This document shows, piece by piece, positions 1-45,996 of a stretch of 45,996 nt of DNA. The position numbers and the translations under genes were made by a program. The stretch is taken from NCBI GenBank assembly GCA_014376525.1, contig JACMRI010000011.1:1-45996 (forward strand), written 5' to 3'. The notes beneath the pieces are model-generated. The model searched no databases. It saw only the letters and a program-made list of their open reading frames with translations, and was not told where the DNA came from. Position 1 is the stretch's first letter, and the number at the start of each line of letters is the position of its first letter. This stretch comes from Bacteroidia bacterium. Lineage in GTDB: Bacteria > Bacteroidota > Bacteroidia > UBA4408.

Positions 1-1
1 G

Positions 2-2431
2 AGTGGAAGTTATAGCTGGAGCCCAAGTGTAGGCTTGAGTAATGCCACTATAGCCACACCTACGGCTAATCCAAGTAGTAGCACAACTTATAACTTAACA
101 GTAACAGGAAGTAATGGTTGCACGAATTCGAGCAGTGTATTAGTAAGCGTTATAGGAGCAGTGCCGTCAGCAAATTCAGGTGGTAATCAAACTATTAATT
201 GCGCCACTACATCCGTCGTTTTAAACGGAAGTGTAAGTGGAGGCACACCAGGTTATTCGTATAACTGGAGCCCAAGTGCAGGTTTGAGTAATGCTACTAT
301 AGCCACCCCAACTGCTACACCAGTTAGCAACACTAATTATACACTTACAGTAACCGATGGTAACGGCTGCTCATCAAGTAGCAGTGCATTAGTAACGGTA
401 GATAATGCTTTACCCATTGTAGATGCCGGGCCAACCAAAAGTATTACTTGCGGCGCACCCTCAGCTACACTTAACGGCAGCGGTACAGGTACGTACAGTT
501 GGAGTCCAAATTCTTACTTAAACAACGCTACCGTGGCAAATCCCATATCAAGCCCACCCGCTAATACATTGTATACACTTACACTCACAGGCAGTAATGG
601 GTGTACAGCTACCGATACCGTAAGTGTGTTAATAGGGTCAGGTGCATTTAGTACAAATGCAGGCTCCCCTCAAACCATTGGTTGTGGTAGCACATCAGTA
701 ACATTAAACAGTACGGTAACAGGCGGGACGCCTACTTATTTTTATAGTTGGTTTCCTACTACAGGATTAAGCAGTACAACTATTGCTAATCCTATTGCTA
801 ACCCCACAGCCACCACTACATATAGCCTTACCATAACCGATGGAAGTGGTTGTTTGGCAATAAGTAATGTAACTATTACCGTTGATAATGCCGCCGCTAA
901 TGCCAATGCAGGTACTGATGTAGTGGTATGCTCAGGCAATCCAGTACAATTAAATGGAGTAGGAGCAGGCACTTATAGTTGGAATAATGGCGCTACCCTT
1001 ACGGATTCTACCATCAATAATCCTATTGCAACAATAAGCACAAGTACCACTTACATATTATCAGTAACAGGTAGTAATGGTTGTGTAGGCAAAGACACCA
1101 TAACGATAACCGTAAACGCTACACCAACAGCACCTATTATAACTTCGTTAAGTAACAATCAGGTATGCGACGGCTTAAGAGATACCATAACCACCACACC
1201 TATAGCGGGATTAATAACCAATGTGTATGCCACAGCTACGAGTATTACCACTATAGGTACGCTTGATTATGTAACACCAGTTATTACAGCTACTACCACT
1301 TATTATTTTGAGACAATAAATACCAGCACAGGTTGTAAAGCCAATAATGGCATACGCCAACCACTAACAATTGTTATGTTGCCTAAGCCCACCCAAGCAG
1401 CATTGAGTGCGAGCCCAACTTCAAGTATTTGTTTGGGCGATAGTACCACACTACATGTAGCGGCAACTAATGTAAACTGGACAGGTATACAATGGTACGC
1501 CACAGCAAGCAGCAATGCCTCGTTGGGTATGGATAGTATAAAAGTAAGCCCAATAAGCAACACGTATTATTATGCCGAATTAGTAAATGTGTTTGGGTGT
1601 AAAGCGGGAGCAATGCGCGATTCATTGTTGGTAAGCGTAATTTCGTTAAGCGGAATAGCACCAAATATATTACCAAGAATAATAAAATGCGATAACGTGT
1701 CAACGGTTACACTTATCACTATAGGTAGTTATGCAAATTCTACATTTAATTGGTTATTGCCAGCAGGCGTAAGTATAATTGGTAATGCTAGTAACGATAC
1801 TTTAGTAACAAATTGGAGTAATGTAAATACAGGAAACATTTATGTAATGGAGATGAATGGTGGTTGTAAGTCAGATAGTGCAAGTACCGTACTTACTAGT
1901 TATGCAGCACCTATAGCAGATATAGATACGGTTAATATAGGAACAATAAGCGAAGCGTATACATTTATAGACAGTTCGTATATAGTATTACCTGAAACTA
2001 TAAAGAGTTGGCAATGGAGCTTTGGGGATGAGGCAACCTCTAACTTACAAAGTCCAAGCCACTTGTACACAAATGTGGGTACATACCCCGTTACGCTTAT
2101 AGTAAGTAGTAGCAAGGGTTGTAAGGATACAGCTACCCTAATCATAAATATACGCGAGGGTGTAAAGTTTAGTAATGTATTTAGCCCTAACGGTGATGGG
2201 CTGAATGATTATTTTGTGTTTCCAAACTTAGGTTTGGAGGGCGATTATAAGTTGGAGATATTTGACCGTTGGGGTTTATTGTTGTTTGAAACCGAGGGTA
2301 AGAACATAGGCTGGGACGGGCGTACAGTAGCAGGCACGCCAGTAGCCGATGGTGCTTACTACTATGTACTACAAGCTAAATCTCAAACCAAAACCTATAA
2401 TAATAAAGGAATTATTATGGTAATGAGGTAG
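2..2431 (+). CDS. T9SS type B repeat adhesin, 3' part only
   Basis: This is the C-terminal 809 residues of a large secreted surface protein; the frame is already open at base 2, so the gene begins outside the window. It carries Ig-like tandem repeats of roughly 85 residues, each with a conserved Cys after an AG-x-TI-like start, a Y-x-W-x-P core, and a final GS/DG-NGC plus T-V strand. About four and a half such units are followed by more diverged Ig-like modules and one PKD-like module (WSFGDEAT). The end is a type B (gliding-motility-type) sorting domain starting at NVFSPNGDGLND and including LEIFDRWG and a DGAYYY turn, which in Bacteroidota directs export through the type IX secretion system and surface attachment. 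The gene converges on murG with a 10-bp gap and no clear terminator. The role, probably adhesion or matrix, is inferred from the architecture. Confidence 0.9.
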   Translation, partial: SGSYSWSPSVGLSNATIATPTANPSSSTTYNLTVTGSNGCTNSSSVLVSVIGAVPSANSGGNQTINCATTSVVLNGSVSGGTPGYSYNWSPSAGLSNATIATPTATPVSNTNYTLTVTDGNGCSSSSSALVTVDNALPIVDAGPTKSITCGAPSATLNGSGTGTYSWSPNSYLNNATVANPISSPPANTLYTLTLTGSNGCTATDTVSVLIGSGAFSTNAGSPQTIGCGSTSVTLNSTVTGGTPTYFYSWFPTTGLSSTTIANPIANPTATTTYSLTITDGSGCLAISNVTITVDNAAANANAGTDVVVCSGNPVQLNGVGAGTYSWNNGATLTDSTINNPIATISTSTTYILSVTGSNGCVGKDTITITVNATPTAPIITSLSNNQVCDGLRDTITTTPIAGLITNVYATATSITTIGTLDYVTPVITATTTYYFETINTSTGCKANNGIRQPLTIVMLPKPTQAALSASPTSSICLGDSTTLHVAATNVNWTGIQWYATASSNASLGMDSIKVSPISNTYYYAELVNVFGCKAGAMRDSLLVSVISLSGIAPNILPRIIKCDNVSTVTLITIGSYANSTFNWLLPAGVSIIGNASNDTLVTNWSNVNTGNIYVMEMNGGCKSDSASTVLTSYAAPIADIDTVNIGTISEAYTFIDSSYIVLPETIKSWQWSFGDEATSNLQSPSHLYTNVGTYPVTLIVSSSKGCKDTATLIINIREGVKFSNVFSPNGDGLNDYFVFPNLGLEGDYKLEIFDRWGLLLFETEGKNIGWDGRTVAGTPVADGAYYYVLQAKSQTKTYNNKGIIMVMR

Positions 2432-2441
2432 GGCTAAAAAA

Positions 2442-3530
2442 CTACTTAACCAATGCCAACGCAGCTGCTACTATATCTTTAGCGGAATTGGGTTTGGCTA
2501 GGCTCAAAATATTTATGCTTAATGTAGCGCATTTATCTGTATCATTTATTAATGCCAAGGTTGCAGGCATTAGTTTAATTTTGGCATCTATATCTTTTAT
2601 AAGTATTGCCGCATTACTATTTACTAATGCCATGGCATTGTGTGTTTGATGGTCTTCGGCAACATTGGGCGAGGGTATAAGTATTACAGGTTTACCCACT
2701 ACGCACAATTCTGATATCGTGCCTGCACCTGCTCTGGATATAACTACATCGGCAACACTAAAGGCGTAATCCATACGTGCTATAAAATCATACACATGTA
2801 TAACATCGCTTGCCATAGTAGCAGCAGTAGCATAATAATTTTTGCCTGTTTGCCATATTAATTGCACATCGTTAGGGAGTAATAAAGAAGCGTTTTTTAT
2901 GGCTTCGTTTATAGTTAGTGCGCCCAAACTTCCTCCTACTATTAGTATGGTTTTTTTGTTAGGGTTTAAGTTAAAATAAGCATACGCATCGGCTTTATTT
3001 ACTTGCATTGCGCTTATTTCTTTGCGTATGGGGTTGCCGGTAAGCAAGAGTTTACTTTTGTTAAAAAATTTATCCATGTTGGGGTACGCCACACATATTT
3101 TGCTTGCGCCACCTGCTAGCATTTTGTTGGTAATACCTGGATAAGAATTTTGCTCTTGTATAAGTGTAGGTATGTTGCGTTGGTTGGCCGCTTTCATTAT
3201 TATGGCGCTTGCATAACCTCCTACACCTATTACTAATTGGGGTTTAAACGAGTTAATAATACGATGTGCTTTTATTAAACTACTTAGTATTTTAAAAGGT
3301 AATAATAAGTTTTGTGGCGATAGTTTACGTTGCAATCCGCTTATCCACAGCCCTTCAATGGCGTAGCCTGCGGCAGGTACTTTTTCCATTTCCATACGCC
3401 CTTGTGCACCTACAAAAAGTATATTTACACTATCGCCCAATTGGGCTTTAAGTTCGTTAGCTATAGCTATAGCTGGGAATATATGCCCACCTGTGCCTCC
3501 ACCACTTATTATTACGTTTAATTTATTCAT
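2442..3530 (-). CDS. murG: MurG, lipid II-forming GlcNAc transferase
   Basis: MurG transfers GlcNAc from UDP-GlcNAc to lipid I on the inner face of the membrane, giving lipid II. The product is 362 residues, normal for the family. It shows the N-terminal glycine-rich GGGTGGHIFPA loop, the second-domain GGSLGA loop, and the nucleotide-sugar site SRAGAGTISEL. I place the start at the ATG at 3528-3530, which overlaps the ftsW stop by 8 bp (ATGAATAA). A GTG four codons upstream is also possible, but the family normally starts just before the glycine-rich loop. The gene is the last of the mur cluster on this strand. murC, ftsQ, ftsA and ftsZ, which often follow in Bacteroidota, are absent, and the next gene converges from the other strand. 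Confidence 0.96.
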   Translation of the reverse strand: MNKLNVIISGGGTGGHIFPAIAIANELKAQLGDSVNILFVGAQGRMEMEKVPAAGYAIEGLWISGLQRKLSPQNLLLPFKILSSLIKAHRIINSFKPQLVIGVGGYASAIIMKAANQRNIPTLIQEQNSYPGITNKMLAGGASKICVAYPNMDKFFNKSKLLLTGNPIRKEISAMQVNKADAYAYFNLNPNKKTILIVGGSLGALTINEAIKNASLLLPNDVQLIWQTGKNYYATAATMASDVIHVYDFIARMDYAFSVADVVISRAGAGTISELCVVGKPVILIPSPNVAEDHQTHNAMALVNSNAAILIKDIDAKIKLMPATLALINDTDKCATLSINILSLAKPNSAKDIVAAALALVK

Positions 3531-4656
3531 CGTTATCTTCACCTTCGTTTATACTACGGCTTACACTTAGCACTATACCTAAGGCTATACTCGTAAACCA
3601 AATACTTGTACCACCCATACTTACCATGGGTAGCGGTTGTCCTGTTACTGGAAACAAATTAGTAGCTACTGCCATATTTATCAATGCCTGAAAAACCAAG
3701 CTAAACGTAATACCTATGGCAAGTAAACCGCCAAATGTTTTTTCGCTATGTTTTAAAATATTTATACCACGTGTGAGTAATACTAAGTACAAAAAAACCA
3801 CAAATACGCCTGCTACAGAACCATACTCTTCTATAATAAAGGCATATATAAAATCGGAATAGGGGTGAGGTAAAAAATTACGTTGTGTTGATTTGCCAGG
3901 ACCTTTGCCTAACACACCGCCTGTGGCTATGGCTATTTTGGCTTGATCTACCTGAAAATTATTTTCGCTATCTGGATTTCTAAAATTTTCAATACGTTTT
4001 TTCCATGTTATGAAACGTCCTTGATTAGGCATTTGCGAAAGTATAGCCAAAAATATACCAAGCATTACCATGCCCGAAAAAAATATGCCAAGTATATATT
4101 TGATGTTGATACGCCCTATAAATAATATTACCATACTGGTTACAAATAACACTGCTGCGGTACTAAAATTGGCAGGCAATATAAAACCACATATTAAGGT
4201 AATAGGAAATAGTATAGGTAAAAAAGCCGATTTAAAATCTTTGATATTGTCTTGCTTTTGCGATAGAAAACGCGCCAAATACATAATAAGTGCTAGCTTG
4301 GCAAAATCGGAAGTTTGAAACGTAAGCCCTGTTCCAGGTATTGCTATCCAACGGCTTGCATCATTTATTTTTGGTCCTAATAGTGTAAACATTAATAGCG
4401 GTACAGCTAAGAATAAAGCCAATTGGGCTATGCGAGAAAATAACGTGTAACGAACAGAATGTACCAAGTACATAAGCACAAACCCCAACGAGAGTATAAA
4501 CAAATGCTTAAACATATAGTAAAATGCATTTCCATTTTGATGCTTATACGCTAACGTAGATGTGGCGCTATATACAGAGAGTAAAGAAAATAAAGAGAGT
4601 AATAATACTATTGCCCATATTACTTTATCGCCTTTGAAGTAGGTAAATATTTTCAT
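3523..4656 (-). CDS. ftsW: FtsW, septal peptidoglycan glycosyltransferase (SEDS family)
   Basis: This is a 377-residue polytopic membrane protein of the SEDS family. These proteins polymerise lipid II together with a class B penicillin-binding protein at the division site. The conserved central loop contains QVDQAKIAIATGG, GKGPGKSTQRNFLPHPYSDFI and IIEEYG, as in FtsW/RodA. FtsW is preferred over RodA because of its place between murD and murG in a dcw-type cluster. The ATG is at 4654-4656. The upstream 290 bp hold a TAAC-N6-GTTA palindrome, a 17-bp direct repeat and the relic of an SGNH gene. Translation is probably coupled to murG through the 8-bp overlap. Confidence 0.93.
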   Translation of the reverse strand: MKIFTYFKGDKVIWAIVLLLSLFSLLSVYSATSTLAYKHQNGNAFYYMFKHLFILSLGFVLMYLVHSVRYTLFSRIAQLALFLAVPLLMFTLLGPKINDASRWIAIPGTGLTFQTSDFAKLALIMYLARFLSQKQDNIKDFKSAFLPILFPITLICGFILPANFSTAAVLFVTSMVILFIGRINIKYILGIFFSGMVMLGIFLAILSQMPNQGRFITWKKRIENFRNPDSENNFQVDQAKIAIATGGVLGKGPGKSTQRNFLPHPYSDFIYAFIIEEYGSVAGVFVVFLYLVLLTRGINILKHSEKTFGGLLAIGITFSLVFQALINMAVATNLFPVTGQPLPMVSMGGTSIWFTSIALGIVLSVSRSINEGEDNDE

Positions 4657-4667
4657 TTTTTATTTGT

Positions 4668-4681
4668 TAACCGTTTGGTTA
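4668..4681. promoter_or_regulatory. TAAC-N6-GTTA palindrome upstream of ftsW
   Basis: The sequence is TAACCGTTTGGTTA, a 5-bp inverted repeat around four bases, 11 nt upstream of the ftsW start. It is the exact reverse complement of the 14-mer upstream of the MBOAT gene. The same TAAC-N6-GTTA form recurs before mraY and murD. It could be a protein-binding site or a small RNA hairpin near the ribosome entry site. The function is unknown. Confidence 0.5.
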
Positions 4682-4694
4682 TATTTATTAGTTA

Positions 4695-4742
4695 ATTGGT
4701 TAATTTTTTTTAAAAAACACTTAACATTGGTTAATTTTTTTT
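4695..4742. repeat. 17-bp direct repeat upstream of ftsW
   Basis: ATTGGTTAATTTTTTTT occurs twice, at 4695-4711 and 4726-4742, with a 31-bp period. The second copy overlaps the last codons of the SGNH relic. It may be a simple duplication in decaying DNA, or part of the ftsW upstream region, since the core TTAACCAA (on -) also resembles the palindrome next to it. Confidence 0.55.
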
Positions 4743-4885
4743 GTTAAGTATTATGTTTTCATTTAAAGCATGTTGTTTAATTTTAGCAAGCCACTCAGGA
4801 GTAAGCTTTATTGTTGATATAATTTATTGTATTCGCTCGTTAATACTGTAATTTTCATTGAAGTAAATATCATATAATTTTTTTT
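4731..4885 (-). pseudogene. Decayed C-terminus of a second SGNH/AlgX-like gene
   Basis: Read on the minus strand, this non-genic stretch matches the last ~45 residues of the intact SGNH gene that ends just upstream at 4949. Matching pieces, relic versus intact, are YFNENY/YFNPNY, ERIQ-stop-II/ERINKIV, STIKLTPEWLAKI/KTIKTTPSWLAAI and NENIILNK/RENISLDK. The relic lacks about five residues after YFNENYSIN, has an in-frame TAA after ERIQ, and runs out at a TAA at 4731-4733. Nothing corresponding to the catalytic parts remains. The simplest reading is a tandem duplication of the SGNH gene, or a three-gene MBOAT-SGNH-SGNH module, in which the last copy was almost entirely deleted. The match was made by eye. 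Confidence 0.7.
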
Positions 4886-4948
4886 ATAAAATTAAACCAA
4901 TTACATATGTAATGTAGTAAACATTGCCATTTTTTTTGTTTATGTCCA

Positions 4949-6265
4949 TCATTTAACGGTCTTTTTATTTTCTTCTTTTAGCACATACTCTGCATTGTTT
5001 TGTATGGCTTTATCAAGGCTTATATTTTCTCTAACTGCTTGTTGTTCTATAGCTGCAAGCCAGCTAGGGGTTGTTTTTATTGTTTTTACTATTTTATTAA
5101 TACGTTCTTTTTTAATCTGGTTTAATTCGTAATTAGGATTAAAATAAGCTTCGTAAGCCTCTTCTATAAACCCAAAACCTAGTTTGTATATGTTGGCATT
5201 AGTTGGCATTAATAGAATGAATTTATTTTTTTCTATTTCCTGTTTTATGTTCAACAATTTTCGATCTTTAATTCCGTTGGGATTATTATCATAAATATCT
5301 CTATTATAGTACCAAAAATTACCATTGTCAAAAGCATTAAATGATAAGCCTCCTGCCCACATTTCGTCGTAGTAGCTATCGCCTATTACTAAAGTTTTTA
5401 TTTTTGTTTTATGTAATGTATCAAAATGAAAATAAGGTTGTGCCATAGCATAAGTAGGTAGAGTGTCGTATAAATTCATTAAATGCCCTCCATCATACTC
5501 TCGTTCAGTATTATAATTTCCCACTATCAAACTATCTAAAATTATATTAGGCATATCCACTTTTTTTAGTGCTTCCATGTAATGAAGTATGGAATCCATA
5601 GTTAAATATTGCCCGTAGTTACTCCAATGCCAGCCCGCTTGTGGATATAAGGGGTATTTAGCGGTAGGTTTCATTTTATCAAACCAATCGCTAAAATTAA
5701 TGTGAGTAATATTTAATTTATTAAATGTACTTACAAAAGCTTTTAAATTAGTGGTTTCGTAATGTTTGGCTAAATATTTATCAGGTATGTATTCTGGCAT
5801 AAATGTACCCTTGCCTGGTGCAAATGCAATTAAAAAATCAATACCCTTGGTAAGTAAAGTGTCTTGTAGTTTTTTGATTTTAATACTTTGAGACATAATA
5901 CTATCATAGCCTACAAAGTTTTCTCCAGTGTAAGCATACACATAATTATCGCCGTATAAATATTCATTTTTCCCAACAATCATAGCAGATGCTGTTGTAC
6001 TGTTGAATAAACTATACTGCCACTGATTATGAATTCGTAGTAATGTATTTCTAAAACCAAAATTTTGATTGTTATGTTGTTCAAAGTTTTGCTGATACTT
6101 TTCAGTAAACCAATTTTCTAAAGCAAATGGAATTTTGTGGTATTGTGTAATGTAGCCATGTAATGGTTTTTCTTTGATAAGATTGAGATTGCTTACAACA
6201 ATAGGTACCCATAAAAAAGCAAGAATATGTATGAAGAGAATTATTTTTACTCGTTGATTATCCAT
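4949..6265 (-). CDS. SGNH/AlgX-like O-acetyltransferase partner protein
   Basis: This is a 438-residue protein with one N-terminal membrane anchor (about residues 8-25) and an extracytoplasmic SGNH-like domain. It resembles AlgX/AlgJ and PatB-type proteins, which move acetyl groups from an MBOAT transporter onto a polymer. Visible landmarks are an FAPGKGTFMPEYIPDKY segment near 148-164, GWHWSNYGQ with a candidate catalytic His at 213, and a GDS motif with a candidate nucleophile Ser297. The Asp found two residues before the His in AlgX (DTHW) is Gly here, so the triad must differ or be completed elsewhere. It lies 3 nt downstream of the MBOAT gene, so the two are certainly co-transcribed. The substrate is not known; alginate is unlikely, while peptidoglycan or an exopolysaccharide is possible. 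A relic of a second copy follows it. Confidence 0.75.
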   Translation of the reverse strand: MDNQRVKIILFIHILAFLWVPIVVSNLNLIKEKPLHGYITQYHKIPFALENWFTEKYQQNFEQHNNQNFGFRNTLLRIHNQWQYSLFNSTTASAMIVGKNEYLYGDNYVYAYTGENFVGYDSIMSQSIKIKKLQDTLLTKGIDFLIAFAPGKGTFMPEYIPDKYLAKHYETTNLKAFVSTFNKLNITHINFSDWFDKMKPTAKYPLYPQAGWHWSNYGQYLTMDSILHYMEALKKVDMPNIILDSLIVGNYNTEREYDGGHLMNLYDTLPTYAMAQPYFHFDTLHKTKIKTLVIGDSYYDEMWAGGLSFNAFDNGNFWYYNRDIYDNNPNGIKDRKLLNIKQEIEKNKFILLMPTNANIYKLGFGFIEEAYEAYFNPNYELNQIKKERINKIVKTIKTTPSWLAAIEQQAVRENISLDKAIQNNAEYVLKEENKKTVK

Positions 6266-6268
6266 CTT

Positions 6269-7690
6269 TTAAAATCTAAAATAAATAAACGGATTAAACG
6301 TTGAGGTAGTAACAGCAGCTACACTTAATGTATACATTATAAATGAAATAAGTAGTGCAGGTATATACCATTTTAATGTGTTAGCACCATTGTAAACAAC
6401 TGTTTGTAGCTTTTCGCCAATTTTAAACAAATGAATAAATGAAATAATTATTGCCAACACTAACGTACATTTAAACTCTAGTGATGTGTGTAAATTATTG
6501 GTATGAAAGTTAAATGCAAACATTTTTTTTATGTAGTGCAATGCTTGTGCAAGCCCTTCAATTCTAAAAAATACCCAACCTATCATTACTATTATAAATG
6601 TAAATAACACACTGGGTAGCTTGCCTATTTTAGCTAAAAATTTAAGTAAAATTGCTTTATCTATAATTAAGAAAAAGCCATGAAATGCTCCCCAAATAAC
6701 AAAATTCCAGCTTGCCCCATGCCATAACCCCGATATTAAAAACACTAACCAAAGATTAAAAAACAAACGCCACTGTGTATCTACTTTGTTACCACCTAGA
6801 GGTATGTATAAATAGTTCTTCATCCATGCCCCCAATGATATGTGCCACCTGCGCCAAAATTCGGTAATACTGGTAGCATTATATGGGTTATTAAAATTTT
6901 CGGGAAATGTAAAACCTATCATTTTACCTATACCCAAAGCCATGTCGGAGTAGCCCGAAAAATCAAAATAAATTTGAAACGTATATGCCATTATACCCAC
7001 CCACGTACTAGCAGTGGTAAGGCTTTCGGGGTTTTGGTTCATTATAACATCGGCCTGTGCACCAAGCACATTGGCTATTAATACTTTTTTGGCTAGGCCC
7101 ACACAAAAGCGAGTAAAACCATGGATCTTATCATCAATGGTTTCGTTGCGTTCGGTTATTTGGTCGGCTATAGAATGAAAGCGGACTATAGGCCCTGCTA
7201 TTAATTTTGGAAACAAAATAATATACAATTGATAATCCCAAAAATTATTCAATGGCTTGTGTACTTTTCTATACACATCTACTACATAAGTAACGGTTTC
7301 AAACGTATAAAAAGATATCCCTATTGGCAATATTATTTGCGTCCAAGTTACATTAGTAAAACCCGCTACATTTAGTACTGCATTTACATTTTCTATAAAA
7401 AAATTAGCGTATTTAAAATATGCCAACAAACTCAAATTCATTAGTAAAGATGTTACTAATAGCAATTTTCGTTTGCGCTCAGTTGTACTATTATCCAGCG
7501 CTTTAACCAAATAAAAATCTAAAGTAGTAGTAGCTAATAATATAAATATAAACTTAGGCGCACCCCATGCATAAAAAAAAATGCTTGCACAAAGTATAAA
7601 TGCATTTTTATATTTCTTATCAATAAACTGGTAAATAAGTAAAAATGCAGGAAAGAAAAATATTAAAAATGTAATACTACTAAAAACCAT
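6269..7690 (-). CDS. MBOAT-family O-acyltransferase (AlgI/PatA-like)
   Basis: This is a 473-residue polytopic membrane protein of the membrane-bound O-acyltransferase family, in the AlgI/DltB/PatA branch that passes acetyl groups across the inner membrane. Conserved pieces include LPIGISFYTFETVTYVVDVYR, a YFDFSGYSDMALGIGKM segment, FWRRWHISLGAWMKNYLYIPLGG and the catalytic-His region SGLWHGASWNFVIWGAFHG (His324 and His337). The gene sits 48 bp after murD inside the mur cluster and directly before its SGNH partner. Its start is at 7688-7690, preceded by a TAAC-N6-GTTA palindrome 20 nt upstream. Placement in a peptidoglycan-precursor operon suggests, but does not prove, that the acceptor is peptidoglycan or another division-linked envelope polymer. 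Confidence 0.9.
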   Translation of the reverse strand: MVFSSITFLIFFFPAFLLIYQFIDKKYKNAFILCASIFFYAWGAPKFIFILLATTTLDFYLVKALDNSTTERKRKLLLVTSLLMNLSLLAYFKYANFFIENVNAVLNVAGFTNVTWTQIILPIGISFYTFETVTYVVDVYRKVHKPLNNFWDYQLYIILFPKLIAGPIVRFHSIADQITERNETIDDKIHGFTRFCVGLAKKVLIANVLGAQADVIMNQNPESLTTASTWVGIMAYTFQIYFDFSGYSDMALGIGKMIGFTFPENFNNPYNATSITEFWRRWHISLGAWMKNYLYIPLGGNKVDTQWRLFFNLWLVFLISGLWHGASWNFVIWGAFHGFFLIIDKAILLKFLAKIGKLPSVLFTFIIVMIGWVFFRIEGLAQALHYIKKMFAFNFHTNNLHTSLEFKCTLVLAIIISFIHLFKIGEKLQTVVYNGANTLKWYIPALLISFIMYTLSVAAVTTSTFNPFIYFRF

Positions 7691-7710
7691 TTACGTTGTT
7701 ATTTATTAAT

Positions 7711-7724
7711 TAACCAAACGGTTA
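7711..7724. promoter_or_regulatory. TAAC-N6-GTTA palindrome upstream of the MBOAT gene
   Basis: TAACCAAACGGTTA lies between murD and the MBOAT gene, 20 nt before the MBOAT ATG. It is the inverted copy of the element at 4668-4681, so the two bracket the MBOAT-SGNH-relic module. This could mark the edges of an old insertion, or both could be members of the wider motif also seen before murD and mraY. Confidence 0.5.
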
Positions 7725-7738
7725 GTAATTCAAAAATA

Positions 7739-9085
7739 TTACAACGAACGTACTGCTTGTTTAAACTGCCAACCTCTATCTTCGTAATTTTGAAACAAAT
7801 CAAAACTTGCACAAGCAGGCGACAGCATTACGGCGTCAATACTGTCTTTTTTAGCTATTTTATACGCTTCTTTTACTGCAGTTTCCATATTGGTAGTATC
7901 GAGTATAGTTGTTACTACATCGGCAAAGGCTTCGTGTATTTTTGCATTGTCTAAGCCCAAACATATTATAGCACTTACCTTGGCTTTTACTAAATCGCGC
8001 AACGATGCATAATCGTTGCCTTTATCTACACCACCTACTATCCATACTGATTTGGTTTTTATACTTTCCAGCGCATACCACGTAGAGTTTATGTTGGTGG
8101 CTTTGGAGTCGTTTATAAACTCAATGCCATGCACCTTGGTTACAAACTCCATGCGGTGTTCTATGTTCTCAAAATCGGCTAAGCTCTCGCGAATGCTTTC
8201 TTTTCTAATCCCTACCAAGTTGCCGCTAACTCCAGCAGCCATTGAGTTGTAACGATTATGTCTTCCTTGTAATGCTAATTCTTCGATGCTCATTTGTAAT
8301 TGTGTTTGTGATGTATGTATTGTAAACTCGGTTTCGGTAATCATGCAAGCACCTTGCGGTACTTGTTGGTGCAGGCTTATTGGGTAATGTATTGCAGGGG
8401 TGTTGTATTGTGCTAATGTGTTACTAGTTAGTGGGTCGTCTATGTTATAAATAAATGCGTCTTGGTTGGTTTGGTTTTGAAGTATGCGATATTTTGATGC
8501 TATGTAATTTTCTAATTTATAATCGTACCTATCTAAGTGGTCAGGCGTAATGTTGCATAGTATTGCAGTATTTATGCGGGTGTTATACATTCCGTCTAAC
8601 TGAAAACTACTTAACTCCAACACGTAGTAATCATAATTATGTAATGCTACTTGTCGTGCAAAGCTCTCTCCTATGTTTCCTCCAAGCCCTACGTTTAATC
8701 CTGCATTTTTATATATATGATAAATAAGTGCTGTTGTTGTCGTTTTTCCGTTTGTACCTGTTATGCCTGTAATGTGTGCTTTGGTGTATCGTGCTGCAAA
8801 TTCTATTTCGCTTATTACAGGTATGTTGTTGTTTTTGTAATGTTGTATAAGCGCTATTTTATCAGGAATACCAGGGCTTTTTATTACTTCGTGCGCCTCA
8901 TGTATTTTGGTTAATGTGTGTCCGCCTTGTTCGTACGGTATATTATGTTCATTTAACTCATTTATATATTTTTCCTTAATCATACCTGCGTCTGATAAAA
9001 AAACATCAAACCCCATTTTTTTTGCTAAAATGGCTGCTCCCGTTCCGCTTTCGCCTGCACCTAATATGATTATTTTCTTACTCAT
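7739..9085 (-). CDS. murD: MurD, UDP-MurNAc-L-alanine:D-glutamate ligase
   Basis: This cytoplasmic Mur ligase adds D-glutamate to UDP-MurNAc-L-Ala using ATP. It has 448 residues, typical length. The N-terminal Rossmann-like part begins IIILGAGESGTGAAILAK. The central ATP-binding loop is GITGTNGKTTTTAL, and the middle domain has NITPDHLDRY. The C-terminal part has FINDSKATN and WIVGGVDKGNDY, as expected for MurD. The ATG is at 9083-9085, 23 nt after the mraY stop, with a palindrome 8 nt upstream. Confidence 0.96.
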   Translation of the reverse strand: MSKKIIILGAGESGTGAAILAKKMGFDVFLSDAGMIKEKYINELNEHNIPYEQGGHTLTKIHEAHEVIKSPGIPDKIALIQHYKNNNIPVISEIEFAARYTKAHITGITGTNGKTTTTALIYHIYKNAGLNVGLGGNIGESFARQVALHNYDYYVLELSSFQLDGMYNTRINTAILCNITPDHLDRYDYKLENYIASKYRILQNQTNQDAFIYNIDDPLTSNTLAQYNTPAIHYPISLHQQVPQGACMITETEFTIHTSQTQLQMSIEELALQGRHNRYNSMAAGVSGNLVGIRKESIRESLADFENIEHRMEFVTKVHGIEFINDSKATNINSTWYALESIKTKSVWIVGGVDKGNDYASLRDLVKAKVSAIICLGLDNAKIHEAFADVVTTILDTTNMETAVKEAYKIAKKDSIDAVMLSPACASFDLFQNYEDRGWQFKQAVRSL

Positions 9086-9093
9086 TTATACAC

Positions 9094-9107
9094 TAACTAT
9101 ATGGTTA
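9094..9107. promoter_or_regulatory. TAAC-N6-GTTA palindrome upstream of murD
   Basis: On + the sequence is TAACTATATGGTTA, in the short gap between mraY and murD, 8 nt before the murD ATG and touching the last codons of mraY. It shares only the TAAC and GTTA half-sites with the other copies, so the half-sites, not the centre, are what recur. Confidence 0.45.
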
Positions 9108-9108
9108 A

Positions 9109-10365
9109 TTATCTTAACTTTAATGTAACAATTGTTAATAATGCTAACATAATGCCTATAATAAAAAAACGATTTACAATTTTAGATTCATGCATTCCTT
9201 CTTTTTGAAAATGATGATGTAGTGGCGACATTTTAAAAATTCGCCGCCCCTCGCCATATTTTTTTCTGGTGTATTTAAAGTACCCTACCTGCATTACTAC
9301 TGATAAATTTTCTATTAAAAACACACCACATAATATGGGTATTAATAATTCTTTACGAACAGCAAGTGCAAACACGGCAATAACACCCCCTAGCATTAAG
9401 CTACCCGTATCGCCCATAAAAACTTGCGCAGGATAGGAGTTGTACCACAAGAAACCTACACATGCTCCTACAAAGGCTGCAATAAATATTACCGTTTCGC
9501 CAATGTTGGGTATATACATAATGTTTAAGTAGTTGGCAAACACGGTGTTACCACTTACATAAGCAAAAATACCAAGCGTAGTACCTATTATGGCCGATGT
9601 GCCCGTTGCCAAACCATCAATACCATCTGTAATATTAGCGCCGTTACTTACTGCAGTAAGTATAAATATTACCACAGGTATAAATATAAGCCAGGCATAT
9701 TTTTCGTACCCTTGCCCTAAAAATGCGAGTGGAGCGGAGTAATCAAATTCGTTATTTTTTATAAACGGAATAGTCGTTTTAGTACTCTTTGTGGGCACAT
9801 TAGCATAGTGGGGTAGGTTTATACAATTTACATCTTTTATAAATGTTTCGTTGCTAAATTTTATTTCATCAGCATTATATACTTTATCTTTTATTACCAC
9901 GTTTTGATTAAAATATAACACATAACCTACAATAATCCCTAACCCCACTTGCCCTATTATTTTAAATCTGCCTTTAAGGCCCTCTTTGTCTTTTTTAAAT
10001 ACTTTAATATAGTCGTCTATAAAACCAATAATACCTAACCAAATGGTTGAAAATAATAATAATAGAATATATACATTATCTAATTTGGCAAATAATAATG
10101 TAGGGATTATAATAGCAGCTATAATCATTAAACCACCCATAGTAGGTGTACCTCCTTTCTTTTCTTCGCCTGCTAATCCCAAATTACGCACCGTTTCACC
10201 TACTTGGTGGTTGTTAAGCATTGTTATTATTCGCTTCCCAAGCAACATAGTAATAATTAACGAAACCAATACAGCTAATGCTGCACGGAATGATATGTAC
10301 TGAAACACACGTGTTCCAGGTAAGTGCAACACTTCAAATAAATAATTAAATAAATAGTAAATCAT
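9109..10365 (-). CDS. mraY: MraY, phospho-MurNAc-pentapeptide transferase
   Basis: MraY is the integral membrane enzyme that transfers phospho-MurNAc-pentapeptide to undecaprenyl phosphate, making lipid I. The product is 418 residues from the ATG at 10363-10365. Signatures are [12 protein letters not shown], the FIDDYIKV acidic motif, [28 protein letters not shown] and [13 protein letters not shown] hydrophilic insert of ~50 residues around 145-195 is longer than in E. coli MraY and is common in Bacteroidota. The open frame extends 13 codons further upstream, but that segment would run over the palindrome and has no family match, so the internal ATG is preferred. Confidence 0.96.
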
Positions 10366-10376
10366 AGTTTTGTAAT

Positions 10377-10390
10377 TAACTGCATAGTTA
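10377..10390. promoter_or_regulatory. TAAC-N6-GTTA palindrome upstream of mraY
   Basis: TAACTGCATAGTTA lies 11 nt before the chosen mraY ATG and is self-complementary except at the centre. A shorter relative, TAACCTAGTTA (N3 spacer), lies at 10444-10454 nearer to murE. It is part of the set before mraY, murD, the MBOAT gene and ftsW. Confidence 0.45.
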
Positions 10391-10473
10391 ATAATAATAA
10401 CCAAGCAGTTGAATAATTTAGGATAGTGTTATGAACAAGATTTTAACCTAGTTATACACATCATTTTTTATCG

Positions 10474-11928
10474 TTAAGCGTTTAATAATTGTGTAATAGT
10501 TTCCAAATCATCAAAGTGGTTTTTAACCCCATTTATTTCTTGATAATTTTCGTGCCCTTTGCCTGCTAGTAATATTATGTCGTCTTTTTGCGCCATCATT
10601 ACGGCAGTACGTATTGCTTCTTTTCTATCGGCAATGCGCAACATTTTTTTAAGTTGCACAGGGTCTAAACCTGCTTGCATTTCATTTAAAATATCTTCTG
10701 GATTTTCTGTACGAGGATTATCACTCGTCAATATTATTTTGTTGCTTTTGTTGGCGGCTATCTGCGCCATTATAGGACGTTTGGTTTTATCTCTATCGCC
10801 ACCACAACCTATTATGGTTATTACTTGTTCGTTTCCGCCTCGTATTTCGCTTATGGTACTTAATACATTTTCTAACGCATCAGGAGTATGTGCATAGTCT
10901 ATAATGGCTGTTATTCCAGTAGTTGAGCGTATGTGCTGAAATCTACCTTCCACGCTTTCCAAATTACTAAGTGCAGCTAATACGTCCTGTTTTTCTTCGC
11001 CCAATTGTATAGCTACCGCATATACCGCTAATAAATTGTAGGCGTTAAATGCGCCTATTAGTTTTGTCCACACTTCAATACCATCTATGGTAACGAGCAT
11101 TCCAGTAAAATGATTTTCTAGTATTTTTATTTTAAAATCGCTTACGTGTTTTTGGCTGTAGGTTAAAATTTTGGCTTTGGTATTTTGCACCATTACCATT
11201 CCGTTTTTATCATCGTTATTAATGAGTGCTATTGTTTCTGTACTCAAGTTATCAAATAATAATTTTTTGGCATCTCTATAACTTTGAAACGTTTTATGAT
11301 AATCTAAATGGTCATGTGTGAGGTTGCTAAACACCGCTACTTTAAATTTTTGTGCTGTAACTCGGTGCTGTATTAATGCATGCGAACTTACTTCCATAAA
11401 AGCATGTGTACAACCTTGCTCAACCATTTGGTTAAGTAATTTATTCAACTGGATAGCATCGGGGGTGGTATGTGTGGCAGGTAATACTTCGTTGTTTATT
11501 TGGTTTTTTACCGTAGATAACAAACCTGCTTTACGCCCCAACGCTCTGTATAAGTTAAATAATAAGGTAACGGTGGTAGTTTTACCGTTAGTACCTGTAA
11601 TACCTACTAAGGTTATTTTCTCAGAGGGGTTATCATAAAAATTTGCCGCAATATAGGCTAATGCCATACTGCTGTCTTTTACTTTTACGTAAGTTATGCC
11701 TTCGGTAATGGTGGTAGGAAATTCTTCGCACACTATGGCAACAGCGCCATTGGTAATACAGGCATCAATGTATTGATGCCCGTTACTTACCTCGCCCTTA
11801 ATGGCAACAAACACATCGTTTTTTTGTACCTTACGACTATCAAAATTAATATTGAATATAGCCATGTTGGTAGTGCCTATAATTTCCACTATAGGAGCTT
11901 TGTAAAGTAGGTCGCGTAGGAGTTTCAT
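10474..11928 (-). CDS. murE: MurE, UDP-MurNAc-tripeptide synthetase (meso-DAP type)
   Basis: MurE adds the third stem residue to UDP-MurNAc-L-Ala-D-Glu. The product is 484 residues from the ATG at 11926-11928; an open extension of 21 codons runs through a perfect hairpin and is rejected as coding. Motifs are the SR-KVQKNDVFVAI N-terminal domain, the ATP loop GITGTNGKTTTV, NLTHDHLDYH, DYAHTPDALEN, and TSDNPRTENPEDI. The DNPR tetrapeptide marks the meso-diaminopimelate-specific form. It is the first gene of the cluster here: mraZ, rsmH/mraW, ftsL and ftsI, which usually precede it, are missing from this strand upstream. Confidence 0.96.
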   Translation of the reverse strand: MKLLRDLLYKAPIVEIIGTTNMAIFNINFDSRKVQKNDVFVAIKGEVSNGHQYIDACITNGAVAIVCEEFPTTITEGITYVKVKDSSMALAYIAANFYDNPSEKITLVGITGTNGKTTTVTLLFNLYRALGRKAGLLSTVKNQINNEVLPATHTTPDAIQLNKLLNQMVEQGCTHAFMEVSSHALIQHRVTAQKFKVAVFSNLTHDHLDYHKTFQSYRDAKKLLFDNLSTETIALINNDDKNGMVMVQNTKAKILTYSQKHVSDFKIKILENHFTGMLVTIDGIEVWTKLIGAFNAYNLLAVYAVAIQLGEEKQDVLAALSNLESVEGRFQHIRSTTGITAIIDYAHTPDALENVLSTISEIRGGNEQVITIIGCGGDRDKTKRPIMAQIAANKSNKIILTSDNPRTENPEDILNEMQAGLDPVQLKKMLRIADRKEAIRTAVMMAQKDDIILLAGKGHENYQEINGVKNHFDDLETITQLLNA

Positions 11929-11955
11929 GGTGTACGAAGTTTGTACCACAAAAAA

Positions 11956-11986
11956 CGCCATTACAAAACATTGTTTTGTAATGGCG
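11956..11986 (-). terminator. Perfect 14-bp hairpin with U-tract before murE
   Basis: Arms 11956-11969 and 11973-11986 pair perfectly over 14 bp with a 3-nt loop (core CGCCATTACAAAAC). Read on the minus strand the hairpin is followed by six T residues. It is a good intrinsic terminator for the lipoprotein gene ending at 12067. It ends only 27 nt before the murE ATG, so it could equally act as an attenuator in a murE leader; no separate promoter fits between it and murE. Confidence 0.75.
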
Positions 11987-12066
11987 AGCAATAACTTATT
12001 AGTAATGCGTTGTTAGTAGTGCATTGTTGAAGAATGGCAACAACAATTTAAAAGGGCATAATTTTT

Positions 12067-12639
12067 TTATTGAAACTCAAAAAACGAACAAGTGTTTTTA
12101 GCTACTGTTATTGTTCCGTTCCATGTGTTAAGTCCGTCTGTACCCGAAATGGTATGCGAACCTACTTTTAATATAGGAAAAACGCAACCTGCACCAGCAC
12201 AATCTGGCGCACCAACTGTGTAATACGAAGTTATATTACCTACATATGCACCATCTACTTTTACTGAAATATCTCCAGCACCATTTGTTTTAGATGTCCA
12301 AATGGTTAATTGACCAGTGGCAGTTTTAATACTTACGGTTTTACTTGCTTCACTGCTTTTTTTACCGTTTTTTGATGTAGCTACTAACTTAAAAGTTAGG
12401 TTTCCATTAACCCAATCTTCGCCAGTTTTATAATCAACATTAGCACTTGTACTTGTTTGCCCATCTGCTAAAGTCCATTTGTATTTACTTGCATCAACTG
12501 ATAAGTTTGTTAGTTGTATAACATCTCCACCTACATAATTTGTTTTGTCGGTTGTAAACTCAGCACTTGGCTGTTTTTGGCAAGCGGTTATTAACATTAC
12601 CGACATTCCTCCAACGATTAATTTTTTAATTAAATTCAT
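12067..12639 (-). CDS. Small PKD-like lipoprotein, function unknown
   Basis: From the ATG at 12637-12639 this is a 190-residue lipoprotein. It has a lysine-containing signal peptide (MNLIKKL...), a lipobox ending LITAC with Cys about residue 19, then a single PKD/Ig-like module (AEFTTDK, NYVGGDVIQLTNLS, YKWTLADGQ) and a C-terminal beta-rich part with two nearby Cys (CAGAGC). The frame continues 41 codons upstream into the structured RNA element, but that stretch is arginine-rich and precedes a proper signal peptide, so it is rejected. The gene is probably surface or periplasmic. It is preceded by a long hairpin and the RNA element, and followed by a strong terminator, so it is likely monocistronic. 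Confidence 0.75.
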   Translation of the reverse strand: MNLIKKLIVGGMSVMLITACQKQPSAEFTTDKTNYVGGDVIQLTNLSVDASKYKWTLADGQTSTSANVDYKTGEDWVNGNLTFKLVATSKNGKKSSEASKTVSIKTATGQLTIWTSKTNGAGDISVKVDGAYVGNITSYYTVGAPDCAGAGCVFPILKVGSHTISGTDGLNTWNGTITVAKNTCSFFEFQ

Positions 12640-12649
12640 TTTTTGTTTA

Positions 12650-12688
12650 TTTTTTAATCTACTGCGTCTCGCAGTAGTGATTAAAAAA
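12650..12688 (-). other. 17-bp interrupted hairpin in the lipoprotein leader
   Basis: The inner stem CTACTGCG/CGCAGTAG (12659-12666 with 12670-12677, 3-nt loop) is extended after a 2-nt bulge by nine A-T pairs (12650-12658 with 12680-12688). On the minus strand it lies between the RNA element and the lipoprotein ATG, 11 nt before the start codon. It is followed by A-rich, not U-rich, sequence, so it is not a normal terminator. Its outer arm shares the U-tract of the RNA element, so the two structures compete. Confidence 0.55.
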
Positions 12689-12852
12689 ATAGCGTGAGAC
12701 AGTTGCCGCAACTTGCTAAAGAGGGAGTAAGAAGCCCGTGGTCCAAGTACAGCAACGCTCACGCATATACTGCGTGAACGTTTACTTATACTCCCTGACC
12801 GTTGAATTTCTAATTTTTCTTTACGCAGGATGATATAGCAAACGCTATTTAT
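12683..12852 (-). ncRNA. Structured RNA element, copy A (unassigned family)
   Basis: This region is alignable over ~165 nt with 40384-40556. Shared blocks, given on +, are GTGAGACAGTTGC, GGGAGTAAGAAG, GCAACGCTC, ATACTCC and GCAGGATGA. Four helices can be drawn: S1 12687-12695/12842-12850, S2 12702-12706/12752-12756, S3 12722-12729/12789-12796 and S4 12755-12764/12772-12781. S2 and S3 cross, giving a pseudoknot. Mismatches in S1 of copy B and S4 of copy A become G-U pairs if the RNA is on the minus strand, and a T-run follows there, so minus is preferred. An alternative helix, 12692-12698 plus 12702-12706 with 12752-12764, ends right at the T-run, like a terminator. A lipoprotein gene starts 44 nt downstream. 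No known family is recognised. Confidence 0.55.
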
Positions 12853-12988
12853 ATTATTTAAACATGAATAATGTTTTTTTAAAAGTTAGCAAAATTGTTT
12901 TTTATAGTATTCACTATTATTTAGTTAATATTGTAAATAACAATCATCTATCAACTCTTGCCAAGCTTAAGCGTATTATTATTAAAAC

Positions 12989-13978
12989 ATGCTCAAAGAA
13001 AAATTAATTACAGCAATAAACAACTTTAACCAAAGCACCGTATTAGTAGTTGGCGACGTTATGTTAGATACGTATTACTATGGAAAAGTAAATCGTATAT
13101 CGCCCGAAGCCCCAGTTCCTGTGCTAGATTTAGCTACTATTACCCATAAGTTAGGAGGAGCTGCCAACGTAGCTTATAATTTAAAAACATTGGAAGCCAA
13201 TACTATTTTACTCTCTGTAGTAGGAAATGATGATAACGCACAAATAATTAATACTTTATTAAAAGAGTATAAAATAGAAGCCCACTTAATAATTGATGAA
13301 AAACGATGTACCACTCAAAAAACACGTTACATGGCACAACAAAGTCAATTATTGCGTGTAGACAGTGAAAATAAAACCGCAATAGAAGCATACACTGAAA
13401 CTAAGGTAATAACCACTTTTTTAAATATACTTAACTCTACCAAAATAGATGCTGTAATAGTAGAGGACTACAACAAAGGTCTTCTCACCCCAACATTAAT
13501 AAACAAAATTATTGCGGAATGTAACACCCAAAAAATAATAGTGTTAATAGACCCCAAAAAGGATAATTTTTTTGAATACAAAAATGTAACACTATTCAAA
13601 CCTAATTTAAAAGAGATTTTAGATGCCACAGGTTTAACTAACCCAACTGAAACGGAACTAAAAACAGCTACCGAAAAACTACGTATTGAACTTAATGCAC
13701 AATTACTTATGGTAACACTTGCAGATAAAGGAATACTACTGTGCTCAGCCAAGGAAACCAAACTAATAACTGCTCAAAGTAGGAGCGTAGCAGATGTTTC
13801 GGGCGCTGGAGATACAGTAATAGCGACAGTTGCACTAAGTAGTTTGCAAAATTTATTATGGTCTGAAATAGCCATACTAAGTAACTTAGCAGGTGGCGCA
13901 GTATGCGAAAAAATGGGTGTAGCACCTATGAGTTGCGCAGAATTAATAGACGAAGTTAAAAAAAGCATAGTTCAATAA
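12989..13978 (+). CDS. hldA: D-glycero-beta-D-manno-heptose-7-phosphate kinase (PfkB family)
   Basis: This 329-residue cytoplasmic sugar kinase corresponds to the N-terminal half of HldE (RfaE domain I). That domain phosphorylates heptose 7-phosphate at C1 for nucleotide-heptose synthesis. Diagnostic pieces are VVGDVMLDTYYYGKVNRISPEAPVPV, KLGGAANVA near the N-terminus, DYNKGLLTPTLI, DPKKDN, and the C-terminal anion-hole motif DVSGAGDTVIA. The separate nucleotidyltransferase half of HldE is not fused. A GmhB-like phosphatase and a heptose-1-phosphate nucleotidyltransferase-like gene lie 27 kb away on the other strand. The gene stands alone, 77 bp before the large T9SS gene. Confidence 0.85.
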   Translation: MLKEKLITAINNFNQSTVLVVGDVMLDTYYYGKVNRISPEAPVPVLDLATITHKLGGAANVAYNLKTLEANTILLSVVGNDDNAQIINTLLKEYKIEAHLIIDEKRCTTQKTRYMAQQSQLLRVDSENKTAIEAYTETKVITTFLNILNSTKIDAVIVEDYNKGLLTPTLINKIIAECNTQKIIVLIDPKKDNFFEYKNVTLFKPNLKEILDATGLTNPTETELKTATEKLRIELNAQLLMVTLADKGILLCSAKETKLITAQSRSVADVSGAGDTVIATVALSSLQNLLWSEIAILSNLAGGAVCEKMGVAPMSCAELIDEVKKSIVQ

Positions 13979-14055
13979 TTTATTAATTGTTAAAAAATAT
14001 TTTTAATTTAGTAATAATATATAAAAGTAGGTTCAGCATTTAAACTAAAATTACA

Positions 14056-17000
14056 ATGAGGATATATTTACACGCAATACTCTTCTTTTTTTTATCTATA
14101 GCTTTAAACAGCGTTGCCCAACCTGGTGTGTATACAAGTAACGGAGGCTGTGGCGCACACACACCCGCACTAACTTCATCAATAAAGCCTACGGGCGGTA
14201 ACACAATTATATGTGTATCATCTACACCTGCAGGTGTTTCTTTAACTACATCTAGTAGTGTGGGTGCAGTAATAGTTCCTGGCAACAATATCAAATATCT
14301 TATTTACACCGAGTACAGTTTATCTAACAGTGGTTTTATAGAACCAGGAAATCCGTTACCTACAGTGTTTAATCCTACTGTTCCTAATTATAACCAAATT
14401 ACTTATTCGTTGGTATTGGTAGATACTTCAATAGCTAATGGCTGTAGAGACAGTTCGTGGGTTACAATGCAACTCACTCCATCATTAAACGGAGGAAACC
14501 TAACATTAAGTGCGTTAGATGCTGATGGAGATAACGTATACTGTCCTATACCAGGAGATCCTCTAGCAGGTAGCGATCCCATAAATTTTAAACCTCAATT
14601 TAATCTGCCGGCTGGTACCGATTTAACTGGGTACACATTTAATTTTAATATGGGTAACGGTACTACATTTACTCGTACCGATACTTCTACATTTGTATTT
14701 ACGTATGCCACACAAGGTATATATAATGTAGTAATGACCACATTAAGCCCTGGAGGATGTTCGGGAAAAGATAGTGTAAAAATTACTTACATAACGGCTA
14801 ACAATCTTACAATAGCAACTATATCGGGATCTCCTACTCGTTTTTGTGTACCTCAAAGTATTCAACCTACTTTAGCAGCGGGTTCTTTTTTTGATAGCTA
14901 TGTGTGGAATTTTGGTGATAATACTCCTAACGTTACCACCACAACACCTACAGTTCCTCCTCACAACTATGCGGATAGTGGCAAATTTGTAATTACGGTA
15001 GGTGGTGTAAACGAATGCGCAGTAGGCGAAAGCGATTCTTATAATGTAATAGAGGGTATTAAAGGAGCAAAGGCTTATTTTACTAATAAAAATGGTGCTG
15101 GTGTAAGCACATTATTGGGCTGCGAACCCTTAGTAATGACCTTTAAAGACAGCTCTAAGTTTGTACCTAAAAACTGGGGATTGAGTAATGCTGTTATGGC
15201 TGCAGCACCATACAATAATCCAGGGCCGTATTATGTACGCTGGAATTTTGGCAACGGCAATACTCAAGATATTACCACCAAAAATGTTAGCCACGACCCT
15301 AGTAGCCCACAAACTTACAGCGCAGGCGTGTACACTGTAGAGCTTATAGCATATAGTTTTTGTGGGCGAGATACTATAAGAAAACAACTTATTGTAAACA
15401 AACCACCAGTAGCCAATTTTACTTACACCACCAACGGAATATGCTCACCAGTATTGGTAAGTAGTATATTAAATACATCAACAGATGTTGGTTATGCACC
15501 AACTTATGCTTGGACACTTAGTGGTACTAATATTGGCACTACGCTTAATGTTGCTAACCAAACACTTACTACAACAGGCTCTACATTAGTAAACGCACCA
15601 TTAAAATTAGTGGTGACAAATAATTGTGGTAATTCGCAAAAAACAAACATAATATCTGCAAATCCTGCTGTAAGCCCCAATTTTACACTAAGTACTAATG
15701 CTATATGTGTAGGGCAATCTCTAACTGTTACTAACAGTAGTCAAGGTACTGGTTTAAGTTACAGTTGGAATTATGGAGGAAGTACCACACCTACATCTAA
15801 CGCAGTAAATAGTCCAAGTACGCAAACGTATAACACGGTAGGCAAAGATACCGTACGCCTAACTTTAACAGGTGCTTGTGGCACAGCAAAATATAAATTA
15901 CCAATAGTAGTTAAGCAATATCCTCGTGCAGATGTAACATCAGCAGATACTGTAATATGCCCAGGGGCAAATGCTAAGTTTACCAACGTTACTAATGGTG
16001 GCGCACTGTGCGGCACTTGCATTTATAGTTGGGTAAATGGGGCAAGTTCTAATCCATCAACATCTACCAATCCAGTATCAGAAATTATCCAGTATTCGGG
16101 TTCAGGCATTGCGTACGTAAAGCTTACCATTGATTCTATAGGCTGCAAAACTACTGACAGTATTATGGTGCGTGTAAACCCTCGTCCCTATACCAGTATA
16201 GCGGCAAGCAATGTTAGCGTGTGCTCACCCGATACAGTTACTTTTGTAAATAATAGTGTATTAAATATGGGCGATACTTATTATTGGGACTATGGTAATG
16301 GAGTTACAAGTACAGTATTTAATCCACAAATAACTCCACCTTTAATCTACAAGTCGTTTGATGACTCTATCGTAGTAGCTTATTTTAAAATATCATCAGG
16401 AACTAGTGGTTGTGTAGATAGTAATAAAGTTACTATTAACATACACCCTGTTCCTAAAACTAGCTTTACTAACTCAGATACGTTGTGTAACGGCAACGAA
16501 CTTAGTTTTACTAATACTACACCCACTAACCTTACAGGAACATTGCAATACGCTTGGGATTTTGGAGATGGAGTAGCCTCAGTAGATATAAATCCTAAGC
16601 ACATTTACTCAACATTGTTAGCCTCAGAAAAATTTAAAATTAAGGCCAAAAGCACCTCCCAATTTGGTTGCATACATACCTACACAGATTCTGTAGTTGT
16701 GTTGGCAATACCAGTGCCTATGTTTAATTTTCCTACTGTTTGCCAACAAGATAGCACCAATTTTGATGCAAGCCCGTCAATTGGTGCCACCAACTATGTG
16801 TGGAATTTTGGAGAGCCTAGCACAGGTTTAAGTAATAAATCTACACTTACGGCACCTAAACACCTATACACTACAGACGGTATATTTACTGTAAAATTAA
16901 TTGCAAAGAACAGTTTTGGTTGTTCAGATAGTCTTTCTCAAACGGTAAAAGTTAATCCTAAACCAGTGGCTAATTTTACTAATGGTGGAGGAACGTGTGC

Positions 17001-19272
17001 TAAAACTCGTATTGTGTTTGACGATGTTTCCAGTACATCTATTACTAATTGGAGTTGGAATTTTGATGATCCTGCAAGTGGTGCAAATAATAGTGCAACT
17101 ACAAATAGTCCCTCACATATTTACCCCAATCCTACTAACGTACCATTTAAAGTAACGTTAATAGTAACCAATAATTATGGCTGTAAAGATACCGTAAAAA
17201 AGGCAATATTAATATATCCTAAGCCAATAGCCGATTTTACTTTTGACACTGCGTGCGCTTATAAAGACATGCATTTTTATACACGAAGCCAAGTTTTTCC
17301 ACCTGTTGGTGGAGGTTTAAATTTTGCATTATATGTTTGGACTTTTGGCGATGGTAATGGTGCAATTTTTAATCAAAACCCAACTTATGTGTACCAAAAT
17401 GATACTGGTTTTACGGTAATGTTAGCAATACAAGATTTGTATAAATGTAAAGACACAATATTTAAACGTGTATTGGTACGAACAAGTCCTAAAGCAGGTT
17501 TTATATTAGATACCGTGTGTTTAGGATTACCCACCAACTTTACAGATACCATTACAACTAATAACCTTGCTACGACAGAATGGTTTTGGACATTTGGAAA
17601 TGGGGACACTAGTACGCTTCAAAATCCACAGCATCAATACACTAATGCTGGTTTTTTTTCAACTAAACTCATAACTAAAGATAAGTTGAGCGGCTGTAGT
17701 TCTGAAGATGTACACACGGTACGAGTGCTAGATATAGCTCGCCCAAGTTTTATAAGCCAAGATACTATATGCGAGGGTGTTCCTGTGCAATATCAAAATT
17801 TTTCTACTGCTACAAGTGGTGCTATTATTAGTGGTTATGTATGGCATTTTGGAGACAACACATATAGTACTGCTACCAATCCAGCTCACACGTTTGATAG
17901 CTCGGGCGTATTTATAGATACTTTATTTGTAACTACTACTACAGGGTGTAATGCTTTTTATTTAGATACTATACTAGTAAATCCTCAACCCATCGCTAAT
18001 TTTGGAGCAACTAATCTTTGTGATAAAAATAAAACTCAATTTACAGATAGCACTAAAATAAAATCGGGGCAAACCCTAAATTGGTTATGGAGTTTTGGAG
18101 ATGGAGGATCTAGTTCGTTAGAAAATCCTACACACACCTATTCATCGCCAACAGTGTATAATGTAACATTTACAACCGAAAGCGATAAAGGTTGTAGAAG
18201 TACCATTAAAAAGAAAATAACCATACACCCCAATCCTGTAGCTTCTTTTACTACTAATTTGGCTTGTTTAACTGATAGTACACGCTTTACTAATACTTCA
18301 AGTATAAGTGTGGGTAGTACTATTGTAAAAAATTATTGGAATTTTGATGATGCAACTAAAGACAGTTTAGTAACTAATTTTAATCATTTGTTTAATTTGG
18401 TAAATGATACATTTAATGTACAATTAATAGTAATAAGCGACCAAGGTTGTAAAGATACTCTAGTACAAAAAGTAAACTTACTACCTATTGTTAAGTTTAA
18501 TATTGATGCGTTAAACGCTGAAGGTTGCCAGCCATACAATGCAATGTTTGTAGACAGTAGTACTATAAGAAGTCCATCAACTATTAGTAACTGGAAGTGG
18601 GTATTTGATGATGGCGACATTAGTCTCGAAACTAATCCTAAGCATGTATATGTGCGAGATGGTACGTATAACGTAAGTTTAAACGTAATAACCTCTGACG
18701 GTTGCAAATTTACCCAAGCAATGCAATACCCTGTAATTGTGCATCCTCATCCCATAGCAAATTTTAACAACGATTATTACGAAACCGATGTTACCAATGC
18801 AAGTATGACCTTTGCCAACTCATCGGCCAACAGCGTACATTACTTATGGAATTTTGGAGATGGTACAACCTCTACACAAATAAACCCTTCGCACATTTTT
18901 CCCGATTCGGGTACATACATAGTACAATTAAACGTAGCCGATAATTTTGGTTGTATTGATAGTACTATAAAAACAATACGTGTAAACGGAATATATTCGT
19001 TGTATGTACCCAATTCGTTTACACCTAACCACGATGGTGTTAATGATGTGTTTAGAGCTTATGGCTATGGAATTTCTAATTATAAATTAGAAATATTTAC
19101 CCGCTGGGGCGATAAAGTATTTAGTGCCAACAAATTGCTAGATGCTTGGGACGGCAAAAATGACGATGGAATAGATGCACCATTAGATACATACATATAC
19201 AGAATATCTATTGACAGATTTGACGAATTGAAACCAAAATTATACACAGGTAACGTAACGTTGGTTCGTTAA
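14056..19272 (+). CDS. Giant PKD-repeat T9SS type B surface protein
   Basis: This 1738-residue secreted protein starts with a signal peptide ending at about NSVAQ-PG. Most of it is a string of PKD domains: I count fourteen W-x-F/Y-G/D-D/N cores (for example VWNFGDNTP, AWDFGDGVA, FWTFGNGDT, LWSFGDGGS, LWNFGDGTT), spaced at ~80-120 residues and each closed by a short T-V-x-L strand and a C-x-D turn. The C-terminus is a type B sorting domain (YVPNSFTPNHDGVNDVF, LEIFTRWGDKVF, WDGKNDDG), so export through T9SS is expected. Paired Cys residues in many repeats suggest disulfides. It may act in adhesion, gliding or the matrix; the sequence does not discriminate. It has the same overall plan as the partial protein at the window start. 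Confidence 0.92.
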   Translation: MRIYLHAILFFFLSIALNSVAQPGVYTSNGGCGAHTPALTSSIKPTGGNTIICVSSTPAGVSLTTSSSVGAVIVPGNNIKYLIYTEYSLSNSGFIEPGNPLPTVFNPTVPNYNQITYSLVLVDTSIANGCRDSSWVTMQLTPSLNGGNLTLSALDADGDNVYCPIPGDPLAGSDPINFKPQFNLPAGTDLTGYTFNFNMGNGTTFTRTDTSTFVFTYATQGIYNVVMTTLSPGGCSGKDSVKITYITANNLTIATISGSPTRFCVPQSIQPTLAAGSFFDSYVWNFGDNTPNVTTTTPTVPPHNYADSGKFVITVGGVNECAVGESDSYNVIEGIKGAKAYFTNKNGAGVSTLLGCEPLVMTFKDSSKFVPKNWGLSNAVMAAAPYNNPGPYYVRWNFGNGNTQDITTKNVSHDPSSPQTYSAGVYTVELIAYSFCGRDTIRKQLIVNKPPVANFTYTTNGICSPVLVSSILNTSTDVGYAPTYAWTLSGTNIGTTLNVANQTLTTTGSTLVNAPLKLVVTNNCGNSQKTNIISANPAVSPNFTLSTNAICVGQSLTVTNSSQGTGLSYSWNYGGSTTPTSNAVNSPSTQTYNTVGKDTVRLTLTGACGTAKYKLPIVVKQYPRADVTSADTVICPGANAKFTNVTNGGALCGTCIYSWVNGASSNPSTSTNPVSEIIQYSGSGIAYVKLTIDSIGCKTTDSIMVRVNPRPYTSIAASNVSVCSPDTVTFVNNSVLNMGDTYYWDYGNGVTSTVFNPQITPPLIYKSFDDSIVVAYFKISSGTSGCVDSNKVTINIHPVPKTSFTNSDTLCNGNELSFTNTTPTNLTGTLQYAWDFGDGVASVDINPKHIYSTLLASEKFKIKAKSTSQFGCIHTYTDSVVVLAIPVPMFNFPTVCQQDSTNFDASPSIGATNYVWNFGEPSTGLSNKSTLTAPKHLYTTDGIFTVKLIAKNSFGCSDSLSQTVKVNPKPVANFTNGGGTCAKTRIVFDDVSSTSITNWSWNFDDPASGANNSATTNSPSHIYPNPTNVPFKVTLIVTNNYGCKDTVKKAILIYPKPIADFTFDTACAYKDMHFYTRSQVFPPVGGGLNFALYVWTFGDGNGAIFNQNPTYVYQNDTGFTVMLAIQDLYKCKDTIFKRVLVRTSPKAGFILDTVCLGLPTNFTDTITTNNLATTEWFWTFGNGDTSTLQNPQHQYTNAGFFSTKLITKDKLSGCSSEDVHTVRVLDIARPSFISQDTICEGVPVQYQNFSTATSGAIISGYVWHFGDNTYSTATNPAHTFDSSGVFIDTLFVTTTTGCNAFYLDTILVNPQPIANFGATNLCDKNKTQFTDSTKIKSGQTLNWLWSFGDGGSSSLENPTHTYSSPTVYNVTFTTESDKGCRSTIKKKITIHPNPVASFTTNLACLTDSTRFTNTSSISVGSTIVKNYWNFDDATKDSLVTNFNHLFNLVNDTFNVQLIVISDQGCKDTLVQKVNLLPIVKFNIDALNAEGCQPYNAMFVDSSTIRSPSTISNWKWVFDDGDISLETNPKHVYVRDGTYNVSLNVITSDGCKFTQAMQYPVIVHPHPIANFNNDYYETDVTNASMTFANSSANSVHYLWNFGDGTTSTQINPSHIFPDSGTYIVQLNVADNFGCIDSTIKTIRVNGIYSLYVPNSFTPNHDGVNDVFRAYGYGISNYKLEIFTRWGDKVFSANKLLDAWDGKNDDGIDAPLDTYIYRISIDRFDELKPKLYTGNVTLVR

Positions 19273-19313
19273 TTATTTTTTGACGAATAGCGTTATTTTT
19301 TATTGAATACGCC

Positions 19314-19331
19314 ATACCCTCTTCAGGGTAT
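19314..19331 (+). terminator. 7-bp hairpin after the giant PKD gene
   Basis: ATACCCT (19314-19320) pairs with AGGGTAT (19325-19331) around a CTTC tetraloop, 41 nt after the stop codon. No clear T-run follows, so intrinsic termination is only possible. Confidence 0.3.
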
Positions 19332-19401
19332 ATTTGGAGGCTGAAAAGCAAGTGTGTAGATATTTTTTAGAGTAAGAAAACGAATTGTATTTGTAACATA
19401 A

Positions 19402-19521
19402 TATTATTTTGCCAATGAAGCTACTGCTACCGATTCTGTTTTGAGAAAAGATGCTAACGCTTATCGCCGTTGGAATTATTTTTGGAATAATCGTGTACAA
19501 AGTTTAAATAACACAAACTAA
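19402..19521 (+). pseudogene. Short coding relic in the 324-bp gap
   Basis: A 39-codon open stretch, with no start codon, ends at the TAA at 19519-19521. It has normal Bacteroidota-like composition, with an ATATDSVLRKDANAYRRWNYFW-type charged and aromatic run followed by NNRVQSLN. Such RW-x-FW-x-RV segments occur in large secreted Bacteroidota proteins, but no specific family is recognised. The rest of 19273-19596 holds the hairpin at 19314 and nothing else that I can name. Confidence 0.3.
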
Positions 19522-19596
19522 CTATAGTGAATTAAATAAATTAACTTTGTTATAGCAGCATTGCTGTGTTTGTAACAGTATTAAAACTAAAACACT

Positions 19597-20508
19597 ATGA
19601 AAAAACTACTACTATTAACCGCATGTGTTGCCGTTATAACAAGCACTAAAGCGCAAACCAACGTATATCATTCATTTGTCGATACTAACGCCACTTGGAA
19701 CGTAACGTGGTCGAGTGCAAATACTTGTTTCCCCGCTAACTTTACATCAATAATAAACTATAGCTACACGGCCAATGGCACTGTAATGTATGGTGGTAAA
19801 ACATATATTCAAATATTGCGCAACCAAATTTCTTCAAACAATTCAAATTGTAATTACACATTTCCTTATGCAACTACCATTTTAATACGAAATGATGTAG
19901 CTAACAAAAAAGTATATATTCAAGATCCATCTACATTACAAGACACTGTACTTTATGATTTTAATTTGTTGGTAGGAGATACTGTACCGCACTGGTTCAC
20001 TAATCAGCGTAGTGCAAACGCCACTCCTTTTATTATACAATCAATAGATTCGGTATTAATAGGTAGTACATACCGCAAAAAATTTAATCTTAATAATACT
20101 TCTCAAGTTTTTTTTATTGAGGGTATAGGTAGCAGTAATGGCTTGTTTGAAGATTTTTTAATTTTTGAAGAATCTACAGTATTAAATTGTTACACCAATG
20201 ATAACGTTACTTACGGAATATGTCCTATAGTGGGCTTAAATAAACAAAAAATACAAACACCAATATTGAGCGTACTTTCAAGCGTAACAAACGCCGAAAC
20301 TATAGTAAACTATACCTTGCCAAGCACTACTAGCAGTGCTTGTTTGGAACTATATGATATTACAGGAGTATTAATAAAAAGTTGTGCGTTAAGTAGTGCT
20401 ACAAATAGTTACCTACTTAATATGCAAGGTGTGGCAAAAGGGATTAAGCTATTAGTGCTAAAAACAAATGATGGATTTTTTGCTAAACAAAAACTAGTGT
20501 TTAACTAA
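19597..20508 (+). CDS. Secreted T9SS type A protein, function unknown
   Basis: This 303-residue secreted protein begins with a clear signal peptide (MKKLLLLTACVAVITSTKAQ). It has a central beta-rich region with one GGKTYIQI-type segment and no catalytic motif I recognise. The C-terminal ~80 residues form a type A T9SS sorting domain: TIVNYTLPSTT, then LELYDITGVLIKS, LNMQGVAKGIKLLVLKT and a final KQKLVFN strand. The pattern matches small secreted proteins that are common in this phylum and of unknown role. It stands alone, with non-genic stretches of 324 bp before and 489 bp after. Confidence 0.8.
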   Translation: MKKLLLLTACVAVITSTKAQTNVYHSFVDTNATWNVTWSSANTCFPANFTSIINYSYTANGTVMYGGKTYIQILRNQISSNNSNCNYTFPYATTILIRNDVANKKVYIQDPSTLQDTVLYDFNLLVGDTVPHWFTNQRSANATPFIIQSIDSVLIGSTYRKKFNLNNTSQVFFIEGIGSSNGLFEDFLIFEESTVLNCYTNDNVTYGICPIVGLNKQKIQTPILSVLSSVTNAETIVNYTLPSTTSSACLELYDITGVLIKSCALSSATNSYLLNMQGVAKGIKLLVLKTNDGFFAKQKLVFN

Positions 20509-20997
20509 ACAATGTAATAATTTTGGCTATACTAAATTTTTAGTGATGAAGTTTATAAAGTATTTGGTGTTTAGTTTTTTAAACGCTTTTTATTTCGCGC
20601 TTCTATAGCTAAATGTACTGCTAAAGAACAATGTAAACGAGTATCATTAAGGTTAAATACTAAATTTTTTTTTGTTTAAAACCATTTTAAGCTAATCTCT
20701 CTATCGTTTTATTATAGCCGTAATTTTTTTGTATTGTAAAATACTAATACCCCACGGCATACACGTGGGTAGTGGTACTGTGCTAAAAATCATTTTGAAT
20801 TTAGCTATGAATATGTATATTCGTAACAGAATTGGAATAGTAGGTTTGATTTATACTATTTTTGATTTTTAGTAAATAAAAATAGGCAGTTTTTTATTTT
20901 TGATTTCCATTGTTTAATTTAAGAATGACCTTAAATTATACAACATAAAGCAAAATGCAATATACAACGTTGTGAAACTGAACAATTAATAAACGAT
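20509..20997. other. 489-bp intergenic stretch, no gene found
   Basis: This is very AT-rich sequence with stops in all frames. A weak 6-bp hairpin CCCACG/CGTGGG lies at 20751-20756 with 20764-20769. A 33-codon open stretch near 20578-20682 on + reads as lysine/arginine-rich (ASIAKCTAKEQCKRVSLRL) and could be a fragment of a DNA-binding or recombinase protein, but this is too short to call. The promoter for the epimerase operon should lie in the last ~150 bp; no convincing TTG/TAnnTTTG pair was found. Confidence 0.4.
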
Positions 20998-21972
20998 ATG
21001 GCAAATATACTCAATACCAAAATATTAATTACTGGCGGAGCTGGTTTTATAGGTTGCAACTTAGCCCGATACTTTGTTACAAAGGCTTACGATGTGGTAG
21101 TACTTGATAATTTTAGTACTGGTTTCAAACATAATATTGCCGATTTATTATCACTCTCTAATTTTAAATTAATAGAGGGTGATATTACCGACTACGACAC
21201 CTGCCTAAAAGCTACCGAAGGTGCTACGTATGTGCTACACCACGCTGCATTAGGCTCTGTTACACGTAGTATAGCTTTTCCGTTGGCTACCAATAAAGTA
21301 AATGTGGAGGGTTTTCTAAATGTAATGCAAGCTTGCGTAGCCAATAAGGTAAAACGTTTTATTTATGCATCTTCATCATCAGTATATGGTAGCGATGCCA
21401 CTATGCCAAAGGTAGAACACATTACGGGTAATTTACTATCGCCGTATGCAGCCACCAAAAAAGCAAACGAAATGTATGCTGATGTATTTAGCCGTACTTA
21501 TAATTTGGAAACAGTAGGCTTACGCTACTTTAATGTATTTGGCGATTATCAAAATCCGCTTGGGCAATATGCAGCCGTAATTCCACTATTTATACAAAGT
21601 GTACTAAAAAACGAATCGCCCATTATATTTGGCGACGGCGAAAATACCAGAGATTTTACTTACGTGCAAAATGTGGTTCAGGCCAATGTATGCGCTATTG
21701 AGGCCGATATGAGTGCGCAACAATCTATTGTGTGTAACGTAGCGTATGGCAGTACTATTTCTATCAATAATTTATTTACAACTATAGCAAAAATACTTAA
21801 TGTAACTAACATACAGCCTACTTACCACCCACCACGCAAGGGCGATATTAAGGACAGTTATGCTAATATTTCGTTAGCTAAAAAATTGCTTAATTATTCT
21901 TCAATCATCAATGTAGAAGATGGTTTGAAACGAACTGTTGCATTTTATCAAAGCCATAAAACACAGTATTGA
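20998..21972 (+). CDS. UDP-sugar 4-epimerase-like SDR enzyme
   Basis: This is a 324-residue extended short-chain dehydrogenase/epimerase. The NAD-binding loop is ITGGAGFIGCNLARYF, followed by VLDNFSTG. The active-site region contains ASSSSVYGSDATMPK and the YAATKKANE Y-x3-K pair. The substrate-side motif GLRYFNVFG and DFTYVQNVVQAN are typical of UDP-GlcNAc/UDP-Glc 4-epimerases and related TviC/WbpP enzymes. It probably makes a nucleotide-sugar donor for the two glycosyltransferases that follow directly. The stop overlaps the next start by one base (TGATG), so the three genes form an operon. The exact substrate cannot be decided by eye. Confidence 0.85.
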   Translation: MANILNTKILITGGAGFIGCNLARYFVTKAYDVVVLDNFSTGFKHNIADLLSLSNFKLIEGDITDYDTCLKATEGATYVLHHAALGSVTRSIAFPLATNKVNVEGFLNVMQACVANKVKRFIYASSSSVYGSDATMPKVEHITGNLLSPYAATKKANEMYADVFSRTYNLETVGLRYFNVFGDYQNPLGQYAAVIPLFIQSVLKNESPIIFGDGENTRDFTYVQNVVQANVCAIEADMSAQQSIVCNVAYGSTISINNLFTTIAKILNVTNIQPTYHPPRKGDIKDSYANISLAKKLLNYSSIINVEDGLKRTVAFYQSHKTQY

Positions 21973-22763
21973 TGCAACCTTTAGTAAGTATAATTACGGT
22001 ATGTTATAATGCCGAAAAACATTTGGAACAATGTATGCAAAGTGTATTAACACAGGACTACCCCAACTTGGAATATATATTGGTGGACGGCAAATCAACC
22101 GATGGAACGCTAGCAATTATACAAAAAATAGCAACACAACACCCCAATGTAAACTATATAAGCGAAACCGACAAGGGCATATACGATGCTATGAACAAAG
22201 GTATAGCACTAGCAAAAGGGGATATAATAGCCTGCGTAAATGCCGATGATTTCTTGCTAGACGCTACTATTGTAAAAGGCGCAGTTGCATTAATGCAGGC
22301 ATCAAACGCTGATGTGGTACATGGTAATATTGTACAACAAATAGAACTAGGGGGCAAACAGTATAGAAAAAACCAAACCTCTAACTTTGCTAATATTATG
22401 CGTAACATGGAGTTGGTGCAGGGTACAAGCTATTGGCGCAAAGAAGCAATAGAAAAAATAGGTACGTTTGACATTTCGTATAAAATAGTTGCCGATTATG
22501 ATTACGTACTGCGAGGTGTAAAGTTAGGGCTAAACTATGTAATGAGTAACGACGTATGGTTAGTGTTTAGGATTGGTGGTATAAGTACTACTACTTGTAA
22601 AAGCAGTAAAGAAAATATGCGCCTAACCAAGGTGCATAATACGGGTACGTACTGGAATTATGTTAAGCGATACTATACATGTATTATAAAATCGTTCCTC
22701 AAAAAACGAATGAAAGCACAATTGCAAACGCCCGAATATTTATACAAAAAAGGTTGGATATAA
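21972..22763 (+). CDS. Family 2 glycosyltransferase
   Basis: This inverting GT-A glycosyltransferase has 263 residues from the ATG at 21972. The N-terminal nucleotide-binding strand SIITVCYNAEKHLEQCMQS is followed by LEYILVDGKSTDGT. The metal-binding region is ACVNADDF, a variant DxD, and the acceptor half contains a QGTSYWRKEAIEKIG segment as in WcaA/WcaE-type enzymes that add one sugar to a surface polysaccharide. A TTG one codon earlier is also open, but the ATG overlapping the epimerase stop is the natural start. It acts with the neighbouring epimerase and GT4 enzyme. Confidence 0.88.
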   Translation: MQPLVSIITVCYNAEKHLEQCMQSVLTQDYPNLEYILVDGKSTDGTLAIIQKIATQHPNVNYISETDKGIYDAMNKGIALAKGDIIACVNADDFLLDATIVKGAVALMQASNADVVHGNIVQQIELGGKQYRKNQTSNFANIMRNMELVQGTSYWRKEAIEKIGTFDISYKIVADYDYVLRGVKLGLNYVMSNDVWLVFRIGGISTTTCKSSKENMRLTKVHNTGTYWNYVKRYYTCIIKSFLKKRMKAQLQTPEYLYKKGWI

Positions 22764-22767
22764 ATAC

Positions 22768-23841
22768 GTGCAAATGATTGTAGGACATTATATATGGAGT
22801 GCTAATATTGGTGGTATTGAAAAAATAACACTAGACTTGGCCACGCAACAATTACGAAGTGGTATAACACCACATATACTGGTTGGTAAAAATAAAGGCG
22901 AATGGCTAAATAAGCTACACTCCTTTAAATACAGTAGTTGTGGCTTGAGTAACGGTTATATTACTTCATTAAAATCTATGCGCATAATGCGTATTTTTTT
23001 TGCCGCGGTAGATGTAATTCATCTACATACGTTTCACCCAATGGTGTATTTGTTTGCAATACTAAGTCGTAAAAAAATAGTGTACCACATACATGGTAAC
23101 TGGACAAGTGGGCGTACCGAAAAATGGACAGATGTAATTAAACGATACGTGTTGAGGTTTTTTTTAACTCGCTTCTGCAGTCATCTTATTTTTAATTCGC
23201 ATTATACACAGCAACGTTTTAGTAAGCAATTTAAGCTAAGTGCAACACTACCACAGACAGTTGTTCATAACGGAATAAATGCACAAGAATTACTTGTAAA
23301 TAACCCGCAAAACACTACATTTATAGTAGGTACATGTGGCAGATTAGCCACTGTAAAGCGTATGGATAGAGTGCTTATAGCATTTAGATTGTTTGCACGA
23401 AACAGATCCAATATACAACTTAACATAGTGGGAGATGGACCGCTACTAGCCGAGTTAAAATTATTAGCTAAGAAGTTAGGTATAAGTAGCTTAGTTAATT
23501 TTGTAGGAAGTGTACCCAATGCAACTAACGAAATAGCACAATTTACTGTAACAGTATTAGGTAGCCAAGGTGAATCGTTTGGCTTGGTAGCACTAGAAAG
23601 TTTGAACCAAAATAAACCTACCTTAGTTTTTAACGATGGGGGAGGACTAACCGAAATTATACAATTAGTTGATGCTAAAAATATAGCCTACGACGAAGAC
23701 GATATGGCGTGCTTGTTGGGCGTGTATTACATACAATGGCAAAATAATAATTTGCATTTTAAATTTGACGCAACGTTAAAACAACACTTTTCTATTACCT
23801 ATTTTGAACAGCAAATAAGTGGCATCTATAGCACTTTATAA
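22768..23841 (+). CDS. Family 4 (GT-B) glycosyltransferase
   Basis: This 357-residue retaining GT-B enzyme starts either at a GTG at 22768, 4 nt after the previous stop, or at an ATG two codons later. The N-terminal domain shows SANIGGIEKITLDLA, the acceptor-side glycine loop. The C-terminal GT4 signature includes VHNGIN, VGTCGRLATVKRMDRVLIAF, IVGDGPLLAEL, FVGSVPNATNEIA and GESFGLVALESL (E-x7-E pattern). It probably extends the glycan started by the GT2 protein. It ends one base before the convergent MerR-type gene, leaving no room for a terminator between them. Confidence 0.9.
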   Translation: MQMIVGHYIWSANIGGIEKITLDLATQQLRSGITPHILVGKNKGEWLNKLHSFKYSSCGLSNGYITSLKSMRIMRIFFAAVDVIHLHTFHPMVYLFAILSRKKIVYHIHGNWTSGRTEKWTDVIKRYVLRFFLTRFCSHLIFNSHYTQQRFSKQFKLSATLPQTVVHNGINAQELLVNNPQNTTFIVGTCGRLATVKRMDRVLIAFRLFARNRSNIQLNIVGDGPLLAELKLLAKKLGISSLVNFVGSVPNATNEIAQFTVTVLGSQGESFGLVALESLNQNKPTLVFNDGGGLTEIIQLVDAKNIAYDEDDMACLLGVYYIQWQNNNLHFKFDATLKQHFSITYFEQQISGIYSTL

Positions 23842-24759
23842 CTACAAATACGCTAACAAACTTTGTACAGAGTTAACTGCACTATAGCGTTTGTTGGGCA
23901 AGTGTAACTCATCAATAAATGTTTGATTACCTGCTAATAATAAGTGCACATTTTTATTAGAGTTTAATATAGTTACCAAATTATTATGCGCATTTGCCTG
24001 CGAATTACTAAGCACATAAAAACTAAGCAGATAGTCTGTTTTTATTAATGAAAGTAATTTTTCAACACTTTCATAAGGTACATTTTGCCCTAAATATACG
24101 GTTCTATGCCCATGCAAACGTATTATGTAATTGGCAAACAACAAGCCTATTTCGTGCCACTCATCGGGGGGTAAGTACAATAAAAACTGTTTGTTTTTTT
24201 CTTTTTTTGGTTTGAGACCATCAGTAGCTACCATTATTTTTTGGCGTATAATAGCTGTAGCAAAATGCTCTTGAAACGAGGAGCTTTTATCTACCGTCCA
24301 CATATAACCTACTTTAGTTAAAAACGGATATACCACATTAAGCATAGCTTCGTATATGCCCAGTTTAGTAGTTATTAGTTGAAACGTTTTTTCAAATTCG
24401 GTTTCGTTTACTGCTAGCGTAGCACTTATTAAATCGTTAATGTATGAAATATAATTAACATTACTGTTATTAGTGTTAGCAAATTGTTCTTCTAGTTTTT
24501 TATTAAATTCGGTAGGAGATAGAGCAGCAACTTTAGATATTTTAATGCCGTTAGCAATTAAGGTGGCAACATTGAGTATTTTTTTTACTTGTGCATCGTC
24601 ATAATACCTAATATTAGTAGCGGTACGGTGCGGTACTATAAGTGCGTAGCGTTTTTCCCATATACGTATAGTATGAGCTTTTATGCCAGTAAGACGCTCT
24701 ACATCAAGTATTTGATAGTATTCCAATGTGTTTAGTTTTTTTTTATCAAACTTAAACAA
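23842..24759 (-). CDS. MerR-family regulator with cobalamin-binding domain (CarH-like)
   Basis: The N-terminal part (residues ~12-80) is a MerR winged helix (YQILDVERLTGIKAHTIRIWEKRYAL, NIRYYDDAQVKKI). It is followed by a helical cap domain and a B12-binding Rossmann domain. The cap has W154-x9-E164-H165 (WTVDKSSSFQEH), and the fold entry has E200-W-H202 with HEIGL. These match the W-x9-EH and ExH residues that hold adenosylcobalamin in the light sensor CarH, so B12-dependent light sensing is likely. No ATG start exists in frame: translation must begin at a TTG (24757-24759, or 24724-24726, the latter fitting homologue lengths better). It lies 67 bp after the DUF4249 gene on the same strand. 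Targets are unknown; no carotenoid or photolyase gene is in the window. Confidence 0.85.
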   Translation of the reverse strand: MFKFDKKKLNTLEYYQILDVERLTGIKAHTIRIWEKRYALIVPHRTATNIRYYDDAQVKKILNVATLIANGIKISKVAALSPTEFNKKLEEQFANTNNSNVNYISYINDLISATLAVNETEFEKTFQLITTKLGIYEAMLNVVYPFLTKVGYMWTVDKSSSFQEHFATAIIRQKIMVATDGLKPKKEKNKQFLLYLPPDEWHEIGLLFANYIIRLHGHRTVYLGQNVPYESVEKLLSLIKTDYLLSFYVLSNSQANAHNNLVTILNSNKNVHLLLAGNQTFIDELHLPNKRYSAVNSVQSLLAYL

Positions 24760-24826
24760 AATACTAACTAATTAAAATATGTTTTTTAATTAATTTTAAT
24801 TACGCTAAACTCAATTATTAATACTC

Positions 24827-25738
24827 CTATTTTACAGTAATTGTTTTGCGTGTTACCACCGCTACCGAAAAACAACCTAGTGCCTTGTAACGAGGTTCTT
24901 TACTGCCTTTGTGGGTAACATTTACTACATTGCTTGGGGTGTTGGTGGTAGGGCTAGCAAATAAACCTGTATTATTTATTTGTGCTAATGCTAAATTAAA
25001 AAACACATATCCAAATTGATCTATTGCATGAGCCTCTACAGTAATTACGTCTCCTTTGTAAAAATTTTCTGGGCTTAATGCATCTATTATTGGCGGTATA
25101 ACTAAAGAGCCATCGGTACCTGGTCCAAATGCGGCATCGTAGCAAGTAACTATGTTTTTGGGTATGCCTATAAGTTTACCATTGCGATAGGTTTTAAACC
25201 ACGTAAAGTTTGGGCGTCCGCTTAGGTCGCGGGCTTTCATGTCTAGTTTGTAGCGCATTGCACCTGTACTATCGTTTTTAGCTTCTTTGCTCCACAATGA
25301 ATCTATTTTTAATACATCATCGCTAAAACTATAAGCTTCGTATTGTTCGCCTTGTGTTTTTATAATTAATTTATGTAATAAAAAGGGTAGTGTAAGGCGT
25401 GAGGTAAGTATGTTGCTTGCATCGGGTTTCCAAGTATAATCTCCTGTATTGTTGGGGTCGGTAAAGATTAATGTACGTTGTGTTTCTATTGTTGTATAGG
25501 GTGGGAATGCGGGTATGGTGGTTTCTAAAGTTACTGTAGCGCCTGTTACTGCGGGCGCAGGACTGTTATCAAAATAAGGTTGTGTGGTACGTAGTTTTAT
25601 TGTTTGCGGTAGCGTGTCATTATTCAAAAAAGCATCCACCACTAATTGTGCTTCGCCCTCTTGTAGTTGTACTGTAATTACTTTTTCGCAACTGCTCAGT
25701 AGTGTAGTGGCAAGTAATAGGTAGAGTATGTTTTTCAT
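24827..25738 (-). CDS. DUF4249 outer-membrane lipoprotein
   Basis: This is a 303-residue lipoprotein with a short signal peptide and lipobox (LLATTLLSSC). The start EKVITVQLQEGEAQLVVDAFLNND is the hallmark of the DUF4249 family, which in Bacteroidota is encoded next to carboxypeptidase-regulatory-like TonB-dependent receptors, as here (41-bp gap). Homologues are thought to be surface partners of the receptor in uptake of an unidentified substrate. No enzymatic motif is seen. The protein is likely co-transcribed with the receptor. Confidence 0.88.
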   Translation of the reverse strand: MKNILYLLLATTLLSSCEKVITVQLQEGEAQLVVDAFLNNDTLPQTIKLRTTQPYFDNSPAPAVTGATVTLETTIPAFPPYTTIETQRTLIFTDPNNTGDYTWKPDASNILTSRLTLPFLLHKLIIKTQGEQYEAYSFSDDVLKIDSLWSKEAKNDSTGAMRYKLDMKARDLSGRPNFTWFKTYRNGKLIGIPKNIVTCYDAAFGPGTDGSLVIPPIIDALSPENFYKGDVITVEAHAIDQFGYVFFNLALAQINNTGLFASPTTNTPSNVVNVTHKGSKEPRYKALGCFSVAVVTRKTITVK

Positions 25739-25779
25739 GTGTAAAATAATTTGTTTAGTAAGTAGTTGTATTTATTGTA

Positions 25780-28203
25780 TTAAAACTTAAAATTGTACGT
25801 AATACCAGGTATAGGACGTGCTATAATACTATAACGTACTGCCTCTGTTACCGATGGATTAGTAGCACTGCGTTGAAAATAAATACTAAACGGATTTTGT
25901 TGGTTATATACATTATACACACTAAATACCCAGTTGCTTTCGTAGGTAGGTTTCTTGCACACTTTGGCTAATATGCCTGGTATGGTGTACCAACGCGCGT
26001 TCTTTTTACTATTGGTTATTTGAAACGAAATATCTAACCTATGGTATGCAGGTATGCGCACGTTGTTACGGTAGTTATACGTATTGTTTGGTATAACCAA
26101 CCCTTGCACCGTGGCACGTGTAGTAGGGAATGTAGCAGGCGTACCCGAGCTATATATAAAGTTGGCAGATAGTGTGTATTTAGGATTAAAATCGTAGTTA
26201 GCAATAACGTTTAATGTATGCGGTTTGTCGTAACGGTTAGGGTACCAATTGCCATTATTAATAGTAGATACCTTGCGTTCGGAACGTGCTAAGGTGTAGC
26301 TTATCCATCCATTAAACTTTCCGCGCGATTTTTTTAAGTACACTTCCAAACCATACGCACGTCCTTTACCGTTTACCAATTCGCCCTCCAATAGTTTGTT
26401 GAGTAGTAAGTTAGCACCATCTACATAATCTACTTGGTTGCGCATATCTTTATAATATACCTCTACCGATGTTTCGTACGTATTGTCTTTTAAGTTTTTA
26501 AAATAACCCAAAGTGTATTGGTCGGCCTGCTGTGGCTTAGTGTTTACGGTAGCTGGCGTCCATACGTCCAATGGGGTTGATGCTGTAGTGTTGCTTATTA
26601 AATGCAAATATTGGTTCATACGATTGTAACTTGCTTTAAGCGAACTACTTTCGTTTAACTCATATTTTACACTTAGGCGAGGCTCCAAATTAAAATACGA
26701 ATGTTGCACTTCGCCTTTGGCATAAGTAGTGCTACCGCCTACTGCAAGCGTATCGCGTTTAAAATTACCTACTGTATCTTTGTAATTATACACCGTGCCA
26801 GGTCCTATGTTTATCCAGTTGCTAGCACGCAGGCCGTACTGTGCAGAGAATCGGCCAGTAATCATTTGCTCGTTGCCTATGTATGCTGAGTTTTCGATGG
26901 TATATTTTTTAGCATCACCAAAACTTGTTTTAGGTTCGCTACCACTACTCTGGAAGGTAAACAAACCTGGGTCAAATGTATAAAAGGTAGAATTTACGCC
27001 AAATGTAATGGTGTTTTTACTATTTAAGAAATAACTAAATTCGGGTTTGATGGAGTAATTAATAATGTTCGATTTCCATTTAAACCCGCTGGTATCATTA
27101 CCTACGCCCAACGAATAGTTGTAGTTGCTATATATTAATGATACGTTACTAAATATTTTCGGGTTAAATACGTGGCTATAACGCACTGTTGCTGTTTGGT
27201 TGCCCCAATCAAAACCAAAGCCTTGTTTGCCTCCAAACTTAAATTTATCCTTACCCAAATAACCCGATACATACACACGGTCTTTATCAGTAATTATGTA
27301 ACTTGCTTTTAATGTAAGGTCGTAAAAGTAAGCAATGGCGGTATTTATAGCCTCATTTTTAGAAAACGGAAAAAACAATTGGTCAAAATAACTACGGCGA
27401 CCCGCTATCAAAAACGAACCTTTGTTTTTAACAATAGGGCCTTCTAATGCAAAGCGAGAAAATATAGTACCAATACCGCCCGAACCGCTCCATTCCTTGT
27501 TGTTACCGTCTTTCATACGTACATCTAGCAAAGATGATAATCTACCGCCATACTGTGCAGGAATACCACCTTTTACCAGTTTTACATCTTTTACAGCATC
27601 GGGGTTAAACACCGAGAAGAACCCAAACAAGTGCGACGATTGAAACACAGGAGCTTCGTCCAACAATATTAAATTTTGATCAACCCCACCGCCACGTACA
27701 TTAAACCCACTTGCTCCCTCGCCCACGGTAGATACGCCTGGCAATAGCTGTATGGCACGCAGTACATCTACCTCGCCAAGTAATGCAGGTATTTTGTTTA
27801 TTTGTTTTATGTCGAGTTTTTGCACACTCATTTCCATACTTTTTACGTTGTTGTCGCGTGCTTCGGCTTGTATAACTACTTCTTTTAAGTCAGTGTTTTT
27901 TTCGGATAATTCTATGTTTAATTTTACATCATCGGTTGTTAAATCTATAGGAAACGTTTGCACTGCATAACCTACGTAACTCACGCTTACGGTATATTTG
28001 CCACTGGGTAATGTAAGCGAGTAAAACCCATATACATTGGCTGCTGCACCTACTCCTGCAAGCTCGGTAACGGCTACTGGCGCACCTATCAAACTCTCTC
28101 CGTTTTTAGCATCTTTAATAGTACCACTTATGGTATGTTTTTGTGCAAGTGCAACAGATGTGGTTAATGCAATAATAAATAGTGCGTAAATGTGTAATTT
28201 CAT
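25780..28203 (-). CDS. TonB-dependent outer-membrane receptor with regulatory-like domain
   Basis: This 807-residue outer-membrane protein has a signal peptide (to about ALAQ-K) and an N-terminal carboxypeptidase-regulatory-like beta-sandwich (SGTIKDAKNGESLIGAPVAV to YVGYAVQTFPIDL). The plug domain follows (IPALLGEVDVLRAIQLLPGV, SGFNVRGGGVDQNLILLDEAPVF), and the 22-strand barrel ends in an aromatic residue (YNFKF). It imports an unknown substrate using the TonB-ExbBD system, whose genes are not in the window. The partner lipoprotein gene is directly downstream. The upstream 200 bp contain a terminator for the neighbouring operon but no obvious binding site. Confidence 0.93.
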   Translation of the reverse strand: MKLHIYALFIIALTTSVALAQKHTISGTIKDAKNGESLIGAPVAVTELAGVGAAANVYGFYSLTLPSGKYTVSVSYVGYAVQTFPIDLTTDDVKLNIELSEKNTDLKEVVIQAEARDNNVKSMEMSVQKLDIKQINKIPALLGEVDVLRAIQLLPGVSTVGEGASGFNVRGGGVDQNLILLDEAPVFQSSHLFGFFSVFNPDAVKDVKLVKGGIPAQYGGRLSSLLDVRMKDGNNKEWSGSGGIGTIFSRFALEGPIVKNKGSFLIAGRRSYFDQLFFPFSKNEAINTAIAYFYDLTLKASYIITDKDRVYVSGYLGKDKFKFGGKQGFGFDWGNQTATVRYSHVFNPKIFSNVSLIYSNYNYSLGVGNDTSGFKWKSNIINYSIKPEFSYFLNSKNTITFGVNSTFYTFDPGLFTFQSSGSEPKTSFGDAKKYTIENSAYIGNEQMITGRFSAQYGLRASNWINIGPGTVYNYKDTVGNFKRDTLAVGGSTTYAKGEVQHSYFNLEPRLSVKYELNESSSLKASYNRMNQYLHLISNTTASTPLDVWTPATVNTKPQQADQYTLGYFKNLKDNTYETSVEVYYKDMRNQVDYVDGANLLLNKLLEGELVNGKGRAYGLEVYLKKSRGKFNGWISYTLARSERKVSTINNGNWYPNRYDKPHTLNVIANYDFNPKYTLSANFIYSSGTPATFPTTRATVQGLVIPNNTYNYRNNVRIPAYHRLDISFQITNSKKNARWYTIPGILAKVCKKPTYESNWVFSVYNVYNQQNPFSIYFQRSATNPSVTEAVRYSIIARPIPGITYNFKF

Positions 28204-28405
28204 TTTTGTTGAATAATTTGAACTTTTAATTCGATAAAAATAAGTATTATTTTAACACCAATATGAATAACATTACACCATAAAAACGTTTTTAATAAAA
28301 AATGTTTCCTTTAGGTTTGTTCGGGTTTTTTAAGGTTCGTTTTTTAATTTTTACTACCATTAGCAATTAGATCAGTAAAACTAATATATAGATAGTACAA
28401 AGCAA

Positions 28406-28441
28406 AACCGCCCTACTTGTCATGCAACAAGTAGGGCGGTT
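28406..28441 (-). terminator. Strong 15-bp terminator hairpin
   Basis: 28406-28420 pairs perfectly with 28427-28441 (core CCGCCCTACTTGT) around a 6-nt loop. It lies 40 bp beyond the end of the GlcG-like pseudogene, so it would end the AraC/PEBP/OsmC/GlcG transcripts. T-rich sequence flanks it on both sides. Confidence 0.8.
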
Positions 28442-28480
28442 TGTTTAACGTTATATTTTTGTATATAACTATAAATTTAA

Positions 28481-28882
28481 TTACTTAATTAGCGTAGCTC
28501 CTGCAACGGCTAAGGTATGATCATATTCTACATTACTACCGCTTACGCCTATTGCTCCTATTACCTCTCCAATTGCGTTTTTAATTACAACTCCACTAGG
28601 GAAGGTTATTAGTCCACCATTTGAATGTTCTATGTTAAATAATGGAGTATTTGGTTGTGTTAATGGTGTAAGTACTGCAGTATTTATTGTAAATCAAGCC
28701 GATGTTTTTGCTTTTTTTTGTGATATGTCTATAGAGCCAATCTACGCTCCGTCCATACCTAAAAATGCAACTAAATTAGCAACTGCATCTACAATGCAAA
28801 TATCTATTTTAGTATTAATTTCGATAGCCTTAGTTTTTGTGGTAGCTATTGCTATTTCTGCTTGCGCTAATGTAATGTTCAT
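28481..28882 (-). pseudogene. GlcG/HbpS-family (DUF336) gene with two in-frame stops
   Basis: A 133-codon frame from an ATG at 28880-28882 to a TAA at 28481-28483 encodes a recognisable heme-binding GlcG/HbpS-like protein: NITLAQAEIAIATTKTKA, CIVDAVANLVAFLGMDGA, GSIDISQKKAKTSA, LITFPSGVVIKNAIGEVIGAIGVSG and DHTLAVAGA. It is interrupted by TAG at 28742-28744 and TGA at 28694-28696. Both fall where an aromatic residue is plausible (DGA-x-IGSID and KTSA-x-F), so each could be a single G-to-A change in a TGG Trp codon. There is no frameshift and the rest is well preserved, so loss is recent, or the changes are assembly errors. The family binds heme or related ligands in redox stress. The gene follows osmC by 44 bp. 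Confidence 0.8.
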
Positions 28883-28926
28883 TTTAAAATTGTTGTCTAT
28901 CAATTATGTTTATTGTACTTAATATA

Positions 28927-29370
28927 CTATAGTATAAACGTGGTATCTAAACTAATAGGAACTGCACTCAATGCCTTTGATACAGGGCAACCTGCTTTGG
29001 CACCATTGGCTAGTTCTACAAACATTGCCTCTGTCATACCTGGTACTTTGCCCTCTAATTTTAATGCTATTCCTGTTATACCAAAACCTCCCTCTACCGC
29101 GTCTAACGTTACGGTGGCATTGGTTTTTATTTCATCGGCAACAAAGCCAGCTTGCGCTACAGCAAAACTTAGTGCCATAGCAAAACAGCCTGCATGTGCC
29201 GCAGCTATTAGCTCTTCGGGGTTGGTACCTAATTTACCATCTTCGTTTTCAAAACGAGTTTTGAAACTGTAGGGTGTGTTATCAAAAAATTTGTTTGATG
29301 TATTTAATACACCATTTCCTTGCGCACCAGTGCCATTCCACACTGCGGTTGCATTTTTTTTCATTGCCAT
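28927..29370 (-). CDS. osmC: OsmC-family peroxiredoxin
   Basis: This 147-residue cytoplasmic thiol peroxidase reduces organic hydroperoxides. It contains the two redox Cys in their family contexts, AAAHAGCFAMALS and KAGCPVSKAL, plus the N-terminal TAVWNGTGAQGNGVL and the GTNPEELIAAAHAGC approach. The second-domain V-TLDAVEGGFGITGIAL strand pair matches the OsmC subgroup rather than Ohr. The ATG is at 29368-29370; a second ATG two codons downstream is possible. It is 27 bp after the PEBP gene and before the broken GlcG-like gene, so probably a stress operon. Confidence 0.92.
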   Translation of the reverse strand: MAMKKNATAVWNGTGAQGNGVLNTSNKFFDNTPYSFKTRFENEDGKLGTNPEELIAAAHAGCFAMALSFAVAQAGFVADEIKTNATVTLDAVEGGFGITGIALKLEGKVPGMTEAMFVELANGAKAGCPVSKALSAVPISLDTTFIL

Positions 29371-29397
29371 GTTTTCTGTTTTTTGTTTAAGGGTTAA

Positions 29398-29970
29398 TTA
29401 TTTTTTTTCTCTTTGGTAATAACTTATTATACTTGCTTTGGCAATGGTGTTTTGCCATAAAAAATAACCTACCACAGCAGCATTGGTAGTAGCTGGGTTC
29501 ATTCCCATTTTATCTAAACCTAGTTTATCTACTTTTAACGCATGTATGGTTATAATGTATTGGTGTAAGCCATGTCCTTCGGGCGGACAAGGGCCACCAT
29601 AGCCTGCCACGCCATAGTCGGTTAGGCTTTGAATAGCACCTTTGGGAGCAAGGTTTAATGCAACATTGCCTGCATTGGTTACTAATTCGTTTACATTAGC
29701 AGGAATATCAGTTATTACCCAGTGCCAAAAACCACTACCCGTTGGTGCATCGGGGTCGTACATTGTTATTGCAAAACTTTTAGTTCCCTCAGGCGCATTA
29801 GCCCACGATAATTGTGGCGATTCGTTTTTGCCTGAGCAACCAAAGCCTCCAAACTCTTGTGTTTTGGTAGCTTGCCCGCCTAAATCTTTACTACTTAATG
29901 TAAATGTTTTTTGAGCAAATGATACACTTGCAGCTAATAATAAACTGGTTAATACTGTTGTTTTTTTCAT
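29398..29970 (-). CDS. Secreted PEBP-like (YbhB/YbcL) protein
   Basis: This 190-residue protein starts at the ATG at 29968-29970; the longer frame upstream lacks family similarity. It has a signal peptide ending VSFA-Q, so it is exported, then a phosphatidylethanolamine-binding-protein fold: NESPQLSWANAPEGTKSFAITMYDPDAP, GFWHWVITDIP, YGGPCPPEGHGLHQYIITIHAL. These are the DPDAP and GxHRY-like (here GLHQY) ligand-site motifs. In bacteria the family is widespread with no single agreed function. A TAnnTTTG promoter element lies 36 nt upstream of the start. Confidence 0.9.
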   Translation of the reverse strand: MKKTTVLTSLLLAASVSFAQKTFTLSSKDLGGQATKTQEFGGFGCSGKNESPQLSWANAPEGTKSFAITMYDPDAPTGSGFWHWVITDIPANVNELVTNAGNVALNLAPKGAIQSLTDYGVAGYGGPCPPEGHGLHQYIITIHALKVDKLGLDKMGMNPATTNAAVVGYFLWQNTIAKASIISYYQREKK

Positions 29971-30005
29971 TGTAGAAATAATTAGTTGATTATAAATTTG
30001 TATTA

Positions 30006-30013
30006 CAAATGTA
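30006..30013 (-). promoter_or_regulatory. TACATTTG -7 element for the PEBP-osmC operon
   Basis: The Bacteroidota -7 consensus TAnnTTTG is matched on the minus strand 35 nt before the PEBP ATG. No TTG was found at the -33 position. The same bases lie inside an inverted repeat ATTACA-AA-TGTAAT (30002-30015), which could also be an operator. Confidence 0.4.
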
Positions 30014-30060
30014 ATTATGCTACTCATTTTGTAGTGTAGTGTGCGGTTCTAAAAATGTTG

Positions 30061-30909
30061 CTAAAAGTTCATTTTATCTAACTGAAATTGTTTGGGAGTA
30101 GTATTAAATTTTTGTTTGAATGCTTGCGTAAAACTAGATAAACTTTCAAACCCAATTTGGGTATATATATCTATAGGACGTTTGTTTTTAGTTCCCAACA
30201 AATATGCCGAATGTGCTAAGCGTTGCTCTTGAAACCACCTAATGGGGCTTGTTTCGTAGTGGTTTTCAAAATTGCGTTTAAATGTAGAACTACTCATATT
30301 GCACAAAAATGAAAGTTCTTGGATGGTTAAATTATTTAATCTATTATTCTCTATTACATCTTTGAATTTTAGTGCAAAATTATCTTCGTTTACTATAAAA
30401 TTTTCAATAAATGCTTTTCCTTTTTTATAAATTAAGTACAATAATATTTCTTCTAATTTTAGTTGCAATAATTTTTCTTGTAACGATGTGGGTTGCGTAA
30501 GAATATGTTTTAAACTTGCTACAAAATTTTCAATAAAATCGTCGTATTTACATATATGATAGGGTGTATGAACTTTGGTATTAAGAATGTTGAGTTTGTT
30601 TTTGGTTGCAAAATTTAAAATTGCCTCATCAGTAAAAAACAATAAAATACTGTGGTAGTTATTACTTGGCGAAAGTGTTTCGCTCATTAAGCAATTGCCC
30701 GATTTAATAAGCATAAACTTATCGTTGCCAATGGTAACAGTTTCATCGTGGGTAATTAATTCTTTACTTCCTTCTACCAAAAAACTAAATACGTTTTTGG
30801 TAAGTGCTACTTTGTTTTTTAGGCACGCACTATTAATATAATAATCGTACACCTGCACTTTTTGCTCATTTTCTTGTAATATATCGTTGGGTAATTGCTG
30901 AATGTTCAT
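30061..30909 (-). CDS. AraC-family transcriptional regulator
   Basis: This 282-residue regulator has an N-terminal cupin-like sensor part and a C-terminal double HTH (residues ~185-278). The HTH contains LTIQELSFLCNMSSSTFKRNFENHY, then ETSPIRWFQEQRLAHSAYLL and the second helix pair DIYTQIGFESLSSFTQAFKQKFNTTPKQF, matching the AraC signature. It lies 90 bp upstream of the PEBP-osmC-glcG genes on the same strand and is the natural candidate to control them. The divergent neighbour is the D-cysteine desulfhydrase-like gene, separated by 147 bp. Confidence 0.92.
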   Translation of the reverse strand: MNIQQLPNDILQENEQKVQVYDYYINSACLKNKVALTKNVFSFLVEGSKELITHDETVTIGNDKFMLIKSGNCLMSETLSPSNNYHSILLFFTDEAILNFATKNKLNILNTKVHTPYHICKYDDFIENFVASLKHILTQPTSLQEKLLQLKLEEILLYLIYKKGKAFIENFIVNEDNFALKFKDVIENNRLNNLTIQELSFLCNMSSSTFKRNFENHYETSPIRWFQEQRLAHSAYLLGTKNKRPIDIYTQIGFESLSSFTQAFKQKFNTTPKQFQLDKMNF

Positions 30910-31021
30910 TGCTGTTATTTTAAATTACGAGTAGCATATTCAATAGTTTTTTTTAAACTGCATCAAATATAGCAAACCTATTTTGCTGTGTAGTTTTTAC
31001 AATTAATTATACCTTATAAAT

Positions 31022-31029
31022 TACATTTG
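31022..31029 (+). promoter_or_regulatory. TACATTTG -7 element for the desulfhydrase-like gene
   Basis: TAnnTTTG match 27 nt before the ATG at 31057. No TTG occurs at the expected -33 spacing; the region there is TTTTTAC. It is weak on its own, but the same octamer recurs before other genes here. Confidence 0.35.
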
Positions 31030-31056
31030 TACCCACACTTGCCTCACATTAATTAT

Positions 31057-31971
31057 ATGATATCGCCCACTGTAACCATAAAACCCATACTCTTACCTAA
31101 TGCGCTTAATGTGCAAGTAGATATGCTTATGCTAAATGAGCTACACCCCTTAATAAGTGGGAACAAATATTTTAAATTATTATATAACATATCGCAAGCC
31201 CAAGCGCAAGGTGCAACCACCTTAGTAAGCATGGGTGGTGCATATAGCAACCATTTGGTAGCATTGGCGGTAGCTGGGTATACGCAAGGCTTTAAAACAA
31301 AAGCATATATACGTGGCGAAAAAAACGAAGTGCTTAATTCACATTTAAGTATTTGTGCGCAACATAATATGGAGTTAGAATATGTATCTCGCACAGTCTA
31401 CGCTACACTAAGAAATAATTATACGCCACAAAACCCCAATGAATACTGGATACCCGAGGGTGGAGGTAATGCCTTAGGTGCTGTGGGGTGCGAGCATATA
31501 CCAAAATTTACTTTACTTAATACAATTACTGCACACTATAATTTTGATATAAATAGTACTACGCCAACAAACGAATTATTTACAAATAATTATTACAATT
31601 ATTGCGTGTGCGCTTGTGGCACAGGCACTACCTTAGCAGGCATTATTAGGGCATTACAACATACGCAGGTACATACGTTGGGCATACAAGTACTAAAAGG
31701 AAATAATTATTTAACCAACGAATTAATACAAAAATATAACATAACACCATGTGCGTTATGGAGTATAAACGAAGATTTTCATTGTGGTGGATATGCTAAA
31801 ACGCCTACATACTTAACTGAGTTTGTACAACAACAATCAGTAGTACATAATGTAGCCTTAGAAAATATTTATACAGGTAAAATGTTGTATGCGGTACACC
31901 AATTACTTCATCAAAATTATTTTAAACCCAACTCACGTATTTTATTAATACAGTCGGGGGGCGTTCATTAG
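31057..31971 (+). CDS. PLP enzyme: D-cysteine desulfhydrase / ACC deaminase-like
   Basis: This 304-residue fold-type II PLP enzyme belongs to the 1-aminocyclopropane-1-carboxylate deaminase/D-cysteine desulfhydrase family. Lys37 in LISGNKYFKL is the likely Schiff-base lysine. SMGGAYSNHLVALAVAG carries the catalytic Ser region, and CACGTGTTLAGI is the phosphate-binding loop. I start at the ATG at 31057, since the longer frame begins with a TTG inside the promoter element. Bacteroidota homologues are usually annotated as deaminase/desulfhydrase without proven substrate. It converges on the small membrane-protein gene with 6 bp between stop codons. Confidence 0.85.
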   Translation: MISPTVTIKPILLPNALNVQVDMLMLNELHPLISGNKYFKLLYNISQAQAQGATTLVSMGGAYSNHLVALAVAGYTQGFKTKAYIRGEKNEVLNSHLSICAQHNMELEYVSRTVYATLRNNYTPQNPNEYWIPEGGGNALGAVGCEHIPKFTLLNTITAHYNFDINSTTPTNELFTNNYYNYCVCACGTGTTLAGIIRALQHTQVHTLGIQVLKGNNYLTNELIQKYNITPCALWSINEDFHCGGYAKTPTYLTEFVQQQSVVHNVALENIYTGKMLYAVHQLLHQNYFKPNSRILLIQSGGVH

Positions 31972-31977
31972 CAAGAC

Positions 31978-32490
31978 TTACGCTTTGTTTACAGATACTA
32001 ATAGTTCTTGTTTTTCGGCTAAAAAAAACACGCTTATTAATACAATAAATATAAACGGCGATTGTACAAAGCCCATTAATTCGCGCGAGAATAAATACGC
32101 TTGTCGCCCATCAATGCCCAATAAATGCGTATTATTTAGCGCATAAGCTACTACTACTACTGTTAGGTAAGCAATGGCGGTGTACAACAAATATTTTTTT
32201 GGTTTAAATAATAGTGTAACGCTTGCTAGGCTTACTCCTAAATAAAGGAATACGAACAATGCGGTAAGCGTATATTTAAAATAATACAAGCGAGCATAGT
32301 CCCAATGCTCAAAATAGCTAAGGTTGGCGGGCATTTGCCACTCGTTACGTTTGTAATAAATATCAATGAGTTCGTAATTAATATTTACAAACACATAATC
32401 TCGTATATAACCTACAAAAAACAATACAACAAAACACACGCCCAATAGTGCATATTTTAGTAACGTGTTTTGTTGTATGTAGTGTAACAT
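31978..32490 (-). CDS. Integral membrane protein, unknown function
   Basis: This 170-residue protein has four predicted membrane segments: about 12-30 (YALLGVCFVVLFFVGYI), 70-90, 98-115 and 142-160. Between the first two there is a periplasmic loop with NINYELIDIYYKRNEW and an aromatic-rich EHWDYARLYYFKY. The layout resembles small exosortase-associated membrane proteins of Bacteroidota (XrtF/XrtX-associated), but no exosortase gene is present, so this is not asserted. The start codon abuts the nadB stop directly, so it is translated from the nadB transcript. Confidence 0.7.
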   Translation of the reverse strand: MLHYIQQNTLLKYALLGVCFVVLFFVGYIRDYVFVNINYELIDIYYKRNEWQMPANLSYFEHWDYARLYYFKYTLTALFVFLYLGVSLASVTLLFKPKKYLLYTAIAYLTVVVVAYALNNTHLLGIDGRQAYLFSRELMGFVQSPFIFIVLISVFFLAEKQELLVSVNKA

Positions 32491-34065
32491 TTATTGTTTT
32501 TTAGGATAATCAATAGTATAATGTAAACCTACGCTTTCATGTCGTTGCATAGCTGCTTTAGTTATTAAATATGCTACTTTGGTAAGGTTGCGCAGCTCGC
32601 ATAGTTGTACCGATACGGTAGTTTTTTGGTACAATAATTCGGCTTCATTGTGTATAATGAGTAAGCGGTCAAACGCACGTTTTAAACGCAAATTACTACG
32701 TACTATACCCACGTAGTTGGTCATTATTGTTTGTACTTCGCGCTTGCTTTGTGTAAGTAATACTAGCTCTTCGGGGCTTGCAGTGCGTGAGGCGTTCCAG
32801 TCGGGGAGTTGTGTTTTATACTCAACAATATTAACTATAGTAGCAGCGTGTAATGCCGCACGGTGCGAATACACTAGGGCTTCCAACAACGAGTTACTTG
32901 CTAAGCGGTTAGCGCCATGTAAGCCTGTGCTTGAGCATTCGCCTACGGCATATAAATTTTGTATGCTCGATTGTGCGTGCTCGTTTACCTTAATACCGCC
33001 ACACATATAATGTGCCGATGGTACTACGGGAATCATCTGTGTGGCAACATCAATACCTATTGACGCGCATTTGGCACGTATGTTAGGGAAATGTTTTTCA
33101 AATTCTACGCTATCCAAATGTCTGCAATCCAAATATACGTAGTCTTGCCCACGTGTTTTCATTTCGTTATCAATGGCACGTGCTACAATATCTCGTGGCG
33201 CTAACGATTCTCGTTCGTCGTATTTGTGCATAAATTTTTCGCCATCAATTGTTTTTAGTACCGCTCCAAAGCCACGTACCGCTTCACTTATAAGGTAGGC
33301 GGGTTTTTCGGCAGGGTTGTATAACGATGTAGGGTGAAACTGTACAAACTCCATTCCGTTTATTTTCCCTTTGGCTCTATACACCATCGCTACCCCGTCG
33401 CCAGTTGCTATGGTAGGGTTGGTAGTGCTTTCGTACACGTGCCCTGCGCCACCGCTTGCCATTAGGGTTATTTTGGCTAATATAGTTTCCGTTTGTTGGG
33501 TGTGCATATTAAGCATATACGCACCGTAGCATTGCACGTTTTTGGTTTTGCTATTTACAAATTCGCCTAAGTGATGTTGCGTAATAATATCCAGTGCGTA
33601 GTAGTGTGTGGCTATTTCTATGTTGGGGTGGCTTTGTGCTTGCTGCAATAGTGCACGTTCTATTTCCCAGCCTGTATTGTCTTTGTGGTGCAATATGCGG
33701 TGTGCGCTATGTCCGCCTTCTTTGGCCAAATCATATTTGCCTTGGTCGTCTTTATCAAACGATGTACCCCATTTAATGAGTTCATTTATTCTATCAGTAG
33801 CCTCCGTAACTACTATTCGTACTGCGGCTTCATCGTTAATATAATCGCCTGCATTAAGCGTGTCTTGTATGTGTTTTTCGTAGTTATCGTCAATGCCAGC
33901 AAATTTCATTACGCCAGCTATACCACCTTGTGCGTACTTGGTATTGGTTTCGTCGGCATTACTTTTGGTTACCATTAATACCTTGCCGTAAGCAGCTACT
34001 TTGAGCGCGTAGCTTATGCCTGCTATGCCCGAACCTATTATTAAAAAATCTACTTTGCGTTGCAT
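32491..34065 (-). CDS. nadB: NadB, L-aspartate oxidase
   Basis: This 524-residue FAD enzyme oxidises L-aspartate to iminoaspartate, the first step of NAD synthesis. It shows the N-terminal FAD loop (LIIGSGIAGISYALKVA), TKYAQGGIAGV, HSAHRILHHKDNTGWEIERAL with the active-site histidine and arginine region, MEFVQFHPTSLY, and the C-terminal GGIKVNEHAQSS, LYAVGECSSTGLHGANRLASNSLLEALV. Length is normal. nadA and nadC are not in the window. The promoter element TAACTTTG lies 22 nt upstream of the ATG. Confidence 0.96.
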   Translation of the reverse strand: MQRKVDFLIIGSGIAGISYALKVAAYGKVLMVTKSNADETNTKYAQGGIAGVMKFAGIDDNYEKHIQDTLNAGDYINDEAAVRIVVTEATDRINELIKWGTSFDKDDQGKYDLAKEGGHSAHRILHHKDNTGWEIERALLQQAQSHPNIEIATHYYALDIITQHHLGEFVNSKTKNVQCYGAYMLNMHTQQTETILAKITLMASGGAGHVYESTTNPTIATGDGVAMVYRAKGKINGMEFVQFHPTSLYNPAEKPAYLISEAVRGFGAVLKTIDGEKFMHKYDERESLAPRDIVARAIDNEMKTRGQDYVYLDCRHLDSVEFEKHFPNIRAKCASIGIDVATQMIPVVPSAHYMCGGIKVNEHAQSSIQNLYAVGECSSTGLHGANRLASNSLLEALVYSHRAALHAATIVNIVEYKTQLPDWNASRTASPEELVLLTQSKREVQTIMTNYVGIVRSNLRLKRAFDRLLIIHNEAELLYQKTTVSVQLCELRNLTKVAYLITKAAMQRHESVGLHYTIDYPKKQ

Positions 34066-34087
34066 ACTTTGTTATTTATATTGTACA

Positions 34088-34095
34088 CAAAGTTA
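34088..34095 (-). promoter_or_regulatory. TAACTTTG -7 element for nadB
   Basis: This matches TAnnTTTG on the minus strand, 22 nt before the nadB ATG. No TTG sits at -33, so the match rests on the -7 box and position only. Confidence 0.4.
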
Positions 34096-34339
34096 CGAAT
34101 TATAAGGGATAAGTTATAAGTGTGTTTACAACCATACAGCTACTCATAACTTACCTCTTAGCAAAGCTATCTGCTCTTGCAAAATTCCACAACATCTAAC
34201 ATATAGCTTTTGTAGATTAGTAAACGGGTAAATTGCGTTTTTAATTTACGATTTACTGAGGATAAAAATTTATTAAGTTACTTTATACTTGTACTATTTA
34301 ATATTTGCAATTGTAAATAAGTGTAAAATGTTGAAAATA
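34096..34339. other. Intergenic stretch between nadB and the protease terminator
   Basis: AT-rich sequence with stops in all frames and no repeat or gene recognised. Only the nadB upstream region (right of 34088) and the terminator at 34340 flank it. Confidence 0.4.
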
Positions 34340-34373
34340 AAAAAGCGTTATGACAATTATCATAACGCTTTTT
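34340..34373 (-). terminator. 14-bp terminator of the metalloprotease gene
   Basis: 34340-34353 pairs perfectly with 34360-34373 (core AGCGTTATGA) around a 6-nt CAATTA loop, 20 bp beyond the metalloprotease stop. A-rich and T-rich arms make it work on either strand; read on minus the outer arm runs into TTTTTATTTT. Confidence 0.85.
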
Positions 34374-34393
34374 AGTAACCGAGATTAATTTGA

Positions 34394-36538
34394 TTACTCT
34401 ACAATTAATTTTTTTACGATTTTGTTTCCGTTTGATGTAAGTACTACTAAATAAACACCACTTGTTAGTTTAGCAGTATTTATATCATAGCTATGTTCTC
34501 CTTGGTTAAGGCTTCCTTCAACTATTTGATTAACAGTTTGCCCTAGCAAGTTAGTAACTGCAATATTAACCGTAGCTGTTTTTTCTAATTCAAAATAAAG
34601 CGTGGCTTGTGTAGTAGCTGGGTTAGGACTTAGTGAAAAACTATTTAAAGATGCGGCCGTATTTTTTACGCTAGTAACTATACTCGCTATTTGCACATCA
34701 TCAACAAAAAAATTATTGCCGTTACCTCCGGTAAATACAAATTTAAAGCGAACGTTAGGTTTGTTAGAAATAACTCCCAAATTAACAGTAGCCAATTTCC
34801 ATTCTGTAACAGAACCCGCTGTAGGAATATAACTTGCTAATTCCTCATGGCCTAATATGGGGCTTAAGTTGGTAGCTGTACTTGATGTATTGGCTATTTT
34901 AGTAAACTTAGATGTGCCTACAAATCCAATATTACAGTCGCTTTGTACATACATTTCTACCTTATCATTATCAGTTGATTGTACTGCCGAAAATGCGTAT
35001 CTAAATTTTAATTGAGCACTCGTAACTCCTGTAAAATCAATAGCGGGAGATATTACTTCGTCAGACATTTTAGAATTACTCACGTAATTATTCAACATCA
35101 TAGAGCGTGAGCCTGCATAACCGGTTGTACCCGTGTTTTGAAACTTGGCAGCGTCATTATCTTTATTTAGTACTAACCAATTTTGCGCAAATGTATTAGG
35201 GTCTTCAAAACTATCTCCATACACAGTCGCAGGTATTCCGCTAGCATTATCCAACACTATTATGTAACCAGTTTTGGTAATAGTAGATGAACCAGTTGCA
35301 TTGGTTGTAGTATAATTTACATCATATACTCCTGCTGTATTATACTTAATAGTATCTGTATTTTTTATTGATGTGGCAGGCGTTCCTCCCTGAAAACTCC
35401 AAGAGTACGATGTAGGTATTCCATTATAACTATTGTCTGTAAATACAACATTATTACCCTTGCATATTATTTTATAATTAGTGGGTGTATATTCTGCTTT
35501 AGGTATGCAGGTTGTAGTTGTATTCAATACTCCTGTTGCTGTCATATTATTGGCACTCCACAAGTTATTACGACCAGATGTTGAACTATTTAATGCAGCG
35601 TTCATACGTGTACATTGCCCTGTACTAAACGCTGCTTGGCATGCACCTGTGGTATAATCCATATAATTAAAATACATTTCTCCATCAGCACCTGCACCAC
35701 AAGTGTTATTAGCGTGCCATGGGTAGGCTGGGCAAAAACTTTGGTTAGCATTTTCGTGTACTGGTGTATCACTTACCAAATCATTACCACAAGGTTGGTC
35801 TCCCCATATATGACGCAAATTAAGCCAGTGTCCAATTTCGTGATTGGCAGTGCTACCCAAATCGCTTGCATTAGCTGTACCAATAGTTCCAAAATAATCA
35901 TGACGAATAACTAAACCATCTGTACTGGCAGCACCACCAGGAAACTGTGCATAGCCCAAAATTATACCTGCAGTACCCCCCGAACCAGATTCAATACCCT
36001 TAACCAACCAAATATTTAAGTATTTATTACTTGGCCAATACACCACTTTTTTTACATCGTCTCTATTGGCTGTTTGATTAGTTAAACTGGTGTATGTGCG
36101 TGTAATACCTTCTGTACAGTTTCCTGTAGGGTCTAATTTTGCTAAACGAAACTCTATGTTAGCAGTACCACATATTGGTAAAAATTGCGTGGGTATATTT
36201 ATTTTGTTCATATTAGTATAACTATACGCTTCGTTCATAACGCGTATTTGGTCGTCTATTTGCGCTTTACTAATATTCTCAACACCACCTACATGTAACA
36301 CGTGTACTACCACAGGTATAATTTTAGTTACAGATTGTGCTTGTTTTTGGGTAGCATTATTTGCTATGTATGCAGCTATTTCGGCTTCATAGGCAGCACG
36401 TTTAATATCCAATGAAGGGTCTTTTTTTGCCATTTCTGCACGATGTTCCTCAGTAAAACAGGGTATAATTTTGTCAGATTGTGCCATAGTAGTGCTCGCT
36501 ATTAATAACGTGGCAACTAAAGTGTATATATTTTTCAT
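34394..36538 (-). CDS. Secreted M43 (pappalysin-like) metalloprotease with T9SS type A tail
   Basis: The 714-residue protein has a signal peptide ending TTMA-Q, then a propeptide-like N-terminal region. The zinc protease domain carries HEIGHWLNLRH at 233-243 (HExxHxxGxxH-like metzincin site) and a downstream MNYMDYTTGAC Met-turn, typical of MEROPS family M43. A PKD-like module follows (SYSWSFQGGTPATSI), then a beta-sandwich similar to MAM/jelly-roll domains (FRYAFSAVQ, FVDDVQIA). The end is a type A T9SS domain (LSPNPATTQATLYFEL, VTNLLGQTV, LTSGVYLVVL, KKLIVE). It is likely surface-exposed or released and proteolytic. The substrate is unknown. Confidence 0.92.
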   Translation of the reverse strand: MKNIYTLVATLLIASTTMAQSDKIIPCFTEEHRAEMAKKDPSLDIKRAAYEAEIAAYIANNATQKQAQSVTKIIPVVVHVLHVGGVENISKAQIDDQIRVMNEAYSYTNMNKINIPTQFLPICGTANIEFRLAKLDPTGNCTEGITRTYTSLTNQTANRDDVKKVVYWPSNKYLNIWLVKGIESGSGGTAGIILGYAQFPGGAASTDGLVIRHDYFGTIGTANASDLGSTANHEIGHWLNLRHIWGDQPCGNDLVSDTPVHENANQSFCPAYPWHANNTCGAGADGEMYFNYMDYTTGACQAAFSTGQCTRMNAALNSSTSGRNNLWSANNMTATGVLNTTTTCIPKAEYTPTNYKIICKGNNVVFTDNSYNGIPTSYSWSFQGGTPATSIKNTDTIKYNTAGVYDVNYTTTNATGSSTITKTGYIIVLDNASGIPATVYGDSFEDPNTFAQNWLVLNKDNDAAKFQNTGTTGYAGSRSMMLNNYVSNSKMSDEVISPAIDFTGVTSAQLKFRYAFSAVQSTDNDKVEMYVQSDCNIGFVGTSKFTKIANTSSTATNLSPILGHEELASYIPTAGSVTEWKLATVNLGVISNKPNVRFKFVFTGGNGNNFFVDDVQIASIVTSVKNTAASLNSFSLSPNPATTQATLYFELEKTATVNIAVTNLLGQTVNQIVEGSLNQGEHSYDINTAKLTSGVYLVVLTSNGNKIVKKLIVE

Positions 36539-36609
36539 TTTATAATTTGGTTTTAATTTTTTTAATAATCAAACTTACTATTTTATTAATAAAGTAGCAC
36601 TATAAATTG

Positions 36610-37770
36610 TTAAGTGGTAAACATTTGCTCCAAATCGGCAATAAGGTCCTCTATTTCTTCAATACCTACACTCAATCTTATTAACGAATCTACCACGCCT
36701 GCTTTTTCGCGTTCGGCTTGTGGTATAGATGCGTGAGTCATAGTTGCTGGGTGACTTAGCAATGATTCTACACCACCCAACGACTCGGCTAACGAAAATA
36801 CTTTAGCTGCCGATGCTATTTTAAAGGCTTCGTCTTTGCTATTCCCTTTGAGTGTAAACGACATCATTCCTCCAAAATCTTTCATTTGTTTTTTGGCAAT
36901 AGCGTGGTTAGGGTGGTCTTCAAAACCTGGCCAATATACTTTATCTACACGCGGGTGGTTGCGTAAGTAATGTGCCACTACTTTGCCGTTGGCACAATGT
37001 GCTTTCATGCGTACGTGCAATGTTTTTACACCACGCAATACCAAAAAACTATCCATAGGGCCTGGTGTAGCACCGCACGAATTATGTATAAATGCTAATT
37101 GCTCGTAAATACTGTCGTTGCTTGTAAGCAAAGCTCCCATTACCACATCGGAATGTCCACCCAAGTATTTGGTTACGGAGTGCATTACTACATCGGCCCC
37201 CAAGGCCAATGGATTTTGTAAGTACGGCGATGCAAATGTATTATCAACACAAAGCATCAGGTTATGTTTTTTGCTTACAGCAGCAAAGGCTTCTATATCG
37301 GCTATTTGGCAAGTAGGATTGGTAGGTGTTTCCAACCATATTAGTTTTGTATTGGCGTTAATACACGCCTCAACTGCTGAGGTATTTAGTGTATTTACAA
37401 AATGAAATTTAATACCCAAACGCGCATACACCTTAGTAAACATACGGTACGTGCCACCATATATATCATCGCCTGCTATTACTTCATCGCCTGGGTTTAA
37501 TAATTTTATAACAGCATCAACCGCTCCCATTCCACTACTAAAGCACAAGCCATGTTTTGCACCTTCGAGCGAAGCCAAACATTTTTCCAAAGCCGACCGT
37601 GTAGGATTTTTACCACGTGCATACGCATAGCCTTTGTGTACGCCTGGTATAGGTTGTACGTATGTGCTGGTTTGGTATATAGGAGTCATAATAGCGCCTG
37701 TGGTAGGGTCGGGCTCTTGACCTGCATGTATAGCACGTGTGCCAAAACCCATAGTGTTGTAATGTTCCAT
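36610..37770 (-). CDS. Cystathionine gamma-synthase / lyase-type PLP enzyme
   Basis: This 386-residue fold-type I PLP enzyme belongs to the Cys/Met metabolism family. The N-terminal TRAIHAGQEPDPTTGAIMTPIYQTSTY and YAYARGKNPTRSALE segments contain the substrate Tyr/Arg pair. The PLP lysine is K201 in VMHSVTKYLGGHSDVVMG. The C-terminal part has SLGGVESLLSHPATMTHAS, as in cystathionine gamma-synthase and gamma-lyase. Motifs shared by MetB, MetC and CTH do not allow a unique choice; the Glu/His pattern slightly favours a gamma-synthase/lyase over a beta-lyase. It has its own upstream -7 element. Confidence 0.88.
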   Translation of the reverse strand: MEHYNTMGFGTRAIHAGQEPDPTTGAIMTPIYQTSTYVQPIPGVHKGYAYARGKNPTRSALEKCLASLEGAKHGLCFSSGMGAVDAVIKLLNPGDEVIAGDDIYGGTYRMFTKVYARLGIKFHFVNTLNTSAVEACINANTKLIWLETPTNPTCQIADIEAFAAVSKKHNLMLCVDNTFASPYLQNPLALGADVVMHSVTKYLGGHSDVVMGALLTSNDSIYEQLAFIHNSCGATPGPMDSFLVLRGVKTLHVRMKAHCANGKVVAHYLRNHPRVDKVYWPGFEDHPNHAIAKKQMKDFGGMMSFTLKGNSKDEAFKIASAAKVFSLAESLGGVESLLSHPATMTHASIPQAEREKAGVVDSLIRLSVGIEEIEDLIADLEQMFTT

Positions 37771-37811
37771 AATTTTGTAATTAATTTTTTATTGATAAAT
37801 AATATTTATTA

Positions 37812-37819
37812 CAAATTTA
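37812..37819 (-). promoter_or_regulatory. TAAATTTG -7 element for the PLP enzyme gene
   Basis: TAnnTTTG match on minus, 41 nt before the ATG at 37768-37770. No clear -33 TTG. Confidence 0.35.
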
Positions 37820-37889
37820 CAATCATTTATTGATTTTTTAAGACTTGATTTTTGATAACAACACAAACTATTTTACTAACATTGCACGC

Positions 37890-39017
37890 ATGAAAATAGC
37901 TGTAAATACACGATTACTCTTGCCCAACAAATTGGAGGGCATTGGGTGGTTTATGTACGAAACCTTGCAGCGCATAGTAACACAGCACCCCCAGCATGAG
38001 TTTGTATTTATATTTGATAGGCCTTACTCCCCCGAATTTATATTTGCACCCAATGTAACCCCTGTGGTTATTGGTCCGCCAGCTAGGCACCCATTTTTGT
38101 TTTATGCTTGGTTTGAGTTATCAGTGGCGTACATTATAAAAAAACACAGGTGCGATTTGTTTTTATCGCCCGATGGATATTTGTCACTAAGGAGTAATGT
38201 AAAACAGTTGGCGGTAATACACGACTTATGTTTTATGCACTACCCACAAGACATAAAGTGGATATACGCCAAATATTTAGTTTATTTCTTCCCTAAGTTT
38301 GCACGCAAAGCACATCGCATAGCCACTGTATCTAACTACAGTAAGCATGATATTAATAAGCAATATAACATACCGCTACACAAAATAGATGTAGTATATA
38401 ATGGTGTAAACGAAGCGTTTAAACCATTATCAATAGCCGAACAAGAACTCGTAAAAGCTAAGTATAGCAAGGGTTATATGTATTTTGTATATGTAGGCGC
38501 ATTGCACCCACGCAAAAACATAGCACGTTTATTACAAGCGTATGATGCGTTTTGCACGGCATCAAAAAGTGATGTGAAACTAATAATAGTAGGCGAAAAA
38601 CAATGGTGGAATGCACATTTGCAAAATGTATATAACGGCACTGCACACAAACAAAACATATTATTTACAGGCAGGCTAAGCACCGAGGAATTAAACAAGG
38701 TATTGGCATCGGCCTTGGCACTTACATACATACCTTATTTTGAAGGATTTGGTATACCAATACTAGAGGGGTTTAAATGCCAAATACCTGTTATAACCAG
38801 CAACAGCACCTCCATGCCCGAAGTTGCTGGAGATGCTGCACTATTGATAAATCCATTTAATGTACACGAAATAGTAGATGCTATGCTAAGCGTGTATAAC
38901 AGCGCTGAATTACGTACACAACTTGTAAACAAAGGCACAGTGCAACTCAATAATTTTAGTTGGCAACAAAGTGCCGATTTATTATGGCAAAGTATTGAAA
39001 AATGTATACAAGAGTAA
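37890..39017 (+). CDS. Family 4 glycosyltransferase
   Basis: A 375-residue GT-B enzyme starting at the ATG at 37890 (MKIAVNTRLL); the 15-codon upstream extension begins with TTG and has no family match. The N-terminal domain has LPNKLEGIGWFMYETL and HDLCFMHYPQDI. The GT4 half has VSNYSKHDI, VVYNGVNEAF, FVYVGALHPRKNIARLLQAYD, FTGRLSTEELNKVLASA, and PYFEGFGIPILEGFKCQIPVI. These match mannosyltransferase-like WbaZ/MtfB enzymes acting on O-antigen or exopolysaccharide. It is a single gene; queD begins 46 bp later with its own promoter. Confidence 0.9.
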   Translation: MKIAVNTRLLLPNKLEGIGWFMYETLQRIVTQHPQHEFVFIFDRPYSPEFIFAPNVTPVVIGPPARHPFLFYAWFELSVAYIIKKHRCDLFLSPDGYLSLRSNVKQLAVIHDLCFMHYPQDIKWIYAKYLVYFFPKFARKAHRIATVSNYSKHDINKQYNIPLHKIDVVYNGVNEAFKPLSIAEQELVKAKYSKGYMYFVYVGALHPRKNIARLLQAYDAFCTASKSDVKLIIVGEKQWWNAHLQNVYNGTAHKQNILFTGRLSTEELNKVLASALALTYIPYFEGFGIPILEGFKCQIPVITSNSTSMPEVAGDAALLINPFNVHEIVDAMLSVYNSAELRTQLVNKGTVQLNNFSWQQSADLLWQSIEKCIQE

Positions 39018-39026
39018 CTACATTTG
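38995..39026 (+). promoter_or_regulatory. Bacteroidota-type promoter for the queD-like gene
   Basis: TTG at 38995-38997 and TACATTTG at 39019-39026 are separated by 21 bp, close to the published Bacteroidota primary-sigma pattern. The -7 octamer overlaps the end of the GT4 gene, and the ATG is 37 nt downstream. It is the best promoter match noticed in the window. Confidence 0.6.
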
Positions 39027-39063
39027 TATTGCAAAATAAAAGTAAACCCAAAATTTTTTAGTA

Positions 39064-39474
39064 ATGAAAACTTCAGTAATACGCAAAGCACATTTTAATG
39101 CCGCACACCGATTAAACAATCCTGCATGGGATAGCGAAACAAACAAGCGAGTGTTTGGTAAATGTAACAACGACAATTATCATGGGCATAATTATAATTT
39201 GTTTGTAAAAATTACAGGCGATATTAACCCTGATACGGGCTATGTATTTGACTTAGGGATATTAAGCAATCTGATAAAAAAACATATAGAAGAACCGTTT
39301 GACCACCGCAACCTAAACCTTGACACCGTTGAGTTTAAAGACCTTAACCCCACTGCCGAAAATATTGCATTGGTTATTTACAACAAACTACGTGCACAAA
39401 TAGACACTGCCTACGATATAAAGATAACGCTATACGAAACCGAAAATAATTTTGTAGAGTACCCTGCGTCTTAG
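39064..39474 (+). CDS. queD: 6-carboxytetrahydropterin synthase / PTPS-family protein
   Basis: This 136-residue T-fold protein has the three zinc histidines in FNAAHRL (His15) and YHGHNYNL. The likely catalytic Cys is in FGKCNNDN, and the second catalytic pair is FDHRNLN. This pattern fits the QueD/6-pyruvoyltetrahydropterin synthase family, which makes 6-carboxytetrahydropterin for queuosine or a related pterin. QueC, QueE and FolE are not near, so the precise pathway is inferred. A hairpin terminator candidate follows at 39548. Confidence 0.85.
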   Translation: MKTSVIRKAHFNAAHRLNNPAWDSETNKRVFGKCNNDNYHGHNYNLFVKITGDINPDTGYVFDLGILSNLIKKHIEEPFDHRNLNLDTVEFKDLNPTAENIALVIYNKLRAQIDTAYDIKITLYETENNFVEYPAS

Positions 39475-39547
39475 TTAGTAGCAGGGTTACTAATGCGCTG
39501 TGTAAAATTGTCTTTATGTTTTGGTTGAATTAATTCTTTTTAGTGAT

Positions 39548-39572
39548 AACCAAGAGAACGCTTCTCTTAGTT
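39548..39572 (+). terminator. Hairpin terminator candidate after the queD-like gene
   Basis: AAGAGAA (39552-39558) pairs with TTCTCTT (39562-39568) around CGC; after one mismatch AAC/GTT extends the stem. T-rich sequence (TGTTTTGATTTT) follows on +. Confidence 0.5.
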
Positions 39573-39603
39573 GTTTTGATTTTAGTTATTGTTGTTTGGT
39601 TTT

Positions 39604-40271
39604 TTAATAGTTTATTGTATAGTAGGCAGAATCTCCTACAACTTTAATTTGGTTATCAAAAGAAACATCCGTTATTTTAATACCATTACGATATACTTGA
39701 TAATCAAACCCACCACCTACATAATCAGGACTTTTTGAACTTTTATCACCTCTAAACACACCTCTAATTATTGTATTATTTTGCTTTCCAGTAAACCTTA
39801 AATAACTTGAAACAATTAAGCTGTCCTTATCATTTAAGTAATTAATATTATTTAACGTTATAACTACAGGAAATTGCTTGTAAACACCTACTGTAAATAT
39901 TTTACGTTCGTCGTGTATGGTAGCAGTTTCGCTAGGTGCACTTAATCCTGTAAACACAGTGGTAAATCCATTTTGTTCAGGTGCTAAAGTACGGTATTGC
40001 ATACCAAAACTGCCTTTACGAGGTATTTCTAAAACTATATCAAACTTACCATCGGCATCAGTTAATACGAATTTTTCGTAGCCTGAAGGCTGAAATCCGT
40101 TACCAAGAGAACCTTGTATAAAACATACTTTTACCCCTGCTAATGGTATTGATGTTTTGTCGTAGTCCCAATTGGCTATTTCAATTACTTGTCCTTTTTG
40201 TGCATTACTTTTGTTTTGCTACAAGCGTTTAGTAAGGTAAGGGCTATTAGGGTCGTGGTTAGTGGTTTCAT
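39604..40271 (-). pseudogene. Frameshifted lipoprotein gene
   Basis: A lipoprotein start at 40269-40271 (MKPLTTTLIALTLLNACSK, lipobox LLNAC) runs into stops after 28 codons. A different frame then encodes ~200 residues (AQKGQVIEIANWDYDKTSIP, GVKVCFIQGS, KFVLTDADGKFDIVLEIPRKG, and on to NQIKVVGDSAYYTINY). The frames join if one A is added in the A-rich tract at 40209-40217, giving CSKNKSNAQKGQ. The gene is therefore either broken by a 1-nt deletion or hit by a homopolymer error. The body is an Ig/carboxypeptidase-regulatory-like beta-sandwich of unknown function. It follows RNA element copy B by 113 nt, as the other lipoprotein gene follows copy A. Confidence 0.8.
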
Positions 40272-40383
40272 GGTTTATTAGATTTAAGATATTAGACATT
40301 AGATGTAAGGCTAATGTAGTTATAAATCTTAGTAAAGTGTGTAGGTGTTTTTTGTTTTACCCCTGCATCTATTATCTAGAGGG

Positions 40384-40556
40384 TTAAAAAAATAACGTGA
40401 GACAGTTGCTAATACTCGCGAAAAGTGGGAGTAAGAAGTCCAGTACATAAAGTTAAGCAACGCTCAAGCCAAAGGCGTGAGCGTTTACTCATACTCCGTG
40501 TTTACTTGAATCTCTTACTTTTCAGATGCAGGATGAAAATAATAAACGCTATTTAT
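40384..40556 (-). ncRNA. Structured RNA element, copy B (unassigned family)
   Basis: This second copy of the element at 12683-12852 has the same block order and spacing. Helices are S1 40390-40398/40546-40554, S2 40405-40409/40457-40461, S3 40428-40433/40492-40497 and S4 40461-40470/40474-40483. S4 differs in sequence from copy A yet still pairs (CGCTCA/TGAGCG and GCC/GGC here, ACG and TCACGC/GCGTGA in copy A), which is covariation. In S1 an A-C mismatch on + becomes G-U on -. On minus the element ends GTCTCACGTTATTTTTTT, again terminator-like. The S2-extended alternative helix has only 4+5 pairs here. Flanking 40272-40383 and 40557-40627 contain no other gene. Confidence 0.55.
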
Positions 40557-40627
40557 AATTGGTGGAAGCACAGTTTAAATTTTATTACGATGCAAGTTTA
40601 TTTTTAGAAACTAGAAGCCTTAGTTAT

Positions 40628-41173
40628 TTAAAACTTGCTGTTGGCAAAATCAGCCAAGCTATTAAAAGCATAATCGTACCAGTGTGCATCTATAACATCA
40701 GTACCTAACCAAATGCACAGGGCGCCTATGTTGCGCCCCATTTGCATATCGCTTAGGCTATCGCCTACCATTATACTTTTGGCGAAATTAATTTTGGTAA
40801 ATTGTGCTTGCGCTTGCAAAGGCATACCAATATTGGGTTTGCGCAATACATTGTTTTCGGCAGCTAAATGCGGGGCATAAAAAACAGCATCAATTTTACC
40901 ACCTGCGTTAGTAACGTGGTTTAGCATGTGTGTGTGTACCTGCGCTAAGGCTTCGTGCGTGTATAAGCCTTTGCCTATACCCTGCTGATTAGTAACTACA
41001 ATAGTTTTGCCTACTAGCGCAGATAGTTTTTGTATGGCTTGTAATGCGTTAGTTGTAAATATAAAAGCATCTACTTCCTTAACGTAATCGCCTACTACAC
41101 GTTCGTTTATTACACCATCTCTATCTAAGAAAAGTGTCCAGGTATTATCTAAATGTAAGTGTGTTAAATTCAT
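40628..41173 (-). CDS. gmhB: GmhB-like D,D-heptose 1,7-bisphosphate phosphatase (HAD)
   Basis: This 181-residue HAD-superfamily subclass IIIA phosphatase has nucleophile motif I FLDRDGVINERV, motif II VVTNQQGIGKGLY (Thr-Asn), the RKPN motif III in VLRKPNIGM and motif IV MVGDSLSDMQMG. The family removes the C7 phosphate of heptose 1,7-bisphosphate, or similarly acts on histidinol phosphate; the HddC-like neighbour supports heptose. The Cys cluster that binds zinc in E. coli GmhB is not evident. The gene is the last of the operon and its start overlaps the nucleotidyltransferase end by 29 bp. Confidence 0.82.
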   Translation of the reverse strand: MNLTHLHLDNTWTLFLDRDGVINERVVGDYVKEVDAFIFTTNALQAIQKLSALVGKTIVVTNQQGIGKGLYTHEALAQVHTHMLNHVTNAGGKIDAVFYAPHLAAENNVLRKPNIGMPLQAQAQFTKINFAKSIMVGDSLSDMQMGRNIGALCIWLGTDVIDAHWYDYAFNSLADFANSKF

Positions 41174-41852
41174 GTTGTGCGCGTGTATAATCTTCGGGTA
41201 TGCCTATATCTATAAAATAACCTTGTGCCACGTAGGCTTGTATTTGCTGGTGTTGTACTATGTGTGCAAAGTAATCTTGCTCTATAGAAAATTTATTTTG
41301 CGCAGGGCAATCGTTTAAAAACGATGCTTTATTTATTAAGTAAATGCCTGTGTTTATAGTGCCTGCTTGTACTAAGTTTGTTTTTTCTACAAAATTAGTT
41401 ACTACATTTTCAGTAGTAATGGTAAGTGTACCGTAGCGTGAGGCATTGTCTATAACCCTTGCTGCCATTAGTACTGGAGCGGTTGTGTGGTAATTAATAA
41501 ATTTTTTTAAATCAAAATTAAAAATAGAATCGCCGTTTACTACCACTACATTGGGGGTGGTGCATAGTTGCATTGCGGCTTTAATAGCGCCTCCTGTGCC
41601 TAGTGGCTCTTCTTCTACGCAATAATCTAGGGTAATGTTTCCGAACGCATTGCCAAAATAGTTTTGTATAGTTTCCCATTTATATCCTACCGAAAGTACT
41701 ACGTGCGTAATACCTGCTTGTTGCAATTGCGCGAGTATATAATGCAAAAAAGGTTTGTTGCACACAGGAGCCATAGGTTTGGGCAAGTCGGTTACAACGC
41801 TACGTAAGCGAGTACCTAAGCCTCCTGCAAGTACTATTGCGGCTGTATTCAT
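41145..41852 (-). CDS. Sugar-phosphate nucleotidyltransferase, HddC-like
   Basis: This 235-residue enzyme begins at the ATG at 41850-41852. It has an NTP-transferase fold with AAIVLAGGLGTRLRSVVTDLPKPMAPV (GxGTRL loop and Lys), NKPFLHYIL, EEPLGTGGAI, and VVNGDSIFNFD. It resembles HddC/WcbM-type D-glycero-D-manno-heptose-1-phosphate guanylyltransferases. With the following GmhB gene and the kinase at 12989, a nucleotide-heptose route is plausible; GmhA and a GHMP kinase (HddA) are not in the window. Other hexose-1-phosphate nucleotidyltransferases share the motifs. Confidence 0.8.
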   Translation of the reverse strand: MNTAAIVLAGGLGTRLRSVVTDLPKPMAPVCNKPFLHYILAQLQQAGITHVVLSVGYKWETIQNYFGNAFGNITLDYCVEEEPLGTGGAIKAAMQLCTTPNVVVVNGDSIFNFDLKKFINYHTTAPVLMAARVIDNASRYGTLTITTENVVTNFVEKTNLVQAGTINTGIYLINKASFLNDCPAQNKFSIEQDYFAHIVQHQQIQAYVAQGYFIDIGIPEDYTRAQHEFNTLTFR

Positions 41853-41859
41853 TGTGTAA

Positions 41860-42531
41860 TTATTGGTCAAGTTTTTTGTTAGCAAAATCTAATTGTTCCA
41901 TAGTATCTACGGTGTACCATTGCTTAGGGTAAATGTTGGAACAGGCTAATTGTTGTTGTGCAATTAGTTGCGCCCACACCTCATTAAAATCATCTGTACC
42001 ACTTACTAATTTATTAATAAGTGACGGATTAATTACTTGTATGCCCGAGCAGTAACACTTGGTAGGTTTTGAACGATTAAGTTCGCTAACGATATTATTG
42101 TTATGGCTTATAAAATCGCCTGCTAAGCCTGCAACAGGTTGTACAGGTATTAGTAAGCACGGCGGACTATTTAAGGCAACGTAATCGGAGTAAATAAGGT
42201 CTATATCTAAGCTCACAATATTGTCGCAGGTAAGTACCAATACTGGTTCGTTGAGGTGCTTTAGTAATGTATTAAAAATCCACCACGCATTGCCTTTACC
42301 CTCCGTGTTAAACACTGAAGTTACATCGTGCTCTATAACGTGCTTGGCTAACTCTGCCCCCTTGTAACCTACGGTAATATGAGTGTATAGCCCAACTGCT
42401 TTAAGTTTACTTATAGAATTAGCAATAAGCGATGTATTGCCATAACTAGCCATAGCCTTTGGAGTATGGTTGGTAAGTGGCATCATACGTGCACCTCTAC
42501 CCGCAGCCATTATTAAGCTATGTACTATCAT
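41860..42531 (-). CDS. Nucleotidyltransferase-family protein, substrate unknown
   Basis: This 223-residue protein has an N-terminal NTP-transferase loop, IMAAGRGARMMPLTNHTPKAM, where the usual GxGTRL reads GRGARM, and a LTCDNIVSLD metal-site segment. It is shorter than HddC and lacks the EEPLGT motif. It is probably a cytidylyl- or nucleotidyl-transferase acting on a sugar or polyol in the polysaccharide pathway, possibly with the SDR gene 14 bp upstream. The function beyond nucleotidyl transfer cannot be seen. Confidence 0.75.
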   Translation of the reverse strand: MIVHSLIMAAGRGARMMPLTNHTPKAMASYGNTSLIANSISKLKAVGLYTHITVGYKGAELAKHVIEHDVTSVFNTEGKGNAWWIFNTLLKHLNEPVLVLTCDNIVSLDIDLIYSDYVALNSPPCLLIPVQPVAGLAGDFISHNNNIVSELNRSKPTKCYCSGIQVINPSLINKLVSGTDDFNEVWAQLIAQQQLACSNIYPKQWYTVDTMEQLDFANKKLDQ

Positions 42532-42544
42532 GCTTTAAGTGGGT

Positions 42545-43498
42545 TTAATTTAATTCCTCTACAGGCGGATTTTCAATAATATGTAGTATTTCGGCATCGG
42601 TTAATTTTTCGGTATTTGCTGATGATAAGCCAACGGTTACTGGATTAGCCACTTTTTCGTTAAACGAAATAAGATAGTGGTCAATATTATCCAATACCAA
42701 TTCTCGTGTGTAAGCAAGCTCAGCATCGCCTATTAAAAACTCGTCCAAACGCTCGCCTGGTCTGCCTTCTATTTGTTTCCACTCTCCTCCTTTATTGGTT
42801 GTCCATACACGTAATATGTCTTCTATTTGTGCGGCTTTCATTTTCATAGAAAGTACTTTACCTTCCACTTCATTAATATTGTTTAAGGCAGTAAGGACTA
42901 GGCGTACAGCATCATCAACTGTAAAAAAGAAACGGCGCATCTCAGGGCCAGTGGTGCCTATAACGCCCGTTTCTTTAAGCATTTTGTTCCATATAGTAAG
43001 TACCGAACCTGTGGACCATGCTACGTTGCCGTAACGCACACAAGTAAATTGTGTATTGCGCTTGCGGTTCATTGAGCAAAACATACGCTCCATTAACGCC
43101 TTACTTAAACCATACGTATTGCGTACTGGTGGAGATGCTTTATCAGTAGAAACTCCTATTACAATTTCTACATCTTTATCAACCGCTACACGAGCCACAT
43201 TTTGCGAACCTGTAACGTTTACATCTACACATTCCATAGGTTGATGCTCTGCCAAATCTACAAACTTGGTAGCTGCGGCATGTATTATTATATGTGGCTT
43301 TACCTCATTTACTATATCGCGTACTGCTTCTATATTGGTAATATCCAATGGCAATACTTCACAACCTGTAAACTTTTGCGCCATAAAATTTTGTTTGTTG
43401 TTGCGCCCTGTAAGTACTACACGGTATTCGTTTTTAAGTGCTATACCTAATCGGCGACCTAAGAAGCCTGTACCGCCTGTTATTAATATGGTTTTCAT
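42545..43498 (-). CDS. Extended SDR enzyme, polysaccharide biosynthesis (CapD/FlaA1-like)
   Basis: The 317-residue enzyme has the NAD(P) loop ITGGTGFLGRRLGIAL, then ATKFVDLAEHQPMECVDVNVTGSQNVA, VSTDKASPPVRNTYGLSKALMERMF (catalytic Y-x3-K; Lys in STDKA is characteristic of UDP-HexNAc 4,6-dehydratases) and VRYGNVAWSTGSV. This matches FlaA1/PseB/CapD-type UDP-GlcNAc dehydratase/epimerases. Its 4-bp overlap with the GT2 gene shows an operon. The product sugar is not deducible. Confidence 0.85.
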   Translation of the reverse strand: MKTILITGGTGFLGRRLGIALKNEYRVVLTGRNNKQNFMAQKFTGCEVLPLDITNIEAVRDIVNEVKPHIIIHAAATKFVDLAEHQPMECVDVNVTGSQNVARVAVDKDVEIVIGVSTDKASPPVRNTYGLSKALMERMFCSMNRKRNTQFTCVRYGNVAWSTGSVLTIWNKMLKETGVIGTTGPEMRRFFFTVDDAVRLVLTALNNINEVEGKVLSMKMKAAQIEDILRVWTTNKGGEWKQIEGRPGERLDEFLIGDAELAYTRELVLDNIDHYLISFNEKVANPVTVGLSSANTEKLTDAEILHIIENPPVEELN

Positions 43499-44394
43499 TT
43501 GATGATGTATTTTATTATTACTAAAAAATGGTGTGCAAATTTTATTTTAAAAAGAACGAACGGATTAGCTACAAATGCTTTAAACAAGTAACTAAATGCT
43601 TTTGCAGTTCTCTGTCGAATGGCTGCTGCACCGCAAATATATAAGTAATTATTAACTATAAAATCTTGTTTGTACGGTGCGTATTCTCCATCAAACAAAT
43701 TACTATTTATTTGCTTGTGTACAAAGTAAGTTATGCGTTGTTCTATTAATTCAAAATCGTGAGTAATTACGGTACGTTGTGGATGTTCCAGTACTGCACA
43801 ATTGGTTTTGTTTATGTATCCAATTTGTTTGCATTTGTATAATAATCGCATTACAAAATCATAATCTTCAGTACCTATAAGTATTGGCGTTTCGTCTACT
43901 CGTACATTTTGTGCTATTTCTGTTTTAATAAACACACCAATATTAGAAATATAATTGCCCTGTGCCAATGTTTGGAAAGGATTAGTAACATTGTGTGTTG
44001 CGCCCTTATGTGTTACCTTGCCCGCTTCGTTTATGTATTCAAAATTACAATGGTAAAAATGTATAGTTGGGTTTTGTGTATGATAGTTATACGCATCTTG
44101 TAAGCAATTGGAGTACAGTACATCGTCAGAATCTAACAAAGTAACATAGCCTCCTTTGGCTGCATCAAAGCCTGCATTGCGAGATACCGCACGTTCCATA
44201 TTTACAGGATGTGCTATTAAACTAATGTTGGCTTGCGCTAAATAAGGTTGTAATATTTCCAATGTATTATCGGTAGAGGCATTATCTACAACAATAATTT
44301 CGTAGTTGGTGTACGACTGCGCAAGTACACTTTTAATTGTAGTTAAAATTAAGTGCGCACGATTGTAAGTAGGTATTATTACTGAAAAAAACAT
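43495..44394 (-). CDS. Family 2 glycosyltransferase
   Basis: The 299-residue GT-A enzyme has SVIIPTYNRAHLILTTIKSVLAQSYTNYEIIVVDNASTD at its N-terminus region, the first ten residues being the nucleotide-binding strand. The metal site is LLDSDD (DxD), followed by NPFQTLAQGNYIS and EDYDFVMRLLY. The C-terminus ends in a hydrophobic segment (residues ~275-298) that may associate with the membrane. It probably adds a sugar in the same polysaccharide as its neighbours. Confidence 0.88.
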   Translation of the reverse strand: MFFSVIIPTYNRAHLILTTIKSVLAQSYTNYEIIVVDNASTDNTLEILQPYLAQANISLIAHPVNMERAVSRNAGFDAAKGGYVTLLDSDDVLYSNCLQDAYNYHTQNPTIHFYHCNFEYINEAGKVTHKGATHNVTNPFQTLAQGNYISNIGVFIKTEIAQNVRVDETPILIGTEDYDFVMRLLYKCKQIGYINKTNCAVLEHPQRTVITHDFELIEQRITYFVHKQINSNLFDGEYAPYKQDFIVNNYLYICGAAAIRQRTAKAFSYLFKAFVANPFVLFKIKFAHHFLVIIKYIIK

Positions 44395-44433
44395 GCTGCA
44401 AATATATTGTTTATGTGCTTGTTTGTGCTACAA

Positions 44434-45417
44434 TTAATCCTGAATTAAAGGGTGTAAGTCGAAGTTATGCGTTTGTAACCAATTGTTGTTTTTGTTAACA
44501 TCGCCTTTATAATATAGTATTAACGGTACTTTGTAAGAAAACAAACCTTTGTTAAACGGATTTTTTATCAAACCTAATATTAATCCATTTTTGTTTTTTA
44601 ATAACGTATGCCACGTATATAAATAATTGAACGTATAATTTGAAGCAAAATAATGTAGCGTTCGCTTTAGCAATACGCTGTATTTAGCCTCGTTAAGGCA
44701 CTCAAAAAATAATAGTTTAATTGTACTTTCTTCTTGCTCGGCTATTGCTATCGCTACACAATTAGCACCATCGTATAGTTTTAACGCAATATGTTTTTTA
44801 AAAGGATGCTGTGTTATTTTCCAGTTTAAAAGAGCTGCGCTATAGTTTTTATAAATAGAATTTAAGTTTGTTTTTTTTGCAAAAAAATCATCAGTAGCAT
44901 CAGTAAATTGTGTGATGGTTTTAAACGTAATAGTTGCTTTTGTTGAAAATAAATTAGTGGCTTTAATTAGCAACGGAGTTGTAAAAACATACGTAAAGTT
45001 GATAGGATTAATCCAGTTTAATTTTTTAACAAAACCGTGGTAAGAGTTGCTACCAGGTATGCCTATTAAATTAACTTCGTGGTAAGTTGCTAGCAAATAA
45101 TCATAAGTACAGTTAGCTAACTTAATAAACAAACCACGGTTTCGATAATTAGGGTGGGTCATAGTATCCATAGATTGATAAATAATTTTATCTACTCCAT
45201 TAACATTATACAATTCGGGTATTACACCATAAAAAGCAGCAATAGTGTCCGTTTCTGGATCGTATGCCTCAAATGCTATTAAGCTACCGTGAGGGTTATT
45301 TAAGTACTTCCAATTAAAATAATCAACTGTAACGGTTATACCAAAACACAACTCAAAAAGCGAACTGTACTTTTCCAAATTACTTAACTCTACCTTTCTT
45401 ATTATCAAATTTTCCAT
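44434..45417 (-). CDS. GNAT-family N-acetyltransferase
   Basis: This 327-residue protein begins with an N-acyltransferase fold: NLEKYSSLFELCFG, YFNWKYLNNPHG, AFYGVIPELY, then THPNYRNRGLFIKLA, the acetyl-CoA-binding R/Q-x-x-G-x-G/A loop, here RNRGLF. The C-terminal half (~150-327) is a second, less conserved domain. In such operons these proteins typically acetylate an amino sugar or an acceptor in capsule or O-antigen. It lies between the GT2 gene and the deacetylase gene, on the same strand. Confidence 0.8.
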   Translation of the reverse strand: MENLIIRKVELSNLEKYSSLFELCFGITVTVDYFNWKYLNNPHGSLIAFEAYDPETDTIAAFYGVIPELYNVNGVDKIIYQSMDTMTHPNYRNRGLFIKLANCTYDYLLATYHEVNLIGIPGSNSYHGFVKKLNWINPINFTYVFTTPLLIKATNLFSTKATITFKTITQFTDATDDFFAKKTNLNSIYKNYSAALLNWKITQHPFKKHIALKLYDGANCVAIAIAEQEESTIKLLFFECLNEAKYSVLLKRTLHYFASNYTFNYLYTWHTLLKNKNGLILGLIKNPFNKGLFSYKVPLILYYKGDVNKNNNWLQTHNFDLHPLIQD

Positions 45418-45422
45418 GGCTA

Positions 45423-45996
45423 TTAAATTTCATAATTTTTAAATATCGTTCTGTTTATTAAAAACAATAAGTCGTTTACACTCTCGTTGGTTAAACCTAT
45501 GCGAGGTAATATGTGTACACCACTTTGCTTATATTTATTACTGTTAAGTGCTGTTAAATTAATGGCGTTGGGATTAGTAGTTAGTGCACTTGTGTAGTTA
45601 TTACTACCTAACGACTCTATTATTTCGTTGTTAAAATGTTCTTGTTTACCAAACGGAATTGCTAAATGTTTACTTGTTATTTTAAGCGTCTCGTTTAAAT
45701 AATTTTCGTTTTTTGTAACGTCTGTAATAGCTGTGTATAAGGGCACTGCATTTAAATCGTAATGTGTATAAGTATGGTTGCCAAATGTTGTATTGGTATT
45801 GGTTTTTAACTCCTCAATATCTTTCGTGTTAAGATAAATATATTTGCCACAATTAAGTTTTTCGTGCTGTAATTGCTCTTGTACAGGTGCGTTTATTAAG
45901 GGTAATAGTAGTTCGTTTTTATGTTAAATAGTTGCGTTTTTTAACTGTAATAATTTTGCGTAAAACTCTACTTCATTGTTCAACAAAAAATTAGTA
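45423..45996 (-). pseudogene. Polysaccharide deacetylase (NodB-like), interrupted, runs off the window
   Basis: The minus-strand frame is open from the window edge to 45423 except for one TAA at 45924-45926. Before it, 23 codons (FLLNNEVEFYAKLL...) are visible; after it comes HKNELLLPLI, KYIYLNTKDIEEL and the NodB-family zinc motif GNHTYTHYDL (about 45753-45782), then the distal ITSKHLAIPFGKQEH and a C-terminal ALNSNKYKQSGVHILPRI. If translated from the GTG at 45744-45746, the protein would lack the zinc motif, so it would be inactive. The TAA could come from a CAA or other single change, or be an assembly error. The missing N-terminal part lies outside the window. Confidence 0.75.

What the first reader, a model, noticed from the sequence alone, without database searches (positions are those of the whole stretch)
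12683..12852. Two diverged copies of an unassigned pseudoknot-forming RNA element (copy A; copy B at 40384-40556)
Seen: two non-genic ~165-nt stretches 27 kb apart share ordered blocks with equal spacing and a common four-helix fold. S2 and S3 cross as a pseudoknot. Helix S4 has different bases in the two copies yet pairs in both, and mismatches in S1 and S4 become G-U pairs when read on minus. Inference: a conserved structured RNA on the minus strand. No known Rfam family is recognised by eye.
Basis: partly seen in the sequence, partly recalled or inferred. Interest (0 to 1): 0.78.

Follow-up and report, generated by a model that had tools for sequence, protein, structure and literature searches.

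The report
Widespread unnamed pseudoknotted mRNA leader family
The two odd stretches are copies of a large, previously uncatalogued RNA structure that sits at the start of messenger RNAs of many unrelated genes across the Bacteroidota bacteria, where it most likely acts as a switch that decides whether the gene behind it is expressed.

Summary
A covariance model built only from four other genomes finds exactly two significant matches in the window, both on the minus strand: 12651-12857 (E 5e-9) and 40355-40560 (E 4e-5). They belong to a large family. The window's genome has at least 7 clear copies. Of 395 genomes sampled from the same class, 102 have matches, and 11 genomes from other classes of the phylum match too. 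No Rfam 15 family matches.

The structure is real: in a 99-sequence alignment 91.5% of cells pair and 38 of 41 pairs show compensatory changes. A hypervariable 7-bp pseudoknot covaries with z=34, but it is not the GGGAG/CTCCC crossing visible in the window copies (z=-1).

It is a 5' leader. In 120 of 129 copies the next ORF is in sense, a median of 20 nt away. A Bacteroidota -7 box lies 40-60 nt upstream in most (73 of 99 have one). None lies between element and start codon (0 of 68). G-U pairs exceed C-A by 352 to 70.

Best mechanism (inferred): a cis-acting, two-state expression switch. The signal is unknown.

The parts
12651..12857 (-). Copy A of the leader RNA (independent-model match, including the terminal hairpin)
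   Evidence: R2 match 45.0 bits, E 4.7e-9;
12842..12850 (-). Copy A, P1 5' strand AAATAGCGT (pairs with 12687-12695)
12687..12695 (-). Copy A, P1 3' strand ACGCTATTT, running into the U-run
12818..12827 (-). Copy A, P3 5' strand (pairs with 12714-12722)
   Evidence: family-wide P3 z=41; coordinates
12714..12722 (-). Copy A, P3 3' strand
12808..12813 (-). Copy A, pseudoknot 5' strand (imperfect in this copy)
   Evidence: family-wide z=34; coordinates
12723..12737 (-). Copy A, GGN..NCC hairpin; its loop 12726-12734 is the pseudoknot 3' strand
12797..12800 (-). Copy A, P5 5' strand GGTC (pairs with 12740-12743)
   Evidence: family-wide P5 z=39; coordinates
12740..12743 (-). Copy A, P5 3' strand GACC
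12756..12780 (-). Copy A, apical hairpin P6 (5' arm 12772-12780, 3' arm 12756-12764)
   Evidence: 97.6% of cells paired across the family
12692..12706 (-). Copy A, outer 3' strand GCAACTGTCTCACGC, which can alternatively pair with the P6 3' arm GCGTGAGCGTTGC (12752-12764)
   Evidence: alternative helix keeps Watson-Crick pairing through compensatory changes
12683..12689 (-). Copy A, U-run directly after the closing helix
   Evidence: at least 5 U in 71 of 99 relatives
12650..12689 (-). Copy A, terminal hairpin pairing the U-run with an A-run just before the start codon
   Evidence: family helices 7-8
12067..12639 (-). Gene behind copy A: 190-aa lipoprotein-like protein with weak PKD-domain similarity, start codon at 12639
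12889..12897 (-). Weak -7-box-like sequence CAATTTTGC upstream of copy A (not an exact TAnnTTTG)
   Evidence: sequence; exact boxes in 73 of 99 relatives
40355..40560 (-). Copy B of the leader RNA
   Evidence: R2 match 28.4 bits, E 3.5e-5
40546..40554 (-). Copy B, P1 5' strand (pairs with 40390-40398)
40390..40398 (-). Copy B, P1 3' strand ACGTTATTT (one G-U pair on minus)
40513..40519 (-). Copy B, pseudoknot 5' strand AGTAAGA (7 bp with TCTTACT in the loop of 40428-40441)
40428..40441 (-). Copy B, GGN..NCC hairpin carrying the pseudoknot loop
40459..40485 (-). Copy B, apical hairpin P6
40354..40392 (-). Copy B, U-run and terminal hairpin
40593..40600 (-). -7-like TAAACTTG upstream of copy B
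   Evidence: sequence
39604..40271 (-). Gene behind copy B: lipoprotein gene (MKPLTTTLIALTLLNACSK...) interrupted by a frameshift; its intact remainder is 49% identical to the protein behind another copy of the leader

Best explanation
The stretches are two members of an uncatalogued family of 5' leader RNAs of the Bacteroidota, transcribed on the window's minus strand from a promoter upstream of the element into the gene that starts a few tens of bases later. Shown by sequence: a conserved fold with closing helix P1, helices P3 and P5, apical hairpin P6, a small GGN..NCC hairpin whose whole loop pairs with an upstream strand (a 7-bp pseudoknot), a U-run, and a terminal hairpin next to the start codon. 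Inferred: it works in cis as a two-state switch. In the folded state the pseudoknot domain holds the P6 3' arm (GCGUGGG) in the apical hairpin. In the other state that arm pairs with the 3' strand CCCACGC just before the U-run, giving a terminator-like stem. The U-run can further pair with the A-rich bases before the start codon and hinder translation. Expression of the gene would depend on which state forms, set by a still unknown ligand, protein or condition.
For: Leader position: next ORF in sense for 120 of 129 copies, median 20 nt from the model's end, while the left neighbours are 54 plus / 65 minus. TAnnTTTG upstream in sense in 73 of 99 (antisense 22, shuffled 9), peaking 40-60 nt 5', and in 0 of 68 intervals between U-run and start codon, so transcription of the gene must pass through the element. 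RNA on the gene strand: 352 G-U against 70 C-A cells. Structure: 821 double-change cells against 257 shuffled, covariation score 0.529 against about 0.05 for slid controls; P3 z=41, P5 z=39, pseudoknot z=34 with 68 distinct strands. Alternative helix: column pairs 195-204/303-313 keep pairing through compensatory changes (U-A to C-G in 4, G-C to A-U in 4). At least 5 U after the stem in 71 of 99. Terminal hairpin inner pairs 71% paired with double changes (helix 8). Switch partners at the start site in subfamilies: the pseudoknot strand is copied in the loop of the terminal hairpin in 8 of 10 members of one group, matching seven different strand sequences; the outer 3' strand pairs with a downstream strand by at least 6 bp in 24 of 99 against 9 expected.
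Against: No transcript or termination data were available. Free-energy folding without the pseudoknot favours the P6 state over the alternative helix by about 11 kcal/mol on average, and only 14 of 99 favour the alternative. The alternative stem would enclose about 80 nt, long for a terminator, and 2-3 non-U bases often separate stem and U-run. The genes behind it share no pathway, so no ligand suggests itself. The switch partners at the start site differ between subfamilies.
Confidence: 0.55

Rival explanations
1. The leader is a binding platform for a protein or for RNA polymerase that modifies elongation (processive antitermination, comparable to JUMPstart/RfaH, EAR or put RNAs), helping accessory, often horizontally acquired genes escape termination, rather than a ligand-like on/off switch.
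For: The same leader serves unrelated accessory genes: secreted and lipoproteins, DNA methylases, ECF sigma factors, response regulators. The most conserved sequence is the P6 duplex CACG/CGUGGG, with GG/CC in the small hairpin, while the other helices vary freely, as expected if shape plus one site is recognised.
Against: Most downstream units look short, whereas known antitermination leaders serve long operons. The conserved alternative pairing and the U-run next to the start codon are not needed for this.
Confidence: 0.2
2. The element is an independent trans-acting small RNA gene ending at the U-run; the gene next to it is merely a neighbour.
For: Stem plus U-run could end a transcript of roughly 200 nt. 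Multi-copy sRNA families exist in the phylum (FopS, PMC11697453). The variable hairpin loop could be a seed.
Against: Strict sense orientation and short distance to the next start codon, and no promoter box between U-run and gene in 68 cases. FopS loci, in contrast, are intergenic, antisense or 3'UTR (PMC11697453).
Confidence: 0.12
3. It is a mobile DNA repeat (MITE-like or an attC-like recombination site), and the fold is a by-product of inverted repeats.
For: At least 7 dispersed copies in one genome. Copies precede unrelated genes, so the module (promoter plus leader) spreads independently of the gene. Found on two Bacteroidota plasmids and beside integrase-like genes in some loci.
Against: Near-exclusive orientation and fixed distance to start codons, G-U bias on one strand, compensatory change in internal helices and in a pseudoknot, an upstream promoter. 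Only the short P1 resembles a terminal inverted repeat.
Confidence: 0.05
4. It is a self-cleaving or RNA-guided element: the hypervariable hairpin loop is a guide, and the copy of its partner at the downstream flank is a target.
For: 68 distinct pseudoknot strands; in one group the partner sequence is repeated next to the start codon.
Against: The second copy is found only in subfamilies (one search finds just a small excess over all 99). No linked nuclease, transposase or reverse transcriptase family common to the downstream genes. No fixed catalytic core was recognised and no ribozyme family of Rfam matched.
Confidence: 0.05

Closest known systems
Riboswitches and other cis-regulatory attenuator leaders (general kind)
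   Same: 5' leader position, pseudoknotted domain, alternative pairing before a U-run, short distance to the start codon
   Different: No ligand or common pathway; the covarying helices and pseudoknot are hypervariable in sequence; the genes behind it are unrelated
FopS / GibS sRNA family of Bacteroides (RF04319; PMC11697453)
   Same: Multi-copy structured RNA family in Bacteroidota
   Different: FopS is about 70 nt, trans-acting, intergenic/antisense/3'UTR; this is about 200 nt and directly in front of genes. Only a chance-level match (16 bits against a gathering score of 56, outside the element)
Flavo-1 (RF01705) and 6S-Flavo (RF01685) motifs
   Same: Structured RNAs of Bacteroidota found by comparative genomics (PMC2864571)
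   Different: No match to either model; Flavo-1 hits lie in sense or antisense without preference (PMC9723704), unlike this family
JUMPstart/ops (RfaH), EAR (epsC motif) and put antitermination leaders
   Same: One leader element shared by otherwise unrelated operons
   Different: No sequence match; antitermination untested; mostly single genes behind it

Membership tests
Any Rfam 15 family | Score at or above the family's gathering cut-off | tested here: not met
   Window and nine homologous loci: 0 matches; permissive scans gave only chance-level scores
Cis-regulatory leader RNA | Located in the 5' untranslated region, sense to the next gene | tested here: met
   120 of 129 sense, median 20 nt; promoter boxes upstream in 73 of 99, none between element and gene in 68
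Cis-regulatory leader RNA | Conserved RNA structure with covariation | tested here: met
Cis-regulatory leader RNA | Changes expression of the downstream gene | not testable with these tools
   Needs reporter or RNA-seq data
Riboswitch | Binds a metabolite through a conserved aptamer core | not testable with these tools
   No ligand implied by the downstream genes
Intrinsic transcription attenuator | Stem directly followed by a U-run before the gene | tested here: met
   At least 5 U in 71 of 99, at least 4 U in 83 of 99; termination itself not shown
Intrinsic transcription attenuator | Mutually exclusive terminator and antiterminator pairings | tested here: inconclusive
   Alternative helix covaries, but simple folding favours the P6 state
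FopS sRNA family | Match to RF04319 | tested here: not met
   only a 16-bit chance hit at 40262-40326 outside the element
MITE / insertion sequence | Random orientation relative to genes | tested here: not met
   120 sense against 9 antisense
MITE / insertion sequence | Target-site duplications at the ends | not tested
   No empty sites were compared

The most novel reading that the evidence does not exclude
Each leader carries its own pairing address. The 7-nt loop can pair either with its partner inside the element or, in some subfamilies, with an identical copy of that partner at the start codon of its own mRNA. This would be a new class of self-addressed RNA switch in which the hypervariable pseudoknot keeps paralogous leaders in one cell from acting on each other's messages.
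Probability: 0.15. Interest if true: 0.88.

Novelty: new variant of a known kind. Interest (0 to 1): 0.74.

Why it matters
About a quarter of the sampled genomes of the class carry this roughly 200-nt pseudoknotted leader, often several times per genome, in front of secreted proteins, restriction-modification genes, sigma factors and other accessory genes, yet no Rfam family describes it. If it is a switch, it is a phylum-level layer of gene control in a group that dominates guts, soils and fresh water and lacks Shine-Dalgarno control. Its model can be written down now, and its role tested in cultivated hosts: named plasmids of Chryseobacterium shandongense and Rhizosphaericola mali carry it.

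Tried and rejected
Known RNA families: none at gathering; permissive scans chance level. A weak full-length BTnc231 alignment (14 bits against 80.4, E 1.7) was judged chance. Phage, viral or plasmid origin: no blastn match of copy A or of a relative in phages, no viral-contig pattern match, no plasmid match of copy A; two Bacteroidota plasmids with another relative. GGGAG/CTCCC as the conserved pseudoknot: z=-1. Integron attC sites: considered because copies precede cassette-like accessory genes; rejected on single-strand G-U bias, promoter position and missing GTTRRRY/RYYYAAC boxes in the window copies (by eye). Retron, group II intron and IS110 bridge RNA: considered because of the guide-like loop; no such protein family among 104 downstream proteins (first 25 families shown). 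Internal leader-peptide ORFs occur in 57 of 99, but without a control, so inconclusive. Extra direct copies of AATAGCGTTTGCTA in two loci led nowhere.

Full report
OBSERVATION. Copies A and B are at the stated places and align over about 170 bases. The window has no Rfam match at gathering threshold and no tRNA. A model trained on the window's own genome could be circular. I therefore built model R2 from four sequences of four other genomes (alignment A6). R2 finds copy A (45.0 bits, E 4.7e-9) and copy B (28.4 bits, E 3.5e-5) on the minus strand and nothing else of note in the window. In 400 kb of background Bacteroidota loci nothing passes 15 bits, while two named plasmid loci score 64 and 51 bits.

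EXTENT OF THE FAMILY. blastn in the window's genome gives seven clear copies at 70-80% identity. Model R1, built from those seven, adds three weaker ones of 40-60 bits, two of which also score with R2. Among 395 genomes of the class, 102 have a match at E <= 0.01 per genome, in 61 of 197 genera, many with several copies. In a second sample of 396 genomes of the phylum, 49 match at E <= 1e-4, including 11 from other classes. DNA-level search finds almost nothing outside the genome, so conservation is of structure rather than of sequence.

STRUCTURE. A 99-row alignment (A8) gives P1, P3, P5, P6, a GGN..NCC hairpin and a terminal hairpin. Of all cells 91.5% pair (shuffled 68.9%), 38 of 41 pairs have compensatory changes, 821 cells are double changes (shuffled 257), and the covariation score is 0.529 against 0.045-0.067 when partners are slid. 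A8 was fitted to the model, so I also used a test independent of column fitting: longest complementary run between two segments of the same sequence versus permuted partners. P3: 7.1 against 3.0, z=41. P5: 6.6 against 3.0, z=39. Pseudoknot strand against hairpin loop: 7.4 against 3.6, z=34, with 68 different strands among 99. The loop of the small hairpin is thus almost entirely paired with a strand upstream of P5. Relatedness between sequences inflates such z values, but dozens of different strands that each find their own partner cannot come from common descent alone.

STRAND AND POSITION. Paired cells hold 352 G-U against 70 C-A, so the functional strand is the gene strand, which is minus in the window. 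Of 135 copies, 129 have an ORF to the right; 120 are in sense, with median distance 20 nt, while left neighbours are mixed. The nine antisense calls include small ORFs overlapping the element and are probably ORF-calling noise (inference). The Bacteroidota -7 box TAnnTTTG (consensus: PMC9723704) is upstream in 73 of 99, peaking 40-60 nt 5'. In 68 leaders with a clear start codon the U-run lies a median of 48 nt before it, with no such box in between. The RNA is therefore a 5' leader that the gene's transcript must contain.

GENES BEHIND IT. Of 114 downstream proteins, 53 look secreted or lipoprotein-like by a simple heuristic. Among 104 scanned, Pfam finds DNA methylases (6), sigma-70 regions (4), response regulators (3), RibD_C (3), Laminin_G (3), PKD and others; no family dominates. 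PADLOC adds mainly restriction-modification methyltransferases. In the window, copy A precedes a 190-aa lipoprotein-like gene starting at 12639, and copy B a lipoprotein gene interrupted by a frameshift whose remainder is 49% identical to the protein behind copy c7. Non-homologous genes behind leaders that are 79-80% identical (c1, c2, c3) show that the leader spreads as a module independently of the gene.

MECHANISM. Shown: U-run of at least 5 in 71 of 99; the P6 3' arm GCGUGGG is complementary both to the P6 5' arm and to CCCACGC before the U-run, and both pairings survive compensatory changes (permutation z about 8 for the arm against the outer strand). The C-C-C of the outer strand has no partner in P1, so the alternative pairing explains its conservation best (inference). 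The U-run pairs with an A-run before the start codon in a terminal hairpin. In Bacteroidota, initiation lacks Shine-Dalgarno pairing and depends on local structure and on bases near the start (PMC6847099), so such a hairpin could hinder translation (inference). In one subfamily the pseudoknot strand is repeated in the loop of that hairpin in 8 of 10 members, with matching different sequences (loop-to-hairpin complementarity 5.4 observed against 3.5 permuted, maximum 5.0). In others the outer 3' strand pairs with a downstream strand such as GGGACAUU (24 against 9 expected). These links between domain and start site suggest a switch; its direction and signal are unknown. Against a simple terminator model: folding without the pseudoknot favours the P6 state by 10.7 kcal/mol on average.

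KNOWN OR NEW. No Rfam family matches. Full-text searches and the motif table of PMC2864571 show nothing corresponding, but supplementary motif lists of large surveys such as PMC8040213 could not be read. The kind (structured cis-regulatory leader) is known; this family appears undescribed and unusual in being hypervariable in sequence and shared by unrelated genes.

Noticed in passing
window 39604-40271 (-): The lipoprotein gene behind copy B is split by a frameshift (real decay or an assembly error); a paralogue with its own copy of the leader is intact elsewhere in the genome (L038).
   Followed up: partly
L005 587-600 and 818-831; L006 777-790 and 1011-1024: In two duplicated loci the element's 5' end sequence AATAGCGTTTGCTA recurs in the same direction about 230 nt away inside the signal-peptide region of the downstream gene.
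   Followed up: partly
L039 1501-1673 (+) (G000:C201:13103-13275): A degenerate extra copy 1.3 kb from another copy, not followed by a gene in sense; possibly a decaying relic.
   Followed up: no
L154 3261-3440 and 3542-3727 (-): Two copies of the leader in tandem, about 100 nt apart.
   Followed up: no
L165 3316-3594 (-); L166 3244-3522 (-): A conserved 93-aa protein of unknown function directly behind the leader in two genomes.
   Followed up: no
L167 5277-7295: Repeated short ORFs (IPYMCGDEP / LFPTCVGMNR) look like a translated CRISPR array, at some distance from the leader.
   Followed up: no
L193, L199, L250: The same response-regulator gene (MIKVLLVDDSA...) sits behind the leader in three genomes, a rare case of a conserved leader-gene pair.
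   Followed up: no
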